DNA of 64,000 bases. It comes from Verrucomicrobiaceae bacterium (GTDB lineage Bacteria; Verrucomicrobiota; Verrucomicrobiia; Verrucomicrobiales; Verrucomicrobiaceae). The first letter of the stretch is position 1. Every line of letters begins with the position of its first letter. Below the pieces are notes generated by a model, which worked only from the letters and a program-made list of their open reading frames with translations, was not told the DNA's origin and searched no databases. The DNA lies in NCBI GenBank assembly GCA_027486585.1, contig JAIXOU010000133.1, forward strand, positions 62,001-126,000, given 5' to 3'. Positions 1 to 64,000 of the stretch are shown here, in pieces. The position numbers and the translations under genes are program-made.

Positions 1-1696
1 CCCGATGCGCCTGCGGATCGAAGGCGGACTCTGGGAAATCTTCCTGCCTGGCATCACGGAGCTGACCCATTATAAATTTGAAGTACTCGCGGCTGACGGT
101 GGCCTGCAACTCAAGAGTGATCCCATGGCCTTCTTTGGCCAACACGGCACGCAGACCGCCAGCCTCGTCTTTGATCTGAAACGCTACAGTTGGGGAGATC
201 AGGAGTGGATGCAAAAACGCGCCACGACCAATCTCTACCATACACCGATGAGTGTTTATGAGGTGCATCTTGGCTCCTGGAAACGCATCCCCGAGCAGGG
301 CAACCGCAGCAAGTCCTATCGCGAACTGGCGGACGATCTGATTCCTTATGTGAAGAGCATGAACTTCACTCACATTGAGCTGATGCCCGTTGCTGAGCAT
401 CCCTTTGATGGTTCTTGGGGCTATCAGGTTACGGGTTACTTTGCCCCTACCAGCCGATTTGGCAATCCAGACGAGTTCCGCGAGTTTGTGGATCGCTGTC
501 ATCAGGCAGGCATTGGCGTGCTGCTCGATTGGGTGCCGGGCCACTTCCCGAAAGATGCTTTTGGTTTGGCTAAGTTCGACGGCACTGCGCTCTATGAGCA
601 CGCGGACCCTCGTCAGGGCGAGCACCAAGACTGGGGCACGCTGATCTTTAATTATGGCCGCCCTGAGGTAAAAAACTTCCTCATCGCCAATGCGCTCTTC
701 TGGCTGGATCAATACCACATCGACGGCCTGCGAGTGGACGCCGTAGCGTCCATGCTCTACCTCGACTACTCCCGCAAGCCCTGGGCCTGGGTGCCTAACA
801 AATACGGTGGTCGGGAGAACCTCGAAGCCATCGACCTCATGCGGGATCTCAACCGCATTTGCTATGAAAAGCACCCCGGCACCACCATCATTGCCGAGGA
901 AAGCACGGCCTGGCCTGGCGTCTCCAAACCGACCGACATGGGCGGACTCGGCTTTGGCTTCAAATGGAACATGGGCTGGATGAATGACAGCCTCACTTAC
1001 ATCGAAGAGGATCCCATTCACCGGAAGTATCATCATGGAGATGCCACCTTCTCCATGCTCTATGCCTATGATGAAAATTTCGTCCTTGTACTCAGTCATG
1101 ACGAGGTCGTGCACGGCAAAGGCAGCATGATCCAGAAGATGCCCGGCGACCGCTGGCAGAAGTTTGCCAATCTGCGCATGTTTTATGCGTGGATGTGGGC
1201 ACACCCAGGCAAGAAGCTGCTCTTCATGGGCTGTGAATTTGCCCAGTGGCAGGAGTGGAGTCATGAGCGCAGCCTCGACTGGCATCTGTTCATGGGAGAG
1301 GAGCACGCAGCCATGCAAAAGCTCATCCGAGACCTCAACTGGCTCTACCAAACACGTCCCGCCATGCATGCTCTGGATCATGAATCCAGCGGCTTCCGCT
1401 GGCTGGATGCATCTGATGGCGAGAACAGCATCTTTGCCTTCATGCGCATGGCACCGGATGGAGATAAGGTGTACTGCATCATCAATGCCACCCCGGTGCC
1501 GCGCAAGGGCTACCGCGTCGGCGTGGCAGAGCCTGGCAGCTACCGCGAGCTGATCAATACCGACGCTCCAGGTTACGCGGGCAGCGGCATGATCAATCCT
1601 CTGCCAATGCCTGCCGGTCAGATCGAGTGGCAGGGACATCCGTGGAGCATCCTGATCGAGCTGCCACCGCTCGGTGCCGTTTGGCTCGGCAGATAG
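1..1696 (+). CDS. glgB: 1,4-alpha-glucan branching enzyme, 5'-truncated by the window edge
   Basis: Glycogen branching enzyme (GH13), which forms alpha-1,6 branches in cytoplasmic glycogen. The reading frame is open to the window edge: codon CCG at position 2 precedes the first ATG (5), and the protein begins inside the CBM48 beta-sandwich, so the true start lies upstream. Counting from that ATG, the GH13 motifs are complete: GLRVDAV with the nucleophile Asp245, IIAEES with the acid/base Glu298, and [10 protein letters not shown] with Asp366. The C-terminal all-beta domain is present and ends in a normal stop. recG starts 6 bp downstream, so the two are probably cotranscribed. About 560 residues are seen, against a usual 630-730. 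Confidence 0.95.
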
Positions 1697-1702
1697 GCCA
1701 CT

Positions 1703-3769
1703 ATGTCATTGGCCCTCGAATCTCCACTTAACACTGTGCCGGAGCTCACCTCCCGCATGGTCAAGACGCTGGAGAAAGAAGGCCTCACCAAAGTGGCCGA
1801 TGTCATCTCCTGGTTACCCTTTCGACATGAGGATCGCACTCGGGATGAGAACGCCTCCTTTCAGGTCAGTGACATTCCCGTCTGTCATCGCGTACTGGTG
1901 ACCAAGACCGGTAACAAATTTTTCGGTCGCCGAGGTTCAGGCATGTTTGAGGCCAGCGTCGAACCTTCAGGCGGAGCCGGCATGGGCCAGCTGCTCACCC
2001 TGCGCTGGTGGGGCATGGCCTTCATGAGTCGCGTCATTGCCGAAGGTCAAAAAATCATCGTCTATGGCAAGATCAAGGAGTTCAAAGGCAAGCTCTCCAT
2101 GGATCATCCCGAGTATGAAATTCTGGATGATGATGAAACCGCCACCATCCACAGCGGCCGCATCACACCGGTCTATCGTCTAAAGGCTGGCATCACGCAA
2201 AAAACCTTGCGTTCGGCCGCCTGGCACATCGTTCAGGCACTGGGAGATGACTTCACCCAAGATGTCTTGCCCAAGCCCAGTGAGCAAGGCGAGTTCTCAG
2301 GCTGGAATCGGGCGCGCGCGCTGAAAGCCGTTCATTTTGCTGAAAGCCTCGAGTCCCTAGAAAAAGCGCGCCGTTATCTCGCGCTTGAGGAGTTTTACGG
2401 CTATCAATTACGCGTCGTTCGGCGGCGGCGCGCCGTCTTGGAGTCTGGAGGCCATGCCCATGTAGCGGGCACTTTGGCTCGCGACTTTGAGTCCGCTCTT
2501 CCCTTTCAAATGACGGGCGCGCAAAAGCGTTCCTTGATTGAAATCCAACAAGACATGGCCAGCAATGCGCCAATGAATCGACTGCTGCATGGGGACGTTG
2601 GCAGTGGAAAAACCGTCGTCGCCTTTGCCGCCATGTTGGGTGCTGTCGAGTCGGGCAAACAAGCCGCCCTCATGGCACCGACACAGATTTTAGCTGACCA
2701 GCATTACCAAACCGCGCGAAAATGGCTGGAGCCCCTCGGACTCCGTGTGGCGCTGAGAACAGGATCGAGGAATGAAGAATCCGTAACACACGGCGCAGGA
2801 AATTGTGAAATCGTCATCGGCACGCACGCGCTGCTTCACGATGCGGAACTCGTGAAGAACCTCGGACTCGTCGTCATCGATGAGCAGCATAAATTCGGTG
2901 TCGCTCAGCGGGCCAAATTAATCCAGAAGGGCAACACGCCGGACGTGCTGGTCATGACCGCCACCCCGATCCCACGCACCTTGACCCTCACCATCTATGG
3001 CGATCTAGACGTCTCCACCATCGACGAGCGCCCGAAGGAGCGCGGCAAGATCATCACCAAAGTTCGCCCTGCCAGCAAACAAGCTGATGCAGCCAAATTC
3101 CTACTGGAACAGCTTGAAGAAGGTCGCCAAGCCTACCTGGTCTATCCGCTAATTGAAGAATCTGAAAAGCTGGATGTCACCGCCGCTAAAAAAGGCCATG
3201 AGCAATGGTGCAAACTGCTACCAAATTTCAGTGTCGGCTTGCTTCATGGCAAGCTCGATGCGGAAGAAAAAGACCAAGTCATGCGCGACTTCCGCGCTGG
3301 CAAACATGAGGTGCTCGTCTCCACCACGGTCATCGAAGTCGGCGTGGACGTGCCGAATGCCAGCGTCATGTACATCCACCATGCCGAGCGCTACGGTCTA
3401 GCCCAGTTGCATCAGCTTCGTGGCCGCATTGGTCGTGGTGAACACACCTCTTACTGTGTGCTGTTTGTGGCCGATAAAGATGAAGAGGCCAAATCCCGCC
3501 TAGCCATCATGGAGGAGACCACCGACGGCTTCCGCATCTCTGAAGAAGACCTCAAACGTCGTGGCCCTGGCGATGTATTAGGCAAAGCCCAAAGTGGTCA
3601 AGCTCCGCTGAAGTTTGCTGAACTCTTGGCGGATACGCGTCTGGTCAGACTCGCGCGGCAATTGGCAGAGAAGACACTGGATGAAGATCCTCTGTTAAAA
3701 GCCAAACGCTTTGCTGACATCCGCGCATTCATTTTTCAAGAGGACATTCCGCAGGCGATGATGCAGTAG
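1703..3769 (+). CDS. recG: ATP-dependent DNA helicase RecG
   Basis: RecG is the superfamily 2 helicase that remodels stalled replication forks and branch-migrates Holliday junctions. The 688-aa product has the family's usual length. The N-terminal wedge/OB part (residues about 50-170) is followed by the helicase core: Walker A GDVGSGKT with Lys302, Walker B IDEQH with Asp393, motif III TATPIPRTL, and motifs V/VI in TTVIEVGVDVPNA and QLRGRIGRG. The C-terminal GPGDVLGKAQSG matches the TRG-type wedge-coupling region. The start lies 6 bp after glgB. The last 41 bp overlap the 3' end of the opposite-strand membrane protein gene. Confidence 0.96.
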   Translation: MSLALESPLNTVPELTSRMVKTLEKEGLTKVADVISWLPFRHEDRTRDENASFQVSDIPVCHRVLVTKTGNKFFGRRGSGMFEASVEPSGGAGMGQLLTLRWWGMAFMSRVIAEGQKIIVYGKIKEFKGKLSMDHPEYEILDDDETATIHSGRITPVYRLKAGITQKTLRSAAWHIVQALGDDFTQDVLPKPSEQGEFSGWNRARALKAVHFAESLESLEKARRYLALEEFYGYQLRVVRRRRAVLESGGHAHVAGTLARDFESALPFQMTGAQKRSLIEIQQDMASNAPMNRLLHGDVGSGKTVVAFAAMLGAVESGKQAALMAPTQILADQHYQTARKWLEPLGLRVALRTGSRNEESVTHGAGNCEIVIGTHALLHDAELVKNLGLVVIDEQHKFGVAQRAKLIQKGNTPDVLVMTATPIPRTLTLTIYGDLDVSTIDERPKERGKIITKVRPASKQADAAKFLLEQLEEGRQAYLVYPLIEESEKLDVTAAKKGHEQWCKLLPNFSVGLLHGKLDAEEKDQVMRDFRAGKHEVLVSTTVIEVGVDVPNASVMYIHHAERYGLAQLHQLRGRIGRGEHTSYCVLFVADKDEEAKSRLAIMEETTDGFRISEEDLKRRGPGDVLGKAQSGQAPLKFAELLADTRLVRLARQLAEKTLDEDPLLKAKRFADIRAFIFQEDIPQAMMQ

Positions 3770-4232
3770 GCTTGAGAGGCTTGGTTGTAGAGTCGGAGAT
3801 CCCTCGGACGAAGTTCTGCGCGGACGCGAAACTTGGCACGCGAGACGCGCACGCTCCGGCCCAAGCACACACCCACCGTGTCATAAAATCCAAGCTGAGA
3901 CCGATCAACACACCAGCGAAGGCACCACCGATAGCACCATAAAGAAGGATCAACCAATCACTGGGATAGGCTGCCAAAGTTTCAGAAATCTGTTTTCCCA
4001 ACCACGCGCAAACGGCTCCTGCCGGAATGCCCACAAGGATGCCGCATTGCAGAAAAAAGACCCGCAAGCCAACCGCCGCACGTCCGCTGAACAAGCCTAG
4101 CAAGAAGGACGAAGAGACAACGCCAAGACTAAGTAGAATCGCTGCACAGACACAGCCCACGAGACCAATGGCTAGCCCCACACCAATCAGGATGAGAGCC
4201 ACAACGAGAAACACGAGTCCGAAGATGAACAT
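3729..4232 (-). CDS. small multi-pass membrane protein of unknown function
   Basis: Family not recognised. The 167-residue product is strongly hydrophobic with about four membrane segments (residues 2-24, 26-48, 58-82 and 88-117) and glycine-rich helix faces; a positively charged stretch separates segments 2 and 3. The last 35 or so residues are hydrophilic and are mostly encoded by one copy of a 55-bp hairpin repeat (3788-3842) and by sequence overlapping the end of recG. The natural C-terminus may therefore have been replaced. The hydrophobic pattern supports a real gene; the function cannot be assigned. Confidence 0.6.
   Translation of the reverse strand: MFIFGLVFLVVALILIGVGLAIGLVGCVCAAILLSLGVVSSSFLLGLFSGRAAVGLRVFFLQCGILVGIPAGAVCAWLGKQISETLAAYPSDWLILLYGAIGGAFAGVLIGLSLDFMTRWVCAWAGACASRVPSFASAQNFVRGISDSTTKPLKPTASSPAECPLEK
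3788..3842. repeat. 55-bp hairpin repeat, copy 1
   Basis: Matches 4294-4348 at 49 of 55 positions in the same orientation. Its core forms a 10-bp stem with two G-T type pairs around a CGGA loop. This copy lies inside the 3' coding end of the membrane protein gene. Confidence 0.8.
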
Positions 4233-4293
4233 GGGTCAAATGTGCTCACTTTCCCAGGGGGCGCAAGGATTGGGGTAGAACGTGACTTGTTTA

Positions 4294-4348
4294 TAGAATC
4301 GCAGATCCCTTGGACGAAGTTCCGCGCGGACGCGAAACTTAGCACACG
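4294..4348. repeat. 55-bp hairpin repeat, copy 2
   Basis: Second copy of the 3788-3842 repeat. The core at 4317-4340 is AAGTTCCGCG, loop CGGA, CGCGAAACTT: a 10-bp stem with one wobble pair. It lies in the gap just beyond the 3' end of the thymidine phosphorylase gene, so it could also act as its terminator, although no T-run follows. Confidence 0.8.
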
Positions 4349-4353
4349 TGCTG

Positions 4354-5586
4354 TCAGACGATCTGGATGCCTTGCCTGATCAGGAGGGATGCAGTCGCAG
4401 CGGCGGCTTCCGTTCGGGCGTGGATTCTCAGCAGCACCTGTCCTGCACTGACGTCCATACCCACTTTCATCATTCGATCCACACCCACCACGAAATCCAC
4501 CGGATCACTGGCTCTTGAACGACCTGCCCCAAGCTCCAGCACCGCTTGACCAATGCTGCGCGCATCCATGCCGGTGATTTTGCCACTGCGATCAGCTTTG
4601 AGTTCCTGAATCACAGGCGCGTAATGGACGCTTTCCATTCGTTCCAGAGCCGCCACATCCCCGCCCTGCGCCGCAACCATTTGCTGAAATTTCGTCCAGG
4701 CTGCACCGGAATGCAGCCTCTGCTTTAAAACCTCGCGCGGAGAGTTTGCAACGGCTGCACAAAGATCTAGCACAATGTCTTCCAGATCCGCAGGCCCCTG
4801 CCCCTTCAGGCAGCGCACCGCTTCAGCCACTTCTAGGGCATTGCCTGCGGCTTCGCCCGTCGGTTCACTCATGGGACTGAGTCTCACACTGGAGCGCACG
4901 CCCAGAGCGTTTCCTGTGCGCACCATGCTATCGGCCAGTTCCTGCGCAGCCGACTGCGTTTTCATAAAGGCACCCGTGCCATACTTCACATCCAGGACGA
5001 GTCGATCCAGGCCTTCGGCCAATTTCTTGCTCAGAATGCTGGCGGTAATCAGCGGGATACTCGGCACTGTGCCCGTGACATCTCTGAGCGCATACAATTT
5101 CTTATCCGCAGGGCAAATGTCCGCAGTCTGGCCAATCATGGCGCAACCCACCGCTTCGATCACTCGATAGATTTCAGCCTCACTCAACTGCGTGCGGAAG
5201 CCGGGAATGGACTCCAGTTTATCCAGCGTGCCTCCAGTGATACCGAGACCACGCCCAGAGATCATCGGCACCCAAAGTCCGTCACAGGCCAGCAGCGGAG
5301 CGATGATCAGGCTCGTCTTATCCCCAATGCCGCCCGTGCTATGCTTATCGACTCGCGGGGGAGATCCGGCTGGCCATTGCAGGCTGGAGCCACTGTGCAG
5401 CATGGCATGTGTTAGCGCGGCCGTTTCCTCCGTGGACATGCCTTTGAAATAGATCGCCATGGCCAGCGCACTCATCTGATAGTCCGGCATCTCCCCGCAG
5501 GTAAAGGCTGCGATCAGTGCATGAATGTCATCACTGGAGAGCGCGCCACCTTCGCGTTTACGTTCGATCAGACTGGGAATGTGCAT
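4354..5586 (-). CDS. deoA: thymidine / pyrimidine-nucleoside phosphorylase
   Basis: Phosphorolysis of thymidine (or other pyrimidine nucleosides) to free base and (deoxy)ribose-1-phosphate. The 410-aa product shows the family signature SGRGLGITGGTLDKLESIPG, a phosphate-binding KHSTGGIGDK loop, and the substrate-site segment DVKYGTGAFMKT. It is slightly shorter than the usual 430-440 residues because the C-terminal domain is compact. The deoxyribose-phosphate aldolase gene deoC lies 31 kb away rather than adjacent. A Pdp-type (uridine-accepting) specificity cannot be excluded from sequence alone. Confidence 0.92.
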   Translation of the reverse strand: MHIPSLIERKREGGALSSDDIHALIAAFTCGEMPDYQMSALAMAIYFKGMSTEETAALTHAMLHSGSSLQWPAGSPPRVDKHSTGGIGDKTSLIIAPLLACDGLWVPMISGRGLGITGGTLDKLESIPGFRTQLSEAEIYRVIEAVGCAMIGQTADICPADKKLYALRDVTGTVPSIPLITASILSKKLAEGLDRLVLDVKYGTGAFMKTQSAAQELADSMVRTGNALGVRSSVRLSPMSEPTGEAAGNALEVAEAVRCLKGQGPADLEDIVLDLCAAVANSPREVLKQRLHSGAAWTKFQQMVAAQGGDVAALERMESVHYAPVIQELKADRSGKITGMDARSIGQAVLELGAGRSRASDPVDFVVGVDRMMKVGMDVSAGQVLLRIHARTEAAAATASLLIRQGIQIV

Positions 5587-5629
5587 CCTCGAAGATGCCT
5601 AGAACCCTGCACTCAGTCCACCGGATTGA

Positions 5630-5998
5630 TCACGCTTTGGGTGAATGGGCAGTGCGGGCTGCAGCGGACTTTTTGGCCTCAGCGACAAACCCTTTGAGCG
5701 CTTCAATATCATTCCACTTTTTCTTCTCTCCACGGACTACGCGAAGAAGGATACAGATGGCCTGTAGATGTACTTTGATCGAATTCGGTGAGCAGCGAAC
5801 AAGGGGGCCGATTTCTTCGTGGCTTTTGCCTTTTGCAGCCCAGTATAAAACGCCTGCCCTTCGCGTGGTGAGTCGGAGTTCCTGCCGAATGAGGGCGATT
5901 TCTGCCGTATCTGATTCCAGAGGTCGAGCGACATTTCCATCGTTCGAGGAAAAATCAGAAGATACGCTGCTGGGGACGGGAGCTGAAGTGGTGGGCAT
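5630..5998 (-). CDS. LuxR-type HTH regulator without sensor domain
   Basis: A 122-aa protein made almost entirely of a GerE/LuxR helix-turn-helix (about residues 32-90): LTTRRAGVLYWAAKGKSHEE, then SIKVHLQAI in the recognition-helix region. No receiver, PAS or autoinducer domain is present. It resembles the proteins at 6099-6485 and 18650-19414, especially in the VLYW...GK.. EIG segment. It lies between the thymidine phosphorylase and the next LuxR gene, on the same strand as both, with about 100 bp to its LuxR neighbour. The ATG at 5998 has no clear ribosome site. Target genes are unknown. Confidence 0.75.
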   Translation of the reverse strand: MPTTSAPVPSSVSSDFSSNDGNVARPLESDTAEIALIRQELRLTTRRAGVLYWAAKGKSHEEIGPLVRCSPNSIKVHLQAICILLRVVRGEKKKWNDIEALKGFVAEAKKSAAARTAHSPKA

Positions 5999-6098
5999 AA
6001 GGGTTCATTAAGGGCAGAGTTTGGTCAAACTTCCCCAGTTATGCTTATACGAGGGGCGAGTGAAATAAAACAAAAAAGCCTAGGCTAACCCAGAATGA

Positions 6099-6485
6099 TC
6101 AGCCCTGCTCCTTGGCAAAAGCACGATGGGCAAAACCAGCGGCAGCCGTGCGGCTGTCCACATGAAGCCTAGCAAAGATGGACTTGGCGTGGGCTTTGAC
6201 AGTGAAAAAGCTGCATTCCAAAATAATGCCAATTTCTTCATTGGTCTTTCCTTCCGACATCCAATAGAGCACCTCCGCCTGACGTGGGGTGAGTTTCAGT
6301 TCATGCTTTAAAACAGCGATGGCTGCAGAGATCATTTCCTGGGTAGGATGGGGGGTGAGAGACAAGGGGTTAATCTGACTGGTAATCGTTTTTTCACAAT
6401 TGCCCGTTCGGGCGAGAGCGCTCTCTGAGCGTAGGCGAGTGAGTTTGTTACCCTGCTTTAGATTAGCAGTTGTGTGGGTTTTCAT
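6099..6485 (-). CDS. LuxR-type HTH regulator without sensor domain
   Basis: A 128-aa DNA-binding protein. The frame is open further upstream, to 6653, but the start is placed at ATG 6485 because AGGAGG lies 8 bp before it (+ strand 6495-6500), the clearest ribosome site in this part of the window. The C-terminal half is a LuxR/GerE domain: LTPRQAEVLYWMSEGKTNEE, then FFTVKAHAKSIFARLHV. The N-terminal 45 residues are basic and of low complexity. No sensor domain is visible. It is probably a transcription activator; the promoter should lie in the approximately 500 bp upstream that contain no gene. Confidence 0.8.
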   Translation of the reverse strand: MKTHTTANLKQGNKLTRLRSESALARTGNCEKTITSQINPLSLTPHPTQEMISAAIAVLKHELKLTPRQAEVLYWMSEGKTNEEIGIILECSFFTVKAHAKSIFARLHVDSRTAAAGFAHRAFAKEQG

Positions 6486-7033
6486 AATGGCGGTCCTCCT
6501 ATGAGAGTGCCGCAACGACCTTCGATTAACCCCGTCTTCACCGCTGATACGGCGAGATGAAAGGAACCCGGTGCGATTTTCGGCTAGCGATTGGCTGAAC
6601 CGAGGCACGAGAAGTGTGCCGCTATTTTGAGATGATACAAGGCTATTGATCACGCTTATCTTGTGGTCATTAAGGCCGAAAGGCCAGGGGTTCTTCCGTT
6701 TTGTGGGGCTTGTGTGAAGTGGAGAATTGAATTGGGGTCGTGGCCGTTTTTACAGGAAAGTAGCTTTGCCATCAGGCGAGTCAGACAGCGCAGGAGCATG
6801 GTGATGTAGCAATGAATAGGATGACGAGCGAGCGTGTAAGCCTTGGCTTGGGGCGGTCGCTTCTAGCATCGATTTAGCTTCGCTAGTTCATTTTAGAGTT
6901 CTCGTTTTATATTCAAGTTCAGTCGGGTTGCTTTGCAGGAGGTGACCACCGCTCAGTATTTCTTTTCATTAATGCAAAGTGTGCAGCAGACAATCTGTTG
7001 TCGACGAACTGGGCAGAATCATCGACGAACCGG
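6486..7033. other. intergenic stretch without supported gene
   Basis: About 550 bp between the regulator start and the PEP-CTERM remnant. I see no credible coding region on either strand, only a short GGCCGAAAGGCC dyad near 6675. It presumably carries the promoter of the 6485 regulator. Confidence 0.5.
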
Positions 7034-7267
7034 TCACGAAGCCGGCATTTGCCGATCCGCAGCCCCCTGAATGAGCGCCGATTCGTTTTGTAGTTCTTTC
7101 GATGCTCGACGCCGGCGCAGCAGCACACCCGCTGGGCCAAAGCCAAGAAGAAGCGCACGAGAAGGCTCGGGAACGACTGCGATGACACTAAATTCACCCG
7201 TGCTGTTGTTGAATCTGCCGGTCAGGCCGAGCGCCATGGAACCAAGAGAGGAGTTATCTTGTGAATC
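7034..7267 (-). pseudogene. remnant of a PEP-CTERM sorted exported protein (3' end)
   Basis: The minus-strand frame, open from the stop near 7268, ends with a recognisable PEP-CTERM sorting signal: VVPEPS, a hydrophobic stretch LLLGFGPAGVLL, then RRRR, preceded by a Gly/Asn/Ser-rich segment (GRFNNSTGEFSVIAVV). The bulk of the protein and the signal peptide are missing, because the upstream sequence belongs to the opposite-strand deacetylase region. The frame also runs about 27 residues past the usual end after RRRR. It is best read as a decayed 3' fragment. No exosortase is encoded in the window. Confidence 0.65.
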
Positions 7268-7388
7268 CTATGGCGTTGATTTTCCTTTATTCGTGGCGCG
7301 TCAGCGCTGCTTTTCTCCCGTTATCCACAAAATTCAGGCTTTCCTAAATGAATTGAGCCTGTACTCTGCGCGCGTGATTTCTCAACGC

Positions 7389-8264
7389 ATGTATCTCAGT
7401 CTCTGGTTCGGCATCCTCATGGGCAGCGCGGGCTGCTCCTCATCCCCTGATAAGCAACCGTCTGCTGCGGCTCTGGCCAATGCTCAGAAGGCCGCGCAGG
7501 TGCAAGATGCAGCGATGCAGAATAATCCACTGGCCAAACGGATGAATAACCCTTCCTCGATGCCGACGGTGCCGCCTGCAGGGGCTAAGGTGAGCTATTC
7601 CCAGGTAAACATCACCCAGCCCGTGGTGGCGATGACCTTTGACGATGGCCCACACCCGTCTCTGACGCCGAAGCTACTGGACATCCTCAAGGCTCGTAAC
7701 ATCAAGTGTACGTTTTTTGTTATTGGCAAAAATGCCCAGATGTATCCAAACATCATCCGCCGGATGATCGCTGAGGGCCATGAGGTGGCCAATCATACCT
7801 GGACGCATTGCAGCCTGACCAGCCGCTCTGATGCACAGATCCGCACCGAACTGCAACAAAGCGAAGATGCCCTAGTAGCTGCTGCGAATTACCGTCCGCA
7901 CCTGATCCGCCCACCTTACGGAGCCATCAATGCACGGGTAAAGCAGATGATGTTTTCCGAGTTTGGCTACAGCACGATCATGTGGTCAGTCGATCCGCAG
8001 GACTGGCGCCGCCCAGGCGTGTCAGTGGTGACTAGCCGTCTAGTTAATGGTGCCCGTCCAGGTGCCATCATGCTCGCTCATGACATCCATCCACCGACGA
8101 TCCAGGCGATGCCTTCGATGTTCGATCAACTGCTGGCCAAGGGCTACCAGTTTGTCACCGTCAGTCAGCTGCTGAACATGGAAAAAGCCAACATGCCTGT
8201 GGGTGTGGTGATCCGTCCGGCTGTCCCGATGAATGAGAAAGATCCGACACCGCTACCGCAGTGA
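7389..8264 (+). CDS. polysaccharide deacetylase (NodB domain) lipoprotein
   Basis: Carbohydrate esterase 4 enzyme, probably removing N-acetyl groups from peptidoglycan or an exopolysaccharide in the envelope. The frame is open from 7071, but ATG 7389 is chosen because it begins a lipoprotein-like signal (SLWFGILMGSAGC, Cys16). The 291-aa product has the CE4 motifs in order: TFDDGP (Asp85, Asp86), metal-binding HTWTH (His136, His140), RPPYG, and SVDPQDW, then LAHDIH with the late His. A Gln/Ala-rich linker joins lipid anchor and domain. A large hairpin follows directly. The sugar substrate cannot be told from the sequence. Confidence 0.9.
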   Translation: MYLSLWFGILMGSAGCSSSPDKQPSAAALANAQKAAQVQDAAMQNNPLAKRMNNPSSMPTVPPAGAKVSYSQVNITQPVVAMTFDDGPHPSLTPKLLDILKARNIKCTFFVIGKNAQMYPNIIRRMIAEGHEVANHTWTHCSLTSRSDAQIRTELQQSEDALVAAANYRPHLIRPPYGAINARVKQMMFSEFGYSTIMWSVDPQDWRRPGVSVVTSRLVNGARPGAIMLAHDIHPPTIQAMPSMFDQLLAKGYQFVTVSQLLNMEKANMPVGVVIRPAVPMNEKDPTPLPQ

Positions 8265-8270
8265 CTTTGA

Positions 8271-8344
8271 AAAGGATGAAGAGTGCAGGATGAAGGATGA
8301 TTTACCCATCCCTCAGTCATTTCATCCTTCACTCTTTATCCTTT
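8271..8344. terminator. large iterated-word hairpin after the deacetylase gene
   Basis: Arms 8271-8293 and 8322-8344 pair at 21 of 23 positions around a 28-nt loop. Both arms are built from repeats of AGGATGA-like words, continuing to 8357. It lies 7 bp after the deacetylase stop and 20 bp before the GTPase start. It may act as a terminator, but there is no T-run, and its make-up resembles the other short-word hairpins in the window. Confidence 0.6.
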
Positions 8345-8364
8345 ATCCTTGATCCTTTGTCTCA

Positions 8365-10104
8365 ATGATCGGCGACACTTACTTCCATCTGCGCACTCAA
8401 CTCGATACAGAGCTGGGAAAGCTGGGAACCGTTCTGCGTGAGCTGAATGCTGGTGCGGAGGCCGTGGCCATCGTGGACAATCTGGTGGCTAGCCTGAAGG
8501 AGCCCTTTGTGTTTGTCGTGGTGGGTGAGGTGAATGTGGGAAAGTCCACCTTTCTCAATGCGCTCTTTGGGCAGGATTTTTCCCGCACTGGCGTGATGCC
8601 GACCACGGGCAAGATCCTATTTTTTAAACACGGCCCAGAGCACCTGATCAAACCCATCACGGACACGCTGGATGAAGTGCAGGTGCCCGCCGAGTTCCTG
8701 CGGGACTTCCACATCGTGGATACACCGGGAACGAACAGCATCGAGAATGAGCATCAGGAGATCACCGAGCGCTTTGTGCCGATCTCTGATCTGGTGATCT
8801 TTGTCTTCAGCGCCATGAATCCCTGGGGTGCCAGCGCCTGGCAGTTTCTAGACAAAGTGCATAAACACTGGATGCGGAACGTCATCTTTGTCATCCAGCA
8901 GTGTGACCTGCGCAGCGCTGAGGAGATGAGTGTGATCATCGACTACATGGGCCAGCTGGCGCGTCAGCGTTATGGCCGCGATTTCCCGATCTTCCCGGTC
9001 TCGGCCAAAAAAGCCTACCTAGCGCGCAGCTCCGGGCTGGATCGCGCAAAGCTGATGCAGGAAAGCGGCTTTCATGGCCTAGAGAGCCACATTTCAACAC
9101 TCGTGGGCCAGAATGCCACACGCCTGAACAAACTGGGCAGCAGCGTGCGCATCTCTCAGCAGCTACTGAATCAACTCAATGAGAGAGTCATTGCCACTGC
9201 TGCTCAGGCCCAACGCGCCGCAGCCATGGTGCACGAGCTCCAGACTGAGCGGGAGATGCAGGTGGACCGCACACTGAAAAAGATCCTACCTGCCCTAGAT
9301 GCCACCGAGCGCGATTACCACGAGGCCTGCCTACGCGTGGCCGACCTAGCCGACAACGCCTTAGCTACTCGCCGCGCCTTTGACAAACAAGACGCTGAGG
9401 ACGACATGCCGGAAACGGGCAACAAGGCCCAAAGCCTGGACCATCGCCTGTTTCAAGATCTGCAACATCGCACCGGAGACCGCTGGCGTCAGGTCGGCAT
9501 CATTTTAGAAGAAGACTACCTGCAATATGAGCGCTTCCTGCACGCCCAAGGACGCGGCAGCCTCTACCCAACCGATGAAAAACTTCCCAATGAAGGCGAT
9601 CCCGAAATCCGCCGCCTTTTCAGCGCCCACATCGACAGTACCATCCGCCGTTTTGTGCTGAGCCTAAGACTGGATGAAACCATCGAGCCTGGACTGCTAG
9701 CCGCGCGTCGCCGCGCCCGCTGGGTGCCCTGGCTGGCCTTGCCCACGCTACTGGGCGCTGGGGCAGCCTGGTATTTTGAAGGACCTGTGGGAGCTGGTAT
9801 CGCCCTGGGTGCCGGCCTACTACTGGTCGGAGCAGCCTTTCTCATCACTCAGGCCGCGCTCAACACTGCCCGTGGCTCTCTGATCGACCGATTGGAAGCC
9901 TCCGCCAAGCACCTGCGCCAAATGTTGGCTCACCAAGTTCAGCTCGACATCGCCACCCTCTTTGCCCGCTTCCTGACTGTGCTTGGCCCTGCCCAAGAGC
10001 AGGCCACGGCGAGGGAAGAGCACATGCATGAGCAAACCGAGCGCCTGCGCCTTCTCTATGAAGACTTCGCCAAAGTCGAAAAGCAAGTCCGCGCGGCTGC
10101 TTGA
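8365..10104 (+). CDS. dynamin-like GTPase, membrane-associated
   Basis: Bacterial dynamin-superfamily protein, 579 aa. The N-terminal GTPase domain has G1 GEVNVGKST (Lys60), a G2 threonine in MPTTGKI, G3 DTPGTNS, and a G4-position segment IQQCDL that departs from the usual N/TKxD. A long helical stalk follows (residues about 260-440), then a hydrophobic hairpin at about 450-495 (ALPTLLGAGAAWYF ... GIALGAGLLLVGAAFLI) suited to membrane insertion, and a C-terminal helical tail. By analogy with known bacterial dynamins it probably remodels or repairs membranes; this is inference. It converges with the manC gene, leaving a 19-bp gap. Confidence 0.85.
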   Translation: MIGDTYFHLRTQLDTELGKLGTVLRELNAGAEAVAIVDNLVASLKEPFVFVVVGEVNVGKSTFLNALFGQDFSRTGVMPTTGKILFFKHGPEHLIKPITDTLDEVQVPAEFLRDFHIVDTPGTNSIENEHQEITERFVPISDLVIFVFSAMNPWGASAWQFLDKVHKHWMRNVIFVIQQCDLRSAEEMSVIIDYMGQLARQRYGRDFPIFPVSAKKAYLARSSGLDRAKLMQESGFHGLESHISTLVGQNATRLNKLGSSVRISQQLLNQLNERVIATAAQAQRAAAMVHELQTEREMQVDRTLKKILPALDATERDYHEACLRVADLADNALATRRAFDKQDAEDDMPETGNKAQSLDHRLFQDLQHRTGDRWRQVGIILEEDYLQYERFLHAQGRGSLYPTDEKLPNEGDPEIRRLFSAHIDSTIRRFVLSLRLDETIEPGLLAARRRARWVPWLALPTLLGAGAAWYFEGPVGAGIALGAGLLLVGAAFLITQAALNTARGSLIDRLEASAKHLRQMLAHQVQLDIATLFARFLTVLGPAQEQATAREEHMHEQTERLRLLYEDFAKVEKQVRAAA

Positions 10105-10123
10105 AGATCCGTTCGCTCGAAGG

Positions 10124-11218
10124 TCACTTCAGCTCTTGCGGGAGTTGGTCGGCCAGCTTTTTGATGCTTTCCGCATGGGAACGACTGGTGATCAGAAGAG
10201 CGTCTTTGGCCGAAACCACGATGAGGTCCTGCACACCGAGCAGGGCGATGTGCTGGCCCGTCTGGGAAAAGACGAGGTTGCTGGAGCTGTCTAGCTGTGA
10301 GAATGCGCAGTTATGCTGGTTGCCCTGCTCATCACTGGTGAGGTAACGCCCAACGCTGGTCCAGTTACCCACATCATCCCAGTCGAAAGTGGCCTCAATA
10401 TTGAGCACCCGAGAGGCGCGCTCCATGAGAGCGTAGTCGATGGAAAGCTTGGGGAGTTTGCCAAATTGCTTGCTGACCGTGGCACTGAAGTCTTTGGAAT
10501 TACGCAGTTCCGAAATGAAATCTGCCAGCGCAGGACAGTGGCGGCTGAGCTCACTAAAAATGGCAGGGATCGTCCAAATGAACATGCCTGCATTCCAGGT
10601 GAATGTGCCCTGGCTGAGGAAGTGCTCGGCCAAATCAGGATTTGGTTTTTCACGGAAGCGCTCCACTTCATACACCGCCAAATCATCTACACCAGGCAGG
10701 GAAGCCCGGCGCCCGCGCTCCACGTAACCATAACTCGGACAGGCCCAAGTTGGCTTGATGCCGATCGTCACCAGACTGCTGCCGACTTCGGCGGCCTTGG
10801 CTGCATTGGTAAGCACGCGGTGAAACTCTTTATGATCTTTGATCAAGTGATCGGCTGGCAAAACCATCATCGTCGCAGTCGGATCACGGGCCACAACCCA
10901 GCCGACTCCGAGGGCAATGGCAGGCGCTGTATCCCTCTTTTCAGGCTCGGCGATGATGTTTTCTTTCGGCAACTGAGGCAACAGCTTTCTCACCGCAGCC
11001 TCCTGCTGTTTATTGGTGAGAATGACGATGTTTTCCGTTGGCACCAGACCGTCCAGACGATCCACGGTCATCTCCAGGAGAGTTTTATCCCCAAAGAGTT
11101 TCAACAATTGCTTCGGCAGCGAGTCACGGCTAATCGGCCAGAAGCGCTGACCACTGCCACCGGCAAGAATGAGGGCGTAACGAGAGGGAGATCCAGAGGA
11201 ATTCATCATTCTTATCAT
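10124..11218 (-). CDS. manC: mannose-1-phosphate guanylyltransferase
   Basis: Makes GDP-mannose from mannose-1-phosphate and GTP for polysaccharide or glycolipid synthesis. The 364-aa single-domain product carries LAGGSGQRFWPISR with PKQLL (nucleotide-binding loop), EPEKRDTAPAIALG, LPADHLI, and the later FREKP and WNAGMFIW motifs of the family. There is no fused phosphomannose isomerase domain, unlike long AlgA-type enzymes. It is transcribed away from the 104-aa membrane protein gene, with a 68-bp shared upstream region. Confidence 0.93.
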   Translation of the reverse strand: MIRMMNSSGSPSRYALILAGGSGQRFWPISRDSLPKQLLKLFGDKTLLEMTVDRLDGLVPTENIVILTNKQQEAAVRKLLPQLPKENIIAEPEKRDTAPAIALGVGWVVARDPTATMMVLPADHLIKDHKEFHRVLTNAAKAAEVGSSLVTIGIKPTWACPSYGYVERGRRASLPGVDDLAVYEVERFREKPNPDLAEHFLSQGTFTWNAGMFIWTIPAIFSELSRHCPALADFISELRNSKDFSATVSKQFGKLPKLSIDYALMERASRVLNIEATFDWDDVGNWTSVGRYLTSDEQGNQHNCAFSQLDSSSNLVFSQTGQHIALLGVQDLIVVSAKDALLITSRSHAESIKKLADQLPQELK

Positions 11219-11286
11219 GAAGCATCGTCAAGCTTCGAGCAAATTCCACTTTGGGGAATCTTCGAACGTGCTATACTTCCTAAGTT

Positions 11287-11601
11287 ATGACTGAGAGCAC
11301 CGCCGAAAATCGATATGAAACTTACGCCAGCGTGATCGCCCCTGCGGCAGCTGGTTGCGCATTGGGCATCTTGTTTGGACGTGGCATGAGCCGCAGTTCC
11401 TCAAACATCATTGCCCTCACCCTGCTCGCCGCCAGCGCCGTGGTCGCAGCTCCGGTGATCACCGATTTGGTGCAGCGCACGGCCAATCGTCCCAGCTCAG
11501 ACCGCGGCAGTCGCCGTCGCCTTGAAGGCATTCGCAACAATGCTCCTGAGTCCGAGCTGACAGAATTCTTTGTGGACTCACCAAACGCTTTCCTACCATA
11601 A
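11287..11601 (+). CDS. small membrane protein of unknown function
   Basis: A 104-aa product with two hydrophobic segments: SVIAPAAAGCALGILFG (about residues 15-31), and NIIALTLLAASAVVAAPVI (38-56). A basic, Arg/Ser-rich tail follows. No family is recognised. The stop is 2 bp before the next start, so it is very probably translated with the lipoprotein downstream. The divergent arrangement with manC suggests, but does not show, an envelope role. Confidence 0.65.
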   Translation: MTESTAENRYETYASVIAPAAAGCALGILFGRGMSRSSSNIIALTLLAASAVVAAPVITDLVQRTANRPSSDRGSRRRLEGIRNNAPESELTEFFVDSPNAFLP

Positions 11602-11603
11602 CC

Positions 11604-11969
11604 ATGAAAACTCTCGGCCTCGCCACGCTTATCCTTGCTTCGGCACTTTTGGGAGCCAGTTGCACCACGGGCGAGCTGGATGGCCGCAAATATGCCAATA
11701 ACAGCCCATCTCCGGTTCAAGGAAAGATGGGGGTCTCCTACAACCGGGTCAAAGCTGACACGCCTGTCGTAGAAGAAACGGCTCCGCGCACGGTTGAGTC
11801 AGACGGTCTCCTGGGAGCATTGACAGGTCCAAATAACGAGCCTCCCGGCCTTTTCGACCGTAATCAAACACCGGACGAATCAGGCGCTGAGTATTGGCTG
11901 AAAGGACAGCAATCAGCCTCCCCTGTTCAGGGAAAGATGGGTGTGCGTATCTCTCGCGTGAAAAAATAG
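11604..11969 (+). CDS. small lipoprotein with duplicated SPVQGKMGV motif
   Basis: A 121-aa predicted lipoprotein. The signal peptide ends in LLGASC with the lipidated Cys20. The mature part contains two near-identical copies of SPVQGKMGVxxxRVK, one after the lipobox region (about residues 36-50) and one at the extreme C-terminus. An acidic, Pro-rich spacer separates them. The duplicated motif may be a binding or docking segment. It starts 2 bp after the preceding membrane protein gene. No known family is recognised. Confidence 0.7.
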   Translation: MKTLGLATLILASALLGASCTTGELDGRKYANNSPSPVQGKMGVSYNRVKADTPVVEETAPRTVESDGLLGALTGPNNEPPGLFDRNQTPDESGAEYWLKGQQSASPVQGKMGVRISRVKK

Positions 11970-11973
11970 CTGC

Positions 11974-13002
11974 CTAGACAGGTCGGAGAACACTTTTCAC
12001 GACTTCGCCTTTGTGCATTTTTTCGAAGGCTTCGTGCCATTCGGTGACGGGCCAAACGCCGCCAATGATTGGCTTCACATCAAACTGGCCACTGCTCATC
12101 AGTGCGATGACACGCTCCCAGATCGGCCAATTGTGGCTGAAGCTGCCTTGTAGCGTGATGTTCTTTTGCACGAGCTGATCGAGATTAAAACCGAGTGGCT
12201 GTGGTCCCCAGCCGACTTTGGAAATCCAGCCCGCTGGGCGCACGATATCCAAAGCGATCTTCAGTGTAACACTCGCACCCGCAGCATCAATGACGCCGTC
12301 ACAACCGAGTCCGTCACGCTCCATGGCCCAGGGTTTAGGATCTCCGATGATCACCTCGCAGCCATAATGTTTGCGAGCGAGTTCTAGTCGATGTGCGTCC
12401 TGAGGTAAGCCCACGATAGCCACCTGAGCACCACATTGTTTGGCCATGGCTGCGCAGAGGATGCCGATGGTGCCAGGTCCGAGGACCACAATGCGATCTC
12501 CCGGCTCAATGCGAGCGTTTTTAACCACGGCATTGTAAGCCACACAGCAGGGTTCCGTCAGGCAGGCCTGCTCAAAGGGAAGGTGGTCTGGCACATGATG
12601 CAGAATGCGACTTGGCACACGCACATATTTCGTCATCGCGCCATTCACTCCGTAACCAAAACCTTTGCGAGTGCTATCGAGGTTGTAGAGACCCCGACGC
12701 GTCATGGGGTTGTCTTTGGAAATGATCGCCGCCGTCTCAGAAACCACCCGATCCCCTTCCTTCCAGCCTTCCACGTCCTTGCCAACCTCGATGATGTGCC
12801 CACCAAATTCATGCCCGAGCACAACGGGATAATTGACCGGCCAAGAGTGATCCGAGGTCCACTGATGCAGGTCAGATCCACAGACACCCACGTTGGCAAC
12901 TTCCAGGAGCACATCCTCAGCCCCGATCGTGGGCTTCTCGATTTCACGGATTTCGACAGAGCCTTTCTCAGGCGCAAAATTAACGACGGCAGCAGATTTC
13001 AT
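11974..13002 (-). CDS. zinc-type medium-chain alcohol/polyol dehydrogenase
   Basis: NAD(P)-dependent oxidation of a secondary alcohol or polyol; relatives act on sorbitol, threonine or sugar alcohols, and the substrate here is unknown. The 342-aa product has catalytic zinc ligands in NVGVCGSDLHQW (Cys) and GHEFGG (His, Glu) and the Rossmann loop VVLGPGTIG. The lobe that normally holds four structural-zinc cysteines has none in AIISKDNPMTRRGLYNLDS, so this protein lacks the structural zinc. A 74-percent-identical decayed fragment of the same gene family lies at 18461-18540. It lies downstream of, and on the same strand as, the sigma-factor gene (72 bp). Confidence 0.88.
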   Translation of the reverse strand: MKSAAVVNFAPEKGSVEIREIEKPTIGAEDVLLEVANVGVCGSDLHQWTSDHSWPVNYPVVLGHEFGGHIIEVGKDVEGWKEGDRVVSETAAIISKDNPMTRRGLYNLDSTRKGFGYGVNGAMTKYVRVPSRILHHVPDHLPFEQACLTEPCCVAYNAVVKNARIEPGDRIVVLGPGTIGILCAAMAKQCGAQVAIVGLPQDAHRLELARKHYGCEVIIGDPKPWAMERDGLGCDGVIDAAGASVTLKIALDIVRPAGWISKVGWGPQPLGFNLDQLVQKNITLQGSFSHNWPIWERVIALMSSGQFDVKPIIGGVWPVTEWHEAFEKMHKGEVVKSVLRPV

Positions 13003-13074
13003 GGTTCCGAATAATGAAGCAATCTTACACAGTCGTCACGACAAAGAATAAGCGAAATGCGACACCCGAGAGGC

Positions 13075-13803
13075 TTATAGAGCAAAGGCTTGAAACATCT
13101 CCTCGAGTTCCTGCCTTATCAAGCCAGGGTCACTGGTATCCAATGTCGTGGCCAGCTCTCTTTCGACGCACTCTCTGTATTGCGTCCTCATTCGATACAG
13201 GGCCGTGCGCACTGTTCCTGGTTGCATTTTGACACTGACGGCCAGCGCATCAAGACTCACCGCATCTTCTTCTTGTACGAGACAATCTTTGAGTAGGATA
13301 AAGCGCTCTGCCTGATTGCGCTGGGTGTAGAGATCACCCAGAACCGTTAGACTGCGGCCCAACACTGAGCGTGCCCACTCGCGGGCGTAAATTTTTTCAA
13401 CTGAGAGTCCAGGCTGCTGTAGCTCCTTGCACAAGCGGCTCTCAGCACTATCGAAGTCGTCAAGTGAAACGTGCCAAGCCCCCTTTCCTCGTTTGATGCA
13501 CTGGTCTTTGTGCCATTCATTAAGCCTGTAGTTGTTGAAAGCCTTCAGAAGCAGATTGCGCAGCTTGCCTTGTGAAGCATCAGCTTTGGCAAAGGTATCA
13601 CGCCGCAGCAGCGTGACAAAAAAGCCCTGCACCGCATCCTGAGCATCATGCTCAGTCAGACGCTCATAACGTGCCACGGCATAGAGTGGCTCCCAGTAGG
13701 CACGACAGAGCGTCTCATTCGCCGCACGGACATCCACCTCTGATCCGTCACGCAGTGTCTGGATTAAAGTCCAGCGGGTGTTAGGAAAAGAGGCAGGCTG
13801 CAT
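13075..13803 (-). CDS. ECF-type RNA polymerase sigma factor
   Basis: A 242-aa sigma-70-family protein of the extended kind frequent in Verrucomicrobiota and Planctomycetota. Region 2 is seen in ANETLCRAYWEPLYAVARYE and HDAQDAVQGFFVTLL (residues about 27-68), region 2.3-2.4 in LRNLLLKAFNNYRLNEW. A long linker follows, and region 4 is near SLDALAVSVKMQPGTVRTAL (about residues 185-205). The tail LIRQELEEMFQAF is typical of this subgroup. No anti-sigma gene is adjacent. The nearest divergent genes are the unknown paralogues starting at 14277, possible targets by position only. Confidence 0.88.
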   Translation of the reverse strand: MQPASFPNTRWTLIQTLRDGSEVDVRAANETLCRAYWEPLYAVARYERLTEHDAQDAVQGFFVTLLRRDTFAKADASQGKLRNLLLKAFNNYRLNEWHKDQCIKRGKGAWHVSLDDFDSAESRLCKELQQPGLSVEKIYAREWARSVLGRSLTVLGDLYTQRNQAERFILLKDCLVQEEDAVSLDALAVSVKMQPGTVRTALYRMRTQYRECVERELATTLDTSDPGLIRQELEEMFQAFAL

Positions 13804-14276
13804 TAGTATTAAAAAAATTCAAATAGGTCTACATGGGAAGTAACATAATTTAAACATTTTTTCTTATATTTTATTATTATTTTTTGTTAAACACCATTTG
13901 GCATAAATTGAGACCACCTTAGCCGCCGACAGGCCCATGATCACAGAAGACCTCACTAAATGATCAGCCACCCTCGGTCTTGGATACGCGGCGATTGGAG
14001 GATCAATCGCCCTGACCACCAACTCCGCCCCGCAGCAGATTCTGGATTCCATCCTAAACCTTTAAATTACGTGATTATTCCCAACCTCCTGGTTTCTCAT
14101 CAACTTCACGAGGCCTGCGTCTGCGATCCCCATCTCTCCGTCTCCTCAAGCATACCAGAAAAGTTTTTTCTTCCCGCCTGTAACGCGCCAAAAAAAGTGC
14201 GGCAGTAAGAGGTGCCGACAACTTATCGGCGCAATCGAAAGCAACAGATCACCAAACAAATCAGCACATCACCATT
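13804..14276. other. AT-rich intergenic region between sigma factor and paralogue 1
   Basis: The first 100 bp (13804-13905) are markedly AT-rich with long A and T runs, unlike the flanking sequence. A 28-codon open frame ending at 14064 looks protein-like but has no start, and a stop precedes it. It probably contains two divergent promoters; no element can be assigned with confidence. Confidence 0.4.
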
Positions 14277-15545
14277 ATGTCATTCGCAGATAAAAGTCAG
14301 TTTGAATACCTGGCCCAGGCACTTGTAAAAGAGTTCCCGGCGCTTCAGAACACCAGCACCAACTCCACCTTCTTCCAGTTCACGGGCGAACCGATTGAGG
14401 CAGACTGGGGCGATGGCAGCAGCTTAGCCGCTTACCATGATGCCAACACGGGTCCTGGTTCGCTCGATGGGTTTTACACTCCAACGTCCATTGATGTGGC
14501 GCAGTCTTACCAAGACTTCATCGCGTCCATTGCGCCATCGAATTTTGGGACCAATTCCCAATATCAGGGTTTCCAGGCTCAGCTCAGCGCGCTGGCCTCT
14601 GAATATGCTACCCTGTCCACGAAAGCCCTTGCGGATTTCAAAACCTGGATTGCCCAGAATCCATCCTTTGCACCGGACTTTGCAGGTTTCAAGGGTTACA
14701 CCACTTGGCTGACCACCGATGCCACAGGAGGACCCGCATGGAAGGCAAAGCTTGATGACAATAAGGGCCAGCAAGCTGCCGTGATCAAGTCCATTGCAGA
14801 GTTCATGACATCCGTGGATAGCACGCTCGCCAGGGCTCAGAAAGCCTCCCAGGATCCGGCGAACATGGCTACCCTTGTATCAGATAGCGGTGTTACGGGC
14901 TCCTACCCGTTCACCTCCATCCAGGACATCACAGGAGCGATGGCGGCTTGGACCTCCATGGCTGCGGGAAACTACGAACTCGATACCACGATCAATGCAG
15001 AGACAATCTCCGCAACCCCGTGGAATCAGGTCGTGACGACCACGGTCTCCAGGAGCTGTGGGAAGATCTCAACAAACACGGAAATTGATTACAATCGCAT
15101 TGTCACGGACACGAAGTTCAACCTCAGGGTGTGTGCCATCGGTGCTCGCGTGTTTACGGTGTCTCGTGGTAACTGGTTTGATGCCTCCTGGCTCACCTCC
15201 AGCAACTTCTCCTTGCCAGAGGGCTGCCGGTTCAAGGTTGCTGATTTCTTCGGCCCTCAGGGAACACTGAAGATGATCCCCGTTTCGATGCTCGTCATCT
15301 ACAAGCCTCGCGTGGAGATCACCATCTCCACTCAGACGTTTGATGAAACGGTCTCCAATTACTTCTCGGCCAGTGCCTCTCTTAGCCTCTTTGGGCTGAA
15401 CTTCTCCCTGGGAGCGAGCTTGAATAACATCGCCATCCGTGATGACGGCACCCAGACGGTGAAGATTGTGCTCGATAGCTACAGCGCTCCGAACACGGTG
15501 CCGCAGCTCTTCGGCGTGTCCTCACAGTCCTTCTACCGCCCCTAA
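14277..15545 (+). CDS. unknown protein, paralogue 1 of a tandem pair
   Basis: No family recognised. The 422-aa product has no signal peptide or membrane helix and begins with an alpha-helical, aromatic-containing segment (SQFEYLAQALVKEFPALQNT). A helix-rich middle (residues about 85-200) follows. The last 130 residues are beta-rich and best conserved with paralogue 2: CAIGARVFTVSRGNWFDASW, MLVIYKPRVEIT and FGVSSQSFYRP. An alternating small/hydrophobic stretch near residues 362-380 (SASASLSLFGLNFSLGAS) resembles a strand of a membrane-inserting beta hairpin, but that is speculative. A stem-loop lies about 100 bp after the stop. Confidence 0.85.
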   Translation: MSFADKSQFEYLAQALVKEFPALQNTSTNSTFFQFTGEPIEADWGDGSSLAAYHDANTGPGSLDGFYTPTSIDVAQSYQDFIASIAPSNFGTNSQYQGFQAQLSALASEYATLSTKALADFKTWIAQNPSFAPDFAGFKGYTTWLTTDATGGPAWKAKLDDNKGQQAAVIKSIAEFMTSVDSTLARAQKASQDPANMATLVSDSGVTGSYPFTSIQDITGAMAAWTSMAAGNYELDTTINAETISATPWNQVVTTTVSRSCGKISTNTEIDYNRIVTDTKFNLRVCAIGARVFTVSRGNWFDASWLTSSNFSLPEGCRFKVADFFGPQGTLKMIPVSMLVIYKPRVEITISTQTFDETVSNYFSASASLSLFGLNFSLGASLNNIAIRDDGTQTVKIVLDSYSAPNTVPQLFGVSSQSFYRP

Positions 15546-15639
15546 GCGCCGGGAAGACCAAGGCTAATCCTCCTCGGTGCTGTAATGCCCTCAGCTCTTG
15601 GGCCTGCTGTGCCGAGGTATCGCCATATTTCAATACAAT

Positions 15640-15666
15640 GCCACTGCAGGTCATTCTTGCAGTGGC
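15640..15666 (+). terminator. stem-loop after paralogue 1
   Basis: GCCACTGCA and TGCAGTGGC form a perfect 9-bp stem around a 9-nt loop, followed by GTTTCTCTT. It is a plausible weak terminator in the 338-bp gap between the paralogues. The rest of that gap holds no gene that I can support. Confidence 0.6.
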
Positions 15667-15883
15667 GTTTCTCTTGTCGCTGTGCTGAAGCAACAAAAGG
15701 AGCTTCAAAGCGAAGGGAAGAGTCCTCATGGAAGTGGAATCCTCCTCAACCAGCCACGTTATCCCCTCGCTAGGTGTCTCTTTTCATGTCGGCCTGAAGT
15801 AGAGCACCCGCTCTCCATGCAAACTCTACCAGGATGGTGTGTAGATCCCCATCCAAGCTTTCTCCCTCCACTCCCTACTCCCC

Positions 15884-17167
15884 ATGGCCCTCAATGATGC
15901 CAGCCAGTTTGAATACCTTGCCCAGGCCATCCTTGAGGCCTTCCCAGGCTTGCAGAACACAGCGACGAACGGGACCTACTTTCAATTCACCGGAGCGCCG
16001 ATAGCCGCCGTTTGGGAAGATGGCGAAGACATGGACGCTTACACGCTCGCCAACACCGGCCCCGGCACGCTGGACGGATTCTACGAACCCACGACCACTG
16101 ACGTGGCAAAGTCTTACCAAGATTTCATTGCCTCGATCGCGCCGACGGACATCACCACCAACAAGCAATGGCTGGCCTGCCAAACCCAACTCACCACCCT
16201 TGCGAAACAGTACTCAACAGTAAGCACCCGGGCCAGCGCGGCCTTCAATACTTGGCTCGCTCAGAACCCCTCCTTCAAGCCTGACTTCGCTGGCTTCAGC
16301 GGGTTCGATAAATGGCTGGTCACACCCAACACCCCGGGCCCCGGCTGGAATGACCAACTCTCCAACAATCTGGACCTACAGACTGGTGTGAAGCAAGAGA
16401 TCGCTGGCCTAATGACGGCCGTGGATGGCCTGCTTGGCAAAGCCCAGACCGCCGCTACGAATCCCGCAAACATGTCCACCTTTGTCGGGGCTGGAGTCAC
16501 GAGGCAGGTGCCGCTCACCACCATAGAGGACATAAGCGGCGCCATGACGGCCTGGACCGCCGCTGCACCAGGTAACTATGAACTCCAGGTCAGCCTGCAT
16601 CGCAACAACCGCCTGATCGCCAGTAACGCCATGATACCTTGGCATCTGCTCGCGGCTCCCAATGTTCCCACGACCTGGGGCAGCCTTGCTACCGGCCAAG
16701 TCATGAATACCAGCCTCCTCGTGGCTGATCCCCAGTTCAGCATCCAGGTAATGGCTATCGGCGCGCGAGTCTTCAACGTTAGCCGCGGTCCCTGGTATGA
16801 TTCAGGCTGGCTCACTGCTTCCAACTGCACCCTAGCCAAAGGATCGTCTTTCATTCTGACTGATTTCTTTGGCCTGCGAGGCACGCTGAAATTGATCCCA
16901 CTGTCCATGCTTGTTATCTACAAGCCGCGCGTGGAGATCACCGTCTCCAGTGCCACCTATGAACAGGAGATGAGCCACTATTTCATCCCCGGCGGCACGA
17001 TTACCCTCTTCGGCATGGACTTCAACATGGGGCCCAATGTGAACGATCTCATCACCCGCGATGCCTCTTCACAGATTGTGAAGATCGTGCTCGATAGCTA
17101 CGACGCTCCCAACACCGTACCCCTGCTATTCGGCGTCTCCTCACAGTCATTCTATCGGCCTAAGTGA
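15884..17167 (+). CDS. unknown protein, paralogue 2 of a tandem pair
   Basis: A 427-aa paralogue of the 14277-15545 product, aligning along its whole length. Shared blocks include SQFEYLAQA near the N-terminus, ANTGPGxLDGFY, SYQDFIASIAP, AIGARVFxVSRGxWxDxxWL, SMLVIYKPRVEIT, KIVLDSY and PLLFGVSSQSFYRP. The middle segment (residues about 205-255) is the most divergent. There is no signal peptide and no cysteine pattern suggesting metal binding. Duplication followed by divergence suggests two partner subunits or two specificities. No known domain could be recognised. Confidence 0.85.
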   Translation: MALNDASQFEYLAQAILEAFPGLQNTATNGTYFQFTGAPIAAVWEDGEDMDAYTLANTGPGTLDGFYEPTTTDVAKSYQDFIASIAPTDITTNKQWLACQTQLTTLAKQYSTVSTRASAAFNTWLAQNPSFKPDFAGFSGFDKWLVTPNTPGPGWNDQLSNNLDLQTGVKQEIAGLMTAVDGLLGKAQTAATNPANMSTFVGAGVTRQVPLTTIEDISGAMTAWTAAAPGNYELQVSLHRNNRLIASNAMIPWHLLAAPNVPTTWGSLATGQVMNTSLLVADPQFSIQVMAIGARVFNVSRGPWYDSGWLTASNCTLAKGSSFILTDFFGLRGTLKLIPLSMLVIYKPRVEITVSSATYEQEMSHYFIPGGTITLFGMDFNMGPNVNDLITRDASSQIVKIVLDSYDAPNTVPLLFGVSSQSFYRPK

Positions 17168-17398
17168 TGGTGATGAGGGAACCGGGATCGTGGTTGTCTT
17201 TTGACTAACTGCATGGCTATTGAGCCAGAAGTTACCTCCTGTTCCACACTTTAGCGTAGGGTAATTCGGTTACCCCAGAGCAACTTGGTCCCTTTCCGCT
17301 GAAACCAGCAGGAGAACCTTCCTGCCCTCAAGCCGCTTCAGCCATGCTAACGAGTGAGCCGAGACGCGAGCTGCATTCCCCCAGCTTCCTTCTTCACC
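17168..17398. other. intergenic, no feature seen
   Basis: Between paralogue 2 and the 3' end of the frameshifted nucleotidyltransferase. No open frame, strong hairpin or repeat was found. Confidence 0.4.
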
Positions 17399-18149
17399 TC
17401 AACCCTGGCGTTCCGCTTTCCGAAATTCTTCCAATTCCTTGCGCAACGGCTTCCAGTAGGCGCCGTCTAGGGCCTGCTCAGCTTGGCGCTCAGTATCTAG
17501 GCTAGGCGAAGGGCTTCGATGTCCTGAGGGGTTGCGAGAATGAGAAGCGGGCGCTGTTGGCTCAGATCGTGAGCTTGCATAGGGTAGTCGCTGGCGAGTG
17601 TGCTGAGTAGTTCCAGTGTGCGCACTTCATGTAGCCAAAACTTGATGAAATCGTCACTGGGAAAGTCTCTGTTTTCACGGTGATGAATCGCAGCCAGCAA
17701 CTCGATCATCGGCCAATCATTGCTGCGCTGCATTTTTTAGCCTGAACTAAATCGAGGATGCTCAGCAGGTTAAACTCAGCACCATGAGCATCGCCAAAAG
17801 TCGCACGCCGCTCCCATAGTGTGGCGAAGTCAGAGACACCACGCATCTTCGTCATCACATCTACTCTCATGCCTTCGACGCCCCGTGCCTGGCAGCGGTA
17901 ATGAATCGCATGACCTCGGGCAAGAGCTTCTGGATCAAAGCGCGGAATCGCTATGCGCTCAGCCTGCAGTTCAGTCAGCGCCGCGTGCATGCACACGAAA
18001 TTTGCGGCCTCTGCCAGGATGGCGAAGTCGATGACTTTGCTAACTTGCGCCGCGCCGTAAAACACGCAGGCCTGCCCGCCCATGAGCAGAGCCTGGACTC
18101 CATGATTCTGGAAGGTCAAAAGGACTTGTCGGATCGGGGTCGGGATCAA
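17399..18149 (-). pseudogene. frameshifted nucleotidyltransferase-like gene
   Basis: The protein is recoverable only by changing frame. Frame 1 (17706-18149, TTG start) gives LLMGGQACVFYGAAQ and ends DLVQAKK then nonsense. From a run of six A's (+ strand T's 17733-17738) the next frame continues MQRSNDWPMIELL, giving a smooth join AKKMQRSNDWPMI. That frame stops near 17505, and a third frame continues DTERQAEQALDGAYWKPLRK to a stop at 17399. This is the order seen in intact relatives. The nucleotidyltransferase active-site segment reads SKVIDFAIL, so the first Asp of the usual DxD is also missing. It is probably inactive. Confidence 0.7.
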
Positions 18150-18264
18150 GGGTGCCTCCTTGTGCTAGGTAGTTCGCGAAGATGATCTCGCTTTGTTCAA
18201 AGCGTTGCAGGGGAGTGAGGTTGATCCACTCCTGCCATTCTTCCGGCATTTGCTCACAGGTCAT
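18040..18264 (-). CDS. small protein paired with the nucleotidyltransferase
   Basis: A 74-aa hydrophilic protein with WQEWINLTPLQRFEQSE, then an acidic LDPDPDPTSPFD motif and a basic end AHGRAGLRVLRRG. I recall similar small proteins directly upstream of this nucleotidyltransferase type, so it is probably its conserved partner. It overlaps the partner's apparent TTG start by about 110 bp in another frame. It appears intact although the downstream gene is broken. A toxin-antitoxin-like relation is possible but unproven. Confidence 0.5.
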   Translation of the reverse strand: MTCEQMPEEWQEWINLTPLQRFEQSEIIFANYLAQGGTLDPDPDPTSPFDLPESWSPGSAHGRAGLRVLRRGAS

Positions 18265-18449
18265 CTTGAGATCAATCTAAAACCATGAAATAAAAACGCA
18301 ACGCCGAAGCTCTGCCTTGTCACAGTGTCATGTCACTTAAGCTGCGCGCTTCATGCCAGAACCACATCAGCTCCTACCTGCCGCTGTCACCGTTGGCCAG
18401 CAGCCGCGCACATTCGGCGAGTGGCAGCGCAGGGGGGCGTCATGGCCGA

Positions 18450-18545
18450 TCCAGTCGAGCACCACCAGATCATTCACGGACCTGGAGTGATGAGACGTCC
18501 ACTGGTGCAGCCCGGAACTGCAGGCACCCACGTTGGCCACTCACA
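18450..18545 (-). pseudogene. decayed fragment of a zinc-type dehydrogenase
   Basis: Minus-strand translation gives VANVGACSSGLHQWTS, closely matching VANVGVCGSDLHQWTS of the intact dehydrogenase (11974-13002). Without gaps, + strand 18481-18540 matches 12841-12900 at 46 of 60 bases, and similarity extends weakly to about 18450. The GHEFGG zinc motif has become DWIGHD, and neither end of the gene is present. It occupies a 385-bp gap that otherwise holds nothing recognisable. Confidence 0.7.
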
Positions 18546-18649
18546 AATAGACTGTCTTCAAAAATAAAGTTCGTAATATGTCACGCCCCCATGCTGCTTG
18601 TCGAAGATACCCAGTGAAATGAATCAGCTTACTCATTAATAATTAGATC

Positions 18650-19414
18650 ATGACAACCATTGATGCCAGACATTGGCGCCCGCTTTTTGATGCTGTCTAT
18701 GAAATGAATACAGCGATAGACCACGGAGACTTTCTGTCAGCTGTGGCCAGCGGTATGTCCCGCCTGATCCCGGCGGACCAAACAGTGATCCATATGCTGG
18801 ATCGGAAGACGCAGCGCATGGTGTTTCGTATCCTGCCGGAATGCCGTTACACCCAGGCGGAGCTGGATTATTATGCGGCCCATCCCGGTGGCGATCCGTT
18901 GGTGGAGTATTTTGAGAAAACGGGTGATCCCCAGGCTCGGCGCACATCGGACGTGATTTCCACCAGGGACTACCTCAAAACTCCGCACTTCATCCACTGC
19001 CAGCAGCGGCTGGGCTTTGTCCACACGCTGGCGCTGCCGGTGAAGATCAATGCTGACACCATCGGCGCGTTGAGCTTTGACCGGACCCAATCCAACTTCA
19101 CCAAACGTCACTGCGCGCTGCTGGACGCCTTTGCACCGCACTTCGTTCTGGCGTGGAATCGCCATGTCGATCCCTGGGCTGCGCCGCCAGAGCCGGTGGA
19201 GCCTGTGCGTGTGCGTTTCCAAAAACTAGGCCTCACGGTGCGAGAGGCGGACGTGCTGTTCTGGATGACTGAGGGCAAGCAGAACCCCGAGATCGCCATC
19301 ATTCTGGGCCTCAGCCTCGGCACGGTGCAGGAACACGTGGGGAATCTGGTACGGAAGCTGGGCCAGGAGAATAGACACGCCGCCACCGTGTTTGCTCTGC
19401 GCAGCATCGCCTAA
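18650..19414 (+). CDS. LuxR-family regulator with GAF-like sensor domain
   Basis: A 254-aa transcription factor. Residues about 15-175 look like a GAF or autoinducer-binding-like alpha/beta sensor (ADQTVIHMLD, then LALPVKINADTIGALSFDR). Residues 190-254 are a LuxR HTH: LTVREADVLFWMTEGKQNPE, LSLGTVQEHVGNLVRKLG. The HTH resembles the two sensor-less regulators at 5630-5998 and 6099-6485. It is followed after 101 bp by the giant surface protein gene in the same direction, an obvious but unproven target. The ligand is unknown. Confidence 0.85.
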   Translation: MTTIDARHWRPLFDAVYEMNTAIDHGDFLSAVASGMSRLIPADQTVIHMLDRKTQRMVFRILPECRYTQAELDYYAAHPGGDPLVEYFEKTGDPQARRTSDVISTRDYLKTPHFIHCQQRLGFVHTLALPVKINADTIGALSFDRTQSNFTKRHCALLDAFAPHFVLAWNRHVDPWAAPPEPVEPVRVRFQKLGLTVREADVLFWMTEGKQNPEIAIILGLSLGTVQEHVGNLVRKLGQENRHAATVFALRSIA

Positions 19415-19515
19415 GACCCCTCCCCCCATGCGTGGGGGATCGCACGATCTCCGAGTGCGCACCTATTGCTAGTATAGTTAAATAAGAATATTTCACTAGA
19501 CAGCCTCCCTCGCTT

Positions 19516-22500
19516 ATGATCCGCACACTCTCTCTCACCGCAGCACTCGCGTTGTTCGTCCGTTCCGTTTTCGCGGGCATCGTCGTCACTGGAGGAGGAC
19601 TCACGCTGGAGGGAGAAGGCGGCACCTTTGCGGCCAACAACCTCGCAGCTTCGGGCACTGCGTTCGCCAAGGATCTGCTGGAAGGCTACCCCTCTCACAC
19701 CATCCCGCATTTGAATGACGTCACCTATGGCAACAGCAACAGTTGGATCGCGGGTTCAGCGAACTCCTTCGCAGGCGTCAGTCTTGGCGCGACACCGGTG
19801 GCGGTGAATCGTATCGCGTTTGGTCGTGACAACCTGGGCGTGCAGACGGGTGATCGCATCATCGACACTTATACGCTACAATACACCACGGTGGCCAATC
19901 CTGATGCGTCCACAGCGGATGGAAGCTGGACCACCATCGGCACGCTGACTTACACAGAGGGCGGGCTGATCGCACTGCGGCATTTGTATTCGTTCACGCC
20001 GGTCATGGCCACGGGGCTGCGCTTGAAAACGGTGGCCGATGGCACCTGCATTGATGAGATCGAGATCTACAACTTCGACGCGCCCAACATCGCGGTGCAA
20101 GTGCCTGTAGGCACGGATGTGGACGAGGGCAGCACGGTGAACATTGGCAGTGCGGCCATTGGTTCCACCAGCGCCCTGAAGACGTTCACAATCGTAAACA
20201 CGGGTACGCAAAACCTGACTGGCTTAGCAATCACAAAGCACGGTACGAATGCTAGCGAGTTCACCGTCAGCGCACTCAGCAACGCGGCGCTGGCACCTGG
20301 GGGAACCCGCACTTTCACGGTCAGTTTTAAGCCAACGAAGGCTAGCACACGCACGGCGGCGCTGCGCATCGCAAGCAATGTGGCGGGGTCCAAGAACCCC
20401 TTCGACATCCAGCTCACCGGCACGCCCGTGTGCCCGACGATCACGGTGAACAAGCCCGCGACGACAACCGGCCTGACAAGCGCGGCCTTCTCGCAAACGT
20501 TTACGCAGACGGGCGGTGTCGCGCCCATCGTTTACAGCACGCCAGACGTCTTGCCCGCAGGCATCACGCTTTCTGCAGCGGGAAGGCTGTCAGGCAAGAC
20601 GACGCAGGTGGGAGTGTTCAACATCACCGTCGCCGCGACCGATAGCCGAGGCTGCACCGGCACGGCCTCCGTTTATACGTTAACGATCAATCGTGGACTT
20701 GGGCCGCAACTCGTCATCGAGCAGCCTGTGAACAACGTGGTGCCATCGGCCGGCACGGTGGCTTTTGGCGACCAAGTCTATGGCACCAGCATGCCGAAGA
20801 CATTTACCATCAAGAACACTGGCACCAGCGCGCTAAATGTGGCCAGCATGACCAAAGATGGGCCAAATGCGGACCGCTTCACCGTGAGCGCGCTCAGTGG
20901 CACCAGCAGCATCGCCGCTGGGGAGAGTCGCACGTTTAGCGTGACGTATCAGCCCACTGCCTTTGGCAGTAACACCGCCGCGCTGCACATCCCGAGCAAT
21001 GATCTGGTCACGCCGATCACTCAAATCAACCTCACTGGCACCAGCGTGTGCCCGACGATCACCGTGACCAATCCCACTGTCGTTGATGCGAACACGGTGG
21101 AGCCTTTTAGCCAAGCCTTCACACAAACGGGCAGCATCGGCACGACCAGCTTCACCACCACCAGCACTCTGCCAGCCGGGCTCACGCTATCCAGCGCGGG
21201 TGTGCTTGCGGGCACGCCTACGGAAGATGGCACCTTCGTTATCACCGTCACGGCCACAGGCGATCTCGGCTGTTCGGCAACCGGTGAGGCCTACACCTTG
21301 ACGGTGGTGCGTCCGCCGCTGTTAACAATCAGCGTGGAGGAAACCCTGGGGGTGCCATTGCCTAACAACTCGGCTGCGCAAGGCAGCATTCTCACCGGGA
21401 AAACGACGAGCGCCAGGACCTACACCATCACCAACACTGGCACTGAAAGCATCACGCTGAACGCTTTCATCAAAGCTGGCGATCACCCCGGCGACTTCAC
21501 AGTGAACCCTGCGAGCAGCAACACCATCAGCGCAGGCGGCACGGCTACCTTCACCATCACCTTCACGCCGAATCGTGGTGGGACTCGGAGCGCTGTGCTT
21601 CGCGTCAGCGGCAGCGATGGTACCTTTAGCAGCCCGGTGGATCTCTTGCTTTCGGGCACGGGTCTTGTGCCCACGATCACGATCACCAATCCATCCGTCA
21701 CCACTGCGACCACCGATGTTGCCTTTAGCCAAGTGTTCACGCAAACCGGTGGGCTTGGCTCCACCACCTTTAACATCGCCTCGGGCACGCTGCCCGCGGG
21801 TCTGTTGCTCGCTGCAGATGGCATCCTCGCAGGCACGCCGACTCGCACTGGGCGATTCCCCATCACGGTGCGCGCCACGGATGCTTACCAGACTTCGGTC
21901 ACCAGCGCGGTTTACACACTTATCGTCGCTCATGGCACGGGACCGCAGCTCGTGGTGGAGCAACCAGCGGGCACGAACGCGGCTACTACACCCAAGGTCT
22001 TGTATTTTTCACTGGATGATGAAGACGAAACCCCTCGCTACCAATTGCCAGCAGGGCTGCGAGATGTCACCGCGGTGGCTATCGGAGGAGCACACGCATT
22101 GGCGCTGAAGAGTGATGGCAGCGTCGTAGCATGGGGTGACAACCGCTTCCAGCAAACTGATGTGCCTGAGGACCTGAGCGATGTTCAAGCTATCGCCGCC
22201 GGTGCAAACTACAGCTTAGCACTGAAAGACGATGGCTCCCTTATGGCTTGGGGGGAACTCGAAGAGGGCACTCCCATCGAAGTGCCATCGGGAGCTGCCA
22301 CCGGTGTGGCCGCGATTGCAGCAGGTCCCTACTTCGTCGTCGTGGCCAAGACCGACGGCAGCGTTGTCGCCTTCGGGGACAATGGGAGCGGACAAACCAA
22401 TGTACCATCTGGCTTGGCGGACGTGGTCGCCGTAACAGCAGGCGACGAATATGCGGTCGCTCTGAAATCAGATGGCACGGTAGTGGCATGGGGAGCTAGC

Positions 22501-25500
22501 GGCGATAGCAGGACAAACGTGCCTGTGGGCTTAAATCAGGTGCAGGCTCTGGCAAGCGGGAGATACCACAGCCTAGCACTAAAGACGGATGGCACCGTGG
22601 TCGGCTGGGGATCGAATAAAGAGGGTCAGCTTGATTTTCCATCAGGCCTTACGGGAGTGAAGTCCGTGGCAGTGGCGGCAGAGCGCTCCTTCGCTCTGAA
22701 GCACGACGGCACTCTGATCACCTGGGGCAGTTCTGGGCTGCCGGTTCGGCCCATCCCCAACGTGCAAGCCTTGGTGGCTGGCTTCGATGCCTACCTCCTG
22801 CTGGTGCCTGTCGTGGACTTCGGCTTTGGCAAGATGGGTGATCCGAATCCTCCCGTGACACTCACCCTGCGCAACGCTGGCACTGCGCCGCTGAACCTGG
22901 GCACGATCACCAAGGCTGGTCCAAATCCTGAAGACTTCATCGTTGCTGCGCCGAGTAGCACCGTCATCGCCCCGGGCGCTAGCACCACGCTGGATGTGAG
23001 CTTCCTTCCCACGGGAGTAAGTGGTCGCTCCTGCACTTTGCACATCGCCAGCAATGACTCTGCCGCATCACCCAACAGCGTGCTGCTTAGCGGCACCGGC
23101 ATGACCAATATCGTCACCGTGCGCAATCCCGCCATCGCCACCGGCACAGTGGGGCAACCCTTTAGCCAGCGGTTCACGCAGGCCGGTTTGGTTGGGGTGG
23201 TTTATTGGAGCATGGGCTCGAGTTTCAACTACCCCACAGGGCTCGCGATGAATCCAAATGGCATCCTCTCGGGTGTGCCCGCCGTCACAGGCACCTTTTT
23301 GCTCTTCCCCAGTGTCCGGGGCCCGGATGATAACTTGAATGACGGTCCGATCTATCAGCTCACCATCAATGCCGCGCCTGCCGCTCGCTTCGCCGTGACC
23401 TCGCCCAGTGGAGACCCAATGCTCGCAGGGGATGCTGTCGATCTCGGCAGCAGTCAGATCGGCGTAGCCTCCAAACCGCGCGTCTTCAATGTCAGCAATG
23501 TCGGCCAGTTGCCCGCACCCGTGGGGCTCATCCGCATCACAGGCTCAAACAGCAGCGACTTCACGCTCACCACTCTGCCCGGCACTACCTCGCTCGCACC
23601 TGGTGCCAGCGCCACGTTCAGCATCGTCTTCAAACCCAGCGCTGTGGGTGTTCGCGCCACCAACCTAGAGCTGCCGGGTAGCGCTCTGACCTTCCCCATC
23701 ACCGGCACAGGATCGACCACGCCAGTCATTGATCCACCCGTGGTTTCGACGGCACCCAATCTCTCCGTTCAACAGCCAGTCAATTTCGGGCGCACGCACG
23801 CCAGCACCCAGGATCTCGAAAAGCTCGGCCTGAACATGCCGAAGCTGCTCACCTACACCCTGCGCAACTCCGGAACCCAGCCGCTCACCGGTTTAAGCGC
23901 GAGCCTCAGCGGCCCAGACGCCGCGATGTTCCGCATCCTCAGCCAACCGCCTGCCAGCATCGCAGGCGGCGGCAGTGGGACGTTCACGATGCAGGTCAAA
24001 CTCACCAGCCTTGGCAATAAGACTGCGCGGCTACGCATCCTCAGCAACTCGCCGAACGAGTCGCCCTTTGACCTCACGCTCGCCGCCACGGGTGCGGCAG
24101 TGCTACCGGCCAACGTCACCACCTTGCCAGCCAGCGCGATCACCCACGTGGATGGTGTCAATCGCGTGACGCTCAATGGCAGTGTCGATACCCTGGAGAC
24201 GCTCACCGAGGTCGCGTTCGACTACGGTCTGACCAAAGCCTATGGCTTGTCGAGCATCACCAATCCCTTGTTCACTGAGGGTGCGATTAACATCAGCGAA
24301 ACGGTGCGTGGCCTGCTGCCTCACAAGACCTACCACTTCCGCATTCGCGCCATCGGTGACCAAGGCAGCGCTTTTGGCAAGAACATGACCTTCACCGTGC
24401 CCAATCAAGCGCCCGAAGCTCAGACGGATGAACTCTACGCCGCCCCCAACGACCCGCTCACCATCGACGTCCTTCGCAATGATCGCGATGCGGATGGAGA
24501 CAAGCTCACCATCACCAGCAGAACCACCTTGAGCCCCAGCACGGCGGGCACCGTCGCTATCGTAAAGAACAAACTCGTCTTCACACCGAACCGCAGCTTC
24601 ACCACAGGCATCGCCACCTTTGACTACACCATCAGAGATGGTTTCGGCGGCACGGATACAGCCACTGTCAGACTGACCGCATTGCCCATCACCCTCACGC
24701 CTGCCAGCATCACTCGGCCCGCAGCCGGTGGCAGCTATAACATCTCCATCACCGCCTTCGCCACCCAGGTGACCGAGAACCTGCCCTGGCTCAGCGCTGT
24801 CGAAACAGGCAGCGGCGTGCACACCAGCACGGTGCAAATCACCCTGCTGCCTAACACTAGCAGCAAGGCACGGAGCGGACGCATCATCATCGACGGACAA
24901 ACACACGACGTGGTGCAAAGCGGTGTCACCAAGCCTTCCATCACACCCATGAGCAGCACGCCGCATGAGGCCATTGTCAGTGGCTTTTTCAGCCTCGCTA
25001 TTCCGTTGGTCGATGGTCCTGCCACCTTCACCGCCACCGACTTACCTCCAGGCATGAAGATCGACAACGTGACCAATCTCATCAGTGGCACCCCCACCAC
25101 TGCTGGCACTTACAACGTCGTCATCCGAGCGAGGAACGCCGCAGGCCCACTGGCTACCGACACCGCAGGCATTGCGGCTGCGACTGCTTCCTGCATCATC
25201 CACGTCAGCGCGTTGGACCCGAACTTGATCGGCACCTATCACGGCCTTATCTCGCCCAGCCAAGTGGCCTATCTCACCCCCAGAGTGAATGTCGGCGCGC
25301 GACTAGAAATCACCACCACCTCTGTCGGCGGCATCACTGGCCAGATCCTCGAAGGCAGCACCAAGGTCTCCCTCAAAGGACAGCTGCAAGCCAGCGTCGC
25401 CGACCCCGATCATCCCGTGGCCATCCTGAATCTCATAAGCCCAACAACGAAACGCCAAGTCACGCTGAACATCACGCTCGACAAGACCAGCAACACCCTG

Positions 25501-26415
25501 ACCGGAGCCTTTTATCTGACCGCCTCACCCGCCGCTAGAACACCTGTCGAAGGCTGGCGCAATACGTGGACCAATAGCACCCAAGCCACCGACTACGCAG
25601 CACTCCACACCTTCGCGATTGAAAATGTCTCCACCGAGCAAACCAGCCCAGATGGCTTTGGCTTCGGCAACTTCACACCGGCCGCGAGCACCGGTCTGCT
25701 CATCATCAAAGGCAATCTCGCCGACGACAGTCCCATCGTAAGCAGCACCTTCGTCGGCCCCACTGGCCAAGTGCTCTTCTACCAACCTCTCTACGCCAAC
25801 ACCGGCAGTTGCGTGGGCAGGCTGGACATCTCACGCGGTCCCGCTCCGCCGCAAAACAACAGCATTCTCGGCCATCTGAGTTGGTATAAACCCGCACCGT
25901 TAGCGACCAGCAAAGACCTCATCTATCGGGAAGGCTTCGGCCCCATCATACTCGATGTCGCAGGCAGCACCTACCGTGCACCAGGTCCAGGCGAGCGAGT
26001 GCTTGGCTTACCCACCGCCACGGCACCCGCCACCAATGCGAAGCTAAACTTCACCCTCGGTGGACTCGATACCGCACAGCCCACCAGCTTGGAATTTGTG
26101 CAATTGTTTAACATCACCAACCCGAGCCTAGACGGCCTAACCAATGTCGCATCCTTCACCACGAACGCCAACAGCGTGATGCTTCCTACGCTGACGCCTA
26201 GCAATGGTGCCTTCAGCGGCGAGTTCACCCTCCCAGGAGGCACGCCAGCGCTGAATCGCAAAGCGCCCTTCAACGGCCAGATCGTCCGCATCATTAACAC
26301 CGTCGAGACCACACGCGGCTACGGCTACTTCCTGCTACCGAAGATGCCCAGCACGGGACAATCCGTAAATTCCTCGCCCAAGCTCAGTGGCCAAGTCATT
26401 CTTCAGGCGCCCTAA
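19516..26415 (+). CDS. giant exported mosaic surface protein (choice-of-anchor D, RCC1, Ig-like, BACON)
   Basis: A 2299-aa exported protein: signal peptide 1-20; a discoidin-like jelly-roll (about 20-195); then alternating choice-of-anchor-D domains (FTIVNTGTQNLTGLAI type) and putative-Ig domains (LPAGITLSAAGRLSGKT type) to about 1560. An RCC1-like propeller (about 828-1095; blades like ALKSDGSVVAWGD) sits between the two halves of the fourth anchor domain. Further on are an FN3-like segment, a cadherin-like domain (DVLRNDRDADGDKL, about 1640), a BACON-like domain (about 1725-1805) and another Ig-like unit. A C-terminal module from about 1902 (IGTYHGLISP) is shared with the 1542-aa protein at 50503. 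It probably binds polysaccharides or mediates adhesion. Confidence 0.88.
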   Translation: MIRTLSLTAALALFVRSVFAGIVVTGGGLTLEGEGGTFAANNLAASGTAFAKDLLEGYPSHTIPHLNDVTYGNSNSWIAGSANSFAGVSLGATPVAVNRIAFGRDNLGVQTGDRIIDTYTLQYTTVANPDASTADGSWTTIGTLTYTEGGLIALRHLYSFTPVMATGLRLKTVADGTCIDEIEIYNFDAPNIAVQVPVGTDVDEGSTVNIGSAAIGSTSALKTFTIVNTGTQNLTGLAITKHGTNASEFTVSALSNAALAPGGTRTFTVSFKPTKASTRTAALRIASNVAGSKNPFDIQLTGTPVCPTITVNKPATTTGLTSAAFSQTFTQTGGVAPIVYSTPDVLPAGITLSAAGRLSGKTTQVGVFNITVAATDSRGCTGTASVYTLTINRGLGPQLVIEQPVNNVVPSAGTVAFGDQVYGTSMPKTFTIKNTGTSALNVASMTKDGPNADRFTVSALSGTSSIAAGESRTFSVTYQPTAFGSNTAALHIPSNDLVTPITQINLTGTSVCPTITVTNPTVVDANTVEPFSQAFTQTGSIGTTSFTTTSTLPAGLTLSSAGVLAGTPTEDGTFVITVTATGDLGCSATGEAYTLTVVRPPLLTISVEETLGVPLPNNSAAQGSILTGKTTSARTYTITNTGTESITLNAFIKAGDHPGDFTVNPASSNTISAGGTATFTITFTPNRGGTRSAVLRVSGSDGTFSSPVDLLLSGTGLVPTITITNPSVTTATTDVAFSQVFTQTGGLGSTTFNIASGTLPAGLLLAADGILAGTPTRTGRFPITVRATDAYQTSVTSAVYTLIVAHGTGPQLVVEQPAGTNAATTPKVLYFSLDDEDETPRYQLPAGLRDVTAVAIGGAHALALKSDGSVVAWGDNRFQQTDVPEDLSDVQAIAAGANYSLALKDDGSLMAWGELEEGTPIEVPSGAATGVAAIAAGPYFVVVAKTDGSVVAFGDNGSGQTNVPSGLADVVAVTAGDEYAVALKSDGTVVAWGASGDSRTNVPVGLNQVQALASGRYHSLALKTDGTVVGWGSNKEGQLDFPSGLTGVKSVAVAAERSFALKHDGTLITWGSSGLPVRPIPNVQALVAGFDAYLLLVPVVDFGFGKMGDPNPPVTLTLRNAGTAPLNLGTITKAGPNPEDFIVAAPSSTVIAPGASTTLDVSFLPTGVSGRSCTLHIASNDSAASPNSVLLSGTGMTNIVTVRNPAIATGTVGQPFSQRFTQAGLVGVVYWSMGSSFNYPTGLAMNPNGILSGVPAVTGTFLLFPSVRGPDDNLNDGPIYQLTINAAPAARFAVTSPSGDPMLAGDAVDLGSSQIGVASKPRVFNVSNVGQLPAPVGLIRITGSNSSDFTLTTLPGTTSLAPGASATFSIVFKPSAVGVRATNLELPGSALTFPITGTGSTTPVIDPPVVSTAPNLSVQQPVNFGRTHASTQDLEKLGLNMPKLLTYTLRNSGTQPLTGLSASLSGPDAAMFRILSQPPASIAGGGSGTFTMQVKLTSLGNKTARLRILSNSPNESPFDLTLAATGAAVLPANVTTLPASAITHVDGVNRVTLNGSVDTLETLTEVAFDYGLTKAYGLSSITNPLFTEGAINISETVRGLLPHKTYHFRIRAIGDQGSAFGKNMTFTVPNQAPEAQTDELYAAPNDPLTIDVLRNDRDADGDKLTITSRTTLSPSTAGTVAIVKNKLVFTPNRSFTTGIATFDYTIRDGFGGTDTATVRLTALPITLTPASITRPAAGGSYNISITAFATQVTENLPWLSAVETGSGVHTSTVQITLLPNTSSKARSGRIIIDGQTHDVVQSGVTKPSITPMSSTPHEAIVSGFFSLAIPLVDGPATFTATDLPPGMKIDNVTNLISGTPTTAGTYNVVIRARNAAGPLATDTAGIAAATASCIIHVSALDPNLIGTYHGLISPSQVAYLTPRVNVGARLEITTTSVGGITGQILEGSTKVSLKGQLQASVADPDHPVAILNLISPTTKRQVTLNITLDKTSNTLTGAFYLTASPAARTPVEGWRNTWTNSTQATDYAALHTFAIENVSTEQTSPDGFGFGNFTPAASTGLLIIKGNLADDSPIVSSTFVGPTGQVLFYQPLYANTGSCVGRLDISRGPAPPQNNSILGHLSWYKPAPLATSKDLIYREGFGPIILDVAGSTYRAPGPGERVLGLPTATAPATNAKLNFTLGGLDTAQPTSLEFVQLFNITNPSLDGLTNVASFTTNANSVMLPTLTPSNGAFSGEFTLPGGTPALNRKAPFNGQIVRIINTVETTRGYGYFLLPKMPSTGQSVNSSPKLSGQVILQAP

Positions 26416-27107
26416 CGCATAACGGTTTGCGCATGGATGGCATCGCATATCATCTTGAGTGAAGCTTCCAGGTTGCCATCGGCGGTTTTGAAAGCATCGG
26501 CATCAATGGTGAGCGGAGCGCCGAGGACAACGAGTGGTGCGCCGTATTGCGGGCATTGAATGGCTTGTTCTAAACTCAATCCACCGACGGCTTGCACGGG
26601 GATTTTGACGGCGTTTACGACCTCCCGCAGCTGATCCAGCGGGCTAGGCATGCGCTTTCCAGCAGCGGCGATGCCACGGCGCTCGTCGTAGCCGATGTGA
26701 TGGATGACGTAATCGCAGCCGAGGTCTTCGAGGAACTTTGCACCATCGACCATGCTCTCGCAGATCATGTTATCTCCCATGACCTTACAGCCAAAATCGC
26801 GCCCAGCTTTCACCACACATTTGATGGTCTCAGCATGAGCACGGGCCATGACGACGACGTGTGTGGCACCTGCTTTGGCCATCATTTCAGCCTCTAGATA
26901 GCCGCCATCCATCGTTTTCAAATCAGCAACGATGGGCACATTAGGGAAAGCTTTGCGCAAGGCACGCACGCCATGCAGCCCTTCGGCCAAGATGAGCGGT
27001 GTGCCGGCCTCTAGCCAGTCCACCCCAGCGCGCATGGCTAAAGCAGCCGTTTCGAGTGCTTCGTCGATGTTCGTGAGGTCGAGAGAAATTTGGACAATGG
27101 GTTTCAT
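26412..27107 (-). CDS. HUMPS/OMPDC-family decarboxylase or aldolase (hexulose-6-phosphate synthase-like)
   Basis: A 231-aa TIM barrel. The start is placed at ATG 27107 (MKPIVQISLDL), the natural beginning of the barrel; the frame is open to 27200. The catalytic beta-strand segment is VADLKTMDGG, matching the DxKxxD motif of orotidine-5'-phosphate decarboxylase, keto-gulonate-6-phosphate decarboxylase and 3-hexulose-6-phosphate synthase; the wording is closest to the last. No phosphohexuloisomerase, ulaD-type operon or methanol gene is nearby, so the substrate is open. Its stop overlaps the giant surface gene's stop tail to tail. Confidence 0.85.
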   Translation of the reverse strand: MKPIVQISLDLTNIDEALETAALAMRAGVDWLEAGTPLILAEGLHGVRALRKAFPNVPIVADLKTMDGGYLEAEMMAKAGATHVVVMARAHAETIKCVVKAGRDFGCKVMGDNMICESMVDGAKFLEDLGCDYVIHHIGYDERRGIAAAGKRMPSPLDQLREVVNAVKIPVQAVGGLSLEQAIQCPQYGAPLVVLGAPLTIDADAFKTADGNLEASLKMICDAIHAQTVMR

Positions 27108-27225
27108 GCAATCCAGCACTAAGGCAGAAGAGATGATCCACGTCACGACAAAGATCATGCGATCTACGACTCGTGATAACAACCCGATAGACGGCCCCAC
27201 GGCCCTTCGTTACAGCGGTCCCCCC

Positions 27226-29607
27226 ATGTTCCGTCTCGTTCCAGTTCTTTGCGTTCTTAGCTTCGTTTCCTCTTCCGCTGAAACACCTGTCGCTGCATTC
27301 CTGGATTCGCACTGCGTCGAATGCCATGATCCAGATGTCAAAAAAGGTGGACTCGATCTTGCATCCCTGACCTTTGATCCTGCAAATAGCACTTGGATCA
27401 AAGTCTTTGAGCGTGTCCGGGATGGTGAGATGCCGCCGAAAAAGAAGTCGCAGCCAGAAACGGCGGAGAAAGACCTCTTCCTCACTGCATTAAGAGAACC
27501 TCTACTGAAGGCCGATGCGGCGGACATTGCTGCGAAGGGGCGAGTGCGCAGTCGCAGACTCACACGCGTCGAGTATGAGCACACGATGCATGATCTTCTC
27601 GGCATCGACATCCCACTTAAAACTTTGCTCCCTGAAGATCGCGCTACCCGTGGTTTTGAAACCGTCGCCGATGGTCAGCAGCTTTCCCATCATCAGCTCG
27701 CACGTTATCTCGACGTGGCCGACCTCGCTCTAAGCGATGCCTTTGATCGTGCGGCAAAAGGCGACGCGATCTATGCAAAGCAGCATACACCCGAGATGCT
27801 GATTAAAAACCGAGGTGGCAACTATCGCGGCCCCGAGCTGCGCAACGGCGAAAGCATCACCTGGCCCATCGGGCTGCAATTCTTTGGGCGCACGCCGACG
27901 TGGGTTCCGGCAAGCGGCTGGTATCGTATCACTCTACGCGGCGTTCGCGGCATCAATCCCACCTCCGATGGCGCGGTTTGGGGCACGCTGCGCTCCGGTC
28001 ACTGCGAATCAAACGCGCCGTTGCTTTACATGATTGGACTCATTGAGGCCACGCCGACATCGCGCGACATGACCTTTGAGGCCTGGATCGAAGAAAATCA
28101 TCGACTGGAGCTACGACCGAACGACGGCACACGCAAAAACGCCCCCACCGGTGCCAAAGGAGGCAATGTGAGCTTCAGTGGCCGCAATCTCGAAAAACAA
28201 GGTTTCTCCGGCATCGCTCATCGCGGCATCGACATCAAGCGCATCTATCCGATCACCAATGACATCGATGTGAGGAAAAAGCTTTTCGGCGGCGATGGCC
28301 TAGAGGCTTTGAAAGCCGAGAACCTCGACAAACTCGTCTCCCGCTTTGCCACACGGGCTTTTCGCCGACCCGTCACTGAAGCACAAAGCGCCCCGTATCG
28401 TGAGATCGCTGCTAAATCGCTCGCTGAAGGCGATTCACTCACTGAGTCTCTCCGTGCAGCCTACCGCGCCATCTTGTGCTCACCGCGCTTTTTGACTTTC
28501 ATCGAGGCCCCAGGCCCGCTCGATGACCATGCGATCGCCTCACGGCTTAGTTTCGCCCTCTGGTGCTCCATGCCCGATCAAGAGCTGCTCGAACTCGCGA
28601 ACCAAAACAAGCTACACGATCCTCAAACGCTTGCGCAGCAAGTCGAGCGGCTACTTTCGCACACCAAAGCCAAACGCTTCATCGCCTCCTTCACCGACCA
28701 GTGGCTGAAGCTCAGTCAGATCGACTTCACCACGCCCGACATGCGGCTCTTCCGCGACTTTGATCCTGTCTTGCAGGAATCCATGTTGCAGGAAACACGC
28801 GCCTATTTTGCTGAGATGCTGAGCCGTGACTTAAGCATCACTCACCTCATCGACTCCGACTTCGCCTTCTTGAACGGCCGTCTCGCAAGGCACTATGCCG
28901 GAGACAATCAGACAATGAGATCATCCAACAAGGAGAAGAAGCGCCAGAGCGAGACTCTCCCTGTCTCATGGTCTGATAGTCTCACTGTCTCGGCTCCAAA
29001 ACCCGGTGATGGCCTTCAAAAAGTGACACTGGCTTCGCAGTCAAAGCGCGGTGGCCTCATCACTCAGGGAGCGATCCTCAAAGTGACCGCCGATGGCACC
29101 AGCACCTCGCCTGTCGTGCGCGGTGTCTTTGTTAATGAGCGCATTCTCGGTAATCACATCCCACCGCCCCCGCCCGGCATTCCAGCCATCGAACCGGACA
29201 TCCGCGGCGCGACGAGCATCCGCGACCAGCTCGACAAGCACCGCAACAACGAATCCTGCGCCAGCTGTCATCAAACCATCGATCCACCCGGTTTCGCTCT
29301 GGAAAACTACGACCCCGTCGGCCTCTGGCGCAGCGCCTACGGACAAAACGGCAAAGGAGCCAAAATCAACCCCACCGGCACAACGCCCGAAGGTGAAGCC
29401 TTCACCGACCTCGCCACCTGGAAGAAGCTCTACACCCAACACCATGAACACCTCGCCCGCGCCTTCGCCGAACAATTCCTCACCTACTCCACCGGTGCCC
29501 CACCACGATTCAGCGATGAGTCAGCGCTCGATGAGATCTCCAACACAACGAACCTGCGAGCGATCATTCGTGAGGTGATTTTGAGCGAGGTGTTTCGGCG
29601 GAAGTAA
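27226..29607 (+). CDS. DUF1592 planctomycete-type cytochrome c protein 1
   Basis: A 793-aa exported heme protein. The frame is open to 26932, but ATG 27226 begins a signal peptide (FRLVPVLCVLSFVSSSA). A heme site CVECH follows at Cys30-His34 (PSCyt1 type), with MPPKKK nearby, then DUF1587 (RLTRVEYEHTMHDLLGID), a carbohydrate-binding-like middle part, DUF1595/1592 (AFRRPVTEAQ; FTDQWLKL), DUF1588 (PPPPPGIPAIEPDIRG), a second CASCH near residue 678, and DUF1585. Residues 559-586 are an in-frame insert encoded by a hairpin and absent from the paralogue at 33532. It probably carries out electron transfer or polymer oxidation outside the cytoplasm; the substrate is unknown. Confidence 0.92.
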   Translation: MFRLVPVLCVLSFVSSSAETPVAAFLDSHCVECHDPDVKKGGLDLASLTFDPANSTWIKVFERVRDGEMPPKKKSQPETAEKDLFLTALREPLLKADAADIAAKGRVRSRRLTRVEYEHTMHDLLGIDIPLKTLLPEDRATRGFETVADGQQLSHHQLARYLDVADLALSDAFDRAAKGDAIYAKQHTPEMLIKNRGGNYRGPELRNGESITWPIGLQFFGRTPTWVPASGWYRITLRGVRGINPTSDGAVWGTLRSGHCESNAPLLYMIGLIEATPTSRDMTFEAWIEENHRLELRPNDGTRKNAPTGAKGGNVSFSGRNLEKQGFSGIAHRGIDIKRIYPITNDIDVRKKLFGGDGLEALKAENLDKLVSRFATRAFRRPVTEAQSAPYREIAAKSLAEGDSLTESLRAAYRAILCSPRFLTFIEAPGPLDDHAIASRLSFALWCSMPDQELLELANQNKLHDPQTLAQQVERLLSHTKAKRFIASFTDQWLKLSQIDFTTPDMRLFRDFDPVLQESMLQETRAYFAEMLSRDLSITHLIDSDFAFLNGRLARHYAGDNQTMRSSNKEKKRQSETLPVSWSDSLTVSAPKPGDGLQKVTLASQSKRGGLITQGAILKVTADGTSTSPVVRGVFVNERILGNHIPPPPPGIPAIEPDIRGATSIRDQLDKHRNNESCASCHQTIDPPGFALENYDPVGLWRSAYGQNGKGAKINPTGTTPEGEAFTDLATWKKLYTQHHEHLARAFAEQFLTYSTGAPPRFSDESALDEISNTTNLRAIIREVILSEVFRRK
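28901..28983. repeat. hairpin insert inside a DUF1592 gene
   Basis: Arms 28901-28920 and 28964-28983 are inverted repeats matching at 18 of 20 positions with a 43-nt loop. Both are built from GAGAC/TCAGAC-like words. The insert keeps frame and adds about 30 polar residues (QTMRSSNKEKKRQSE...) where the paralogue has none. Confidence 0.7.
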
Positions 29608-29612
29608 CAGCA

Positions 29613-29642
29613 TTGAAAATTGAAAAATCGAAAATGGAGATT
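29613..29642 (+). repeat. left inverted repeat of the S23 unit
   Basis: AT-rich arm made of TTGAAAA-like words, ending ...GAAAATGGAGATT, 6 bp before the S23 start codon. It pairs with 30035-30064. Confidence 0.75.
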
Positions 29643-29648
29643 CTATAA

Positions 29649-30017
29649 ATGAGTGCCAAGAAAGCTGAAGAAATGGAAGATCGGTTCCTGGACTTTGCGG
29701 TCCGGGTCGGTTCTGTCGTGGACGCTTTGCCGGACACGCGGCTGGGGCGGCACATTGCAGGCCAGTTGGTTCGTTGCGGCACATCTCCTGCTCCGAATTA
29801 CGGCGAGGCCGATGCCGCTGAAAGTAAAAATGACTTCATTCACAAGCTCGGCATCGTTTTCAAAGAGCTGCGTGAGAGTCGTATTTGGATCAAGATGATC
29901 ATCAAAGCTCGTCTGCTTCCAGGAAAACGCATGGCGGCCCTGCTCGACGAATGCGAGCAACTCAACAACATCATTGCCAGCTCTCTCATCACCGCGAAAA
30001 AGAACCGAGGTCGCTAG
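29649..30017 (+). CDS. four-helix-bundle protein, S23/IVP family
   Basis: A 122-aa helical protein of the family first known from intervening sequences of 23S rRNA genes, with relatives in diversity-generating retroelements. Recognisable segments are VRVGSVVDALPDTRLGRHIA, QLVRCGTSPAPNYGEADAAE and DFIHKLGIVFKELRESRIW; the last part is a fourth helix with a basic end. It probably oligomerises and binds nucleic acid; its cellular role is unclear in all settings. It sits alone inside inverted repeats between a DUF1592 and a DUF1552 gene that are normally neighbours, the same gene-in-a-stem arrangement as the rRNA insertions. Confidence 0.88.
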   Translation: MSAKKAEEMEDRFLDFAVRVGSVVDALPDTRLGRHIAGQLVRCGTSPAPNYGEADAAESKNDFIHKLGIVFKELRESRIWIKMIIKARLLPGKRMAALLDECEQLNNIIASSLITAKKNRGR

Positions 30018-30034
30018 TCCATGCCCCAATCTAC

Positions 30035-30064
30035 AATCTCCATTTTCCAATCATCAATTTTCAA
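30035..30064 (-). repeat. right inverted repeat of the S23 unit
   Basis: Inverted copy of 29613-29642; begins AATCTCCATTTTCC, 17 bp after the S23 stop and 15 bp before the DUF1552 start. Confidence 0.75.
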
Positions 30065-30079
30065 TCCTCTCTCCGCACC

Positions 30080-31342
30080 ATGAGTACCTTCACTTTCCAA
30101 AAGCATCTTTCCCGCCGTGCCATGCTGCGCGGGGCGGGTATCACACTGGGTCTTCCTTTGCTGGAGGCGATGACGCCAGCGTTTGCGGTGGTGAAGGAGA
30201 CCAAGCAGGCGAAGCGATTCGTTGGCGTGAGTCTGGCACTGGGGCTGCATAATCCAAATCTGGTGCCGGAGGGAAGTGGGCGGAGTTACAAGCCATCGCG
30301 TTACCTCGCGGGCATTCAGGATTTGCGGGAGGATTTCACAGTGGTGTCGGGCTCGTCTCACCCAGGTGTGACAGGCGGTCACACGGCGGAGGGCAGTATC
30401 TTTTCAGCCTGTCCCAATGCGCGCGGTTCGACGACGAGGAACACGATCTCGCTGGATCAGCTCATGGCGAAACATCTGGGACATGAGACGCGGTTCCCAT
30501 CGCTGGTTCTAAACACGAACTCGCAGACGAGCCCGAGCTACACAGAGAACGGCTCCATGATTCCAGCCGAAAACAGCGCGATGAAGCTCTTCACGCGTTT
30601 GTTTGTGAATGACACGCCCGCAGAGCAAGAGCGGCAAGCGGAACTAATCCGCAGTGGTCGGAGTGTGATGGATGTCGTCGGTGCAGAAGCGAAATCTCTG
30701 CAACGTGAGCTGGGAGCGGGTGATCGAGACAAACTCGATGCGTGGTTCACCAGCGTGCGTGAGCTGGAGCAGAGACTCGCCGCCAATGAATCCTGGACGC
30801 ACAAACCCAAGCCGAAAGTGACATTGAAGCCACCGACGCAAATCCCGCGCGACAACGAAGTGGCCGTGGAGCGCATCTTTCTAGACATCGTTCAGATGGC
30901 GCTAGTTACAGACAGCACACGCTTCATCACGCTGCACATCACAGGCAATAACGTGCAGGGCATCGAAGGTGTCGATGAAGCTTACCACAACCTCAGCCAC
31001 CACGGCATGGACGAGGAAAAGCTGGCACAGCTTGCCCTCGTCGAGCAAGGCGTCATCAACGAATGGGCTGGGTTCCTCCGCAAATTAAAGACCGACAAGC
31101 TCCTCGATAAAACCATGGTCTTACTCACATCGAACCTCGGCAACGCCTCCGCGCATGATAACAAGAACATGCCTGTCCTCTTTGCGGGTGGTGGCTTCAA
31201 GCACGGCCAGCACCTAGCCTTTGACCAAAAGGACAATTATCCACTGCCAAATCTCTACCTGAGCGCCCTGCAACGTCTCGGCTTGGAGGAAGTGAGCTTT
31301 GCCACGACTGAAACAACCATGCGTGGATTGGAAATAGCTTAA
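30080..31342 (+). CDS. DUF1552 Tat-exported protein 1
   Basis: A 420-aa protein. The frame is open upstream, but ATG 30080 begins a twin-arginine-type leader (KHLSRRAMLRGAGITLGLPL) before an Ala-x-Ala cleavage region, so it is probably exported folded. The mature part matches DUF1552: FVGVSLALGLHN, SSHPGVTGGHTAEGSIF, NTISLDQLMA, ITGNNVQGIEGVDEAYHNLS with HHG, LTSNLGNASAHD and FAGGGFKHGQH. The conserved His and Asp residues suggest a metal-dependent enzyme related to the sulfatase/DUF1501 fold; the reaction is unknown. The family is typically coded next to DUF1592 cytochromes, as here. Confidence 0.92.
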   Translation: MSTFTFQKHLSRRAMLRGAGITLGLPLLEAMTPAFAVVKETKQAKRFVGVSLALGLHNPNLVPEGSGRSYKPSRYLAGIQDLREDFTVVSGSSHPGVTGGHTAEGSIFSACPNARGSTTRNTISLDQLMAKHLGHETRFPSLVLNTNSQTSPSYTENGSMIPAENSAMKLFTRLFVNDTPAEQERQAELIRSGRSVMDVVGAEAKSLQRELGAGDRDKLDAWFTSVRELEQRLAANESWTHKPKPKVTLKPPTQIPRDNEVAVERIFLDIVQMALVTDSTRFITLHITGNNVQGIEGVDEAYHNLSHHGMDEEKLAQLALVEQGVINEWAGFLRKLKTDKLLDKTMVLLTSNLGNASAHDNKNMPVLFAGGGFKHGQHLAFDQKDNYPLPNLYLSALQRLGLEEVSFATTETTMRGLEIA

Positions 31343-31345
31343 ACG

Positions 31346-32218
31346 ATGATCCGGGCTCTTAGCATCTTTGTGTTCTCAGCCTTGCAGCTCTCCGCTACTG
31401 ATGTGGGGACCCTTCAAAAAATCGGGGCAAAAATCACTGAAACGGCAAGAGTCGTCACGCAAGTGAACGTGAAGTGCGATGCCTTTACAGAGGCTGATTT
31501 TCGTTTACTCGGCAGCTTCACGACGATCAAGGATCTGACAATCAGCGGGAAAACGATTACTGATGAGACGCTAGCATTGCTGACTGGATTAACGGAACTC
31601 GAACGGCTCAGCACTGATGGCATTCAGCTTACGGATGATGGCTTCAAAAGATTCGCGGCGTTTCAAAAACTGAAATCGCTATCGTTCTTTCATCCAGCGT
31701 TTCGATCTGAGAAATTCCAAGGCAGTGGTCTGGCGCATTTGAAAGCGTTGTCTAAACTGGAAAAACTCACCTTTGCAGGATCAACCGCTGGTGATTTGGC
31801 GCTAGAGGCCATTGGCCAACTCACACAGCTCAAAGAATTCCGCACCTGGCACACGGCCCAGACGCAAGCTGGTAACACGCATCTTCTGAAGTTGCCGCTA
31901 ACGGCCTTGCGTATCGGTCAGCGCTTGCCGGAATGGGGGAAAGATGCACCTGCTAGCTTTGATGAATCAACCCTGGCCACAATCGCTCAGATCAAGACGC
32001 TCGAATCCCTCGAACTCACCGAAACCCGACTCACGGCCAAGATCGTTTCGCATCTAAAGTCGCTACCAAATCTCAACAAACTCCGCATTGAAACCGTGGA
32101 CATCTCAGTCGCGGATGTGGACGCCATCAAAGCCGCGTTGCCTAAATGCAAAGTGGACTTCAAACCGATGAGTGATGCAGAGAAGGAAGCACTGCTGGTG
32201 AAGAAACTAAAACTCTAG
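31346..32218 (+). CDS. exported leucine-rich-repeat protein
   Basis: A 290-aa product with a signal peptide ([15 protein letters not shown]) and irregular LRRs: [39 protein letters not shown], and [20 protein letters not shown] near the end. It starts 3 bp after the first DUF1552 gene and ends 45 bp before the second, so it belongs to the cluster. LRR proteins are common companions of DUF1552/DUF1592 pairs and may serve recognition or scaffolding in the periplasm; that role is inferred. Confidence 0.85.
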
Positions 32219-32263
32219 TTGTCAGACCACAGTCGCTTGTATCGTTTCATCTAACCAACGAAC

Positions 32264-33535
32264 ATGAACATTGTCTCCAAACGCCACATCGACCGCCGAG
32301 CTTTTTTGCGGGGAGCGGGGACCGTCCTCTCGCTGCCCTTTTTAGAGGCCATGGCGCCGGCCTTTGCCACACGTGCTCAAGCCGCTGTTGCGCAGCCGCC
32401 CCAACGTTTTTTGGCCATGTGTGCGACGCTTGGCTTTCACACTCCGTTTTTGTTTCCAAAGGAAACAGGGGCAAATTACACGCTGACTCCTTACCTGGAA
32501 CCATTGAAAGAATTGAAGGATGATTTTTCCGTCATCTCCGGTCTGCAGCATGAGGAGCAGAATGGGGCCAATGGTCACACCTCCGAAATGACCTGGCTAA
32601 CATCTGCCAAGCATCCCGGGCTCGCTGGATTCAAGAACACGATCAGCATTGACCAACTCATCGCGGAGCAAATTGGCTCACAAACACGCTTCCCCAGCCT
32701 TATCCTCGGCACCGGTAGCGAGTCCATGTCCTGGTCGGCGAGTGGTGTGCCACTACCCGCTGAATCTTCTCCTTCGAACGCTTTTCGACAGCTTTTTGTC
32801 GATGGCACAAATCAAGAAATTGATGCCCAAGTGAGCGGGCTAACTCGTGGTCGTAGCATTCTCGACACCGTTATGGGACAGGCTAAAAAACTACGCAGTG
32901 AGCTTGGCAAGCGCGATCAGGAAAAGCTGGACGAGTATTTCAGTGCCGTTCGTGATCTGGAAGGTCGGCTGGTGCAAAACGAGGCGTGGGTGCAGAGACC
33001 GAAACCCAAGGTGAATGCCAAACCGCCCACGGACATTCAGACTCGCACCGACGCTATCGGTAAAATGAATCTCATGCAGGATCTCATCGTTCTCGCACTA
33101 CAAACGGATAGCACTCGCACGATCACCCTGCGCCTCAATGGCATGAATGCCGTGCCTGAGATTGCAGGAGTCAAAAACGACTGGCACAATCTTTCCCACC
33201 ATGGCCAGGACGAAGCAAAGATCGAAGAACTAAAGGTCATTGAAACAGCTGAGTTCACTGCATTTGCAGGTTTTTTGACCAAACTAAAGGCAGCGTCATT
33301 GCTGGATAGTACTTCCGTCATCTTTGGCTCGAATCTCGGCAATGCCAGTGCCCATCAAACGGCCAATCTTCCGCTTATCCTGGCTGGAGGCGGATTCAAG
33401 CATGGACGCCACATAGCCATTGATAAAGACAAGCATGTCTTCTCCAATCTCTTTGTCTCGCTAGCTCAGCGCATGGGCGTTCAGACTGAAAAGTTTGGCT
33501 TCAGCACAGGTGTTTTAGACATCAATCAGGCATGA
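32264..33535 (+). CDS. DUF1552 Tat-exported protein 2
   Basis: A 423-aa paralogue of the 30080 product, with leader KRHIDRRAFLRGAGTVLSLP (twin Arg) and the same blocks: MCATLGFHTPF, GLQHEEQNGANGHTSEM, NTISIDQLIA, LNGMNAVPEIAGVKNDWHNL with SHHG, FGSNLGNASAHQ and LAGGGFKHGRH. The stop overlaps the following DUF1592 gene as ATGA, so translation is coupled. The two DUF1552 copies are clearly diverged, suggesting different substrates. Confidence 0.92.
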   Translation: MNIVSKRHIDRRAFLRGAGTVLSLPFLEAMAPAFATRAQAAVAQPPQRFLAMCATLGFHTPFLFPKETGANYTLTPYLEPLKELKDDFSVISGLQHEEQNGANGHTSEMTWLTSAKHPGLAGFKNTISIDQLIAEQIGSQTRFPSLILGTGSESMSWSASGVPLPAESSPSNAFRQLFVDGTNQEIDAQVSGLTRGRSILDTVMGQAKKLRSELGKRDQEKLDEYFSAVRDLEGRLVQNEAWVQRPKPKVNAKPPTDIQTRTDAIGKMNLMQDLIVLALQTDSTRTITLRLNGMNAVPEIAGVKNDWHNLSHHGQDEAKIEELKVIETAEFTAFAGFLTKLKAASLLDSTSVIFGSNLGNASAHQTANLPLILAGGGFKHGRHIAIDKDKHVFSNLFVSLAQRMGVQTEKFGFSTGVLDINQA

Positions 33536-35928
33536 CCATGAAGTGCCGACTCCTCGCGGCATGGCCGTTTTTTGCCCTTAGCTTGCAGGGTGCACTGCCT
33601 TCCATTCAGCCATTTCTGGATCAACACTGCATGGACTGCCATGACAGAGATGTAAAGAAAGGCGATCTGGATTTATCCTCACTCTCCACCGATGGCGACG
33701 ATGCTGCAGCCCTTAAAAAGTGGGTGCGCATATTTGATCGAGTCGCCGCAGGTGAAATGCCACCCCCAATGAAAAAGCAACCCGCTCAGGAAGCCGTTCA
33801 GGATTTCATGGCAGCATTGGGCAGTGATTTAGTCCATCAATCCAAGGCACAAAAAGGCACCGTGCTACGACGCCTAAATCGACGCGAATATCAAAACACC
33901 ATCAATGATCTTCTGGGTGTAAACGTTAACGTGATCGACTCGTTACCAGAGGACGGACGCGCTAAGGGTTTTGATAACATAGGCGAGGCGCTTTCCATCT
34001 CGGGCATTCAAATGCAGCGCTACATGGAAGCCGCTGAATTAGCGATCAATGCAGCCCTCTATCAGGAAGCACGCCCAAAGTTAATCAAACAAAGCGCCAC
34101 ACTCGATTCAGAACGTAATCGCAAGGACACCATCGGCAAACAATGGTTAAGACGCGAGGACGGCAGCATCGTTGTGTTCAACGAAGGCGGTTTCCCCAGC
34201 ACGGTAATTCCGAATCTGAGATCAAAAGAAGCCGGCACCTACAAGCTACGTGTGACCGGCTATGGCTATCAGATTGAGGAGCCAGTCGTGTTTGCCCTCA
34301 TCACCGGCAGCTTCAATTTCCGCAATGCGGACAATGTCACCCATAGCTTTCATGAACTGCCTGTAGGCAAGCCCGGCACGGTTGAAGTCACACTGAGTCT
34401 TGATGCCAATAAAGGCATCTGGATCAGCCCGCAGGGTCTCAATGGCCCCGATGGCCACTCCCCGGTCAAAGACGGGCCTGACAAGTATCCAGGCGAAGGC
34501 ATGGCCATTCAGGAAGTGACGCTCGAAGGCCCCATTGTTAACGATTGGCCACCGCGCGGCCAGAAACTGCTGCTAGGTCAAGCGAAGCTTCATGAGCTAG
34601 CGCCCGACAAACCATGGATGAAGAATAAAAACGGATACAAGCCTGTCTTCACAGCCGAAACTTCTGAGCCCGTGATTGAATCGCGTCAGTTACTGCCCGC
34701 CTTTATCACCGCTGCCTTCCGGCGGCCCGCCACAGCGATGGATGCAGAACCCTACTTGAAGCTCTTTGACGCAGAGTATGCCGCCAGCAGGGATTTCCTG
34801 ATCGCCATGCGCACGGCTGCCATTGCGGCGCTTTGCGCTCCCGAGTTTCTCTTCCTCAAAGAACCTTCAGGGAAACTGGATGACCTCCAGCTTGCCTCAC
34901 GACTCAGTTACTTCCTCACCCGCAGCGCACCAGATGCTGAACTGCTTACGGCCAAACTCTCGCAGCCCGAGATGCTTCAATCTCAAACCGAGCGCCTACT
35001 CAAGGCACAGACGCTAGAACGCTTCGTGATCGATTTTACCGATGGCTGGCTGAATCTACGTGAGATTGACTTCACCACCCCCGATAAGCAGCTCTACCCT
35101 GAATACGACGAGTGGTTGCTTGACTCCATGCTGCGTGAAACGCGCAGCTTCATCAACGAGCTCATTCAGAAGAATCTCAGCGTCACCAACATCGTCCACA
35201 GTGATTTTGCCATGCTTAACAAGCGTCTTGCAGAGCATTACGGCATCCCTGGTGTGAGTGGCGTCGAATTGCAAAAAATCAAACTGCATGAAGGCAGCCA
35301 TCGTGGTGGAGTGCTGACTCAGGCCAGCGTTTTAAAGGTCAGCGCCAATGGCACCAACACCTCTCCCGTGGTGCGTGGAATCTTCGTCATGGACCGCATA
35401 CTCGGCATGGAACCTCCTCCACCACCGCCGGGAATTCCCGGTGTGGAACCTGATATTCGTGGAGCAACCACGCTCCGTGAATTACTCGATAAACACCGCA
35501 GTAGCGAGACTTGCAATGGCTGCCACCGCATGATCGATCCACCAGGCTTCGCCATGGAAAGCTACGACGTCATCGGCGGATGGCGCGAGCGTTTCCGCAG
35601 CATTGGGGAGGGCGACTTTGTCAAAGCTACCGTGCAAGGACGCAAAGTGCGCTATCGCCTTGGCCAGCCGGTCTATGCCGCTGGTGAATTGCATCACGGG
35701 AAAACCTTTCAGAACATGGCTGACTTTCAAAAACTCCTGCTTGCTGATCAGGATCGAATCGCTCGCAGCCTGATTGAAAAACTCCTAACCTTTGCCTCGG
35801 GCCGACCCATGAGCTTCTCCGACCGCTCAGAGATCGACAAGCTCGTCACTCGATCCAAAGCCAAAGGTCACGGTCTGCGTGATCTCATTCATGCAGTGGT
35901 GCAGAGTGAAATCTTCAAGATTAAGTGA
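33532..35928 (+). CDS. DUF1592 planctomycete-type cytochrome c protein 2
   Basis: A 798-aa exported heme protein. Two ATGs, at 33532 and 33538, both fit; the first overlaps the DUF1552 stop. A short signal peptide precedes CMDCH (Cys33-His37). The order is the same as the 27226 paralogue: LRRLNRREYQNTINDLLGVN (DUF1587), a beta-sandwich middle, AFRRPATAMD, FTDGWLNLREIDFTTPD, PPPPPGIPGVEPDIRG, CNGCH near residue 661, and a DUF1585 end. The stretch equivalent to the other gene's hairpin insert is simply HYGIPGVSGVELQ, so the insert is specific to the first copy. Confidence 0.93.
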   Translation: MTMKCRLLAAWPFFALSLQGALPSIQPFLDQHCMDCHDRDVKKGDLDLSSLSTDGDDAAALKKWVRIFDRVAAGEMPPPMKKQPAQEAVQDFMAALGSDLVHQSKAQKGTVLRRLNRREYQNTINDLLGVNVNVIDSLPEDGRAKGFDNIGEALSISGIQMQRYMEAAELAINAALYQEARPKLIKQSATLDSERNRKDTIGKQWLRREDGSIVVFNEGGFPSTVIPNLRSKEAGTYKLRVTGYGYQIEEPVVFALITGSFNFRNADNVTHSFHELPVGKPGTVEVTLSLDANKGIWISPQGLNGPDGHSPVKDGPDKYPGEGMAIQEVTLEGPIVNDWPPRGQKLLLGQAKLHELAPDKPWMKNKNGYKPVFTAETSEPVIESRQLLPAFITAAFRRPATAMDAEPYLKLFDAEYAASRDFLIAMRTAAIAALCAPEFLFLKEPSGKLDDLQLASRLSYFLTRSAPDAELLTAKLSQPEMLQSQTERLLKAQTLERFVIDFTDGWLNLREIDFTTPDKQLYPEYDEWLLDSMLRETRSFINELIQKNLSVTNIVHSDFAMLNKRLAEHYGIPGVSGVELQKIKLHEGSHRGGVLTQASVLKVSANGTNTSPVVRGIFVMDRILGMEPPPPPPGIPGVEPDIRGATTLRELLDKHRSSETCNGCHRMIDPPGFAMESYDVIGGWRERFRSIGEGDFVKATVQGRKVRYRLGQPVYAAGELHHGKTFQNMADFQKLLLADQDRIARSLIEKLLTFASGRPMSFSDRSEIDKLVTRSKAKGHGLRDLIHAVVQSEIFKIK

Positions 35929-36699
35929 TCAAGCCTCAGCATTCCTGATCCTGCCCTGAGCGGGTTTAGGACTTGAGACACCGCCAAGTTGATTGCGGAA
36001 CTCATACACGTCACTCCGATAAAGCGTCTCTTCATACCAAAGTGGCACGCCACTTTCGAGGAAACCTGTGGCAATGACCAAAAGGCAAGCTGAGTTCGTT
36101 TTTACGCCTAATGAAACAGCCTGTGACTTCGTGACATTGACCGCACGGATGGATTCATCGGCTCCGGAAATCGTGAGCTTGCATTGTTTGGTCCAAAAGG
36201 CATACAGCGAGCTTTTGGCATCAGTTTTGGACATGCTTAGGCAATGACGGGCTGCGATATGACGGCGCTCATAAATAACCGGTTGCCCATCCGCGAGGCG
36301 GACGCGCTCAATGTAAAACAGCGGCTCATTAGCAGTCAATTTGAGCGCATTGACGATCTCGACCGAGACATCCGCGATGGTGTGCTTTTGGAAGGCGATG
36401 ACTTGGGTGCTCGGCTGCTTGCCTGCGGCTCGTGCTTTGTCAGTGAAGCTCACAAGACGCTGCAGATCATAGTCGAGCACGTTTTCGCGGACGAATGTGC
36501 CCGCACCCTGACGGAACTCGAGCAAGCCCTGAGAAACGAGGCTGCTAAGGGCCTTGTTGGCGGTTGGGCGGCTAGTTTCGAAGCGCTCCGCGATCTCGCG
36601 CTCGGTGAGAAATTGCGAACCTGGCACGTACTGACGACTGCGGAGGAGCTTCCGCAGTTTGGTGATGAGTTCCTGATGAAATGACGCTGGTTTACCCAC
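35929..36699 (-). CDS. GntR-family (UTRA/HutC type) transcription regulator
   Basis: A 256-aa regulator with the GTG at 36699 (VGKPASFHQELI) as the likely start. The open frame extends to a TTG at 36747, but that lies inside the operator palindrome. The winged HTH is residues about 20-70 (FLTEREIAERFETSRPTANK, GLLEFRQGAGTFV); residues 95-240 are a UTRA ligand-binding domain (EPLFYIERVRLADGQPVIYE; PLWYEETLYRSDVYEF). It is divergent from deoC, with a perfect 36-bp palindrome between them. It is probably a repressor of deoC and of itself, released by a (deoxy)ribose or nucleoside-derived ligand; this is inference from position. Confidence 0.85.
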   Translation of the reverse strand: MGKPASFHQELITKLRKLLRSRQYVPGSQFLTEREIAERFETSRPTANKALSSLVSQGLLEFRQGAGTFVRENVLDYDLQRLVSFTDKARAAGKQPSTQVIAFQKHTIADVSVEIVNALKLTANEPLFYIERVRLADGQPVIYERRHIAARHCLSMSKTDAKSSLYAFWTKQCKLTISGADESIRAVNVTKSQAVSLGVKTNSACLLVIATGFLESGVPLWYEETLYRSDVYEFRNQLGGVSSPKPAQGRIRNAEA

Positions 36700-36727
36700 G
36701 GAGTCGATCTTGCAACGTAATCTGACT

Positions 36728-36756
36728 TTGACAAGTGGCTTAGCCAATTGATAAAT
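36728..36756 (+). promoter_or_regulatory. predicted deoC promoter
   Basis: TTGACA (36728-36733), a 17-bp spacer, then ATAAAT (36751-36756), 21 bp before the deoC ATG. The -35 box is a perfect sigma-70 match and the -10 a fair one. The spacer and -10 box lie within the palindrome. Confidence 0.6.
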
Positions 36757-36769
36757 TGGCTAAGCCACT
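36734..36769. promoter_or_regulatory. 36-bp perfect palindrome, probable GntR operator
   Basis: AGTGGCTTAGCCAATT, centre GATA, then its exact reverse complement. The 16-bp arms are without mismatch. It covers the deoC promoter spacer and -10 box, so binding would block transcription. The inner GGCTTAGCC-like half-sites are themselves near-symmetric. Confidence 0.8.
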
Positions 36770-36777
36770 CTTAAACC

Positions 36778-37560
36778 ATGAAATACACCTATTCAGACCT
36801 TGCTAAGATGATTGATCATTCGTTGCTGCATCCGACGATGACTGACAAAGACCTTCAGGAAGGCTGCGCACTAGCGGCGAAATACAATGTGGCTTCCGTC
36901 TGCATCAAACCCTATGCGGTAAAACAAGCCGTCGAATGGCTGCGCGGAACGGATGTTAAAGTCGGAGCTGTGATCGGCTTTCCGCATGGCAATAGCACCA
37001 CCGAATCCAAGCGCTATGAAACGGAACTAGCCTGCAAGGATGGCGCAGTAGAAATCGACATGGTGGTCAATCTAGGCAAGGCCCTCAGTTCAGACTGGGA
37101 CTATGTCGAGGCAGACGTGAACGCTGTCTGCGATGAAGCCCACAAACACGGAGCCAAGGTGAAGGTCATCTTTGAAAACGACTACCTCACAAATGGTGGC
37201 GCAGGTCTAAGCAGTGACGATTTCAAAATCAAGCTCTGCCAACTCTGCGAGCGTGCTGGAGCTGATTGGGTGAAGACGAGCACCGGCTACGGTTTCGTAA
37301 AGCAACCCGACGGCAGCTACAACTACAAGGGAGCGACTGAGAGCGATCTAGCACTGATGCGTGCCAACGTTTCAGCCAAGGTCCAAGTCAAAGCCGCTGG
37401 CGGTGTGCGCGATCTCGATGGCCTGATCAAAGTCCGCGACCTCGGCGGCTCCCGCTGCGGAGCCACTGCGACGGCAACCATGATGGACGACTACCGGAAA
37501 CGTGAAACGGCTGGCATACCCGATGCCGAAGGCAGAAAAATCGGCGCGGGTGGGTATTGA
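36778..37560 (+). CDS. deoC: deoxyribose-phosphate aldolase
   Basis: Cleaves 2-deoxyribose-5-phosphate to acetaldehyde and glyceraldehyde-3-phosphate in deoxynucleoside catabolism. The 260-aa TIM barrel has SVCIKPYAV, IGFPHGNSTTESK, the Schiff-base lysine in DWVKTSTGYGF (Lys166) and the second active-site lysine in VKAAGGVRD (Lys205). It is of the longer DeoC subtype, like the E. coli enzyme. It is transcribed divergently from the GntR gene under the palindromic operator. With the thymidine phosphorylase at 4354-5586, it completes a deoxynucleoside-use route except for phosphopentomutase, not seen here. Confidence 0.96.
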   Translation: MKYTYSDLAKMIDHSLLHPTMTDKDLQEGCALAAKYNVASVCIKPYAVKQAVEWLRGTDVKVGAVIGFPHGNSTTESKRYETELACKDGAVEIDMVVNLGKALSSDWDYVEADVNAVCDEAHKHGAKVKVIFENDYLTNGGAGLSSDDFKIKLCQLCERAGADWVKTSTGYGFVKQPDGSYNYKGATESDLALMRANVSAKVQVKAAGGVRDLDGLIKVRDLGGSRCGATATATMMDDYRKRETAGIPDAEGRKIGAGGY

Positions 37561-37576
37561 TGCATGATTGATCGGA

Positions 37577-38194
37577 CTAAGGCTGTTTGGCCCAAGCCCC
37601 CATACGCTGAGATCGTGCCTGCTGTTCAATATCTCTAAGTTGGTTTTGATAATCGTTCACGGAACGGCCATCTGGCAGGGCTATGCCGCTGGTATGAATG
37701 CGAGCAAGGCCAGCACGGATGAGTTTGGCTGACAGATCTTCACCATCAGCAAAGACGATGAAGGCGTAATGACGACGACTGTTATAGACACTCTGCCATT
37801 TGGTGTAGAGAGTGAATGACTGGGTTGAAAGTAGGCGCAGAGTAAAGGTCTGCGCTTGCCGACCGATGGCAACGGTTTCCGCCTCACTCAGACCGCCAAA
37901 GTACTGGCCCTGTTCAGCGAGTCGATCCCCATTGAATTGATGCCGTTTTTTCTCAGGACAATCGGCAAAGTAGAGCCGGAACTCGTGAGTCTGTCCGTTG
38001 TGATTAAGGTGAAAGCTATCACCATCGTTATCCCGATGATCATGGAGTTTGGCCCCGAGGATGACCTCAAACACTTTACTGGTCTTCTTGGCGCTTGTTT
38101 CAGGGCCATCTTGAACGTCACGCCAGACCTGGAATCCAACTGCAACGAGAGCCAACAGGACCCAGAGCCAAGACTTACCAGAGCGACGACTCAT
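37577..38194 (-). CDS. membrane-anchored thermonuclease (SNase-like) protein
   Basis: A 205-aa protein with an N-terminal membrane or signal segment (WLWVLLALVAVGFQVW) and an SNase/OB domain: DNDGDSFHL (metal-binding Asp), FRLYFADCPE (catalytic Arg region), and a late AKLIRAGLARIH. It should act outside the cytoplasm on DNA or RNA. Its ATG overlaps the stop of the ABC ATPase gene by 4 nt, making it the last cistron of an operon with a peptide-type ABC transporter. The coupling could link nucleic-acid breakdown to uptake; that is inference. Confidence 0.82.
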   Translation of the reverse strand: MSRRSGKSWLWVLLALVAVGFQVWRDVQDGPETSAKKTSKVFEVILGAKLHDHRDNDGDSFHLNHNGQTHEFRLYFADCPEKKRHQFNGDRLAEQGQYFGGLSEAETVAIGRQAQTFTLRLLSTQSFTLYTKWQSVYNSRRHYAFIVFADGEDLSAKLIRAGLARIHTSGIALPDGRSVNDYQNQLRDIEQQARSQRMGAWAKQP

Positions 38195-39048
38195 GCACTG
38201 GCTTTTTCAAGAGCCGCGTAGTCAATGGTGCGCAGCCGCGCCTGCTTGGCACCCATACGTGGGACGCAAGCCAACAGGGCCTGCGTGTAAGCATGCTGTG
38301 GATTGCTCAAAACTTCCTCCGTAGGACCGGTCTCAACGATCTCACCCCGATACATCACCGCGACACGATCTGCGACATCACGGATGATACCAAAGTTATG
38401 TGTGATCAGGATCATGGTCATGTTTAACTCGCGTCGCAGAGACGCTAGCAGTTCCATGATCTGTTTTTGAATGGTCACATCTAGAGCTGTAGTCGGTTCA
38501 TCGGCAATGAGTAGTTTTGGCTGACAACACAGTGCCATGGCAATCATGACACGCTGCTGCATACCGCCACTAAGCTCATGCGGATAAGCTCGCAGGCGTT
38601 TTTCAGGCTCAGTAATGCCGACCTTGTTGAGCCAGGAGAGAATCTCCGCATCCCGATTTTGCACCTCAGGACGATGCAAAGCGAGAGCTTCGCCGATCTG
38701 GGTTCGGACCGTGAGCACAGGATTGAGGGAAGTTGTTGGCTCCTGGAAAACATAGGCAATTTCTTTTCCTCGAACTTGGCGAAGTTCCTTTTCACTCATC
38801 TGCAAAACATGATGTCCGGCAATGCTAAGTTCAGTCGCCGTGATACTGGCTGGCGGCTCTGGAAGCAGCCGAGCCAAGGAAAGTGCCGTCGCGCTTTTAC
38901 CACTGCCGCTTTCACCCACGATGGCAATGGATTCACCCTGTTTTAGGTCTAGGCTGATGCCTTTGACAGCCTGGGCTGGCGGTCCGTCGTGACGACGGAA
39001 CTCGATCTTCAAGTCACGGATGCGCAGGAGAGGAGGCGATTCAGGCAT
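38191..39048 (-). CDS. peptide/nickel-type ABC transporter ATP-binding protein
   Basis: A 285-aa ATPase of the DppD/OppD type, with Walker A GESGSGKS, Q-loop FQEPTTSLNP, signature LSGGMQQR, Walker B LLIADEPTTALD, and the H-loop in LITHNFG. It ends just after AYTQALLACVP, so the C-terminal oligopeptide-transporter extension is short compared with the usual 320-330 residues. It overlaps the permease by 8 bp and the nuclease by 4 nt. No second ATPase subunit is encoded here, so it would work as a homodimer or with a partner elsewhere. Confidence 0.93.
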   Translation of the reverse strand: MPESPPLLRIRDLKIEFRRHDGPPAQAVKGISLDLKQGESIAIVGESGSGKSATALSLARLLPEPPASITATELSIAGHHVLQMSEKELRQVRGKEIAYVFQEPTTSLNPVLTVRTQIGEALALHRPEVQNRDAEILSWLNKVGITEPEKRLRAYPHELSGGMQQRVMIAMALCCQPKLLIADEPTTALDVTIQKQIMELLASLRRELNMTMILITHNFGIIRDVADRVAVMYRGEIVETGPTEEVLSNPQHAYTQALLACVPRMGAKQARLRTIDYAALEKASA

Positions 39049-40180
39049 GGTTTAAAGAGTCTTTGGATGGATGAATCATGTGACCGAGAAGCCACAAAGA
39101 CAAGGCACAAAGCATGGATGGAAAACCAGCCCACAGAGCAGACATGGGATTGGCAAAAACCATTTCACTATCGACTTCAGGCAAAAGAGGGATGGCAATT
39201 CCCAAAGTGACGGTCAACTGAGAAGCAATGACGGTACTCCAACCAGCGCCTTTGAGGAGCCAGGCAAGCGCACAACGAATCGTGGCTGGACCCTTAAAAA
39301 AAGGGCTGCCAGCACAAAAGGCTCCCAGTGCAGCCACACAGCTAAGCATGACAACAGGCGTGGCTGCCGCCTGATACGCTTGCGCTCTCAGAGCCTGCAC
39401 AAGCTTGGCCATGGCACCCGGAAGGCCCAGGATATCTTCGACACTGAAAAGGAAGATCAATGCTAACAGACCAATTCCCCAAACTGGATTAGGCAATTCT
39501 GGCGACTGATTTTCCCCCATCACCGTGCGCATGGAAGTACGAAGCTGAATGCGATCTCGGGTCCTTAACATGAACTCCTCAAAAGGCCGTCCGGGAACTC
39601 TTTCTGGAGAAACCAGATGTGGAGTCGCGAGACTTTTCTCCACCTCTTCAGGAGTAGGCTTTGGCGTTTCCAACAAAGGCGCTGACTGTGACAAAATGAC
39701 GATCCACTGGCCAACGAGAGGGATGCACAACAGAAGAATCGCCGGCACCCAGGTCCAAAGATCCTGCGAGAGATGCTCAAGGAATGAAAGGGATGGTGAA
39801 TCCGCTGTTACTGGCATCAGAGACCAGATTGGGAAACCCCAGCGCCCGACCCATAGCCCGATAAAGGCCCAGGCAAGCGTGTGGATAGGAAACAGGGACA
39901 AGACACGCCCTAACCAAAAGCCTGTTTTCTGAAACCCTCCACCCATAGACTTTAAAAAAAACCAGATGCCACCAGCCAAGCTTCTTGATAAAACCACGGC
40001 GACAACGAGAAGACAAAAGGTAGCAGCGATACCTGGCAGACCGTTTTTGATCACCTGACGCCAAGCATTAAGCCATAAACGGACATCCCCATTCAGCAAT
40101 CCAAGTGCGATGAACTCGCCAAGGAGTAAAACACTCAAGGCGGCCCAAAATCGAGAGCTGTCGAAGGGGGATCGCTTCAT
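39041..40180 (-). CDS. divergent ABC transporter permease
   Basis: A 379-aa integral membrane protein with about seven hydrophobic segments: three in the first 90 residues, others near 105, 140-165, 235-260 and 275-370. Cytoplasmic-looking loops lie between, e.g. KPTPEEVEKSLATPHLVSPE (about 195-215). The typical EAA loop is poorly conserved; an ALRAQAYQAAATPVV stretch may be its remnant. It is named a permease mainly because it lies between the binding protein (4 bp gap) and the ATPase (8 bp overlap). It may be a fused or degenerate form of the usual two permeases. Confidence 0.65.
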   Translation of the reverse strand: MKRSPFDSSRFWAALSVLLLGEFIALGLLNGDVRLWLNAWRQVIKNGLPGIAATFCLLVVAVVLSRSLAGGIWFFLKSMGGGFQKTGFWLGRVLSLFPIHTLAWAFIGLWVGRWGFPIWSLMPVTADSPSLSFLEHLSQDLWTWVPAILLLCIPLVGQWIVILSQSAPLLETPKPTPEEVEKSLATPHLVSPERVPGRPFEEFMLRTRDRIQLRTSMRTVMGENQSPELPNPVWGIGLLALIFLFSVEDILGLPGAMAKLVQALRAQAYQAAATPVVMLSCVAALGAFCAGSPFFKGPATIRCALAWLLKGAGWSTVIASQLTVTLGIAIPLLPEVDSEMVFANPMSALWAGFPSMLCALSLWLLGHMIHPSKDSLNHA

Positions 40181-40184
40181 TCTA

Positions 40185-42218
40185 TCACTTGGGTGAAATC
40201 ATCTGAAGATTAACAGCGGGAGAAACCATTGGCAAGGCACCCGACATGAGCTGTCGAAGAGTGACACCACGCTGGATTTCATTGGGACGTAACCCTGGAA
40301 AACGATCCGACTGAACTGCCATGTCAGCAACATCCGTGAAGAGTGGCAAGGCAGGCCGAAGCTCAGCCAAACGCACCTCGACAGCTGAGGCTCGGCGCAA
40401 AACATGTGACGAGTCAAATTCAGAAACCAACGCATCTAACAATAAGTCAAGCTGCGGGTCTGCGATGCGACTGACATTCATTCCCTGCCCTGCCTGCGAT
40501 GAGTGCCAGAGCGGCAGCACATCCCATCCGGGTGAAAGCTCACTGCCTAAAAAGACAAGATCAAAGCGGCCTGCCTGGAGTTCACCACGGTAACGATGGG
40601 TGGGCACGGCATCGACCTGGAGATGCAATCCTGCTTTTTTCCAGGAAAGCGCCAACGCATTGGCCAGACGCAGCCGTTCATCATTGCCTTCAGGCACCAG
40701 GATGCGCAGATGCATCGGCTGACCCGCTTTTTTCAAATTGCCAGATACATCCCTAAGCCATCCAGCTTTGGCGAAGAGTTGATCGGCTGCATTTGGATCG
40801 TGAATGAGTGGTGTGGGCTCAGCCGAAAACCAACGGCCCGGCGGGAAGAAGCTATCGTGAAGGCGTGCTCTACCGCCGGGCATCTCATGGCTTAGCGCTT
40901 CGCGATTCAGCGCCAAAGAAAGTGCCTGACGCACTTCAATGTCTTTGACTATGGGTGACTCTGTCTGCCAAACAAGCATCAGCTGATTGTGGGGTGGCGT
41001 GGGCAGCTTTCGCCAAGAGGCATCTGAGGTCATTGTACCTTGAGCCTCCCGGTCAGGCCACCAGATATCGATGATATGTGTCGATAAACCGACTCGCGTT
41101 TGCAGTGGTGATGTAGCAGCAATGACTTGTAGTGTTTGCTTTGCCTCAGAATGACGTTTGCTCAACCATAGCCGTGTTGGCTCAAGTCCCGTCAGCCGCC
41201 ACTCCCCTGCCCCTGGCGGGAAATCTGCGCCAAAATCAGCTTCATGCCGCTTCAGCCATGCAGCTGGTAAAATCGGCAACGCTGTCCAAGCGGCTAAGGT
41301 CGGACTGTAACGTTTTCGGTAAACGACCCTCACTACCCCAGTTGCGGTTTGTGTGATCGACTGAACGTGGCGGAACAGATCCCGTCCAGGCAACGGCCAT
41401 GGGCGAGGCAAGACATAGAGAAGAGTGGCACGCACGTCCGCAGCTGTGATGAGGCTGCCATCATCCCAACGCAGACCGGGCTTTAGGCGGAAATCTAACA
41501 CTGGCTCCAATAAGGCAGCGACCTCAGAAACAGGCGTGATCTCTGGCACGGGCGTATGCCGCGGCAATATCCAATCAATCAGCTGCTGCTGAGCTTGCAG
41601 GCCCGTGAGTGAGGTGACGATTTCACAGCTGCCATCATCGTCAAACCAAACGCGTTTTACGTGAGCTCTATGCTCTGGATAATCCGCATAGGCTTGAATA
41701 GCGGGCCGCATGGCTGGTGTGCAGGCTATGCGAAGAAAAGTCAGCTTTTGCGGAGGCTTAGCAGCTAAGACAGCCATCACCTCATCGGCTACATGGCCAC
41801 CGGGATGTGTGAAACGAAAGGTGAGCAAATTACCCACAGGGATGGCAGACTCCAGATCCCAGGAAGCACGGATTTCCAGAGGCTGGGCAGTGATTGTTTG
41901 AGCTGCTTCCTTAGCCTGTTCAGCGCTGTCAAACCAGCAGGACAGATTTTGATGCCAACTCCACCCCTCTGCCAGAGCTGCGCCTAGCTTTCCATCCCGA
42001 TCAATACGGATCAGAGGCTCATGAATCAGGTCTAAAATCTGCCTCTCTGCCTCATTGACAGGTAAAAAGGGATTCAGTGCAGGTAAGGCACCCGGCATGA
42101 GCATGACTCGCTCTGCCTGCACTGTTAAATTTGTCTGAGTAGCACGCCACGCACTCCATCCGCCCACACAGAGTGCCGTGAGGGAAAGTAGATGAAGAAC
42201 AGCGCGCGACCTAGCCAT
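40185..42218 (-). CDS. ABC transporter substrate-binding protein, family 5
   Basis: A 677-aa extracytoplasmic binding protein of the peptide/nickel family (SBP_bac_5). It has an N-terminal membrane or signal segment (LHLLSLTALCVGGWSAW), then ALNPFLPVNEAERQILDLIH, LKPGLRWDDGSLITAADV, EVRQALSLALNREAL and RYRGELQAGRFDLVFLGSEL. It is longer than the usual 520-600, with extra sequence near residues 85-230. It is the first gene of an overlapping four-gene operon. The substrate could be peptide, nickel or oligosaccharide; sequence does not decide. Confidence 0.88.
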   Translation of the reverse strand: MARSRAVLHLLSLTALCVGGWSAWRATQTNLTVQAERVMLMPGALPALNPFLPVNEAERQILDLIHEPLIRIDRDGKLGAALAEGWSWHQNLSCWFDSAEQAKEAAQTITAQPLEIRASWDLESAIPVGNLLTFRFTHPGGHVADEVMAVLAAKPPQKLTFLRIACTPAMRPAIQAYADYPEHRAHVKRVWFDDDGSCEIVTSLTGLQAQQQLIDWILPRHTPVPEITPVSEVAALLEPVLDFRLKPGLRWDDGSLITAADVRATLLYVLPRPWPLPGRDLFRHVQSITQTATGVVRVVYRKRYSPTLAAWTALPILPAAWLKRHEADFGADFPPGAGEWRLTGLEPTRLWLSKRHSEAKQTLQVIAATSPLQTRVGLSTHIIDIWWPDREAQGTMTSDASWRKLPTPPHNQLMLVWQTESPIVKDIEVRQALSLALNREALSHEMPGGRARLHDSFFPPGRWFSAEPTPLIHDPNAADQLFAKAGWLRDVSGNLKKAGQPMHLRILVPEGNDERLRLANALALSWKKAGLHLQVDAVPTHRYRGELQAGRFDLVFLGSELSPGWDVLPLWHSSQAGQGMNVSRIADPQLDLLLDALVSEFDSSHVLRRASAVEVRLAELRPALPLFTDVADMAVQSDRFPGLRPNEIQRGVTLRQLMSGALPMVSPAVNLQMISPK

Positions 42219-42291
42219 GGGATGCCGATGCTAGACCTAAACAACGTTGGGCGCAATGCGGCCACGTCATCGCAGTCACTCTTGCTAGCGT

Positions 42292-43344
42292 TTATTTCGG
42301 CTGATTCGCCACATCCAACAAAGTGGGCAAACCTTTCAGCAAGTCCGTTCCTGCGCCTAATGGCACAGGCGCTTGAGCCGACGTTTTTTCGGGTGACTTC
42401 AAGTAATGCAAAAAGTCACTGTCCGTGCTGAGGATCAAATTGGTATCAGGGGTCATGATTAGCTTGTAGGCCTCCATGGTTTTCGTGAACTCAAAGAGTG
42501 CAGCTGCTTCTGGAGATTGATTGTAGGCCTTGGCGTAGATCTCCGTTGCTTTGGCGTCTGCCGCACCTTCCACCTCTTGGACTTTGCGGTAGGCTTCAGA
42601 CTCGATCTGCTTCAGATCACGTTCACGTTGACCCAGGATTTTCGCAGCTTCTCCAGCGCCTTCCGATTTGAAGCGCTCCGCAATCTGGGTTCGCTCACTG
42701 ACCATGCGCTGATAGATCGTCTGACTCACCGCGGGTGTATAATTGATGCGTTTAAAGCGCAAATCCATCAGCTCAATCCCAAAGCCCTTCACCTTTGGGG
42801 CTGCACTGGCAAAGATTTCCCTCTCCAGCTCAGCACGACCGCGTTTGATGGGTGAAAGAATGCCGATTCGTGCATCTGCAATAGAAGCACCAGCATTGGC
42901 TTCACGCTCGACTTTACGGTCTTTCGTCGTGCGGATGGCCTCGATAAAATCGTGGCGTGCAATCACGTTACGCGTCTCACTGCCCAGCACGTCAGTCAGA
43001 CGAGACTGTGCGCTGCGTTCATCCCGTAGATTTTCAAAAAAGGCACGCGGCTCAGTGATGCGCCAGCGGGCAAAGCTATCAACTACGATGTACACCTTAT
43101 CCTTCGTCGGCATGTTTGCTGGCGGGCCATCCCATTCCAGGACGCGCTTATCAAAGCGGTTTACGGTTTGGATGAACGGTGTTTTAAAGTGCAGGCCTGC
43201 CTCAGAAATCGTTTCACCCACAGGCTTACCGAACTGAGTGATGATGATCTGCTCCGTCTCGCTGACGGTGTAGAAGCTGGCGCTGGCTAAGATGTACAGG
43301 ACAAAGCCAGCAATGAGAATAAGAAGAGAGAGACCGGATTTCAT
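42292..43344 (-). CDS. hflC: HflC-like SPFH membrane protein
   Basis: A 350-aa member of the SPFH (stomatin/prohibitin/flotillin/HflK-C) family. A single N-terminal membrane helix (LSLLILIAGFVLYILASASF) is followed by the SPFH domain (TQFGKPVGETISEAGLHFKT; VDSFARWRITEPRAFFENLR) and a coiled coil rich in Ala/Glu (about 210-280). With HflK it should form the membrane cage that modulates FtsH protease. Its ATG overlaps the hflK stop as ATGA, the usual hflK-hflC order. Confidence 0.93.
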   Translation of the reverse strand: MKSGLSLLILIAGFVLYILASASFYTVSETEQIIITQFGKPVGETISEAGLHFKTPFIQTVNRFDKRVLEWDGPPANMPTKDKVYIVVDSFARWRITEPRAFFENLRDERSAQSRLTDVLGSETRNVIARHDFIEAIRTTKDRKVEREANAGASIADARIGILSPIKRGRAELEREIFASAAPKVKGFGIELMDLRFKRINYTPAVSQTIYQRMVSERTQIAERFKSEGAGEAAKILGQRERDLKQIESEAYRKVQEVEGAADAKATEIYAKAYNQSPEAAALFEFTKTMEAYKLIMTPDTNLILSTDSDFLHYLKSPEKTSAQAPVPLGAGTDLLKGLPTLLDVANQPK

Positions 43345-44366
43345 TGGACTGAGTTCTTGGTAGTGGTTGGTACTGGGGCCGTCAGGTTTTGCTGCAAATG
43401 CATGAGTGGCAGGAATTGCGGCACTTTTTCATCAATGATGACCTTGCCTGGAATGGTTGGCAGAACTTCACTCAGCGTTTCTAGATAGATGCGTTTCTTG
43501 GTGACCTCTGGAGCTTTTTGATATTCCGTGAGTAGCGCCTGAAAGCGGGCTGCATCACCTTCAGCCTCATTGACCCGCTGAGTCGCATAGCCCTCAGCCT
43601 GGCTCAGGCTTTGCTCCGCCTTGCCTCGCGCTTCAGGAATGACACGGTTGTACTCGCCATTGGCCTGATTGATGGAGGATTCCTTTTGCTGCTGAGCACG
43701 ATTCACTTCATCAAAGCTGTCCTTCACTTGGGTTGGCGGGTTCACATTGCCGAGCTGCACTTGATCGATGTGAATGCCCATGTTCAGCGTGCTAGCAATG
43801 CCTTGCAACCCTTCAAGAGCTTTGACCTCCATCTCCTGTCGTCCGACGGTGAGTACCTCGTCAATCGAGCGATCACCGACCACCTCACGCATGACCGATT
43901 CAGAAAGATCCCTTAAGGTTGCCTGAGGTTCCAGGAAGTTAAAGACATACATCCGAGCATCCGCGATGTGGAACTGCACCACCCACTCCACGACGGCCGC
44001 GTTCAGATCACCCGTGACCATGTTCTTTTCCAGCTCCATGTCTTCACTATCTTGATTGTATTGATAGTCATTCAGGGCACCACGGGAGCCATAACCAAAC
44101 TCCAGCTTCAACTGGCGGCGCACCTCCACAAAAGACACCAGATCCAGGCCAAAGGGCAGTTTGAAATGCAGCCCCGGCTCAGTGGTCGTCAGGTATTTCC
44201 CAAAGCGTTGCACAATGGCAACGGAACTGGCGGGCACCTGGTAAAAGCTGGAAAAGGCCCCGACCACCAGGAGTAAAACCAGCACTCCCACAAGGACGCG
44301 CGCTGGATTCACACGGAGATTCGCTGGATCAGGGAACGGCAGAGTATTCGATTGGTTGATAGCCAT
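43341..44366 (-). CDS. hflK: HflK-like SPFH membrane protein
   Basis: A 341-aa partner of HflC. ATG 44366 is preferred over an in-frame GTG at 44375. Features are a short N-terminal cytoplasmic part, a membrane helix (VLVGVLVLLLVVGAF), SPFH domain (AIVQRFGKYLTTTEPGLHFK, VEWVVQFHIADARMYVFNF), and the coiled coil EARGKAEQSLSQAEGYATQR. It lacks the Gly-rich N-terminal tail of proteobacterial HflK. It is the first gene of the hflKC pair. Confidence 0.93.
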   Translation of the reverse strand: MAINQSNTLPFPDPANLRVNPARVLVGVLVLLLVVGAFSSFYQVPASSVAIVQRFGKYLTTTEPGLHFKLPFGLDLVSFVEVRRQLKLEFGYGSRGALNDYQYNQDSEDMELEKNMVTGDLNAAVVEWVVQFHIADARMYVFNFLEPQATLRDLSESVMREVVGDRSIDEVLTVGRQEMEVKALEGLQGIASTLNMGIHIDQVQLGNVNPPTQVKDSFDEVNRAQQQKESSINQANGEYNRVIPEARGKAEQSLSQAEGYATQRVNEAEGDAARFQALLTEYQKAPEVTKKRIYLETLSEVLPTIPGKVIIDEKVPQFLPLMHLQQNLTAPVPTTTKNSVQ

Positions 44367-44503
44367 GATCCCCACTTAGCAGAGGAGAACTCGGATTCCA
44401 AGTGCTTCCGAAGACCAGATTTACCTCAGCTTAACAAAATTCAGGGTTCTTCCTCACAATCCGTTTACACGACCGTGAGAAGATTGGCTGTGATTCAGGG
44501 AAA

Positions 44504-45832
44504 ATGAATTCCTTAAACCATCCACAAAACCAAGCCATGAAAACGAATCCACTCATTCACCACGTGCTGTTAGCCGTGGCATCCACAGGCCTCAGCCTGG
44601 CTCAGGCCCCATCAGCACCACCCCGCGGTCCGCAACCACCGAACGCGCAGCAGCAACCACCACATGGACAACCGCTTCAACGCACAGCCATGCGCCAGCG
44701 CCCATCACACCGCCCCATGGCACCGGTGACACGCCCGGCTCGTCCAAGCGATCCGCTGCCGGGTCTGTCAGCAGATTTATTGTTGGCTTTCTCGGATGGC
44801 TTTGAGGAGTTCACCAAAGAAGAAACTGCGGACGGCGGATTGGGGCCGATCTTCAATCAGAGTTCCTGCGTGACCTGCCATCTTCAAGGCGGCACGGGTG
44901 GAGCCAGCGATATCACGGTGACTCGCTTTGGCCGTGTCGAAAGGGGTCTCTTTGATTCTCTCGACTCTCTCGGCGGTTCATTGCTGCAAGCCTTATCCAT
45001 TGACCCAGCCGCACGTGAGTTTGTGCCAAGAGAAGCCAACATTGTGAGCCATCGGCAGACGACTCCGCTCTTTGGCCTAGGTCTGGTGGAAGCCATCCCC
45101 GAAGCGACGATCCTGGCTGGCGTGCGCAGTGGTAAGCCGGATGGTGTCAAAGGTAAGGCTCATGTAGTGACAGATGTCGTCTCAGGACAGCCGATGGTGG
45201 GACGCTTTGGCTGGAAGGCCCAGCAGGCGACCCTACTGGCCTTTTCCGCAGATGCTTATGTGAATGAAATGGGCGTGACCAATCGCTTTTTCCCGACTGA
45301 AAACGCCCCAAATGGCAAGGCTGATGTTTTGGCCGCTTTTGATAAGGTGGCAGATCCAGAAGACAGCATTGATCCCGCGACGGGCAAAGCTGACATTGAT
45401 CACTCAGCGGATTTCATGCGCTTCCTGGCCCCAGTGCGTCCGCTGCCATTGTCAGACTCTGCCAACGCCGGCAAAACAGTCTTTCAATCCACTGGATGCG
45501 CCGTCTGCCACACGCCACGCATGTTTACTGGCACGAATGAAATCCCTGCCCTGAACCAAAAAGCTGTGGATCTTTACTCTGATCTTCTGCTTCATGAGAT
45601 GGGCATCTTAGGAGACGGCATCGTCCAGGGAGATGCTGGCGGGCGCGAGTTCCGAACCGCTCCTCTATGGGGTGCCCGAGTTAGTGCCCCCTATCTGCAT
45701 GATGGTCGTGCCCCAACCCTGGATGCCGCCATCCGCGCTCATGATGGCGAAGGTGCTGCTTCAAAAATCCGTTACACCAAACTGAGCGTCCAACAACGCC
45801 AGCAGCTCCTGGATTTCATCAACACGCTGTAA
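44504..45832 (+). CDS. di-heme oxidoreductase, DUF1111 family
   Basis: A 442-aa exported cytochrome related to di-heme peroxidases (often annotated 'thiol oxidoreductase' or di-heme oxidoreductase). Two heme c sites are present: CVTCH (Cys122-His126) and CAVCH (Cys332-His336). The family segments GLGPIFNQSSCVTC, FGLGLVEAIPE, GRFGWKAQ and TAPLWGARVSAPYLHDGRAP are clear. The start could instead be ATG 44537, which directly begins a good signal peptide (NPLIHHVLLAVASTGLSLAQA). A Pro/Gln-rich linker (about 35-85) precedes the domain. A strong terminator follows. Confidence 0.9.
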   Translation: MNSLNHPQNQAMKTNPLIHHVLLAVASTGLSLAQAPSAPPRGPQPPNAQQQPPHGQPLQRTAMRQRPSHRPMAPVTRPARPSDPLPGLSADLLLAFSDGFEEFTKEETADGGLGPIFNQSSCVTCHLQGGTGGASDITVTRFGRVERGLFDSLDSLGGSLLQALSIDPAAREFVPREANIVSHRQTTPLFGLGLVEAIPEATILAGVRSGKPDGVKGKAHVVTDVVSGQPMVGRFGWKAQQATLLAFSADAYVNEMGVTNRFFPTENAPNGKADVLAAFDKVADPEDSIDPATGKADIDHSADFMRFLAPVRPLPLSDSANAGKTVFQSTGCAVCHTPRMFTGTNEIPALNQKAVDLYSDLLLHEMGILGDGIVQGDAGGREFRTAPLWGARVSAPYLHDGRAPTLDAAIRAHDGEGAASKIRYTKLSVQQRQQLLDFINTL

Positions 45833-45852
45833 GCCAGCGAGTGAAAGATCAA

Positions 45853-45883
45853 GCACCGCCAATGACACTGGCGGTGCTTTTTT
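45853..45883. terminator. bidirectional intrinsic terminator
   Basis: GCACCGCCA, 7-nt loop, TGGCGGTGC, then TTTTTT: a 9-bp GC-rich stem with a T-run on the + strand. It lies between the converging DUF1111 and queC genes and reaches into the queC stop codon. It probably serves mainly the plus-strand gene. Confidence 0.85.
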
Positions 45884-46565
45884 ATTGCCTCAGAGGCAGT
45901 GGCTCGGTGCTAAGATAGACGGTCGGGTCCGGTAAACCTGCCTGAATAAAGGCCTCACGGCGCTCCACACAGGTGCCACAATTGCCACAGTGCAGATCAC
46001 CGCCTTTGTAGCAGCTCCAAGTCTGAGCGAAGTCCAGACCGAGGTCGTGCCCGAGCTGGGCGATGCCTGTTTTATCGATAGCAATGAAGGGACGCAGCAA
46101 CTCGATGCGTGCATAGGTGCCCTCACGCATGGAATCGGCCATGGCCTGCATGAAGGGCTCTCGGCAATCAGGATAGATGGCATGATCTCCGGAATGAGCG
46201 GCAATGACCAGGGCCTCTGCCCCACGCGATTCAGCGATGCCGCAGGCGATGGCAAGCATGATGCCATTCCTAAAAGGCACGACGGTGCGCTTCATATTTT
46301 CATCAGCGTAATGACCCTCTGGAATGTCCCCGCCACTTTTCAGCAAGTCTGAGGCGAACAGCTCATTGACAAAGGGAAGCGCGACGATGTCATGACGGAT
46401 GCCGCACTGCTGGGCATGCCACTGAGCCAAAGCGATTTCCTTGTGGTTATGCTTGGCGCCATAATCAAAACTGACAGCGCCAACCACTTCATGCTCCTTT
46501 TGAGCCCAATACAAGGCAGCGGTGGAATCCATACCGCCACTAAGCAAAATGAGTGCCTTTGCCAT
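45882..46565 (-). CDS. queC: 7-cyano-7-deazaguanine synthase
   Basis: Converts 7-carboxy-7-deazaguanine to preQ0 in queuosine synthesis, using ATP and ammonia. The 227-aa product has the PP-loop LLSGGMDSTAAL (Ser9-Ser14), VVPFRNGIMLAIA, VIAAHSGDHAIYPDCREPF, and the zinc site TWSCYKGGDLHCGNCGTC. queF lies 7 bp upstream on the same strand, so queF-queC form an operon. queD and queE are not in the window. Confidence 0.96.
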   Translation of the reverse strand: MAKALILLSGGMDSTAALYWAQKEHEVVGAVSFDYGAKHNHKEIALAQWHAQQCGIRHDIVALPFVNELFASDLLKSGGDIPEGHYADENMKRTVVPFRNGIMLAIACGIAESRGAEALVIAAHSGDHAIYPDCREPFMQAMADSMREGTYARIELLRPFIAIDKTGIAQLGHDLGLDFAQTWSCYKGGDLHCGNCGTCVERREAFIQAGLPDPTVYLSTEPLPLRQ

Positions 46566-46572
46566 GCGAGGA

Positions 46573-47037
46573 TTAATGCTGAGAGCTCAGAGATGATGCA
46601 GGCCACTCCAGCGGCACCTCACGATTCGGGTGCCGAGCTTCACAAGTGAGCTGAATGCCGCCACGGGGAACAAAACGACCGCGCACGATGGCTTGTTTAG
46701 GTGCGCAGGCTTTCACGAGATCATCGAGGATGCGATTGACGATGGCTTCATTAAACGAGGCATGATTGCGATAGCTGGCCAGGTAGAACTTGAGCGACTT
46801 TGTTTCCACACAGCGCTCATCGGGTATGTAAAGAATCTCGACGTGAGCGGCATCTGGCTGACCGGTGACTGGGCAGAGTGAACTAAAGTCTGGAGCGCTC
46901 AGGTGAATGCTGTAGTTACGGGCCAGGGTGCGGTTTGGAAAAGTCTCCAGCGCTGCTTCATCTGGTGAGGCAGGAAGACGGTGCTCGGAGCGCCCGAGGA
47001 GGGAGAGATCGGCAGATTGAGAATCAGACATGCCCAT
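46573..47037 (-). CDS. queF: preQ0 reductase (NADPH-dependent 7-cyano-7-deazaguanine reductase)
   Basis: Reduces preQ0 to preQ1, the last free-base step of queuosine synthesis. The 154-aa product is the short, unimodular type: catalytic Cys55 in SSLCPVTGQPD with Asp62, the QueF motif as ETKSLKFYL (NADPH/substrate site), and FVPRGGIQLTC at the end. A second ATG, at 47031, is an alternative start. No preQ1 riboswitch was recognised upstream. Confidence 0.95.
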   Translation of the reverse strand: MGMSDSQSADLSLLGRSEHRLPASPDEAALETFPNRTLARNYSIHLSAPDFSSLCPVTGQPDAAHVEILYIPDERCVETKSLKFYLASYRNHASFNEAIVNRILDDLVKACAPKQAIVRGRFVPRGGIQLTCEARHPNREVPLEWPASSLSSQH

Positions 47038-47136
47038 CAGTATGCGCGCAGACGGTCAGGCCGCAACCCTGTGAGTGCTTTCACAAAGATTGCATTTTCT
47101 CTCAAACTAAGGCAGATCTCTGTCCATTCACTTCCC

Positions 47137-48936
47137 ATGACCATGCAACCACAGCCTAATGCCAGTCGTCCAATCTTCCGATTGGCCTTCTATGCAGTCG
47201 CCATTGGACTGGCTTTGGTGCATGTGTTCATCACTTTTCGAGGCATCAATAGTGCTGCCGGCATGGAACAGGCCCAAATCGCCCGCGAAATCGCACGTGG
47301 ACATGGGCTGCAAACCAAGATTGTCCGTCCGTATGCTCTGGCTCGTTTTAATGCCTCTCTCAAAGAGGTGGTGCCTGGTCAAATGCCAGAAATCACCACC
47401 TCTCCACTGCAACCACTTCTATGGGCACCTATCTTCAAAGCATTGGAGCGCCACTTCCCTTTCGAGCCGACGAAAAATGGCGGCATTTATCTGATGGATC
47501 GTGCGATTGCTTGCATGGGAGTCACCTACTTTCTTTTGACTCTGCTTTGGACGCACGGAGCCGCGCGACGACTTTTCGATGACTCGGTAGCGGCTGTCGC
47601 AGTCGCTGCTTTAATTCTCTGCGAGCCACTCTGGAAGCTCTCTGTCAGTGGCAGTCCCATCGCCCTCATGCTGTCATTGTTCGCACTGACAATGCGAGTT
47701 TATGCGGCGGCTCAAATTCGCATCCAAGAAGGGCTCAGCGCAACGCTGCAAATGATCGCCATCGGCGTGCTAGCATCCCTGATGCTGCTCACGCACTGGA
47801 TGGCCGTTTGGATGGTGGTCGGATTGGTGCTTGCTGTGGCTCAAGGCTTTCCTGGTCATCGACGTGGGGCGCTTTGGGTCGCTGGCCTGCCCTTACTGAC
47901 CCTGATGGTCTGGTGTCTTTGGATAGCCCAACAATCAGGCGATGTGCTAGGAGGTGCCAAGACACTCTTCCAGGCGCACCTGCTGACCCAAGAACCCAAT
48001 ATTTTGCAGCGTGAATTTTCCATCGTGACCCAACCTGTTTTTGTGGATGATCTGTTGCGGAAGGCGGCCTGGAATCTGACGAATCAATTGACCGAACTCT
48101 ATGCGTATCTCGGACATTCGGTGCCTGCTTTAGCCTTCTTTATTGCTTTAATGCATCGTTTTCGCCGTCCAGAAGTGATCAGAACCTTACAGGGCCTTGG
48201 ACTCATGTTTCTTTCCACCGCCGTCGGCATGGGTTTCCTGGGTCTGCCAGAAAAAAGCCAAGATGACAATGCGCTTTACATCGTGCTCGTACCTGCGATG
48301 GCCATTGGCGGCTGCGCCATGCTGGCGGTGCTCTGGGCACGACTACAAATTTCCGCAGGGTTCTTCTGGCAGCGCTTTGGCTTTGCGGTGATAGCGCTGG
48401 CGATCTCAGCCATCCCAATGATGGCCACCCTGCCCGGCGATCTAAAAGTGGGACTGACCATGCGGAACCGGATCTATCCACACTGGCCACCCTATGTCCC
48501 CAGTCAGGTCCCAGTGCTAGCGGGATTGATCGAACCGAATGAAATCATTTTTACCGATGCGCCGTGGTTTCTCTCCTGGTATGCGGACATCCCATGCGCA
48601 TGGATGCCAGTGAAACGCGCTGATTTCGCAACCATGCAGGATCAATTCAAAAAGCAGAAAATAATGGTGGCAGGCTTCGTCGTCACGCCGATAAGCGCCA
48701 AACTGAATTATCTCCAGGAGGCCTTCACCGGGCCCTATAGTGAGTGGCCTGATCTCATTTTCCGAGGTCCGCTGCTAGCCTTTGACAAAGACTTCCAGCC
48801 CTATCCCGAATTCCCTTACAAAATGGCGATGCCGCTCATGGCAACTTCCATTGGAGCTAAGGAGAACCTTAGCTATCAAATGACGTTCTACAGCGATCGG
48901 GTGCGCAATCCAAAAGAAAAGGCCCCAACTCAATAG
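47137..48936 (+). CDS. multi-pass membrane protein, glycosyltransferase 39-like
   Basis: A 599-aa membrane protein. The frame is open from 46981, but ATG 47137 fits the start of the first helix (FRLAFYAVAIGLALVHVFIT). About 10-11 hydrophobic segments follow up to residue 465, with a first external loop containing INSAAGMEQAQIAREIARG, as in dolichyl-phosphate-mannose/ArnT-type glycosyltransferases (GT-C), where an acidic residue is catalytic. The C-terminal 130 residues are soluble. It probably uses a lipid-linked sugar donor; the acceptor is unknown. It overlaps the converging prenyl synthase by 7 bp. Confidence 0.75.
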   Translation: MTMQPQPNASRPIFRLAFYAVAIGLALVHVFITFRGINSAAGMEQAQIAREIARGHGLQTKIVRPYALARFNASLKEVVPGQMPEITTSPLQPLLWAPIFKALERHFPFEPTKNGGIYLMDRAIACMGVTYFLLTLLWTHGAARRLFDDSVAAVAVAALILCEPLWKLSVSGSPIALMLSLFALTMRVYAAAQIRIQEGLSATLQMIAIGVLASLMLLTHWMAVWMVVGLVLAVAQGFPGHRRGALWVAGLPLLTLMVWCLWIAQQSGDVLGGAKTLFQAHLLTQEPNILQREFSIVTQPVFVDDLLRKAAWNLTNQLTELYAYLGHSVPALAFFIALMHRFRRPEVIRTLQGLGLMFLSTAVGMGFLGLPEKSQDDNALYIVLVPAMAIGGCAMLAVLWARLQISAGFFWQRFGFAVIALAISAIPMMATLPGDLKVGLTMRNRIYPHWPPYVPSQVPVLAGLIEPNEIIFTDAPWFLSWYADIPCAWMPVKRADFATMQDQFKKQKIMVAGFVVTPISAKLNYLQEAFTGPYSEWPDLIFRGPLLAFDKDFQPYPEFPYKMAMPLMATSIGAKENLSYQMTFYSDRVRNPKEKAPTQ

Positions 48937-49823
48937 TCGCGAGCTAATAAATAGTCCGCTAACTCCCTCAAACGCTCGCCTTGGGCACCAAAAACAGAAA
49001 GGGCATCATGAGCGACTTGCGTCAGCCTGTGCGCCTCATCACGAGAAGCCTGCAATCCAATGAGCGCTGGATAAGTGGATTTTTCAGAAGCCAGATCTTT
49101 GCCTGCGCTCTTCCCTAGCTTTTCACTCGTCTGAGTCACATCAAGAATGTCATCAATGATCTGAAACGCCAAGCCCGTAGCCATGCCAAAATCACGCAAA
49201 GCCGTCATCTGTTCAGCCGTGGCATTTGCGCTCATACCACCAAGCTTTAAACTCGTCGTGAGCAAAGCGGCTGTCTTGTTTTCATGAATGAAGCGTAAAG
49301 CCTCCAATGGAAGCTTTTTGCCCTCTCCCTCAAGATCGGCAACTTGACCACCGACAAGGTGCAAACTACCCGCCGTCAGTGCCAACTCATGAACCAAATC
49401 CCCAGCATGATAGCGGGCCGTAACGGGTGTCTTCACCACCATTTCAAAAGCCAAGGCTTGCAGAGAATCTCCGGCTAGCACCGCAATACCGTCACCAAAC
49501 ACCTTATGGCACGTGGGCACGCCACGTCGGAAATCATCATTATCCATGCTTGGCAGATCGTCATGAATTAAAGAATAAGTATGCAGACACTCCACCGCGC
49601 AGGCCGCCGCCGCTGCTGCCTCCATGCTGCCTCCGCAGGCTTCAGCAGCCGCCAGGCATAAAATGGGTCGAAGCCTTTTACCACCCGCAAAGACGCTGTG
49701 CCGCATTGCTTTATGAATGGTAACAGGCGCCGTCTCGACAGACGGAATAAGCCGATCCAGCCAAGAGTCAACGTATTGGCAGCGTTCGGTGAGGTAGGAT
49801 TTCAGGTCAGACATGTCGTCCAT
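48930..49823 (-). CDS. ispA: short-chain polyprenyl diphosphate synthase (farnesyl/geranylgeranyl type)
   Basis: Condenses isopentenyl diphosphate with allylic diphosphates. The 297-aa all-helical protein has KRLRPILCLAAAEACGG, the first Asp-rich motif LIHDDLPSMDNDD (bacterial FPP synthase type, two extra residues between the Asps), and the second, QIIDDILDVT. The fold resembles IspA; whether the product is C15 or C20 is not settled. A second enzyme of the superfamily is coded at 60730 fused to DUF116. A start 9 bp downstream (ATG 49814) is possible. Confidence 0.92.
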   Translation of the reverse strand: MDDMSDLKSYLTERCQYVDSWLDRLIPSVETAPVTIHKAMRHSVFAGGKRLRPILCLAAAEACGGSMEAAAAAACAVECLHTYSLIHDDLPSMDNDDFRRGVPTCHKVFGDGIAVLAGDSLQALAFEMVVKTPVTARYHAGDLVHELALTAGSLHLVGGQVADLEGEGKKLPLEALRFIHENKTAALLTTSLKLGGMSANATAEQMTALRDFGMATGLAFQIIDDILDVTQTSEKLGKSAGKDLASEKSTYPALIGLQASRDEAHRLTQVAHDALSVFGAQGERLRELADYLLARDY

Positions 49824-49892
49824 TAATGGCGAAGGCTTCGCGGAACTGCAAGAATTTCAATCAGTGGCATAAGGGGAAGTAGTAGAACCTGT

Positions 49893-49909
49893 GATCCCGC
49901 ACGCGGGAT
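49893..49909 (-). terminator. small hairpin after the GIY-YIG gene
   Basis: GATCCCG, then CAC or CACG, then CGGGATT: a short GC-rich stem 29 bp beyond the GIY-YIG stop. There is no T-run, so terminator function is only possible. Confidence 0.3.
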
Positions 49910-49937
49910 TATGAGCCTGACTCGCGTGAGCTTCGCA

Positions 49938-50174
49938 CTATACCGATGTGACGATAAAAGCCGTCTCCACCTTTTGAGCTTTGAGAAAATTCTCCAACTG
50001 TCGAGCTTCCTTCAGATTCATCTGGGCACTCGTCCAAACCAAATGCCAGGGCCCTCGATGGCGCGTCCAAGTGGATATCCCTGTGTTGTGCTCGATTAGT
50101 CGCTTTTCGATATCCTCCGAAAGCCCAATGTAGAACCTATTTTCTTCATTTTTGATTACATAGACCTGATACAT
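49938..50174 (-). CDS. GIY-YIG endonuclease-domain protein
   Basis: A 78-aa single-domain protein: YQVYVIKNEENRFYIGLSED, then EKRLIEHNTG and a C-terminal KEARQLENFLK. This is the small UPF0213-like or stand-alone GIY-YIG type with unknown biological target. The frame is open to 50216, but the extra 14 residues come from the arm of a hairpin next to the tRNA gene, so ATG 50174 (MYQVYV) is taken as start. The catalytic Tyr, Arg and Glu/Asn positions look intact. Confidence 0.82.
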   Translation of the reverse strand: MYQVYVIKNEENRFYIGLSEDIEKRLIEHNTGISTWTRHRGPWHLVWTSAQMNLKEARQLENFLKAQKVETAFIVTSV

Positions 50175-50186
50175 CGCAGGAAAGGT

Positions 50187-50214
50187 GAAGGCCGTGCATT
50201 GCTGCACGGCCTTC
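50187..50214 (-). terminator. perfect hairpin after the tRNA gene
   Basis: A 12-bp perfect stem (GAAGGCCGTGCA / TGCACGGCCTTC) around a 4-nt loop, 4 bp beyond the tRNA 3' end. It is probably the tRNA terminator or processing stem; the minus strand reads ACCTTTCC after it. Confidence 0.75.
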
Positions 50215-50217
50215 ATT

Positions 50218-50294
<77 letters not shown>

Positions 50295-50502
50295 GTTTGT
50301 TTGAGGTAGTAAGGTGGGACATGATGACAGAATGGCAACCTCTTTCTCTGATTCGTTTCAATGTCCGTTGGAAAGAACTGCGATCAGACAATGAGCGGAC
50401 CCATTCGCTCATCTTCATTGCCTTATAGGACTTAGGTCCAATGGCAGAGTTAGCGCTGGGAAGGAATATTATTTTAGTAACACAAATAATAGACAATTCT
50501 GC

Positions 50503-53500
50503 ATGAAATCCTCCACAGCCCTCCTCACCCTCTTTGCATCGCTGCTTGCGGTCTCATCGCTGAATGCCGCCATCAATGTGACCATTGGAAACTTCACCTC
50601 AAGTTCAGGTGGATCTTTTGTTAATAGAACTTGGACGCCGATAAGCTCTCCCTCACGCATCTCAGTGTCTGAGTTAGTGACCCAGCTTCAAAGTGGCAAT
50701 GTGACCATCTCGACCTCAGGGGCTTTGGCCGAAGAAGGCGATATCGAAATCAGCTCGGCCATTGATATCAATCCACTTCCTGCGGGCTCTTTTCGATCTC
50801 TGGTTTTGCAAGCACGCAATGACATCCGAGTGAATGGATCCATTTCTGATAGCAATCCAGCGACCTCCCAAAATCTGCAGCTTTTTCTCAACGCAGCTCT
50901 CACCAACGTCACTGGCAGTGTCACCCTCTCTGCAAGCTTGGCTGTGGGGGGAAGCAACATCACCATGAACTGCAACAATTTTACCAAAAGCCCTTCCGTA
51001 GCGATCACAACTCTTGGCGGTGATATCGATCTGGCAGCAAGTGGAAGCGTTAATTTTGGCAGTGGCCCAGTCTCAACAGGCGGAGGCAATTTCCGTGTTT
51101 CTGGAGGCACCTCAGGACTGTTTAATTCGACGCTCACCACTTACGGCGGCGGTATCATCGTCGAAATGACTGAATCGAGTAATGTAGAAGTAGCTAGCGG
51201 CGCACTTGATGCATCAGGTGGTAGTGGTGATGGAACCGTTAGTATCAATGGATTTGGTGGTGGCATTTCCATTGCTTCGGGGGTGGCGATCAAATCAGGC
51301 ATTCGAGGCGCTATCAGCCTATCTTCGGGTTCAGCCACCGAAGATGTGATTATCAACGGAACGATGGATGCAGGATCGGGCGGCGTATCCATCCGCGCGC
51401 AAGATACCGTCCAAATCAATGCCGCGATCAATAGTATCGGAGCGGTTGTAGTCAGATCGGATGTCGACAGCAATGGCGCAGGTAATGTGGTCATCAACGC
51501 CGCTATCACCTCCTCTGCATCACGCATTGATGCAGCGGGTGTTTTGATTTCGACCAACAGCGCAGCCATCCTCACAACGACCAATGCTGGAATTAATGGC
51601 AGTCTGACTCTTTCAGGTCAGGAAGGCCTAACTTTAGCGGGCAGTCTCCGTGCAGGCGGGTTGGTCCAGCTGCGTTCTGATAGCAACTCCAACGGCTCTG
51701 GAGTCTTTGCAATCACCGCACCAGCCATCTCAAGTGTGGATGGTGAAATGCGTATTCAGGGTGCTGGAGACATTGGATCTCCCATTGATACAGATGCTGC
51801 GGGCATTTCATTTATAACAAATGGCAACATGACGATCCGCAGCAGCGTCACCTCTAGAGGTGGTCTGATTTCTCTCACGGGCGCAGACACTGGCACGGTG
51901 ACGCTTGCTGCCACAGCATCCCTGAATTCTGCAAGCACTTCAGGCACAGGCTCCGTGAGCCTAATGAAAAACAGCGGCAGCCTTGTCACAGTTGTAGGGT
52001 CTAGTCTTTTGGCTGGCTCTCTCGGCAGTGTAGAAATCCGCCAATCAGGATCTCCAGGAACGCTGGCTATGAACTCTACAATTACTGGTGGATCATTGGG
52101 GGTAACGCTTGCCAGTGATTCGGATCTAATCGTGGACGGTCTGGTAAACTCATCTGGCCCGATCCTACTTCAGGCCAATCTTGACAACGCAAATGGCGGC
52201 AATCTGACCATCAATAAGGCTGTCGCTGCATCGAATGCCAGTGTCACTTTAAAAGGAGTCAATCTTCTACTTTCCCAAACAGTCAGCAGCTCACAGAAAA
52301 TCATCTTCGAGCCTAGCGGTGAGGCTCTGGTCAATGCGGCAACGAATGGAAACGTCGAACTCAAAAGTGGCATCACAAAGCCTGCCACAAATTCACTTGG
52401 AAACAGCGGAGGCATTACTCTCCTAGCACCAGCCATCTTAGAATTCCCGACATCTGCTGAATCTCTCCGTCCAGTTTCCTTCACACAAAATGCTGGTTCC
52501 GAACTCCGCATGAAACTGAGCTCCAGCAATCCGACCATCCTGAATCGACTGATTACAGGAGCCATTCAATTTGGCGGCACCTTAACGATCAGCGCAGAGG
52601 CAGGTTCAACTTTAGCTCCGCCATCCAGCTTTGATCTCTTCGATTTCACCAGCATCACAGGAACGCATGCCACGATTCATTTCCCGCCGTTAGGTCCTAC
52701 GATTGGGTGGAATCAATCCTTGCTTAGAACGACGGGCGTCTTGAGTCTTTTCTACATTCCTATCACTTCCGGCGGCACGCCTATCCTCGTTGATTTTCCA
52801 ACTGGCGGAACACTCAATCAACCCGTCAACTCCAATGGCGGAAACATTACCATTCCAGGCACTGGCCAGCCATTGATCATCAATAGCCATGTCGTCTCTG
52901 GAGGTGGCCAAATCGCCGTCACCCAGACTGGCCCCGGTGGGCTGACTTTAGGCGCAGGAGGCACCCTTAATGCCTCAGGCGGCAATGGTCGCGGCAGTGT
53001 CAGTCTAACCAATCAGGATGGTGACGTCACGACTGAACCAAGCTCTCTCATTAAGTCAGGAACCCTTGGCGGAGTTACCCTCCGTGCTATCGGCCCCATG
53101 TCAGATATCTTTTCAGGCGGCAGGATTGAAGCCGGAACTCTAGGCGCAAGCCTGATCGCAGGCGGCAATGTCAATGTCACAGGCGAAATCGTCTCGACAG
53201 GACCTATTTACATCGAAGCGGATAAAGATGGCAATGGCAACGGCATGGTCTCGATTGGTGCACCGATTACCAGTGCGCAAAACATCACCATTAAAGGTGC
53301 CACGATTAGCATCACGCATCCAGTCACGGCCACAGCGCCTGGAAAAGCCATCATTGATCCCGCACAGTTAGCCACCATCACTGGTATCATCACGGGCGAT
53401 GTCGAAGTGCGCGGAGGCCTCATCAAAGCAGGCCATGGCACACTTGGCAACAATGGAGGCATCACCCTGATTAGCCCTGCTGTTTTGGACTTCATCAATC

Positions 53501-55131
53501 CTTCAGATGTGCTGAGCCCAAGCTATTACACGCAGGCACCTGGATCAGAACTGATCATCCATATTGCTGGCCCGAATTTAGGCCAATACAATCGAATCTC
53601 CAGCTCTGGCCTCATGCAGCTCGGAGGCAAGCTGACGATCAAGCTGGTCGGCAACTATGTTCCTGCTGTCGGGGCCGTTTTTGACATTTTTGACTTCACC
53701 AGTATCAGCGGTGATTTCGCAAGCCTCAGCCTACCAGCACTTCGCAATGGCACAATGTGGGATACACGCCAATTAAAGATCGACGGCACACTCAGGGTCA
53801 TCACCAGCCCACCAGCTGAAAATCAACAGATCCTGGTAACGAAAAATGCTTCGGTCATGATCACCCTTAAAGCAGGCGGATTTACTGATCTCGGATTCAC
53901 CGTTGTAAGCTTACCGACATCTGGGCTACTCAGCGGCACCAGCCCAAATCTGACTTACACTCCGGCCCTTGATTTCGTGGGCGAAGATCGTTTTACCTAC
54001 CGCGCCTCCAGCCCAACAGGCAATCCGACTGTAGCGACCGTTGTTATCAGTGTTCTGCCTGCGATTAGTTCATTCACCAGAGGAACCTACTATGGTATCA
54101 TCTCGGGACCTGACTTTGCCCATTCAGGCTCGTTTACCTTCACGGTGACAGCTTTAAACACTGTCAGTGGGCGGATTATCTATGGTGATCAATCGCTGGC
54201 CTTCACGGGCAAATTTGATGTGAACGGCCAGATGGTCGCGATTATCAAGCGCACAGGCGGTTTGCCGCCCATCACACTTATTCTGAGCAAGAGCACGATC
54301 AATGGAGCCGTCGTGGTCTCTGGACGTATCATTGACGGAGATGTCATGGCCATCCTCGAAGGTGGCGGCCCCAATTCGAATGGTGGTGGTAGTAACGGCG
54401 GCTTAATCACAGTCGGCCGCTACACGATGAACATCTTTCCCAACCCTGAAGAATCGGGACCGGCCTATCCACAGGGTATTGGCTACATGATATTGAGCAT
54501 CAGTAAAACAGGTGCGACCAGCGTGTCTGGAAGGATGCCAGATGGCGCATTCTTCACGAACAGCACTTTCATCCAGAGTGATGGCTCCTGGCCTTTACAC
54601 ATTCGTCTCTACGGTGGAAGCGGTGCCTTCCAGGCAGTGGCTCGGTTTCTTGATGGGACCGTCGTGCGTGCCGTTACTTCGAAATGGTGGAAACCAGCCT
54701 TTAAAAACTGGAACACCATCAAATCTCTTTACCCCTACTCCACCGCTCTTTATCCAGGTGGATTCAATGCCAGCCCTTCACTGGAAGGCTGCCGCTATGT
54801 GGTGCCCAAGCTCCCTCTAGTACTGACGCCAGCCACTCCAATCTCAGAAATTCGCATCAGCTTGACTGGTGGGAATTTACCTTCAGACATGAGCTTTCCA
54901 GTTATATTCACCACCAATAATAGGGTCATCCCATTGAGCAATTCACCGGAACGCATGACAGCCTCCTTTTTCAGTGCTTCCGGACTCTGTGTCGGCAGAT
55001 TCGTTCATCCTTTGACTGGAAGAACCGTCTCCATGACAGGAGCCATCAATCAGCGCTTGGGCAAATTTTACGGCTCCTTTGCTGGTAGCGCTGAAACCGG
55101 CAGTTGGATCATCGAACCCGCCACACCTTAG
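50503..55131 (+). CDS. giant exported beta-strand-repeat protein
   Basis: A 1542-aa surface protein with signal peptide ALLTLFASLLAVSSLNA. Residues about 40-1085 are Gly/Ser/Asn-rich beta-strand repeats like passenger domains of autotransporters (e.g. ALDASGGSGDGTVSINGFGG). A block of about 170 residues occurs twice (52260-52770 and 53290-53810), each ending FDFTSITG or FDFTSISG. A cadherin/Ig-like domain follows (about 1100-1187; LTYTPALDFVGEDRFTYRAS). The last 350 residues, from GTYYGIISG, match the C-terminal module of the 2299-aa protein. No membrane barrel was recognised. It probably serves adhesion or polymer binding. The sulfatase gene lies 42 bp downstream. Confidence 0.88.
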   Translation: MKSSTALLTLFASLLAVSSLNAAINVTIGNFTSSSGGSFVNRTWTPISSPSRISVSELVTQLQSGNVTISTSGALAEEGDIEISSAIDINPLPAGSFRSLVLQARNDIRVNGSISDSNPATSQNLQLFLNAALTNVTGSVTLSASLAVGGSNITMNCNNFTKSPSVAITTLGGDIDLAASGSVNFGSGPVSTGGGNFRVSGGTSGLFNSTLTTYGGGIIVEMTESSNVEVASGALDASGGSGDGTVSINGFGGGISIASGVAIKSGIRGAISLSSGSATEDVIINGTMDAGSGGVSIRAQDTVQINAAINSIGAVVVRSDVDSNGAGNVVINAAITSSASRIDAAGVLISTNSAAILTTTNAGINGSLTLSGQEGLTLAGSLRAGGLVQLRSDSNSNGSGVFAITAPAISSVDGEMRIQGAGDIGSPIDTDAAGISFITNGNMTIRSSVTSRGGLISLTGADTGTVTLAATASLNSASTSGTGSVSLMKNSGSLVTVVGSSLLAGSLGSVEIRQSGSPGTLAMNSTITGGSLGVTLASDSDLIVDGLVNSSGPILLQANLDNANGGNLTINKAVAASNASVTLKGVNLLLSQTVSSSQKIIFEPSGEALVNAATNGNVELKSGITKPATNSLGNSGGITLLAPAILEFPTSAESLRPVSFTQNAGSELRMKLSSSNPTILNRLITGAIQFGGTLTISAEAGSTLAPPSSFDLFDFTSITGTHATIHFPPLGPTIGWNQSLLRTTGVLSLFYIPITSGGTPILVDFPTGGTLNQPVNSNGGNITIPGTGQPLIINSHVVSGGGQIAVTQTGPGGLTLGAGGTLNASGGNGRGSVSLTNQDGDVTTEPSSLIKSGTLGGVTLRAIGPMSDIFSGGRIEAGTLGASLIAGGNVNVTGEIVSTGPIYIEADKDGNGNGMVSIGAPITSAQNITIKGATISITHPVTATAPGKAIIDPAQLATITGIITGDVEVRGGLIKAGHGTLGNNGGITLISPAVLDFINPSDVLSPSYYTQAPGSELIIHIAGPNLGQYNRISSSGLMQLGGKLTIKLVGNYVPAVGAVFDIFDFTSISGDFASLSLPALRNGTMWDTRQLKIDGTLRVITSPPAENQQILVTKNASVMITLKAGGFTDLGFTVVSLPTSGLLSGTSPNLTYTPALDFVGEDRFTYRASSPTGNPTVATVVISVLPAISSFTRGTYYGIISGPDFAHSGSFTFTVTALNTVSGRIIYGDQSLAFTGKFDVNGQMVAIIKRTGGLPPITLILSKSTINGAVVVSGRIIDGDVMAILEGGGPNSNGGGSNGGLITVGRYTMNIFPNPEESGPAYPQGIGYMILSISKTGATSVSGRMPDGAFFTNSTFIQSDGSWPLHIRLYGGSGAFQAVARFLDGTVVRAVTSKWWKPAFKNWNTIKSLYPYSTALYPGGFNASPSLEGCRYVVPKLPLVLTPATPISEIRISLTGGNLPSDMSFPVIFTTNNRVIPLSNSPERMTASFFSASGLCVGRFVHPLTGRTVSMTGAINQRLGKFYGSFAGSAETGSWIIEPATP

Positions 55132-55152
55132 ACAGATCTTGTCATTCCTCAG

Positions 55153-55176
55153 GCTAAGTGATTAGTCTGAGGAATG
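55153..55176. promoter_or_regulatory. hairpin containing the sulfatase start codon
   Basis: The full structure runs 55143-55176: CATTCCTCAG (55143-55152) pairs exactly with CTGAGGAATG (55167-55176), with an inner CTAA/TTAG stem and a GTGA loop. The ATG of the sulfatase is the last three bases of the 3' arm, and the GAGG just before it is also paired. It could be the terminator of the preceding gene, a translational lock, or both. Confidence 0.6.
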
Positions 55177-56592
55177 AAATTTGCCAGCGTTCTTCTATTC
55201 ATTTCACTCACAGCCCAAGCGGTCACCACCGCAACGCCGAATATCGTGTTGGTCATGGCAGATGATCAGGGCTGGGGAGATATGGCTTATAATGGACATC
55301 CTAACGTCAAGACGCCCAACTTTGATGCCATGGCCAAGCAGGCTGTGCGCTTTGATCAGTTCCACTCCGCTGCACCTGTCTGCTCTCCCACTCGCGGCAG
55401 CGTCATGACTGGGCGCACGCCCAATCGTTTTGGCTGCTTCTCTTGGGGACAGCCGATTCGACCGCAGGAAATCACGATTGCTCAGGCTCTGAAAGGCGCA
55501 GGCTACCACACCGGACATTTTGGCAAATGGCATCTCGGCTCTGTACAAAAAGCCAGCCCCGTCTGTCCTGGGGCCTGTGGCTTTGAGGCATGGGCTTCGG
55601 CACCCAACTTCTTTGATCTGGATCCCATTCTCAGTGTGAATGGAAAAGCAACTCAGTTCAAAGGTGACAGCTCTGACGTCACCGCTGATCTGGCCATTGA
55701 TTTGATTCGTCAGTCAGTCGCCAAAAAAGAACCTTTCTTCACCGTCGTTTGGTTTGGTTCGCCACACGCACCGCATCATGCCTTGGACTCTGACCGCGCG
55801 CTTTATAAGGGCTTACCAAAAGCTCAACAGCATTTCTATGGCGAGATCACCGCCATGGATCGTGCTTTTGGAAAACTCCGTCAAACTTTACGGGATCTGG
55901 AAGTGCAAGAGAATACTGTTCTGTGGTACTGCAGCGACAATGGAGCCCTGCCGAAGATCGGTTCCTCTGGCGGTCGCCGTGGTAATAAGGGCACCATTTA
56001 TGAGGGCGGACTCCTCGTGCCAGGCTTGTTTGAGTGGCCTGCTTTGACCCAGGAAGCTAAGGCAATCACCACGCCCTGCGTCACTTCAGACATCTTTCCC
56101 ACCCTGCTAGACATCGCCAATGTTACCCTAAAGAAACAACACCCGCTTGATGGCATCAGCCTACTACCACTCATCCAAGGCGAAGTTAAAACACGCACGC
56201 AACCCATGGGCTTTTGGGATAACAAGGCCAAAGGCGTGGGAACACCTTCGGCAGAATGGATGAAAGATCTTCTCGCATCTCAGCAACGGGGAGAAGAGCC
56301 CACAGACCCACTGCGCCTTGCAGCAGATGCTGGTAAAATCGGTGACCCCGTGCCGCTCAATAGTTTTCCCGGTCATGCCGCCTGGTTGGATTGGCCTTGG
56401 AAACTGCACCGTATCGAAGACAGGAAAACAGGTGATGTTGCCTGGGAACTCTATGACCTCAGCGCTGATCCAGACGAAAGCCGCGTCCTCTTTGCCGAGC
56501 AGCCCGAGCGTGTTCCGCAGATGCAGGAAGCCTTAGAAAATTGGCTTGAAAGCGTGGCCCGCAGTTTGAATGGGGAAGATTACAAACCGTGA
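55174..56592 (+). CDS. exported sulfatase (formylglycine type)
   Basis: A 472-aa type I sulfatase hydrolysing sulfate esters, probably of algal or host polysaccharides. Signal peptide SVLLFISLTAQAVTTA is followed by the metal site NIVLVMADDQGWGD, the formylglycine signature with Cys70 in CSPTRGSVMTG, and the second signature GYHTGHFGKWHLG. A late WYCSDNGALP provides the second metal Asp-Asn. A maturase (FGE or anSME) must be coded elsewhere. The gene closely follows the beta-repeat surface protein, which suggests joint use on the same polymer. Confidence 0.94.
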   Translation: MKFASVLLFISLTAQAVTTATPNIVLVMADDQGWGDMAYNGHPNVKTPNFDAMAKQAVRFDQFHSAAPVCSPTRGSVMTGRTPNRFGCFSWGQPIRPQEITIAQALKGAGYHTGHFGKWHLGSVQKASPVCPGACGFEAWASAPNFFDLDPILSVNGKATQFKGDSSDVTADLAIDLIRQSVAKKEPFFTVVWFGSPHAPHHALDSDRALYKGLPKAQQHFYGEITAMDRAFGKLRQTLRDLEVQENTVLWYCSDNGALPKIGSSGGRRGNKGTIYEGGLLVPGLFEWPALTQEAKAITTPCVTSDIFPTLLDIANVTLKKQHPLDGISLLPLIQGEVKTRTQPMGFWDNKAKGVGTPSAEWMKDLLASQQRGEEPTDPLRLAADAGKIGDPVPLNSFPGHAAWLDWPWKLHRIEDRKTGDVAWELYDLSADPDESRVLFAEQPERVPQMQEALENWLESVARSLNGEDYKP

Positions 56593-56644
56593 TTCCATTG
56601 GGAATTCGCATTTATTCATCTTCATTCGACGTTTAAAGAATCCC

Positions 56645-57394
56645 ATGCGCTACGCCTTCTTCGATCTCGATCATACGCTTTTGCCCTTTGATACACAGGC
56701 GCTCTTTTGTAATTTCGTTCTGCGTCGGCATCCTTGGCGCATCCTTCTGCATCTCTGGTTCATCCCCTTTGCTCTTGGGCGTGTCGTGGGGCTTGTCAGC
56801 ACGGCCACCACCAAGCGTGCCTTCCTTTCCTACCTCACGGGCATGAAGCGCGCCCACCTCCGACATCTAGCGCGCGACTTTGCCCATGACTGCGTGGATA
56901 CCTGGATCTACCCCGATCTTCGAGCGGAAATTCTGCGCCACAAACATCAGAATCGGAAGCTTGTACTCAATACCGCCAGCCCGGATTTTTATGCGCATGA
57001 CATTGCCGAAGTGCTCGGCTTTGATGACTGTATCGCCACCCAATTTCAAATCGGTAATGACGTAGCCATGCGCCCGCCAATCATCGGAACCAACAATAAG
57101 CGTGACGCCAAAATCAAAGCTATGAATGAAAGAATCCCAGGCGTGGCGGCACTGACTGAAGAGCAGCGCTTCCATTGCTGGTCTTACAGCGACAGCGCTG
57201 CCGACATTCCGCTTTTAGAATTCGTCGGTAACCGAGTGCTTGTGCATCCCAGTGGCAAATTGCGTGCACATTTCCCTCAAGCAGATGTCACCGTCCTGAC
57301 GCCGCCACGCCCTTATTGGGGCAAGGTGGGTGACATGCTTGCTGTCGTCCGGCAAATGCTCGGACTCTATCCCATTCGTGGACCCCATTGCTAA
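56645..57394 (+). CDS. HAD-superfamily hydrolase, subfamily IB
   Basis: A 249-aa phosphatase-like protein. ATG 56645 starts directly at the domain (MRYAFFDLDHTLL, nucleophile Asp7 and acid Asp9); the frame is open to 56570. Motif II is LNTAS, and motif IV is YSDSAADIPLLEF. The helical cap contains a hydrophobic segment (RILLHLWFIPFALGRVVGLV) that could touch the membrane. Relatives are SerB-like phosphatases or lysophospholipid-acyltransferase partners; the substrate is unknown. Its stop overlaps the converging ligase gene by 4 bp. Confidence 0.87.
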   Translation: MRYAFFDLDHTLLPFDTQALFCNFVLRRHPWRILLHLWFIPFALGRVVGLVSTATTKRAFLSYLTGMKRAHLRHLARDFAHDCVDTWIYPDLRAEILRHKHQNRKLVLNTASPDFYAHDIAEVLGFDDCIATQFQIGNDVAMRPPIIGTNNKRDAKIKAMNERIPGVAALTEEQRFHCWSYSDSAADIPLLEFVGNRVLVHPSGKLRAHFPQADVTVLTPPRPYWGKVGDMLAVVRQMLGLYPIRGPHC

Positions 57395-60099
57395 TCTGGA
57401 GACTTCAAGCCCGCCAGCTTTTGAGCATAGGCTAGGGTGTCGATCTCCTCAGGTCTCTTATCACGTCGAATCGCCTTGATCCGAGGAAAGCGAAGTGAAA
57501 GCCCACTGTCATGACGCTTGCTGGCTTGGATCGAATCAAAGGCGATCTCTAAAACCGTATCCGGCACGACCGTCCTCACACGTCCATTTTCACTCAGCGT
57601 ATTCTGAGTAAAGTGCTCCGTCAGGCTTTCGATCTCGGCATCCGTCAGGCCGCTGTAGGCTTTGCCAATCACCCGCAGAGCCTGGGTTTCATCTCTCACC
57701 GCAAATGTGTAGTCACTGAGCACATGACTGCGCTTGCCATGACCTTGTTCAGCCTTCACCACCACCACGTCTAAAGTAGCGAAGGCCTTCTTCAATTTAA
57801 GCCAGGACTTCCCGCGACGCCCTGGCGTGTAGGCACTTGCCGGGTCCTTCGCGATCAAACCTTCATTGCCTCTGCGGCGAGCCGCTAAAAAAGCCACCTC
57901 GATCTCCTCTGCCGAGGCCACGCTTTGAACAGCAATGGCCACAATCCCCTCGGGTAGCTGTAAGCCTTCTAAAGTCATTCGACGCTTAGACAGTGGTTGC
58001 TCCATCAAAGAAGTGCCATTGAGCCACAGCAGGTCAAAGACCACATAACGGACACTGATATCGCTCGGCATAAAAAGGTCCGCCTGATCCCGCCGTCCCA
58101 ATCTCTTTTGCAGATCAAAAAAGGTCAGCTTTTTCCCCTCAGCATAGGCAATGATCTCGCCATCCACGATCACCTCAGCGGCCATCTGTCTCATGGATTG
58201 AATGATCTCAGGAAATTGATCACTGATCAGCTTCGAATCCCGCGTGAAGATCCCAACCCGACCACCTGCCACATGCACTTGAGCTCGGATGCCATCATAC
58301 TTGTCCTCCAGCCAGACCGGCCCTTCTTTAGCGGTATTCATGCGCTCCCAGATGTCTGCTGCCGTTTCCTCAGGCGAGGCCAGCATCACTTTGATCGGCG
58401 CAAAAGCTCTTGGAGCAACTTCATGCAGCTTGCCAGCTTTGGCCAAAACAGCCGTGCGCCCCAAGTCACCGCACATCATCGCCGCCTCACGCACAGCCTC
58501 TGATTTCTGGTCAAAGGCCATCGCTACGGCTTCCTCGATCAATCCCTCTTTCGATCCCATGCGCAGATCACTTGTCATCAACCGAACCAACCACGAGCCA
58601 GCTTCTGCGGATAGCCGGCTGAACTGATCACGCAGCAGGGCGACTCTGCCTACCTGACTGCTAGTCTGACGTAAAAGATCAAAAAAAGCCGCCACCTCCA
58701 ACATGGACCATGACACCGGAGCCAAAGACGCACGCTGCAAAACCAGGAACGCCGTGCGACCCGCATCAGCTTGACTGCGGGAAATGGACCGATACTCCAC
58801 ATCTGAAACCCCGCTCAGTTCCTGCAAAGCTCGTCGAATCAGTGCCCAACCCGTATTCAAAGATGATTCAGCTGCCGCAGGATCACTCGTCAGTCCGGAA
58901 CAATAGCGCACGGCCAGCATCAAGTCCGCATCATCCAGCCCGCGCAAATAGGACGATAACAGCGACACCTTTTTTAACCTCGAAGACTCCGCCGCAGCTC
59001 GGGCACAAACCTGCACCCAGCCACTGAAGCCAGACACATCTACAGGAACTTCTGACCCATCCGTGCTCAATCCATCCGTGACCTGCACCTCGGGCTGAGC
59101 TCTCAGCAGCGAGAGCTCCATCTGATCCGCTTTTTCCAGCGTCCACGCCTCCACACCACGAGCACGCAGATCCGCAGCGAACTGCTGCGTGTAACCATGC
59201 ACCAAATAAACACGACGAGGGTTCACTACATCAACCGTTTCCAGCAGCTCAGGGTAGTCCGCGTGATCGCTCAGTGGAAACACCTCATCCACCTGGTAGC
59301 GATACTTTGCCCCCGACTGCATCGCCCAGCCAGAGAACATCGCCGTGCGGCAAACCTTCAGTTTTTTGAGGGCCAGCGACTTACCATGACTCGGTGGAAA
59401 GATCAGCACATGCCCCTTGGCCGTGGCTGCATCAAAGAGTCGATAATCAGGTAGATCTCCCAGCAATGAATTCACGGCCTCCGTCATCTCATGAACCGCC
59501 TTATGCAGCATGACTGGGTAACCCGCCGTCCCCAGAGCACAAAGAATCTCCTGCGCCTTTCCCAGCGAGTATCCCAGCAGCACCGGGATGCCACCATCTT
59601 CCAGAGTTTCCTGTACAAACTTCAACAAATCCGCCACCACTTGCTGCACCGGCGGAAAACGAAACTGCGGCAGGCCAAAGGTCGTCTCCATGATCAAGGT
59701 ATCAGCTCTCAGAAGCTCGCAGCGCTCAGAGCTCAAGCCTTGGCGCAATTTGTAGTCGCCCGTGTAAAGTAGCGTCGCCCCATCACTTTTTCGAGTGAGA
59801 TGCAGCATCGCCGACCCAATAATGTGACCCGCAGGCAGCAGCCTCATTTCCCAGCCCTCCCACTCATGAACGGTGCGCATGGGTAGAGCCTCAAACAGCC
59901 CATCTTTTTTCAGACCAAAGCGCGCCCCCATCAGCTGTAGCGTCAGCTCTGAACAAAACGTCCTCTGATGCCGCGCCACGTGGTCCGCATGGGCATGAGA
60001 AATAAAGGCCCGATCCACCCCAAAATGCGGATCCAACCACAAATCCGCCTCAGGCACATAAATGCCATGGCGATGAGTGACCGTGATCAGAGGCGGCAT
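57391..60099 (-). CDS. MBL-fold exonuclease fused to ATP-dependent DNA ligase
   Basis: A 902-aa fusion. Residues 1-335 are a metallo-beta-lactamase/beta-CASP nuclease: SHAHADH (His35, His37, Asp39, His40), LPAGHIIGSAML, LYTGDY, and FPLSDHADY. This is the 'ligase-associated exonuclease' type. Residues about 370-900 are an ATP-dependent ligase: N-terminal helical domain, then EDKYDGIR with nucleotidyl-accepting Lys600, VDGEIIAY, GLIAKDP, WLKLKK, and an OB-fold end. In many bacteria Exo and this ligase are separate neighbouring genes with an Lhr-type helicase and a phosphoesterase; here they are one chain and neither other partner is adjacent. Probable role: DNA end trimming and sealing in repair. 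Confidence 0.92.
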   Translation of the reverse strand: MPPLITVTHRHGIYVPEADLWLDPHFGVDRAFISHAHADHVARHQRTFCSELTLQLMGARFGLKKDGLFEALPMRTVHEWEGWEMRLLPAGHIIGSAMLHLTRKSDGATLLYTGDYKLRQGLSSERCELLRADTLIMETTFGLPQFRFPPVQQVVADLLKFVQETLEDGGIPVLLGYSLGKAQEILCALGTAGYPVMLHKAVHEMTEAVNSLLGDLPDYRLFDAATAKGHVLIFPPSHGKSLALKKLKVCRTAMFSGWAMQSGAKYRYQVDEVFPLSDHADYPELLETVDVVNPRRVYLVHGYTQQFAADLRARGVEAWTLEKADQMELSLLRAQPEVQVTDGLSTDGSEVPVDVSGFSGWVQVCARAAAESSRLKKVSLLSSYLRGLDDADLMLAVRYCSGLTSDPAAAESSLNTGWALIRRALQELSGVSDVEYRSISRSQADAGRTAFLVLQRASLAPVSWSMLEVAAFFDLLRQTSSQVGRVALLRDQFSRLSAEAGSWLVRLMTSDLRMGSKEGLIEEAVAMAFDQKSEAVREAAMMCGDLGRTAVLAKAGKLHEVAPRAFAPIKVMLASPEETAADIWERMNTAKEGPVWLEDKYDGIRAQVHVAGGRVGIFTRDSKLISDQFPEIIQSMRQMAAEVIVDGEIIAYAEGKKLTFFDLQKRLGRRDQADLFMPSDISVRYVVFDLLWLNGTSLMEQPLSKRRMTLEGLQLPEGIVAIAVQSVASAEEIEVAFLAARRRGNEGLIAKDPASAYTPGRRGKSWLKLKKAFATLDVVVVKAEQGHGKRSHVLSDYTFAVRDETQALRVIGKAYSGLTDAEIESLTEHFTQNTLSENGRVRTVVPDTVLEIAFDSIQASKRHDSGLSLRFPRIKAIRRDKRPEEIDTLAYAQKLAGLKSPD

Positions 60100-60280
60100 G
60101 AGTTAGTGAATACGATGCCGAAAGCTTTGCGGACCAAAAGAGAGAAATAGAGCTCCAAAGATTTATTGAGATTCAATCACAACAAATTCGAGCGGTTAAG
60201 AATATTTTTTTCGAAAGCGAGTTTTATATTGCCTTAGCGCTGAGGTTTTTATAAAACACGCCTCCCAATTTCAAAAACAT

Positions 60281-60502
60281 ATGCGTTCAACCCTTTATTG
60301 GCTCACCTCAACCGCGATTGCTGTGCTTTCGATGCAAGCGGTGGCTGGTACGAATGATGAAGAGGTTCCTGCGGTTTTAGGTCAATTGATCTTGGATCCC
60401 TCAGGTGTTTCAGAGTCTTCCAGAGCTATTCTGCTTGGCATCGGAGTTATGGCGGTAGCTTATACCTATCGCTGCGCTTGGCTTAATCATCGTCCAGACT
60501 GA
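60281..60502 (+). CDS. small exported protein with C-terminal hydrophobic tail
   Basis: A 73-aa product: signal peptide (YWLTSTAIAVLSMQAVAG), a short acidic middle (TNDEEVPAVLGQLILD), then SESSRAILLGIGVMAVAYTY and a basic end. The tail is laid out like a PEP-CTERM sorting signal (PEPSRALLLGF... in the remnant at 7034), but the PEP motif itself is absent. It stands alone, with AT-rich sequence upstream and the hairpin 60590-60611 downstream. It could be a two-helix membrane peptide. No family is recognised. Confidence 0.55.
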   Translation: MRSTLYWLTSTAIAVLSMQAVAGTNDEEVPAVLGQLILDPSGVSESSRAILLGIGVMAVAYTYRCAWLNHRPD

Positions 60503-60589
60503 AGCGGAGAAGCCGGTTTGAGCCTGTTGTTTCCGCACTGGGCAACCCTTCCAAGGCTGACGAACAAAAGAAGTGTTGGTTCACGCTGA

Positions 60590-60611
60590 CCAGAGGTCGT
60601 TCGACCCCTGG
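60590..60611. terminator. hairpin between the small exported gene and the DUF116 fusion gene
   Basis: CCAGAGGTC, GTTC loop, GACCCCTGG: a 9-bp stem with one wobble. It lies in a 227-bp gap without any other feature. No T-run follows. Confidence 0.35.
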
Positions 60612-60729
60612 CTATGCGCGGGAATTCACTCCGTGGGTCAATGCTTCACAGAATGGCTAAAACCTATACTTTCTTTGCTCCTCTGACACTCTGTGGCAAA
60701 GGTTTGGCTCATTGATTTCAGTCAGAAGG

Positions 60730-62496
60730 CTACGCGACTTTGGCCACGAGGTGTTCGGCGGCTTTGGCTGCTTGCTCGCGGAGTTCGGGGTTGAGGTTCT
60801 TTTGCTCGAACTCACGGCACCAGCCTTTGATCTCTAGCTCATTGAAGATCTTGCCGATGACACGGCGAAGCAGGCCCTTGAGATTGGGTAGTTCAACTTC
60901 CTGAAGGCTGCGGATAGCGGCCTCTTTGTAGGTTTCCAGCATGAGGGTGGATTTGTCATAGGCTCCAGTTTCCTCAGCCCAGCGGCGGATGGTGGGCTTA
61001 TCTGGAAGGCTAGTGGCGGTGCCGTTCCAAAGAGCTTCCATAGTGTCTTTGACCTCGTCTTTGCCGCGTTCCCGCAGCAGGGCTAGGATGATGCTGGGTC
61101 GGATGCTGACGTTGTTGTCAGCGGCGGAGTCGTCGCCTAGGTCATCGAGGTCATCTCGGATCTGGTAGGCGATGCCGAGATTCTCGCTGTAGCTGTGCAG
61201 GGCATCAGCCGTTTCGTCGAGTTGTCCGGCCATGGCGGCACCGATTTTCAGGGCAACTTCAAAGGCTGGAGCGGTCTTGCTGCGGAAGATTTCCAGGACT
61301 TGGGTATTGCTGAGTGCAACAGGGTGATTGTTCCAGAGGAGTTCAGCACCCTGGCCACGGCAGAGTTCGCGCTGACCTTCAGCGGCGACTTTGAGGCAAG
61401 CGCTGCGGATATGGCTGGCGCAGGTCATTTCTGCGAGCAGGCGATAGCCTTCACCGATGAGTAGATCGCCGACGTTTAAGGCGACGCCGACACCGTATTC
61501 GGAATGCAGGGTGGGCTCGCCATAACGTTCGGCGTCGTTGTCCTCAATGTCATCGTGAATGAGGGAGGCTTTATGGAAGGCTTCGACAGAAATCGCTGCG
61601 AGCTTGAGATCGTCTGAAATGGGCGCTTCTGGGTCTTCACGCAGAGCCTGATAAGCAGCGATGGTGAGGAAGGGGCGCCAGCGTTTACCAGCGCGGGCCA
61701 GCCAATCACGGCCGATCTGTTCAGTCTGGCAGGTAGGCTTGCCGAGAAGTTGATCCAGCGCTTCTGGGGTAAACCAAGTCTTCACCTCATCATGCAAAGC
61801 ATTCAGATTGAGGCGGCGGGTTTTGTCCTCGCTGGTCAGGTGGATGTAGTCCCAGACCCAATCGACATCGACCGTGGTGTCGATGCAGTCGTCCTGTAGC
61901 AAAGGTACAGCGACGGCAGGAATGGCCGCGGCTTCGATGTAGGGAAAGGTACGCTCTAAAACAGGCAGGCAAGAGATGCCGACGATGGCCTCGATCTTCC
62001 CGGTCTGGATCAGGGACATGACGATGGCGCTGCCCTCGGCGACGAGGACGGCATAACCAAGTTTTTCGGCTTCGTTTTGGAAATCCTGGATCGAGCAGAG
62101 CCCGCACTGTTTGCAAAGCAGGCCGAATTCATCAAAGGGGGCTGGGCATTTGCTTTCGATACGCAGGCACTTGGGCATGAGCAGGAGGCGTTTTTCAAAA
62201 GGCACGCTAGCCAGGGATTCACGCCAGGTTTCGTTGGCCAGGAGCACGCCTGTGTAGTCACGGTAGGCTTTGTCGATGCCGTTGAGCGCCATGATTTTCT
62301 CCGTGTGGATTTGGAGTTCGTCGATTGGCACCGGTGGCACCAGGCGGTGCTGCTCGGTGTATTCGCGGACGGCTTTCAGGACAAAATCGCGATCCGGTTT
62401 GGTCTGCGGAATGTTCTTTTTAGGCTGCCGGAAACGGCGCACTAATCCAGGGATGACAGGAGGCAGGGCGGCAGAGCGGACGGCGACAGTGGACAT
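60730..62496 (-). CDS. DUF116 - polyprenyl diphosphate synthase fusion
   Basis: A 588-aa two-domain protein. Residues about 85-215 match DUF116: LLLMPKCLR, KCPAPFDEFGLLCKQCGLCS, VAEGSAIV, and GISCLPVLERTFPYIEAAAI. The clustered cysteines suggest a metal or Fe-S site. Residues about 265-560 are a trans-prenyltransferase: GKRWRPFLTIAAYQALRED, first Asp motif LIHDDIEDND, second QIRDDLDDLGDD. The window also codes a stand-alone enzyme (48930), so this one may make a different chain length or a specialised isoprenoid. The fusion suggests a redox- or metal-dependent step tied to prenyl synthesis; the chemistry is unknown. Confidence 0.88.
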   Translation of the reverse strand: MSTVAVRSAALPPVIPGLVRRFRQPKKNIPQTKPDRDFVLKAVREYTEQHRLVPPVPIDELQIHTEKIMALNGIDKAYRDYTGVLLANETWRESLASVPFEKRLLLMPKCLRIESKCPAPFDEFGLLCKQCGLCSIQDFQNEAEKLGYAVLVAEGSAIVMSLIQTGKIEAIVGISCLPVLERTFPYIEAAAIPAVAVPLLQDDCIDTTVDVDWVWDYIHLTSEDKTRRLNLNALHDEVKTWFTPEALDQLLGKPTCQTEQIGRDWLARAGKRWRPFLTIAAYQALREDPEAPISDDLKLAAISVEAFHKASLIHDDIEDNDAERYGEPTLHSEYGVGVALNVGDLLIGEGYRLLAEMTCASHIRSACLKVAAEGQRELCRGQGAELLWNNHPVALSNTQVLEIFRSKTAPAFEVALKIGAAMAGQLDETADALHSYSENLGIAYQIRDDLDDLGDDSAADNNVSIRPSIILALLRERGKDEVKDTMEALWNGTATSLPDKPTIRRWAEETGAYDKSTLMLETYKEAAIRSLQEVELPNLKGLLRRVIGKIFNELEIKGWCREFEQKNLNPELREQAAKAAEHLVAKVA

Positions 62497-62621
62497 GAAA
62501 TGGGAAACAAAAAGATATGATGAACAAAGCCGACAAAAAGACAGAACGGCTCTCCTGTAACCGTGTCACATAGACTTAGTCTTGCAAGGATTGCACAGAA
62601 CTGGACAAAAATGGCGGATTA

Positions 62622-63743
62622 TTAGACGACGGTGCCCTTACTGCCGTTCTTTTTCTTCTTGGGCTTGGCGTTTTCGCCAGGAATACCTTCGTCTTGGAGG
62701 ATAGTATCCTGGGGAAGTGGCGCTGACTCACTGTCGATTTTGGGCTGGGGCTCGCTGTAGGGGCTTTCTTTTTGATAGAGCTTCAGGCGGCCGGTGAACT
62801 CAGCTTCGAGGGTTTTACGCTCTTCGGCAGGAATGTCTTTGTCCTCGGCCAAAAGGGAGAGGGATTTTTTCTGCCAGAGGATGGCTTCAAAAAATTCACC
62901 ATTGCGGGCAAAGCAGGCAGCTTTGGTATCGATCATTTCGTAGCGCTGATCTTCACCGGACTCGTCCATGATACGGAGGGCGCGCGCAGCAAACTGCACG
63001 GCTTGCTCCCCATTTTGCAGGCTTTCATCGGGGCAGGTAGCTAGAAACCAAGCCAAGTTGTTGGCCGACCATGGGTCATCGCTTTTCGCCGCGCGCTGAT
63101 ACCACGCTCCAGCCCGGCGATAGTCAAGCGGCACGCCATTACCAGTGTAATACAGATTGGCTAACTTACCCATGGCCATCACATGATCCTGCTGGGCCGC
63201 GCGCAGATAATAGAGCGCCGCTTTGCTGACGTTTTTCTCCACTCCGACACCACGCTCGAGCTTCGCCGCAAGGGCCGTTTGGGATTGGGCGTGATTCTGA
63301 TCGGCTGCCTTTTGCAACCACTCAGTGGCTTTGGCGGGGTCTTGCTTGATGCCGCGACCGAGGTCGAAGGCCATGGCCACTGCGAATTGGGCCGGGGCAA
63401 AGCCGTTATCAGCTGATTTACGATACCAATCGACAGCCTTGGATTCGTCCTTTTTGACGCCAACTCCATCTTCATAGAGTGAACCCATGACAAATTGCGC
63501 CCGCAGGTGCTTTTGATTCGCGGCTTTCTCCATCCACATAAGGCCAGTGGATTCGTCTTTTTTCATGTCTTCTCCAGTGATCAGACGCAGGCCTAGTTCA
63601 AACTGCGCATCGGCATCACCCCGCTTGGCCAAGGATTCTAATTCGGAGACATTAAATCGCGGGCCGCCCTGGGCTCTGATGAAGGGAGCATTGAGGCCAA
63701 AGAGAAGCAGAAAAGTAAGCAAGGCAAAAGGCAGACGTGTCAT
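62622..63743 (-). CDS. exported Sel1-like repeat protein
   Basis: A 373-aa protein with signal peptide LPFALLTFLLLFGLNAPFIRA and five Sel1-like repeats (about residues 40-220), e.g. AQFELGLRLITGEDMKKDES, AQFVMGSLYEDGVGVKKDES, AQFAVAMAFDLGRGIKQDPA. Two TPR-like units follow (NNLAWFLATCP, IDTKAACFARNGEFFEAILW). A Lys-rich tail (KPKKKKNGSKG) ends the protein. Such repeats mediate protein-protein contacts, here presumably in the periplasm or at the outer membrane. The partner is unknown. Confidence 0.88.
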   Translation of the reverse strand: MTRLPFALLTFLLLFGLNAPFIRAQGGPRFNVSELESLAKRGDADAQFELGLRLITGEDMKKDESTGLMWMEKAANQKHLRAQFVMGSLYEDGVGVKKDESKAVDWYRKSADNGFAPAQFAVAMAFDLGRGIKQDPAKATEWLQKAADQNHAQSQTALAAKLERGVGVEKNVSKAALYYLRAAQQDHVMAMGKLANLYYTGNGVPLDYRRAGAWYQRAAKSDDPWSANNLAWFLATCPDESLQNGEQAVQFAARALRIMDESGEDQRYEMIDTKAACFARNGEFFEAILWQKKSLSLLAEDKDIPAEERKTLEAEFTGRLKLYQKESPYSEPQPKIDSESAPLPQDTILQDEGIPGENAKPKKKKNGSKGTVV

Positions 63744-63816
63744 ACGAGGTAAAGTTACGTTTGAAGATGCCGGTATCAGACTGTCAAAGCGGCAGAAAGC
63801 TCAATTTAGCTATGTT

Positions 63817-64000
63817 TTATCGCGACCAGCGAGCTCCAGAGCCGAGAGCCACCTTCCAGCCTCTGAGATGCATAAAAGAGTAATCGGTCTTGCCAATAGC
63901 ACCCACCATGGGAGAGCCAGTGGCGCTTTTCCAGGCTTTGCTCATGCTTTCACCCGTGTGGCAGCCCCAGCTCTGGCAGTAGGCTTTGCGGGCAAAGGCA
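63817..64000 (-). CDS. 3' end of an unrecognised gene, cut by the window edge
   Basis: An open minus-strand frame enters from the right edge and stops at 63817 (TAA). The last 61 residues include AFARKAYCQSWGCHTGESMS, GSPMVGAIGKTDYSFMHLRG and end GSGARWSR. Codon use and composition look coding. A CxxxxC pair and several Trp are present, but no family is recognised. The start lies outside the window, so length and localisation are unknown. Confidence 0.6.
   Translation of the reverse strand, partial: AFARKAYCQSWGCHTGESMSKAWKSATGSPMVGAIGKTDYSFMHLRGWKVALGSGARWSR

Follow-up and report, generated by a model that had tools for sequence, protein, structure and literature searches.

What is a lone S23 gene, enclosed in inverted repeats, doing between two genes of a protein-coding operon? 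To our knowledge, S23 proteins have figured since the 1990s mainly as the products of odd genes in rRNA inserts, without known function. In the stretch of DNA analysed here (64,000 nt, termed the window), an S23/TIGR02436 four-helix-bundle gene, recognised by profile match and predicted structure, extends from position 29649 to 30017 on the plus strand and encodes 122 residues. The site lies between a DUF1592 and a DUF1552 gene, outside any rRNA gene. The upstream neighbour (26932-29607, plus strand; the true start is maybe downstream of 26932) codes for a DUF1592/1588/1587/1595/1585 and PSCyt1 protein and the downstream neighbour (30080-31342, plus strand) for a DUF1552 protein, domain matches that agree with the identities proposed in an earlier note on this DNA. 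The former DUF1592-DUF1552 junction and its insert together occupy 472 nt (29608-30079). The left arm (29609-29645, plus strand) is built of tandem 7-8 nt words, ATTGAAA ATTGAAA AATCGAAA ATGGAGATT, and the right arm (30032-30068, minus strand) carries the left-arm words inverted. The arms measure 37 nt each and are 84% complementary; a single base separates the DUF1592 stop codon from the left arm, and 11 bases lie between the right arm and the DUF1552 start. The 30-bp repeats placed by the earlier note at 29613-29642 and 30035-30064 are thus real, although their extent is slightly larger.

The S23 protein matches TIGR02436 at 3.9e-19 (68.9 bits versus a curated cut-off of 24) and PF05635 at 6.6e-11 (42.8 bits versus a curated cut-off of 33.8), and these matches and the arm comparison agree with the description of a lone S23-family gene in inverted repeats. 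The arms fully enclose no further plus-strand ORF of at least 90 aa. An antisense ORF on the minus strand (29643-30050) overlaps the S23 gene and displays a weak Pfam match, below cut-off. Consequently, no transposase is present among the plus-strand ORFs of at least 90 aa between the arms, and the antisense ORF has no above-cut-off family match. Two inverted pairs of at least 24 nt within 1 kb were found in the 64-kb window, and the S23 arms are one of them. The predicted RNA fold of the unit is more stable than those of 100 shuffles (z = -3.2). An Rfam search of positions 29400-30300 at E<=0.1 revealed no match, to neither an rRNA nor a group I/II intron family.

The 23S rRNA intervening sequences of Coxiella and Leptospira resemble the window unit in having a gene of the same family in a stem. 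In the parts of PMC4990558 that describe it, the Coxiella element comprises 428 nt, has a stem of 28 bp and, ahead of its gene, GACAGAT heptamers in tandem, and is excised by RNase III in vitro; the same parts relay older ideas that such rRNA elements were mobile, and do not present the heptamers as a feature common to S23 genes in general. Tandem heptamers in the stem are common to this Coxiella element and the S23 units described here, whereas the window unit differs from rRNA intervening sequences in residing in a protein operon. An S23-type protein is likewise reported in rRNA inserts of CPR bacteria, according to the relevant part of PMC11270868.

The window unit has counterparts in its own genome. 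TIGR02436 matches were found at 11 places, eight of which are full length, and seven of the eight full-length S23 genes possess inverted arms at a score of at least 14. A genome devoid of similar repeat-S23 units, which the earlier note had named as evidence against a mobile unit, is therefore not what was seen. In the eighth full-length gene, L005 (region 1851-3318, G000:C113), the right arm is damaged, and its ortholog in genome G006 (L025) has both arms. A reverse-transcriptase-domain gene is located about 0.5 kb past the damaged arm, on the other strand. Three longer S23 members (L013, L014 and L015) comprise 225-270 aa; inverted pairs were identified at L015 and L013 in the reading of the window's own genome, none at L013 in the family-wide flank scan and none around the L014 gene. 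The longer S23-like L014 gene (1414-2187, 270 aa) itself contains tandem-word stretches in its coding sequence, seen as repeated DQSDPPDP-like peptides.

Arm sequences differ between the units of this genome and, on inspection by eye, every arm consists of 7-10 nt units repeated in tandem. The 16-nt core of the window arm, with one mismatch allowed, occurs in the genome only in the window and at one other place. The search for other copies of the 30-bp repeats that the earlier note had suggested therefore fails if taken literally, and fixed terminal repeats were rejected in favour of lineage-specific words: the stem that the note described is real, but it is a tandem-word array that varies by S23 lineage and not a fixed repeat. 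MITEs and REPINs are small inverted-repeat pieces dispersed between genes, some of them gene-less. S23 units are unlike them in having arms without a fixed end sequence and a word per lineage; a target duplication is not visible at the window site. In particular, an end sequence common to copies, as in MITEs and insertion sequences, is not a trait of the window unit, words being different between units. A role of DUF1592 genes as general target was rejected, since a DUF1592 gene precedes three of the eight full-length units of this genome but seven of 111 loci of the relatives and own genome combined (tblastn, three queries).

Arms of the same kind surround S23 genes throughout the family. For every S23 gene, the left flank was scored against the reverse-complemented right flank; right flanks taken from ten other S23 genes served as the control, and the threshold score of 14 was picked after the scores were seen. 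At this score or above, arms are present at 84 of 107 loci of the own genome and relatives versus 32 of 1070 mismatched-flank controls, at 60 of 78 loci from many phyla (among the best 80 matches) versus 31 of 780, and at 34 of 52 loci in the S23 copies of eight named genomes versus 8 of 520. The mismatched-flank background is thus 1.5-4% across the three samples, and loci without arms at the threshold number 23 of 107, 18 of 78 (among the best 80 matches) and 18 of 52, respectively. The other-phyla sample consists of the best 80 matches of the scan and the eight named genomes are those of eight of these 80 loci, so that the samples overlap. Flanks shorter than 100 nt led to the removal of four of the 111 relatives' loci and two of the 80 other-phyla loci; L014 and L015 are outside the 111, and L013 is inside. 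The relatives' sample is partly orthologous, its 107 loci forming 51 site clusters, 41 of which have arms in at least one member, and sites that are orthologous but diverged beyond BLASTN are possibly counted as different.

The arms are periodic, with a period of 7 in 47 of 84 and of 14 in 9 of 84 armed relatives' loci (56 of 84 in sum), and of 7 in 28 of 60 and of 14 in 7 of 60 armed loci of other phyla (35 of 60 in sum, among the best 80 matches); when shuffled, 73 of 84 and 42 of 60 (among the best 80 matches) of these arms, respectively, display no period. In the eight named genomes the best arm period is 7 in 27 of 34, a count made without a significance threshold. Words are mostly 7 nt long and number 4.4 and 4.6 per arm at the median, with a wide spread, and the middle 80% of units extend over about 430-590 bp. 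None of the 80 other-phyla loci, the best 80 matches, matches rRNA models, so that the classic intervening sequence of rRNA appears to be a special case of the S23 unit.

Inverted arms were also identified at four plasmid loci, cyanobacterial or Chloroflexota, and one of these armed units is flanked by cas2 and cas1, another by drmD and an MmeI-type gene. Plasmid defence/CRISPR clusters contain S23 units at L353, L354 and L355, in the arrangements drmD-S23-MmeI, cas2-S23-cas1 and DUF1156-S23-Swt1-type gene. Identity as a defence system was rejected, as three S23 proteins have no PADLOC match. One S23 query found no match in phages. The proposal of an S23 stem unit placed between protein genes with no transposase of its own fits these data, such units being present in the genome and in many phyla. 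Judged by its distribution, the S23 gene in a hairpin-ended insert with a lineage-specific word looks like a widespread, overlooked mobile unit. What is apparently new here is that the arms are arrays of tandem short words, inverted on the other side, family-wide around S23; the literature searched, open-access and with subscription papers mostly outside it, yielded no account joining non-rRNA S23 genes to tandem-word arms.

Mobility would leave empty sites, and relatives of the same genus were surveyed with the window DNA: 48 genomes were searched, 33 matched and 30 loci were read, one per genome. The DUF1592-DUF1552 junction is uninterrupted in 20 of the 30 loci and unreadable in eight, where the left gene does not adjoin or a contig ends; one locus is the window and one contains a different S23 unit. 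Without a unit the two genes lie 12-34 bp apart in the 20 relatives, most often 13-15 bp, compared with 472 nt in the window; for L371, L372, L376, L378, L384 and L385 the measured distance is 6 nt too long, as the start codon precedes the matched stretch by two codons, and junction loci at 72-76% DNA identity are possibly paralogs. The earlier note had predicted that removal of the unit leaves a tight junction of about 20 bp; the uninterrupted junction was indeed found in relatives, but at a most frequent length of 13-15 bp. Likewise, its proposed comparison with strains lacking the unit revealed the empty site at 20 of 30 same-genus loci, and the conservation of the unit at this locus in distant relatives, which it considered contrary evidence, was not seen. 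At L359, in genome G051, the window junction is filled by another S23 unit with another arm sequence (score 16, word AGACAAT, as in L005). The L359 S23 protein matches TIGR02436 at 4.5e-31, shows no BLASTP alignment with the window S23 protein and displays 72% identity to that of L005 of the window's genome. The 20 empty junctions, together with the other unit at L359, indicate that S23 units insert, and that one short junction has been used twice, by two units in two species. A target-site duplication is not visible at the window site, where the closest relatives are only 83-94% identical, so that one of a few nt could hide.

The units sit in very tight gaps. With neighbour genes taken as the longest ORFs, uncurated, the distances to the two neighbours add up to a median of 21 nt in relatives (n=76) and 33 nt in other phyla (n=55, among the best 80 matches), and sums of at most 30 nt were found for 43 of 76 and 26 of 55 (among the best 80 matches) units, respectively. 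Gaps of at most 30 nt make up 1.5% of the intergenic bases of the window, on an ORF basis. Between same-strand genes, S23 follows the operon direction in 45 of 57 cases in relatives, 12 of 57 being antisense, and in 39 of 39 in other phyla (among the best 80 matches). This tight-gap, operon-direction placement may reflect an insertion preference or selection for transcription.

Words differ between units, and close S23 relatives at other sites tend to share them. The comparison used 82 of the 84 armed loci, two being left out for an internal stop or a short protein. Among pairs without detected shared flanks, a word similarity of at least 0.5 was observed in 8 of 8 pairs with protein identity above 80% (three independent comparisons), in 18 of 35 pairs at 60-80% and in 13 of 2952 below 40%. 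Word similarity and protein similarity are correlated (Mantel r 0.45, with 0 of 2000 permutations as high). For the window S23, the nearest armed relatives elsewhere are L038, L062, L074, L076 and L087, at 58-62% identity and forming one site cluster; their word similarities to the window are 0.67, 0.25, 0.43, 0.50 and 0.50, respectively, and their words thus appear related in most, not all. Two units of genome G002, L039 and L078, are 81.5% identical over 428 alignment columns, which end at the outer ends of the arms. In G016, the S23 genes of L024 and L044 are 98.8% identical and one aligned stretch of their surroundings is about 81% identical, apparently the product of recent within-genome transfer or gene conversion. 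In L070 (reverse-complement coordinates 1403-1446 and 1940-1982), the two arms continue to match each other in inverted form into apparent host flank, a hint that fold-back copying could take part in arm formation.

These data bear on an explanation that needs no mobile unit, in which ordinary gene transfer and recombination disperse the S23 genes, and replication slippage and fold-back copying build up the arms in situ. Heptamer repeats are tied to polymerase slippage in the part of PMC4692102 that concerns their origin, the surroundings of L024 and L044 are paralogous, as expected after recombination, AGACAAT units follow different DUF1592 paralogs, and several units are vertically inherited; in particular, L008, L037, L068, L073 and L078 persist at the same site as old units kept in several species. 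However, copies such as L039 and L078 have nothing clear in common outside their arms, a single short junction is occupied by unrelated S23 units in two species, and the same word recurs in both arms, unit after unit. We therefore regard growth in place as improbable and retain insertion of a mobile unit as the preferred reading.

The AlphaFold2 model of the window S23 protein (mean pLDDT 95.7) displays a helical bundle. Its nearest solved folds are 2rld (E 3.9e-6) and 2gsc, followed by the Avd proteins of diversity-generating retroelements (4dwl and 8ub7), and the match to 2rld, with a TM of up to 0.90 by target length, identifies a four-helix-bundle fold. PDB entries 2rld and 2gsc contain five chains each, and the title of the 2gsc paper, as cited, speaks of five four-helix bundles. 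For same-site S23 orthologs, dN/dS ranges from 0.01 to 0.35 in 28 of 29 pairs, one being not computable, so that the S23 gene is kept by selection in place; this selection points to a local role more than to a purely selfish one. Some S23 copies, such as L040, carry internal stops. In the stems of same-site orthologs, 485 cells are unchanged, 14 changed on one side and four compensatory; as the four compensatory cells represent a single change in L078 seen in four pairs, covariation lends no real support to a selected stem, and maintenance of the stem by compensatory change was rejected.

The likeness of the fold to Avd brings in a route through RNA, in which units would be moved by a reverse transcriptase, as Avd is associated with one in diversity-generating retroelements. 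The operon-sense orientation and the short spacers at stop-start points are consistent with such a route, and the Avd model gives a weak match, short of its cut-off, to one S23 relative (L352). In contrast, the window protein has no match to the Avd model at E<=0.1, and the only RVT_1 match of its genome at E<=1e-6 lies on another contig (C113), which sets the window unit apart from a diversity-generating retroelement. At the same threshold RVT_1 is present in 15 of 28 genomes and absent from the S23-rich genomes G016 (nine S23, six contigs), G022 (seven, one contig) and G005 (six, 99% complete). Movement as RNA is thus disfavoured and we consider it very unlikely.

Hairpins without a gene accompany the S23 units. 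One, with the word GGATGAA, is located at 8272-8350 of the window, in a short gap that separates the gene for a polysaccharide deacetylase from a dynamin-like gene; its word is that of the S23 unit L010 of the same genome and its RNA fold has a z of -6.0. Elsewhere in the genome GGATGAA occurs in two more gene-less hairpins (contigs C101 and C83) and several one-sided arrays. Another hairpin, with the word AGACAAT of the S23 unit L005 of this genome, extends from 28901 to 28983 (arms 28901-28920 and 28964-28983), in frame in the DUF1592 gene. It is present in G003 and G006, apparently decayed in G010 and missing in G005, G007, G008, G009, G012 and G016 (21 nt versus 105), while G004 and G011 have unrelated longer stretches at the site and G015 is unreadable. 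By this comparison, the hairpin is apparently a hairpin insert turned protein-coding.

Junctions that hold S23 units in one genome hold gene-less hairpins with a different word in others. At the L009 junction, AATGACG hairpins were found in four of the ten same-genus loci read, its own included; at that of L010, hairpins of two other words in three of ten same-genus loci; and at that of L070, another hairpin in three of four near relatives, the fourth being empty. An 800-kb stretch of G016 was also scanned, giving 21 hairpins, six of them with a periodic arm, against one in the shuffled sequence, also with a periodic arm. The six tandem-word hairpins comprise the L050 unit, one with a word like that of L070 and four that by eye match no S23 unit of the same genome; other S23 units of the stretch were missed since the seed span was limited to 260 nt. 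The idea of one gene-less partner per S23 word failed in these 800 kb and was rejected. Overall, gene-less hairpins seem to belong to the S23-unit picture.

The strongest rival to a unit moved with the help of S23 arises here. Tandem-word hairpins might be mobilised by an unrelated enzyme of the cell, such as a hairpin-recognising transposase, with S23 as a passenger that has a local role, for example in operon control. The G016 hairpins whose words lack an S23 partner in their own genome (by eye), the purifying selection on S23 at fixed sites and the occupation of the same junctions by gene-less and S23-bearing hairpins of different words are all in line with this explanation. Words, however, follow S23 lineages and most S23 genes examined are armed, which is not as a random passenger would be, and the units showed no shared end sequence for a sequence-specific enzyme to recognise. 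Passenger status for S23 is therefore a serious possibility, though in our judgement an unlikely one, and the mechanism set out below is the one in which S23 itself takes part.

Its observed basis is the anatomy of the units, the empty and filled sites, the reuse of a junction, the arms that travel with the gene and the purifying selection. The S23 unit would be a small one-gene insertion unit, S23 in inverted arrays of about four to five words placed in short operon gaps, and we consider the full mechanism somewhat probable. Each unit would sit in a very tight stop-start gap within an operon and be oriented like the operon. The S23 protein may bind its words, as suggested by the five chains in two solved relatives and the Avd-like fold, perhaps with one word per subunit of the S23 ring. 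In the operon transcript the arms would pair and the predicted stem would be cleaved, much as RNase III cleaves the ribosomal version in vitro, and the messages on either side would thereby survive the insert. Acting together, S23 and host enzymes would allow units, and derivatives of them that lack the gene, to enter further junctions, a movement to which the genome comparisons point. Ribosomal intervening sequences would be those members that landed in rRNA genes.

A broader and more tentative proposal, which we hold as possible rather than probable, is that S23 units and gene-less hairpins form one phylum-spanning class of transposase-less elements, in which a five-subunit ring, the only protein of the element, reads an arbitrary short word present in about five copies per arm, and word and protein coevolve. 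The rRNA intervening sequences, the GGGAATC pairs of Xanthomonas, the pairs of Geobacter and the heptamer arrays of cyanobacteria would then be its footprints. Cyanobacterial STRR repeats and gene-less Salmonella elements might belong to this class as well. In the parts of the sources that describe them, the inverted GGGAATC heptamer repeats of Xanthomonas have mostly four units and lie nearer the upstream gene (PMC4692102), and Geobacter metallireducens has paired hepta/octamer sites (PMC2700814). Both resemble S23 arms as inverted tandem short words between genes, but differ from S23 units in being reported there without S23 and considered in terms of G-quadruplexes or regulator sites; neither main text (PMC4692102, PMC2700814) contains the term S23.

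If most S23 genes reside between protein genes in stems made of words, the ribosomal case is no longer the rule. Two puzzles, that of the S23 genes and that of the inverted heptamer arrays, would then merge into one testable question, whether each S23 protein binds its own word. It would also follow that operons are entered by a common one-gene insert that lacks any recognisable transposase.
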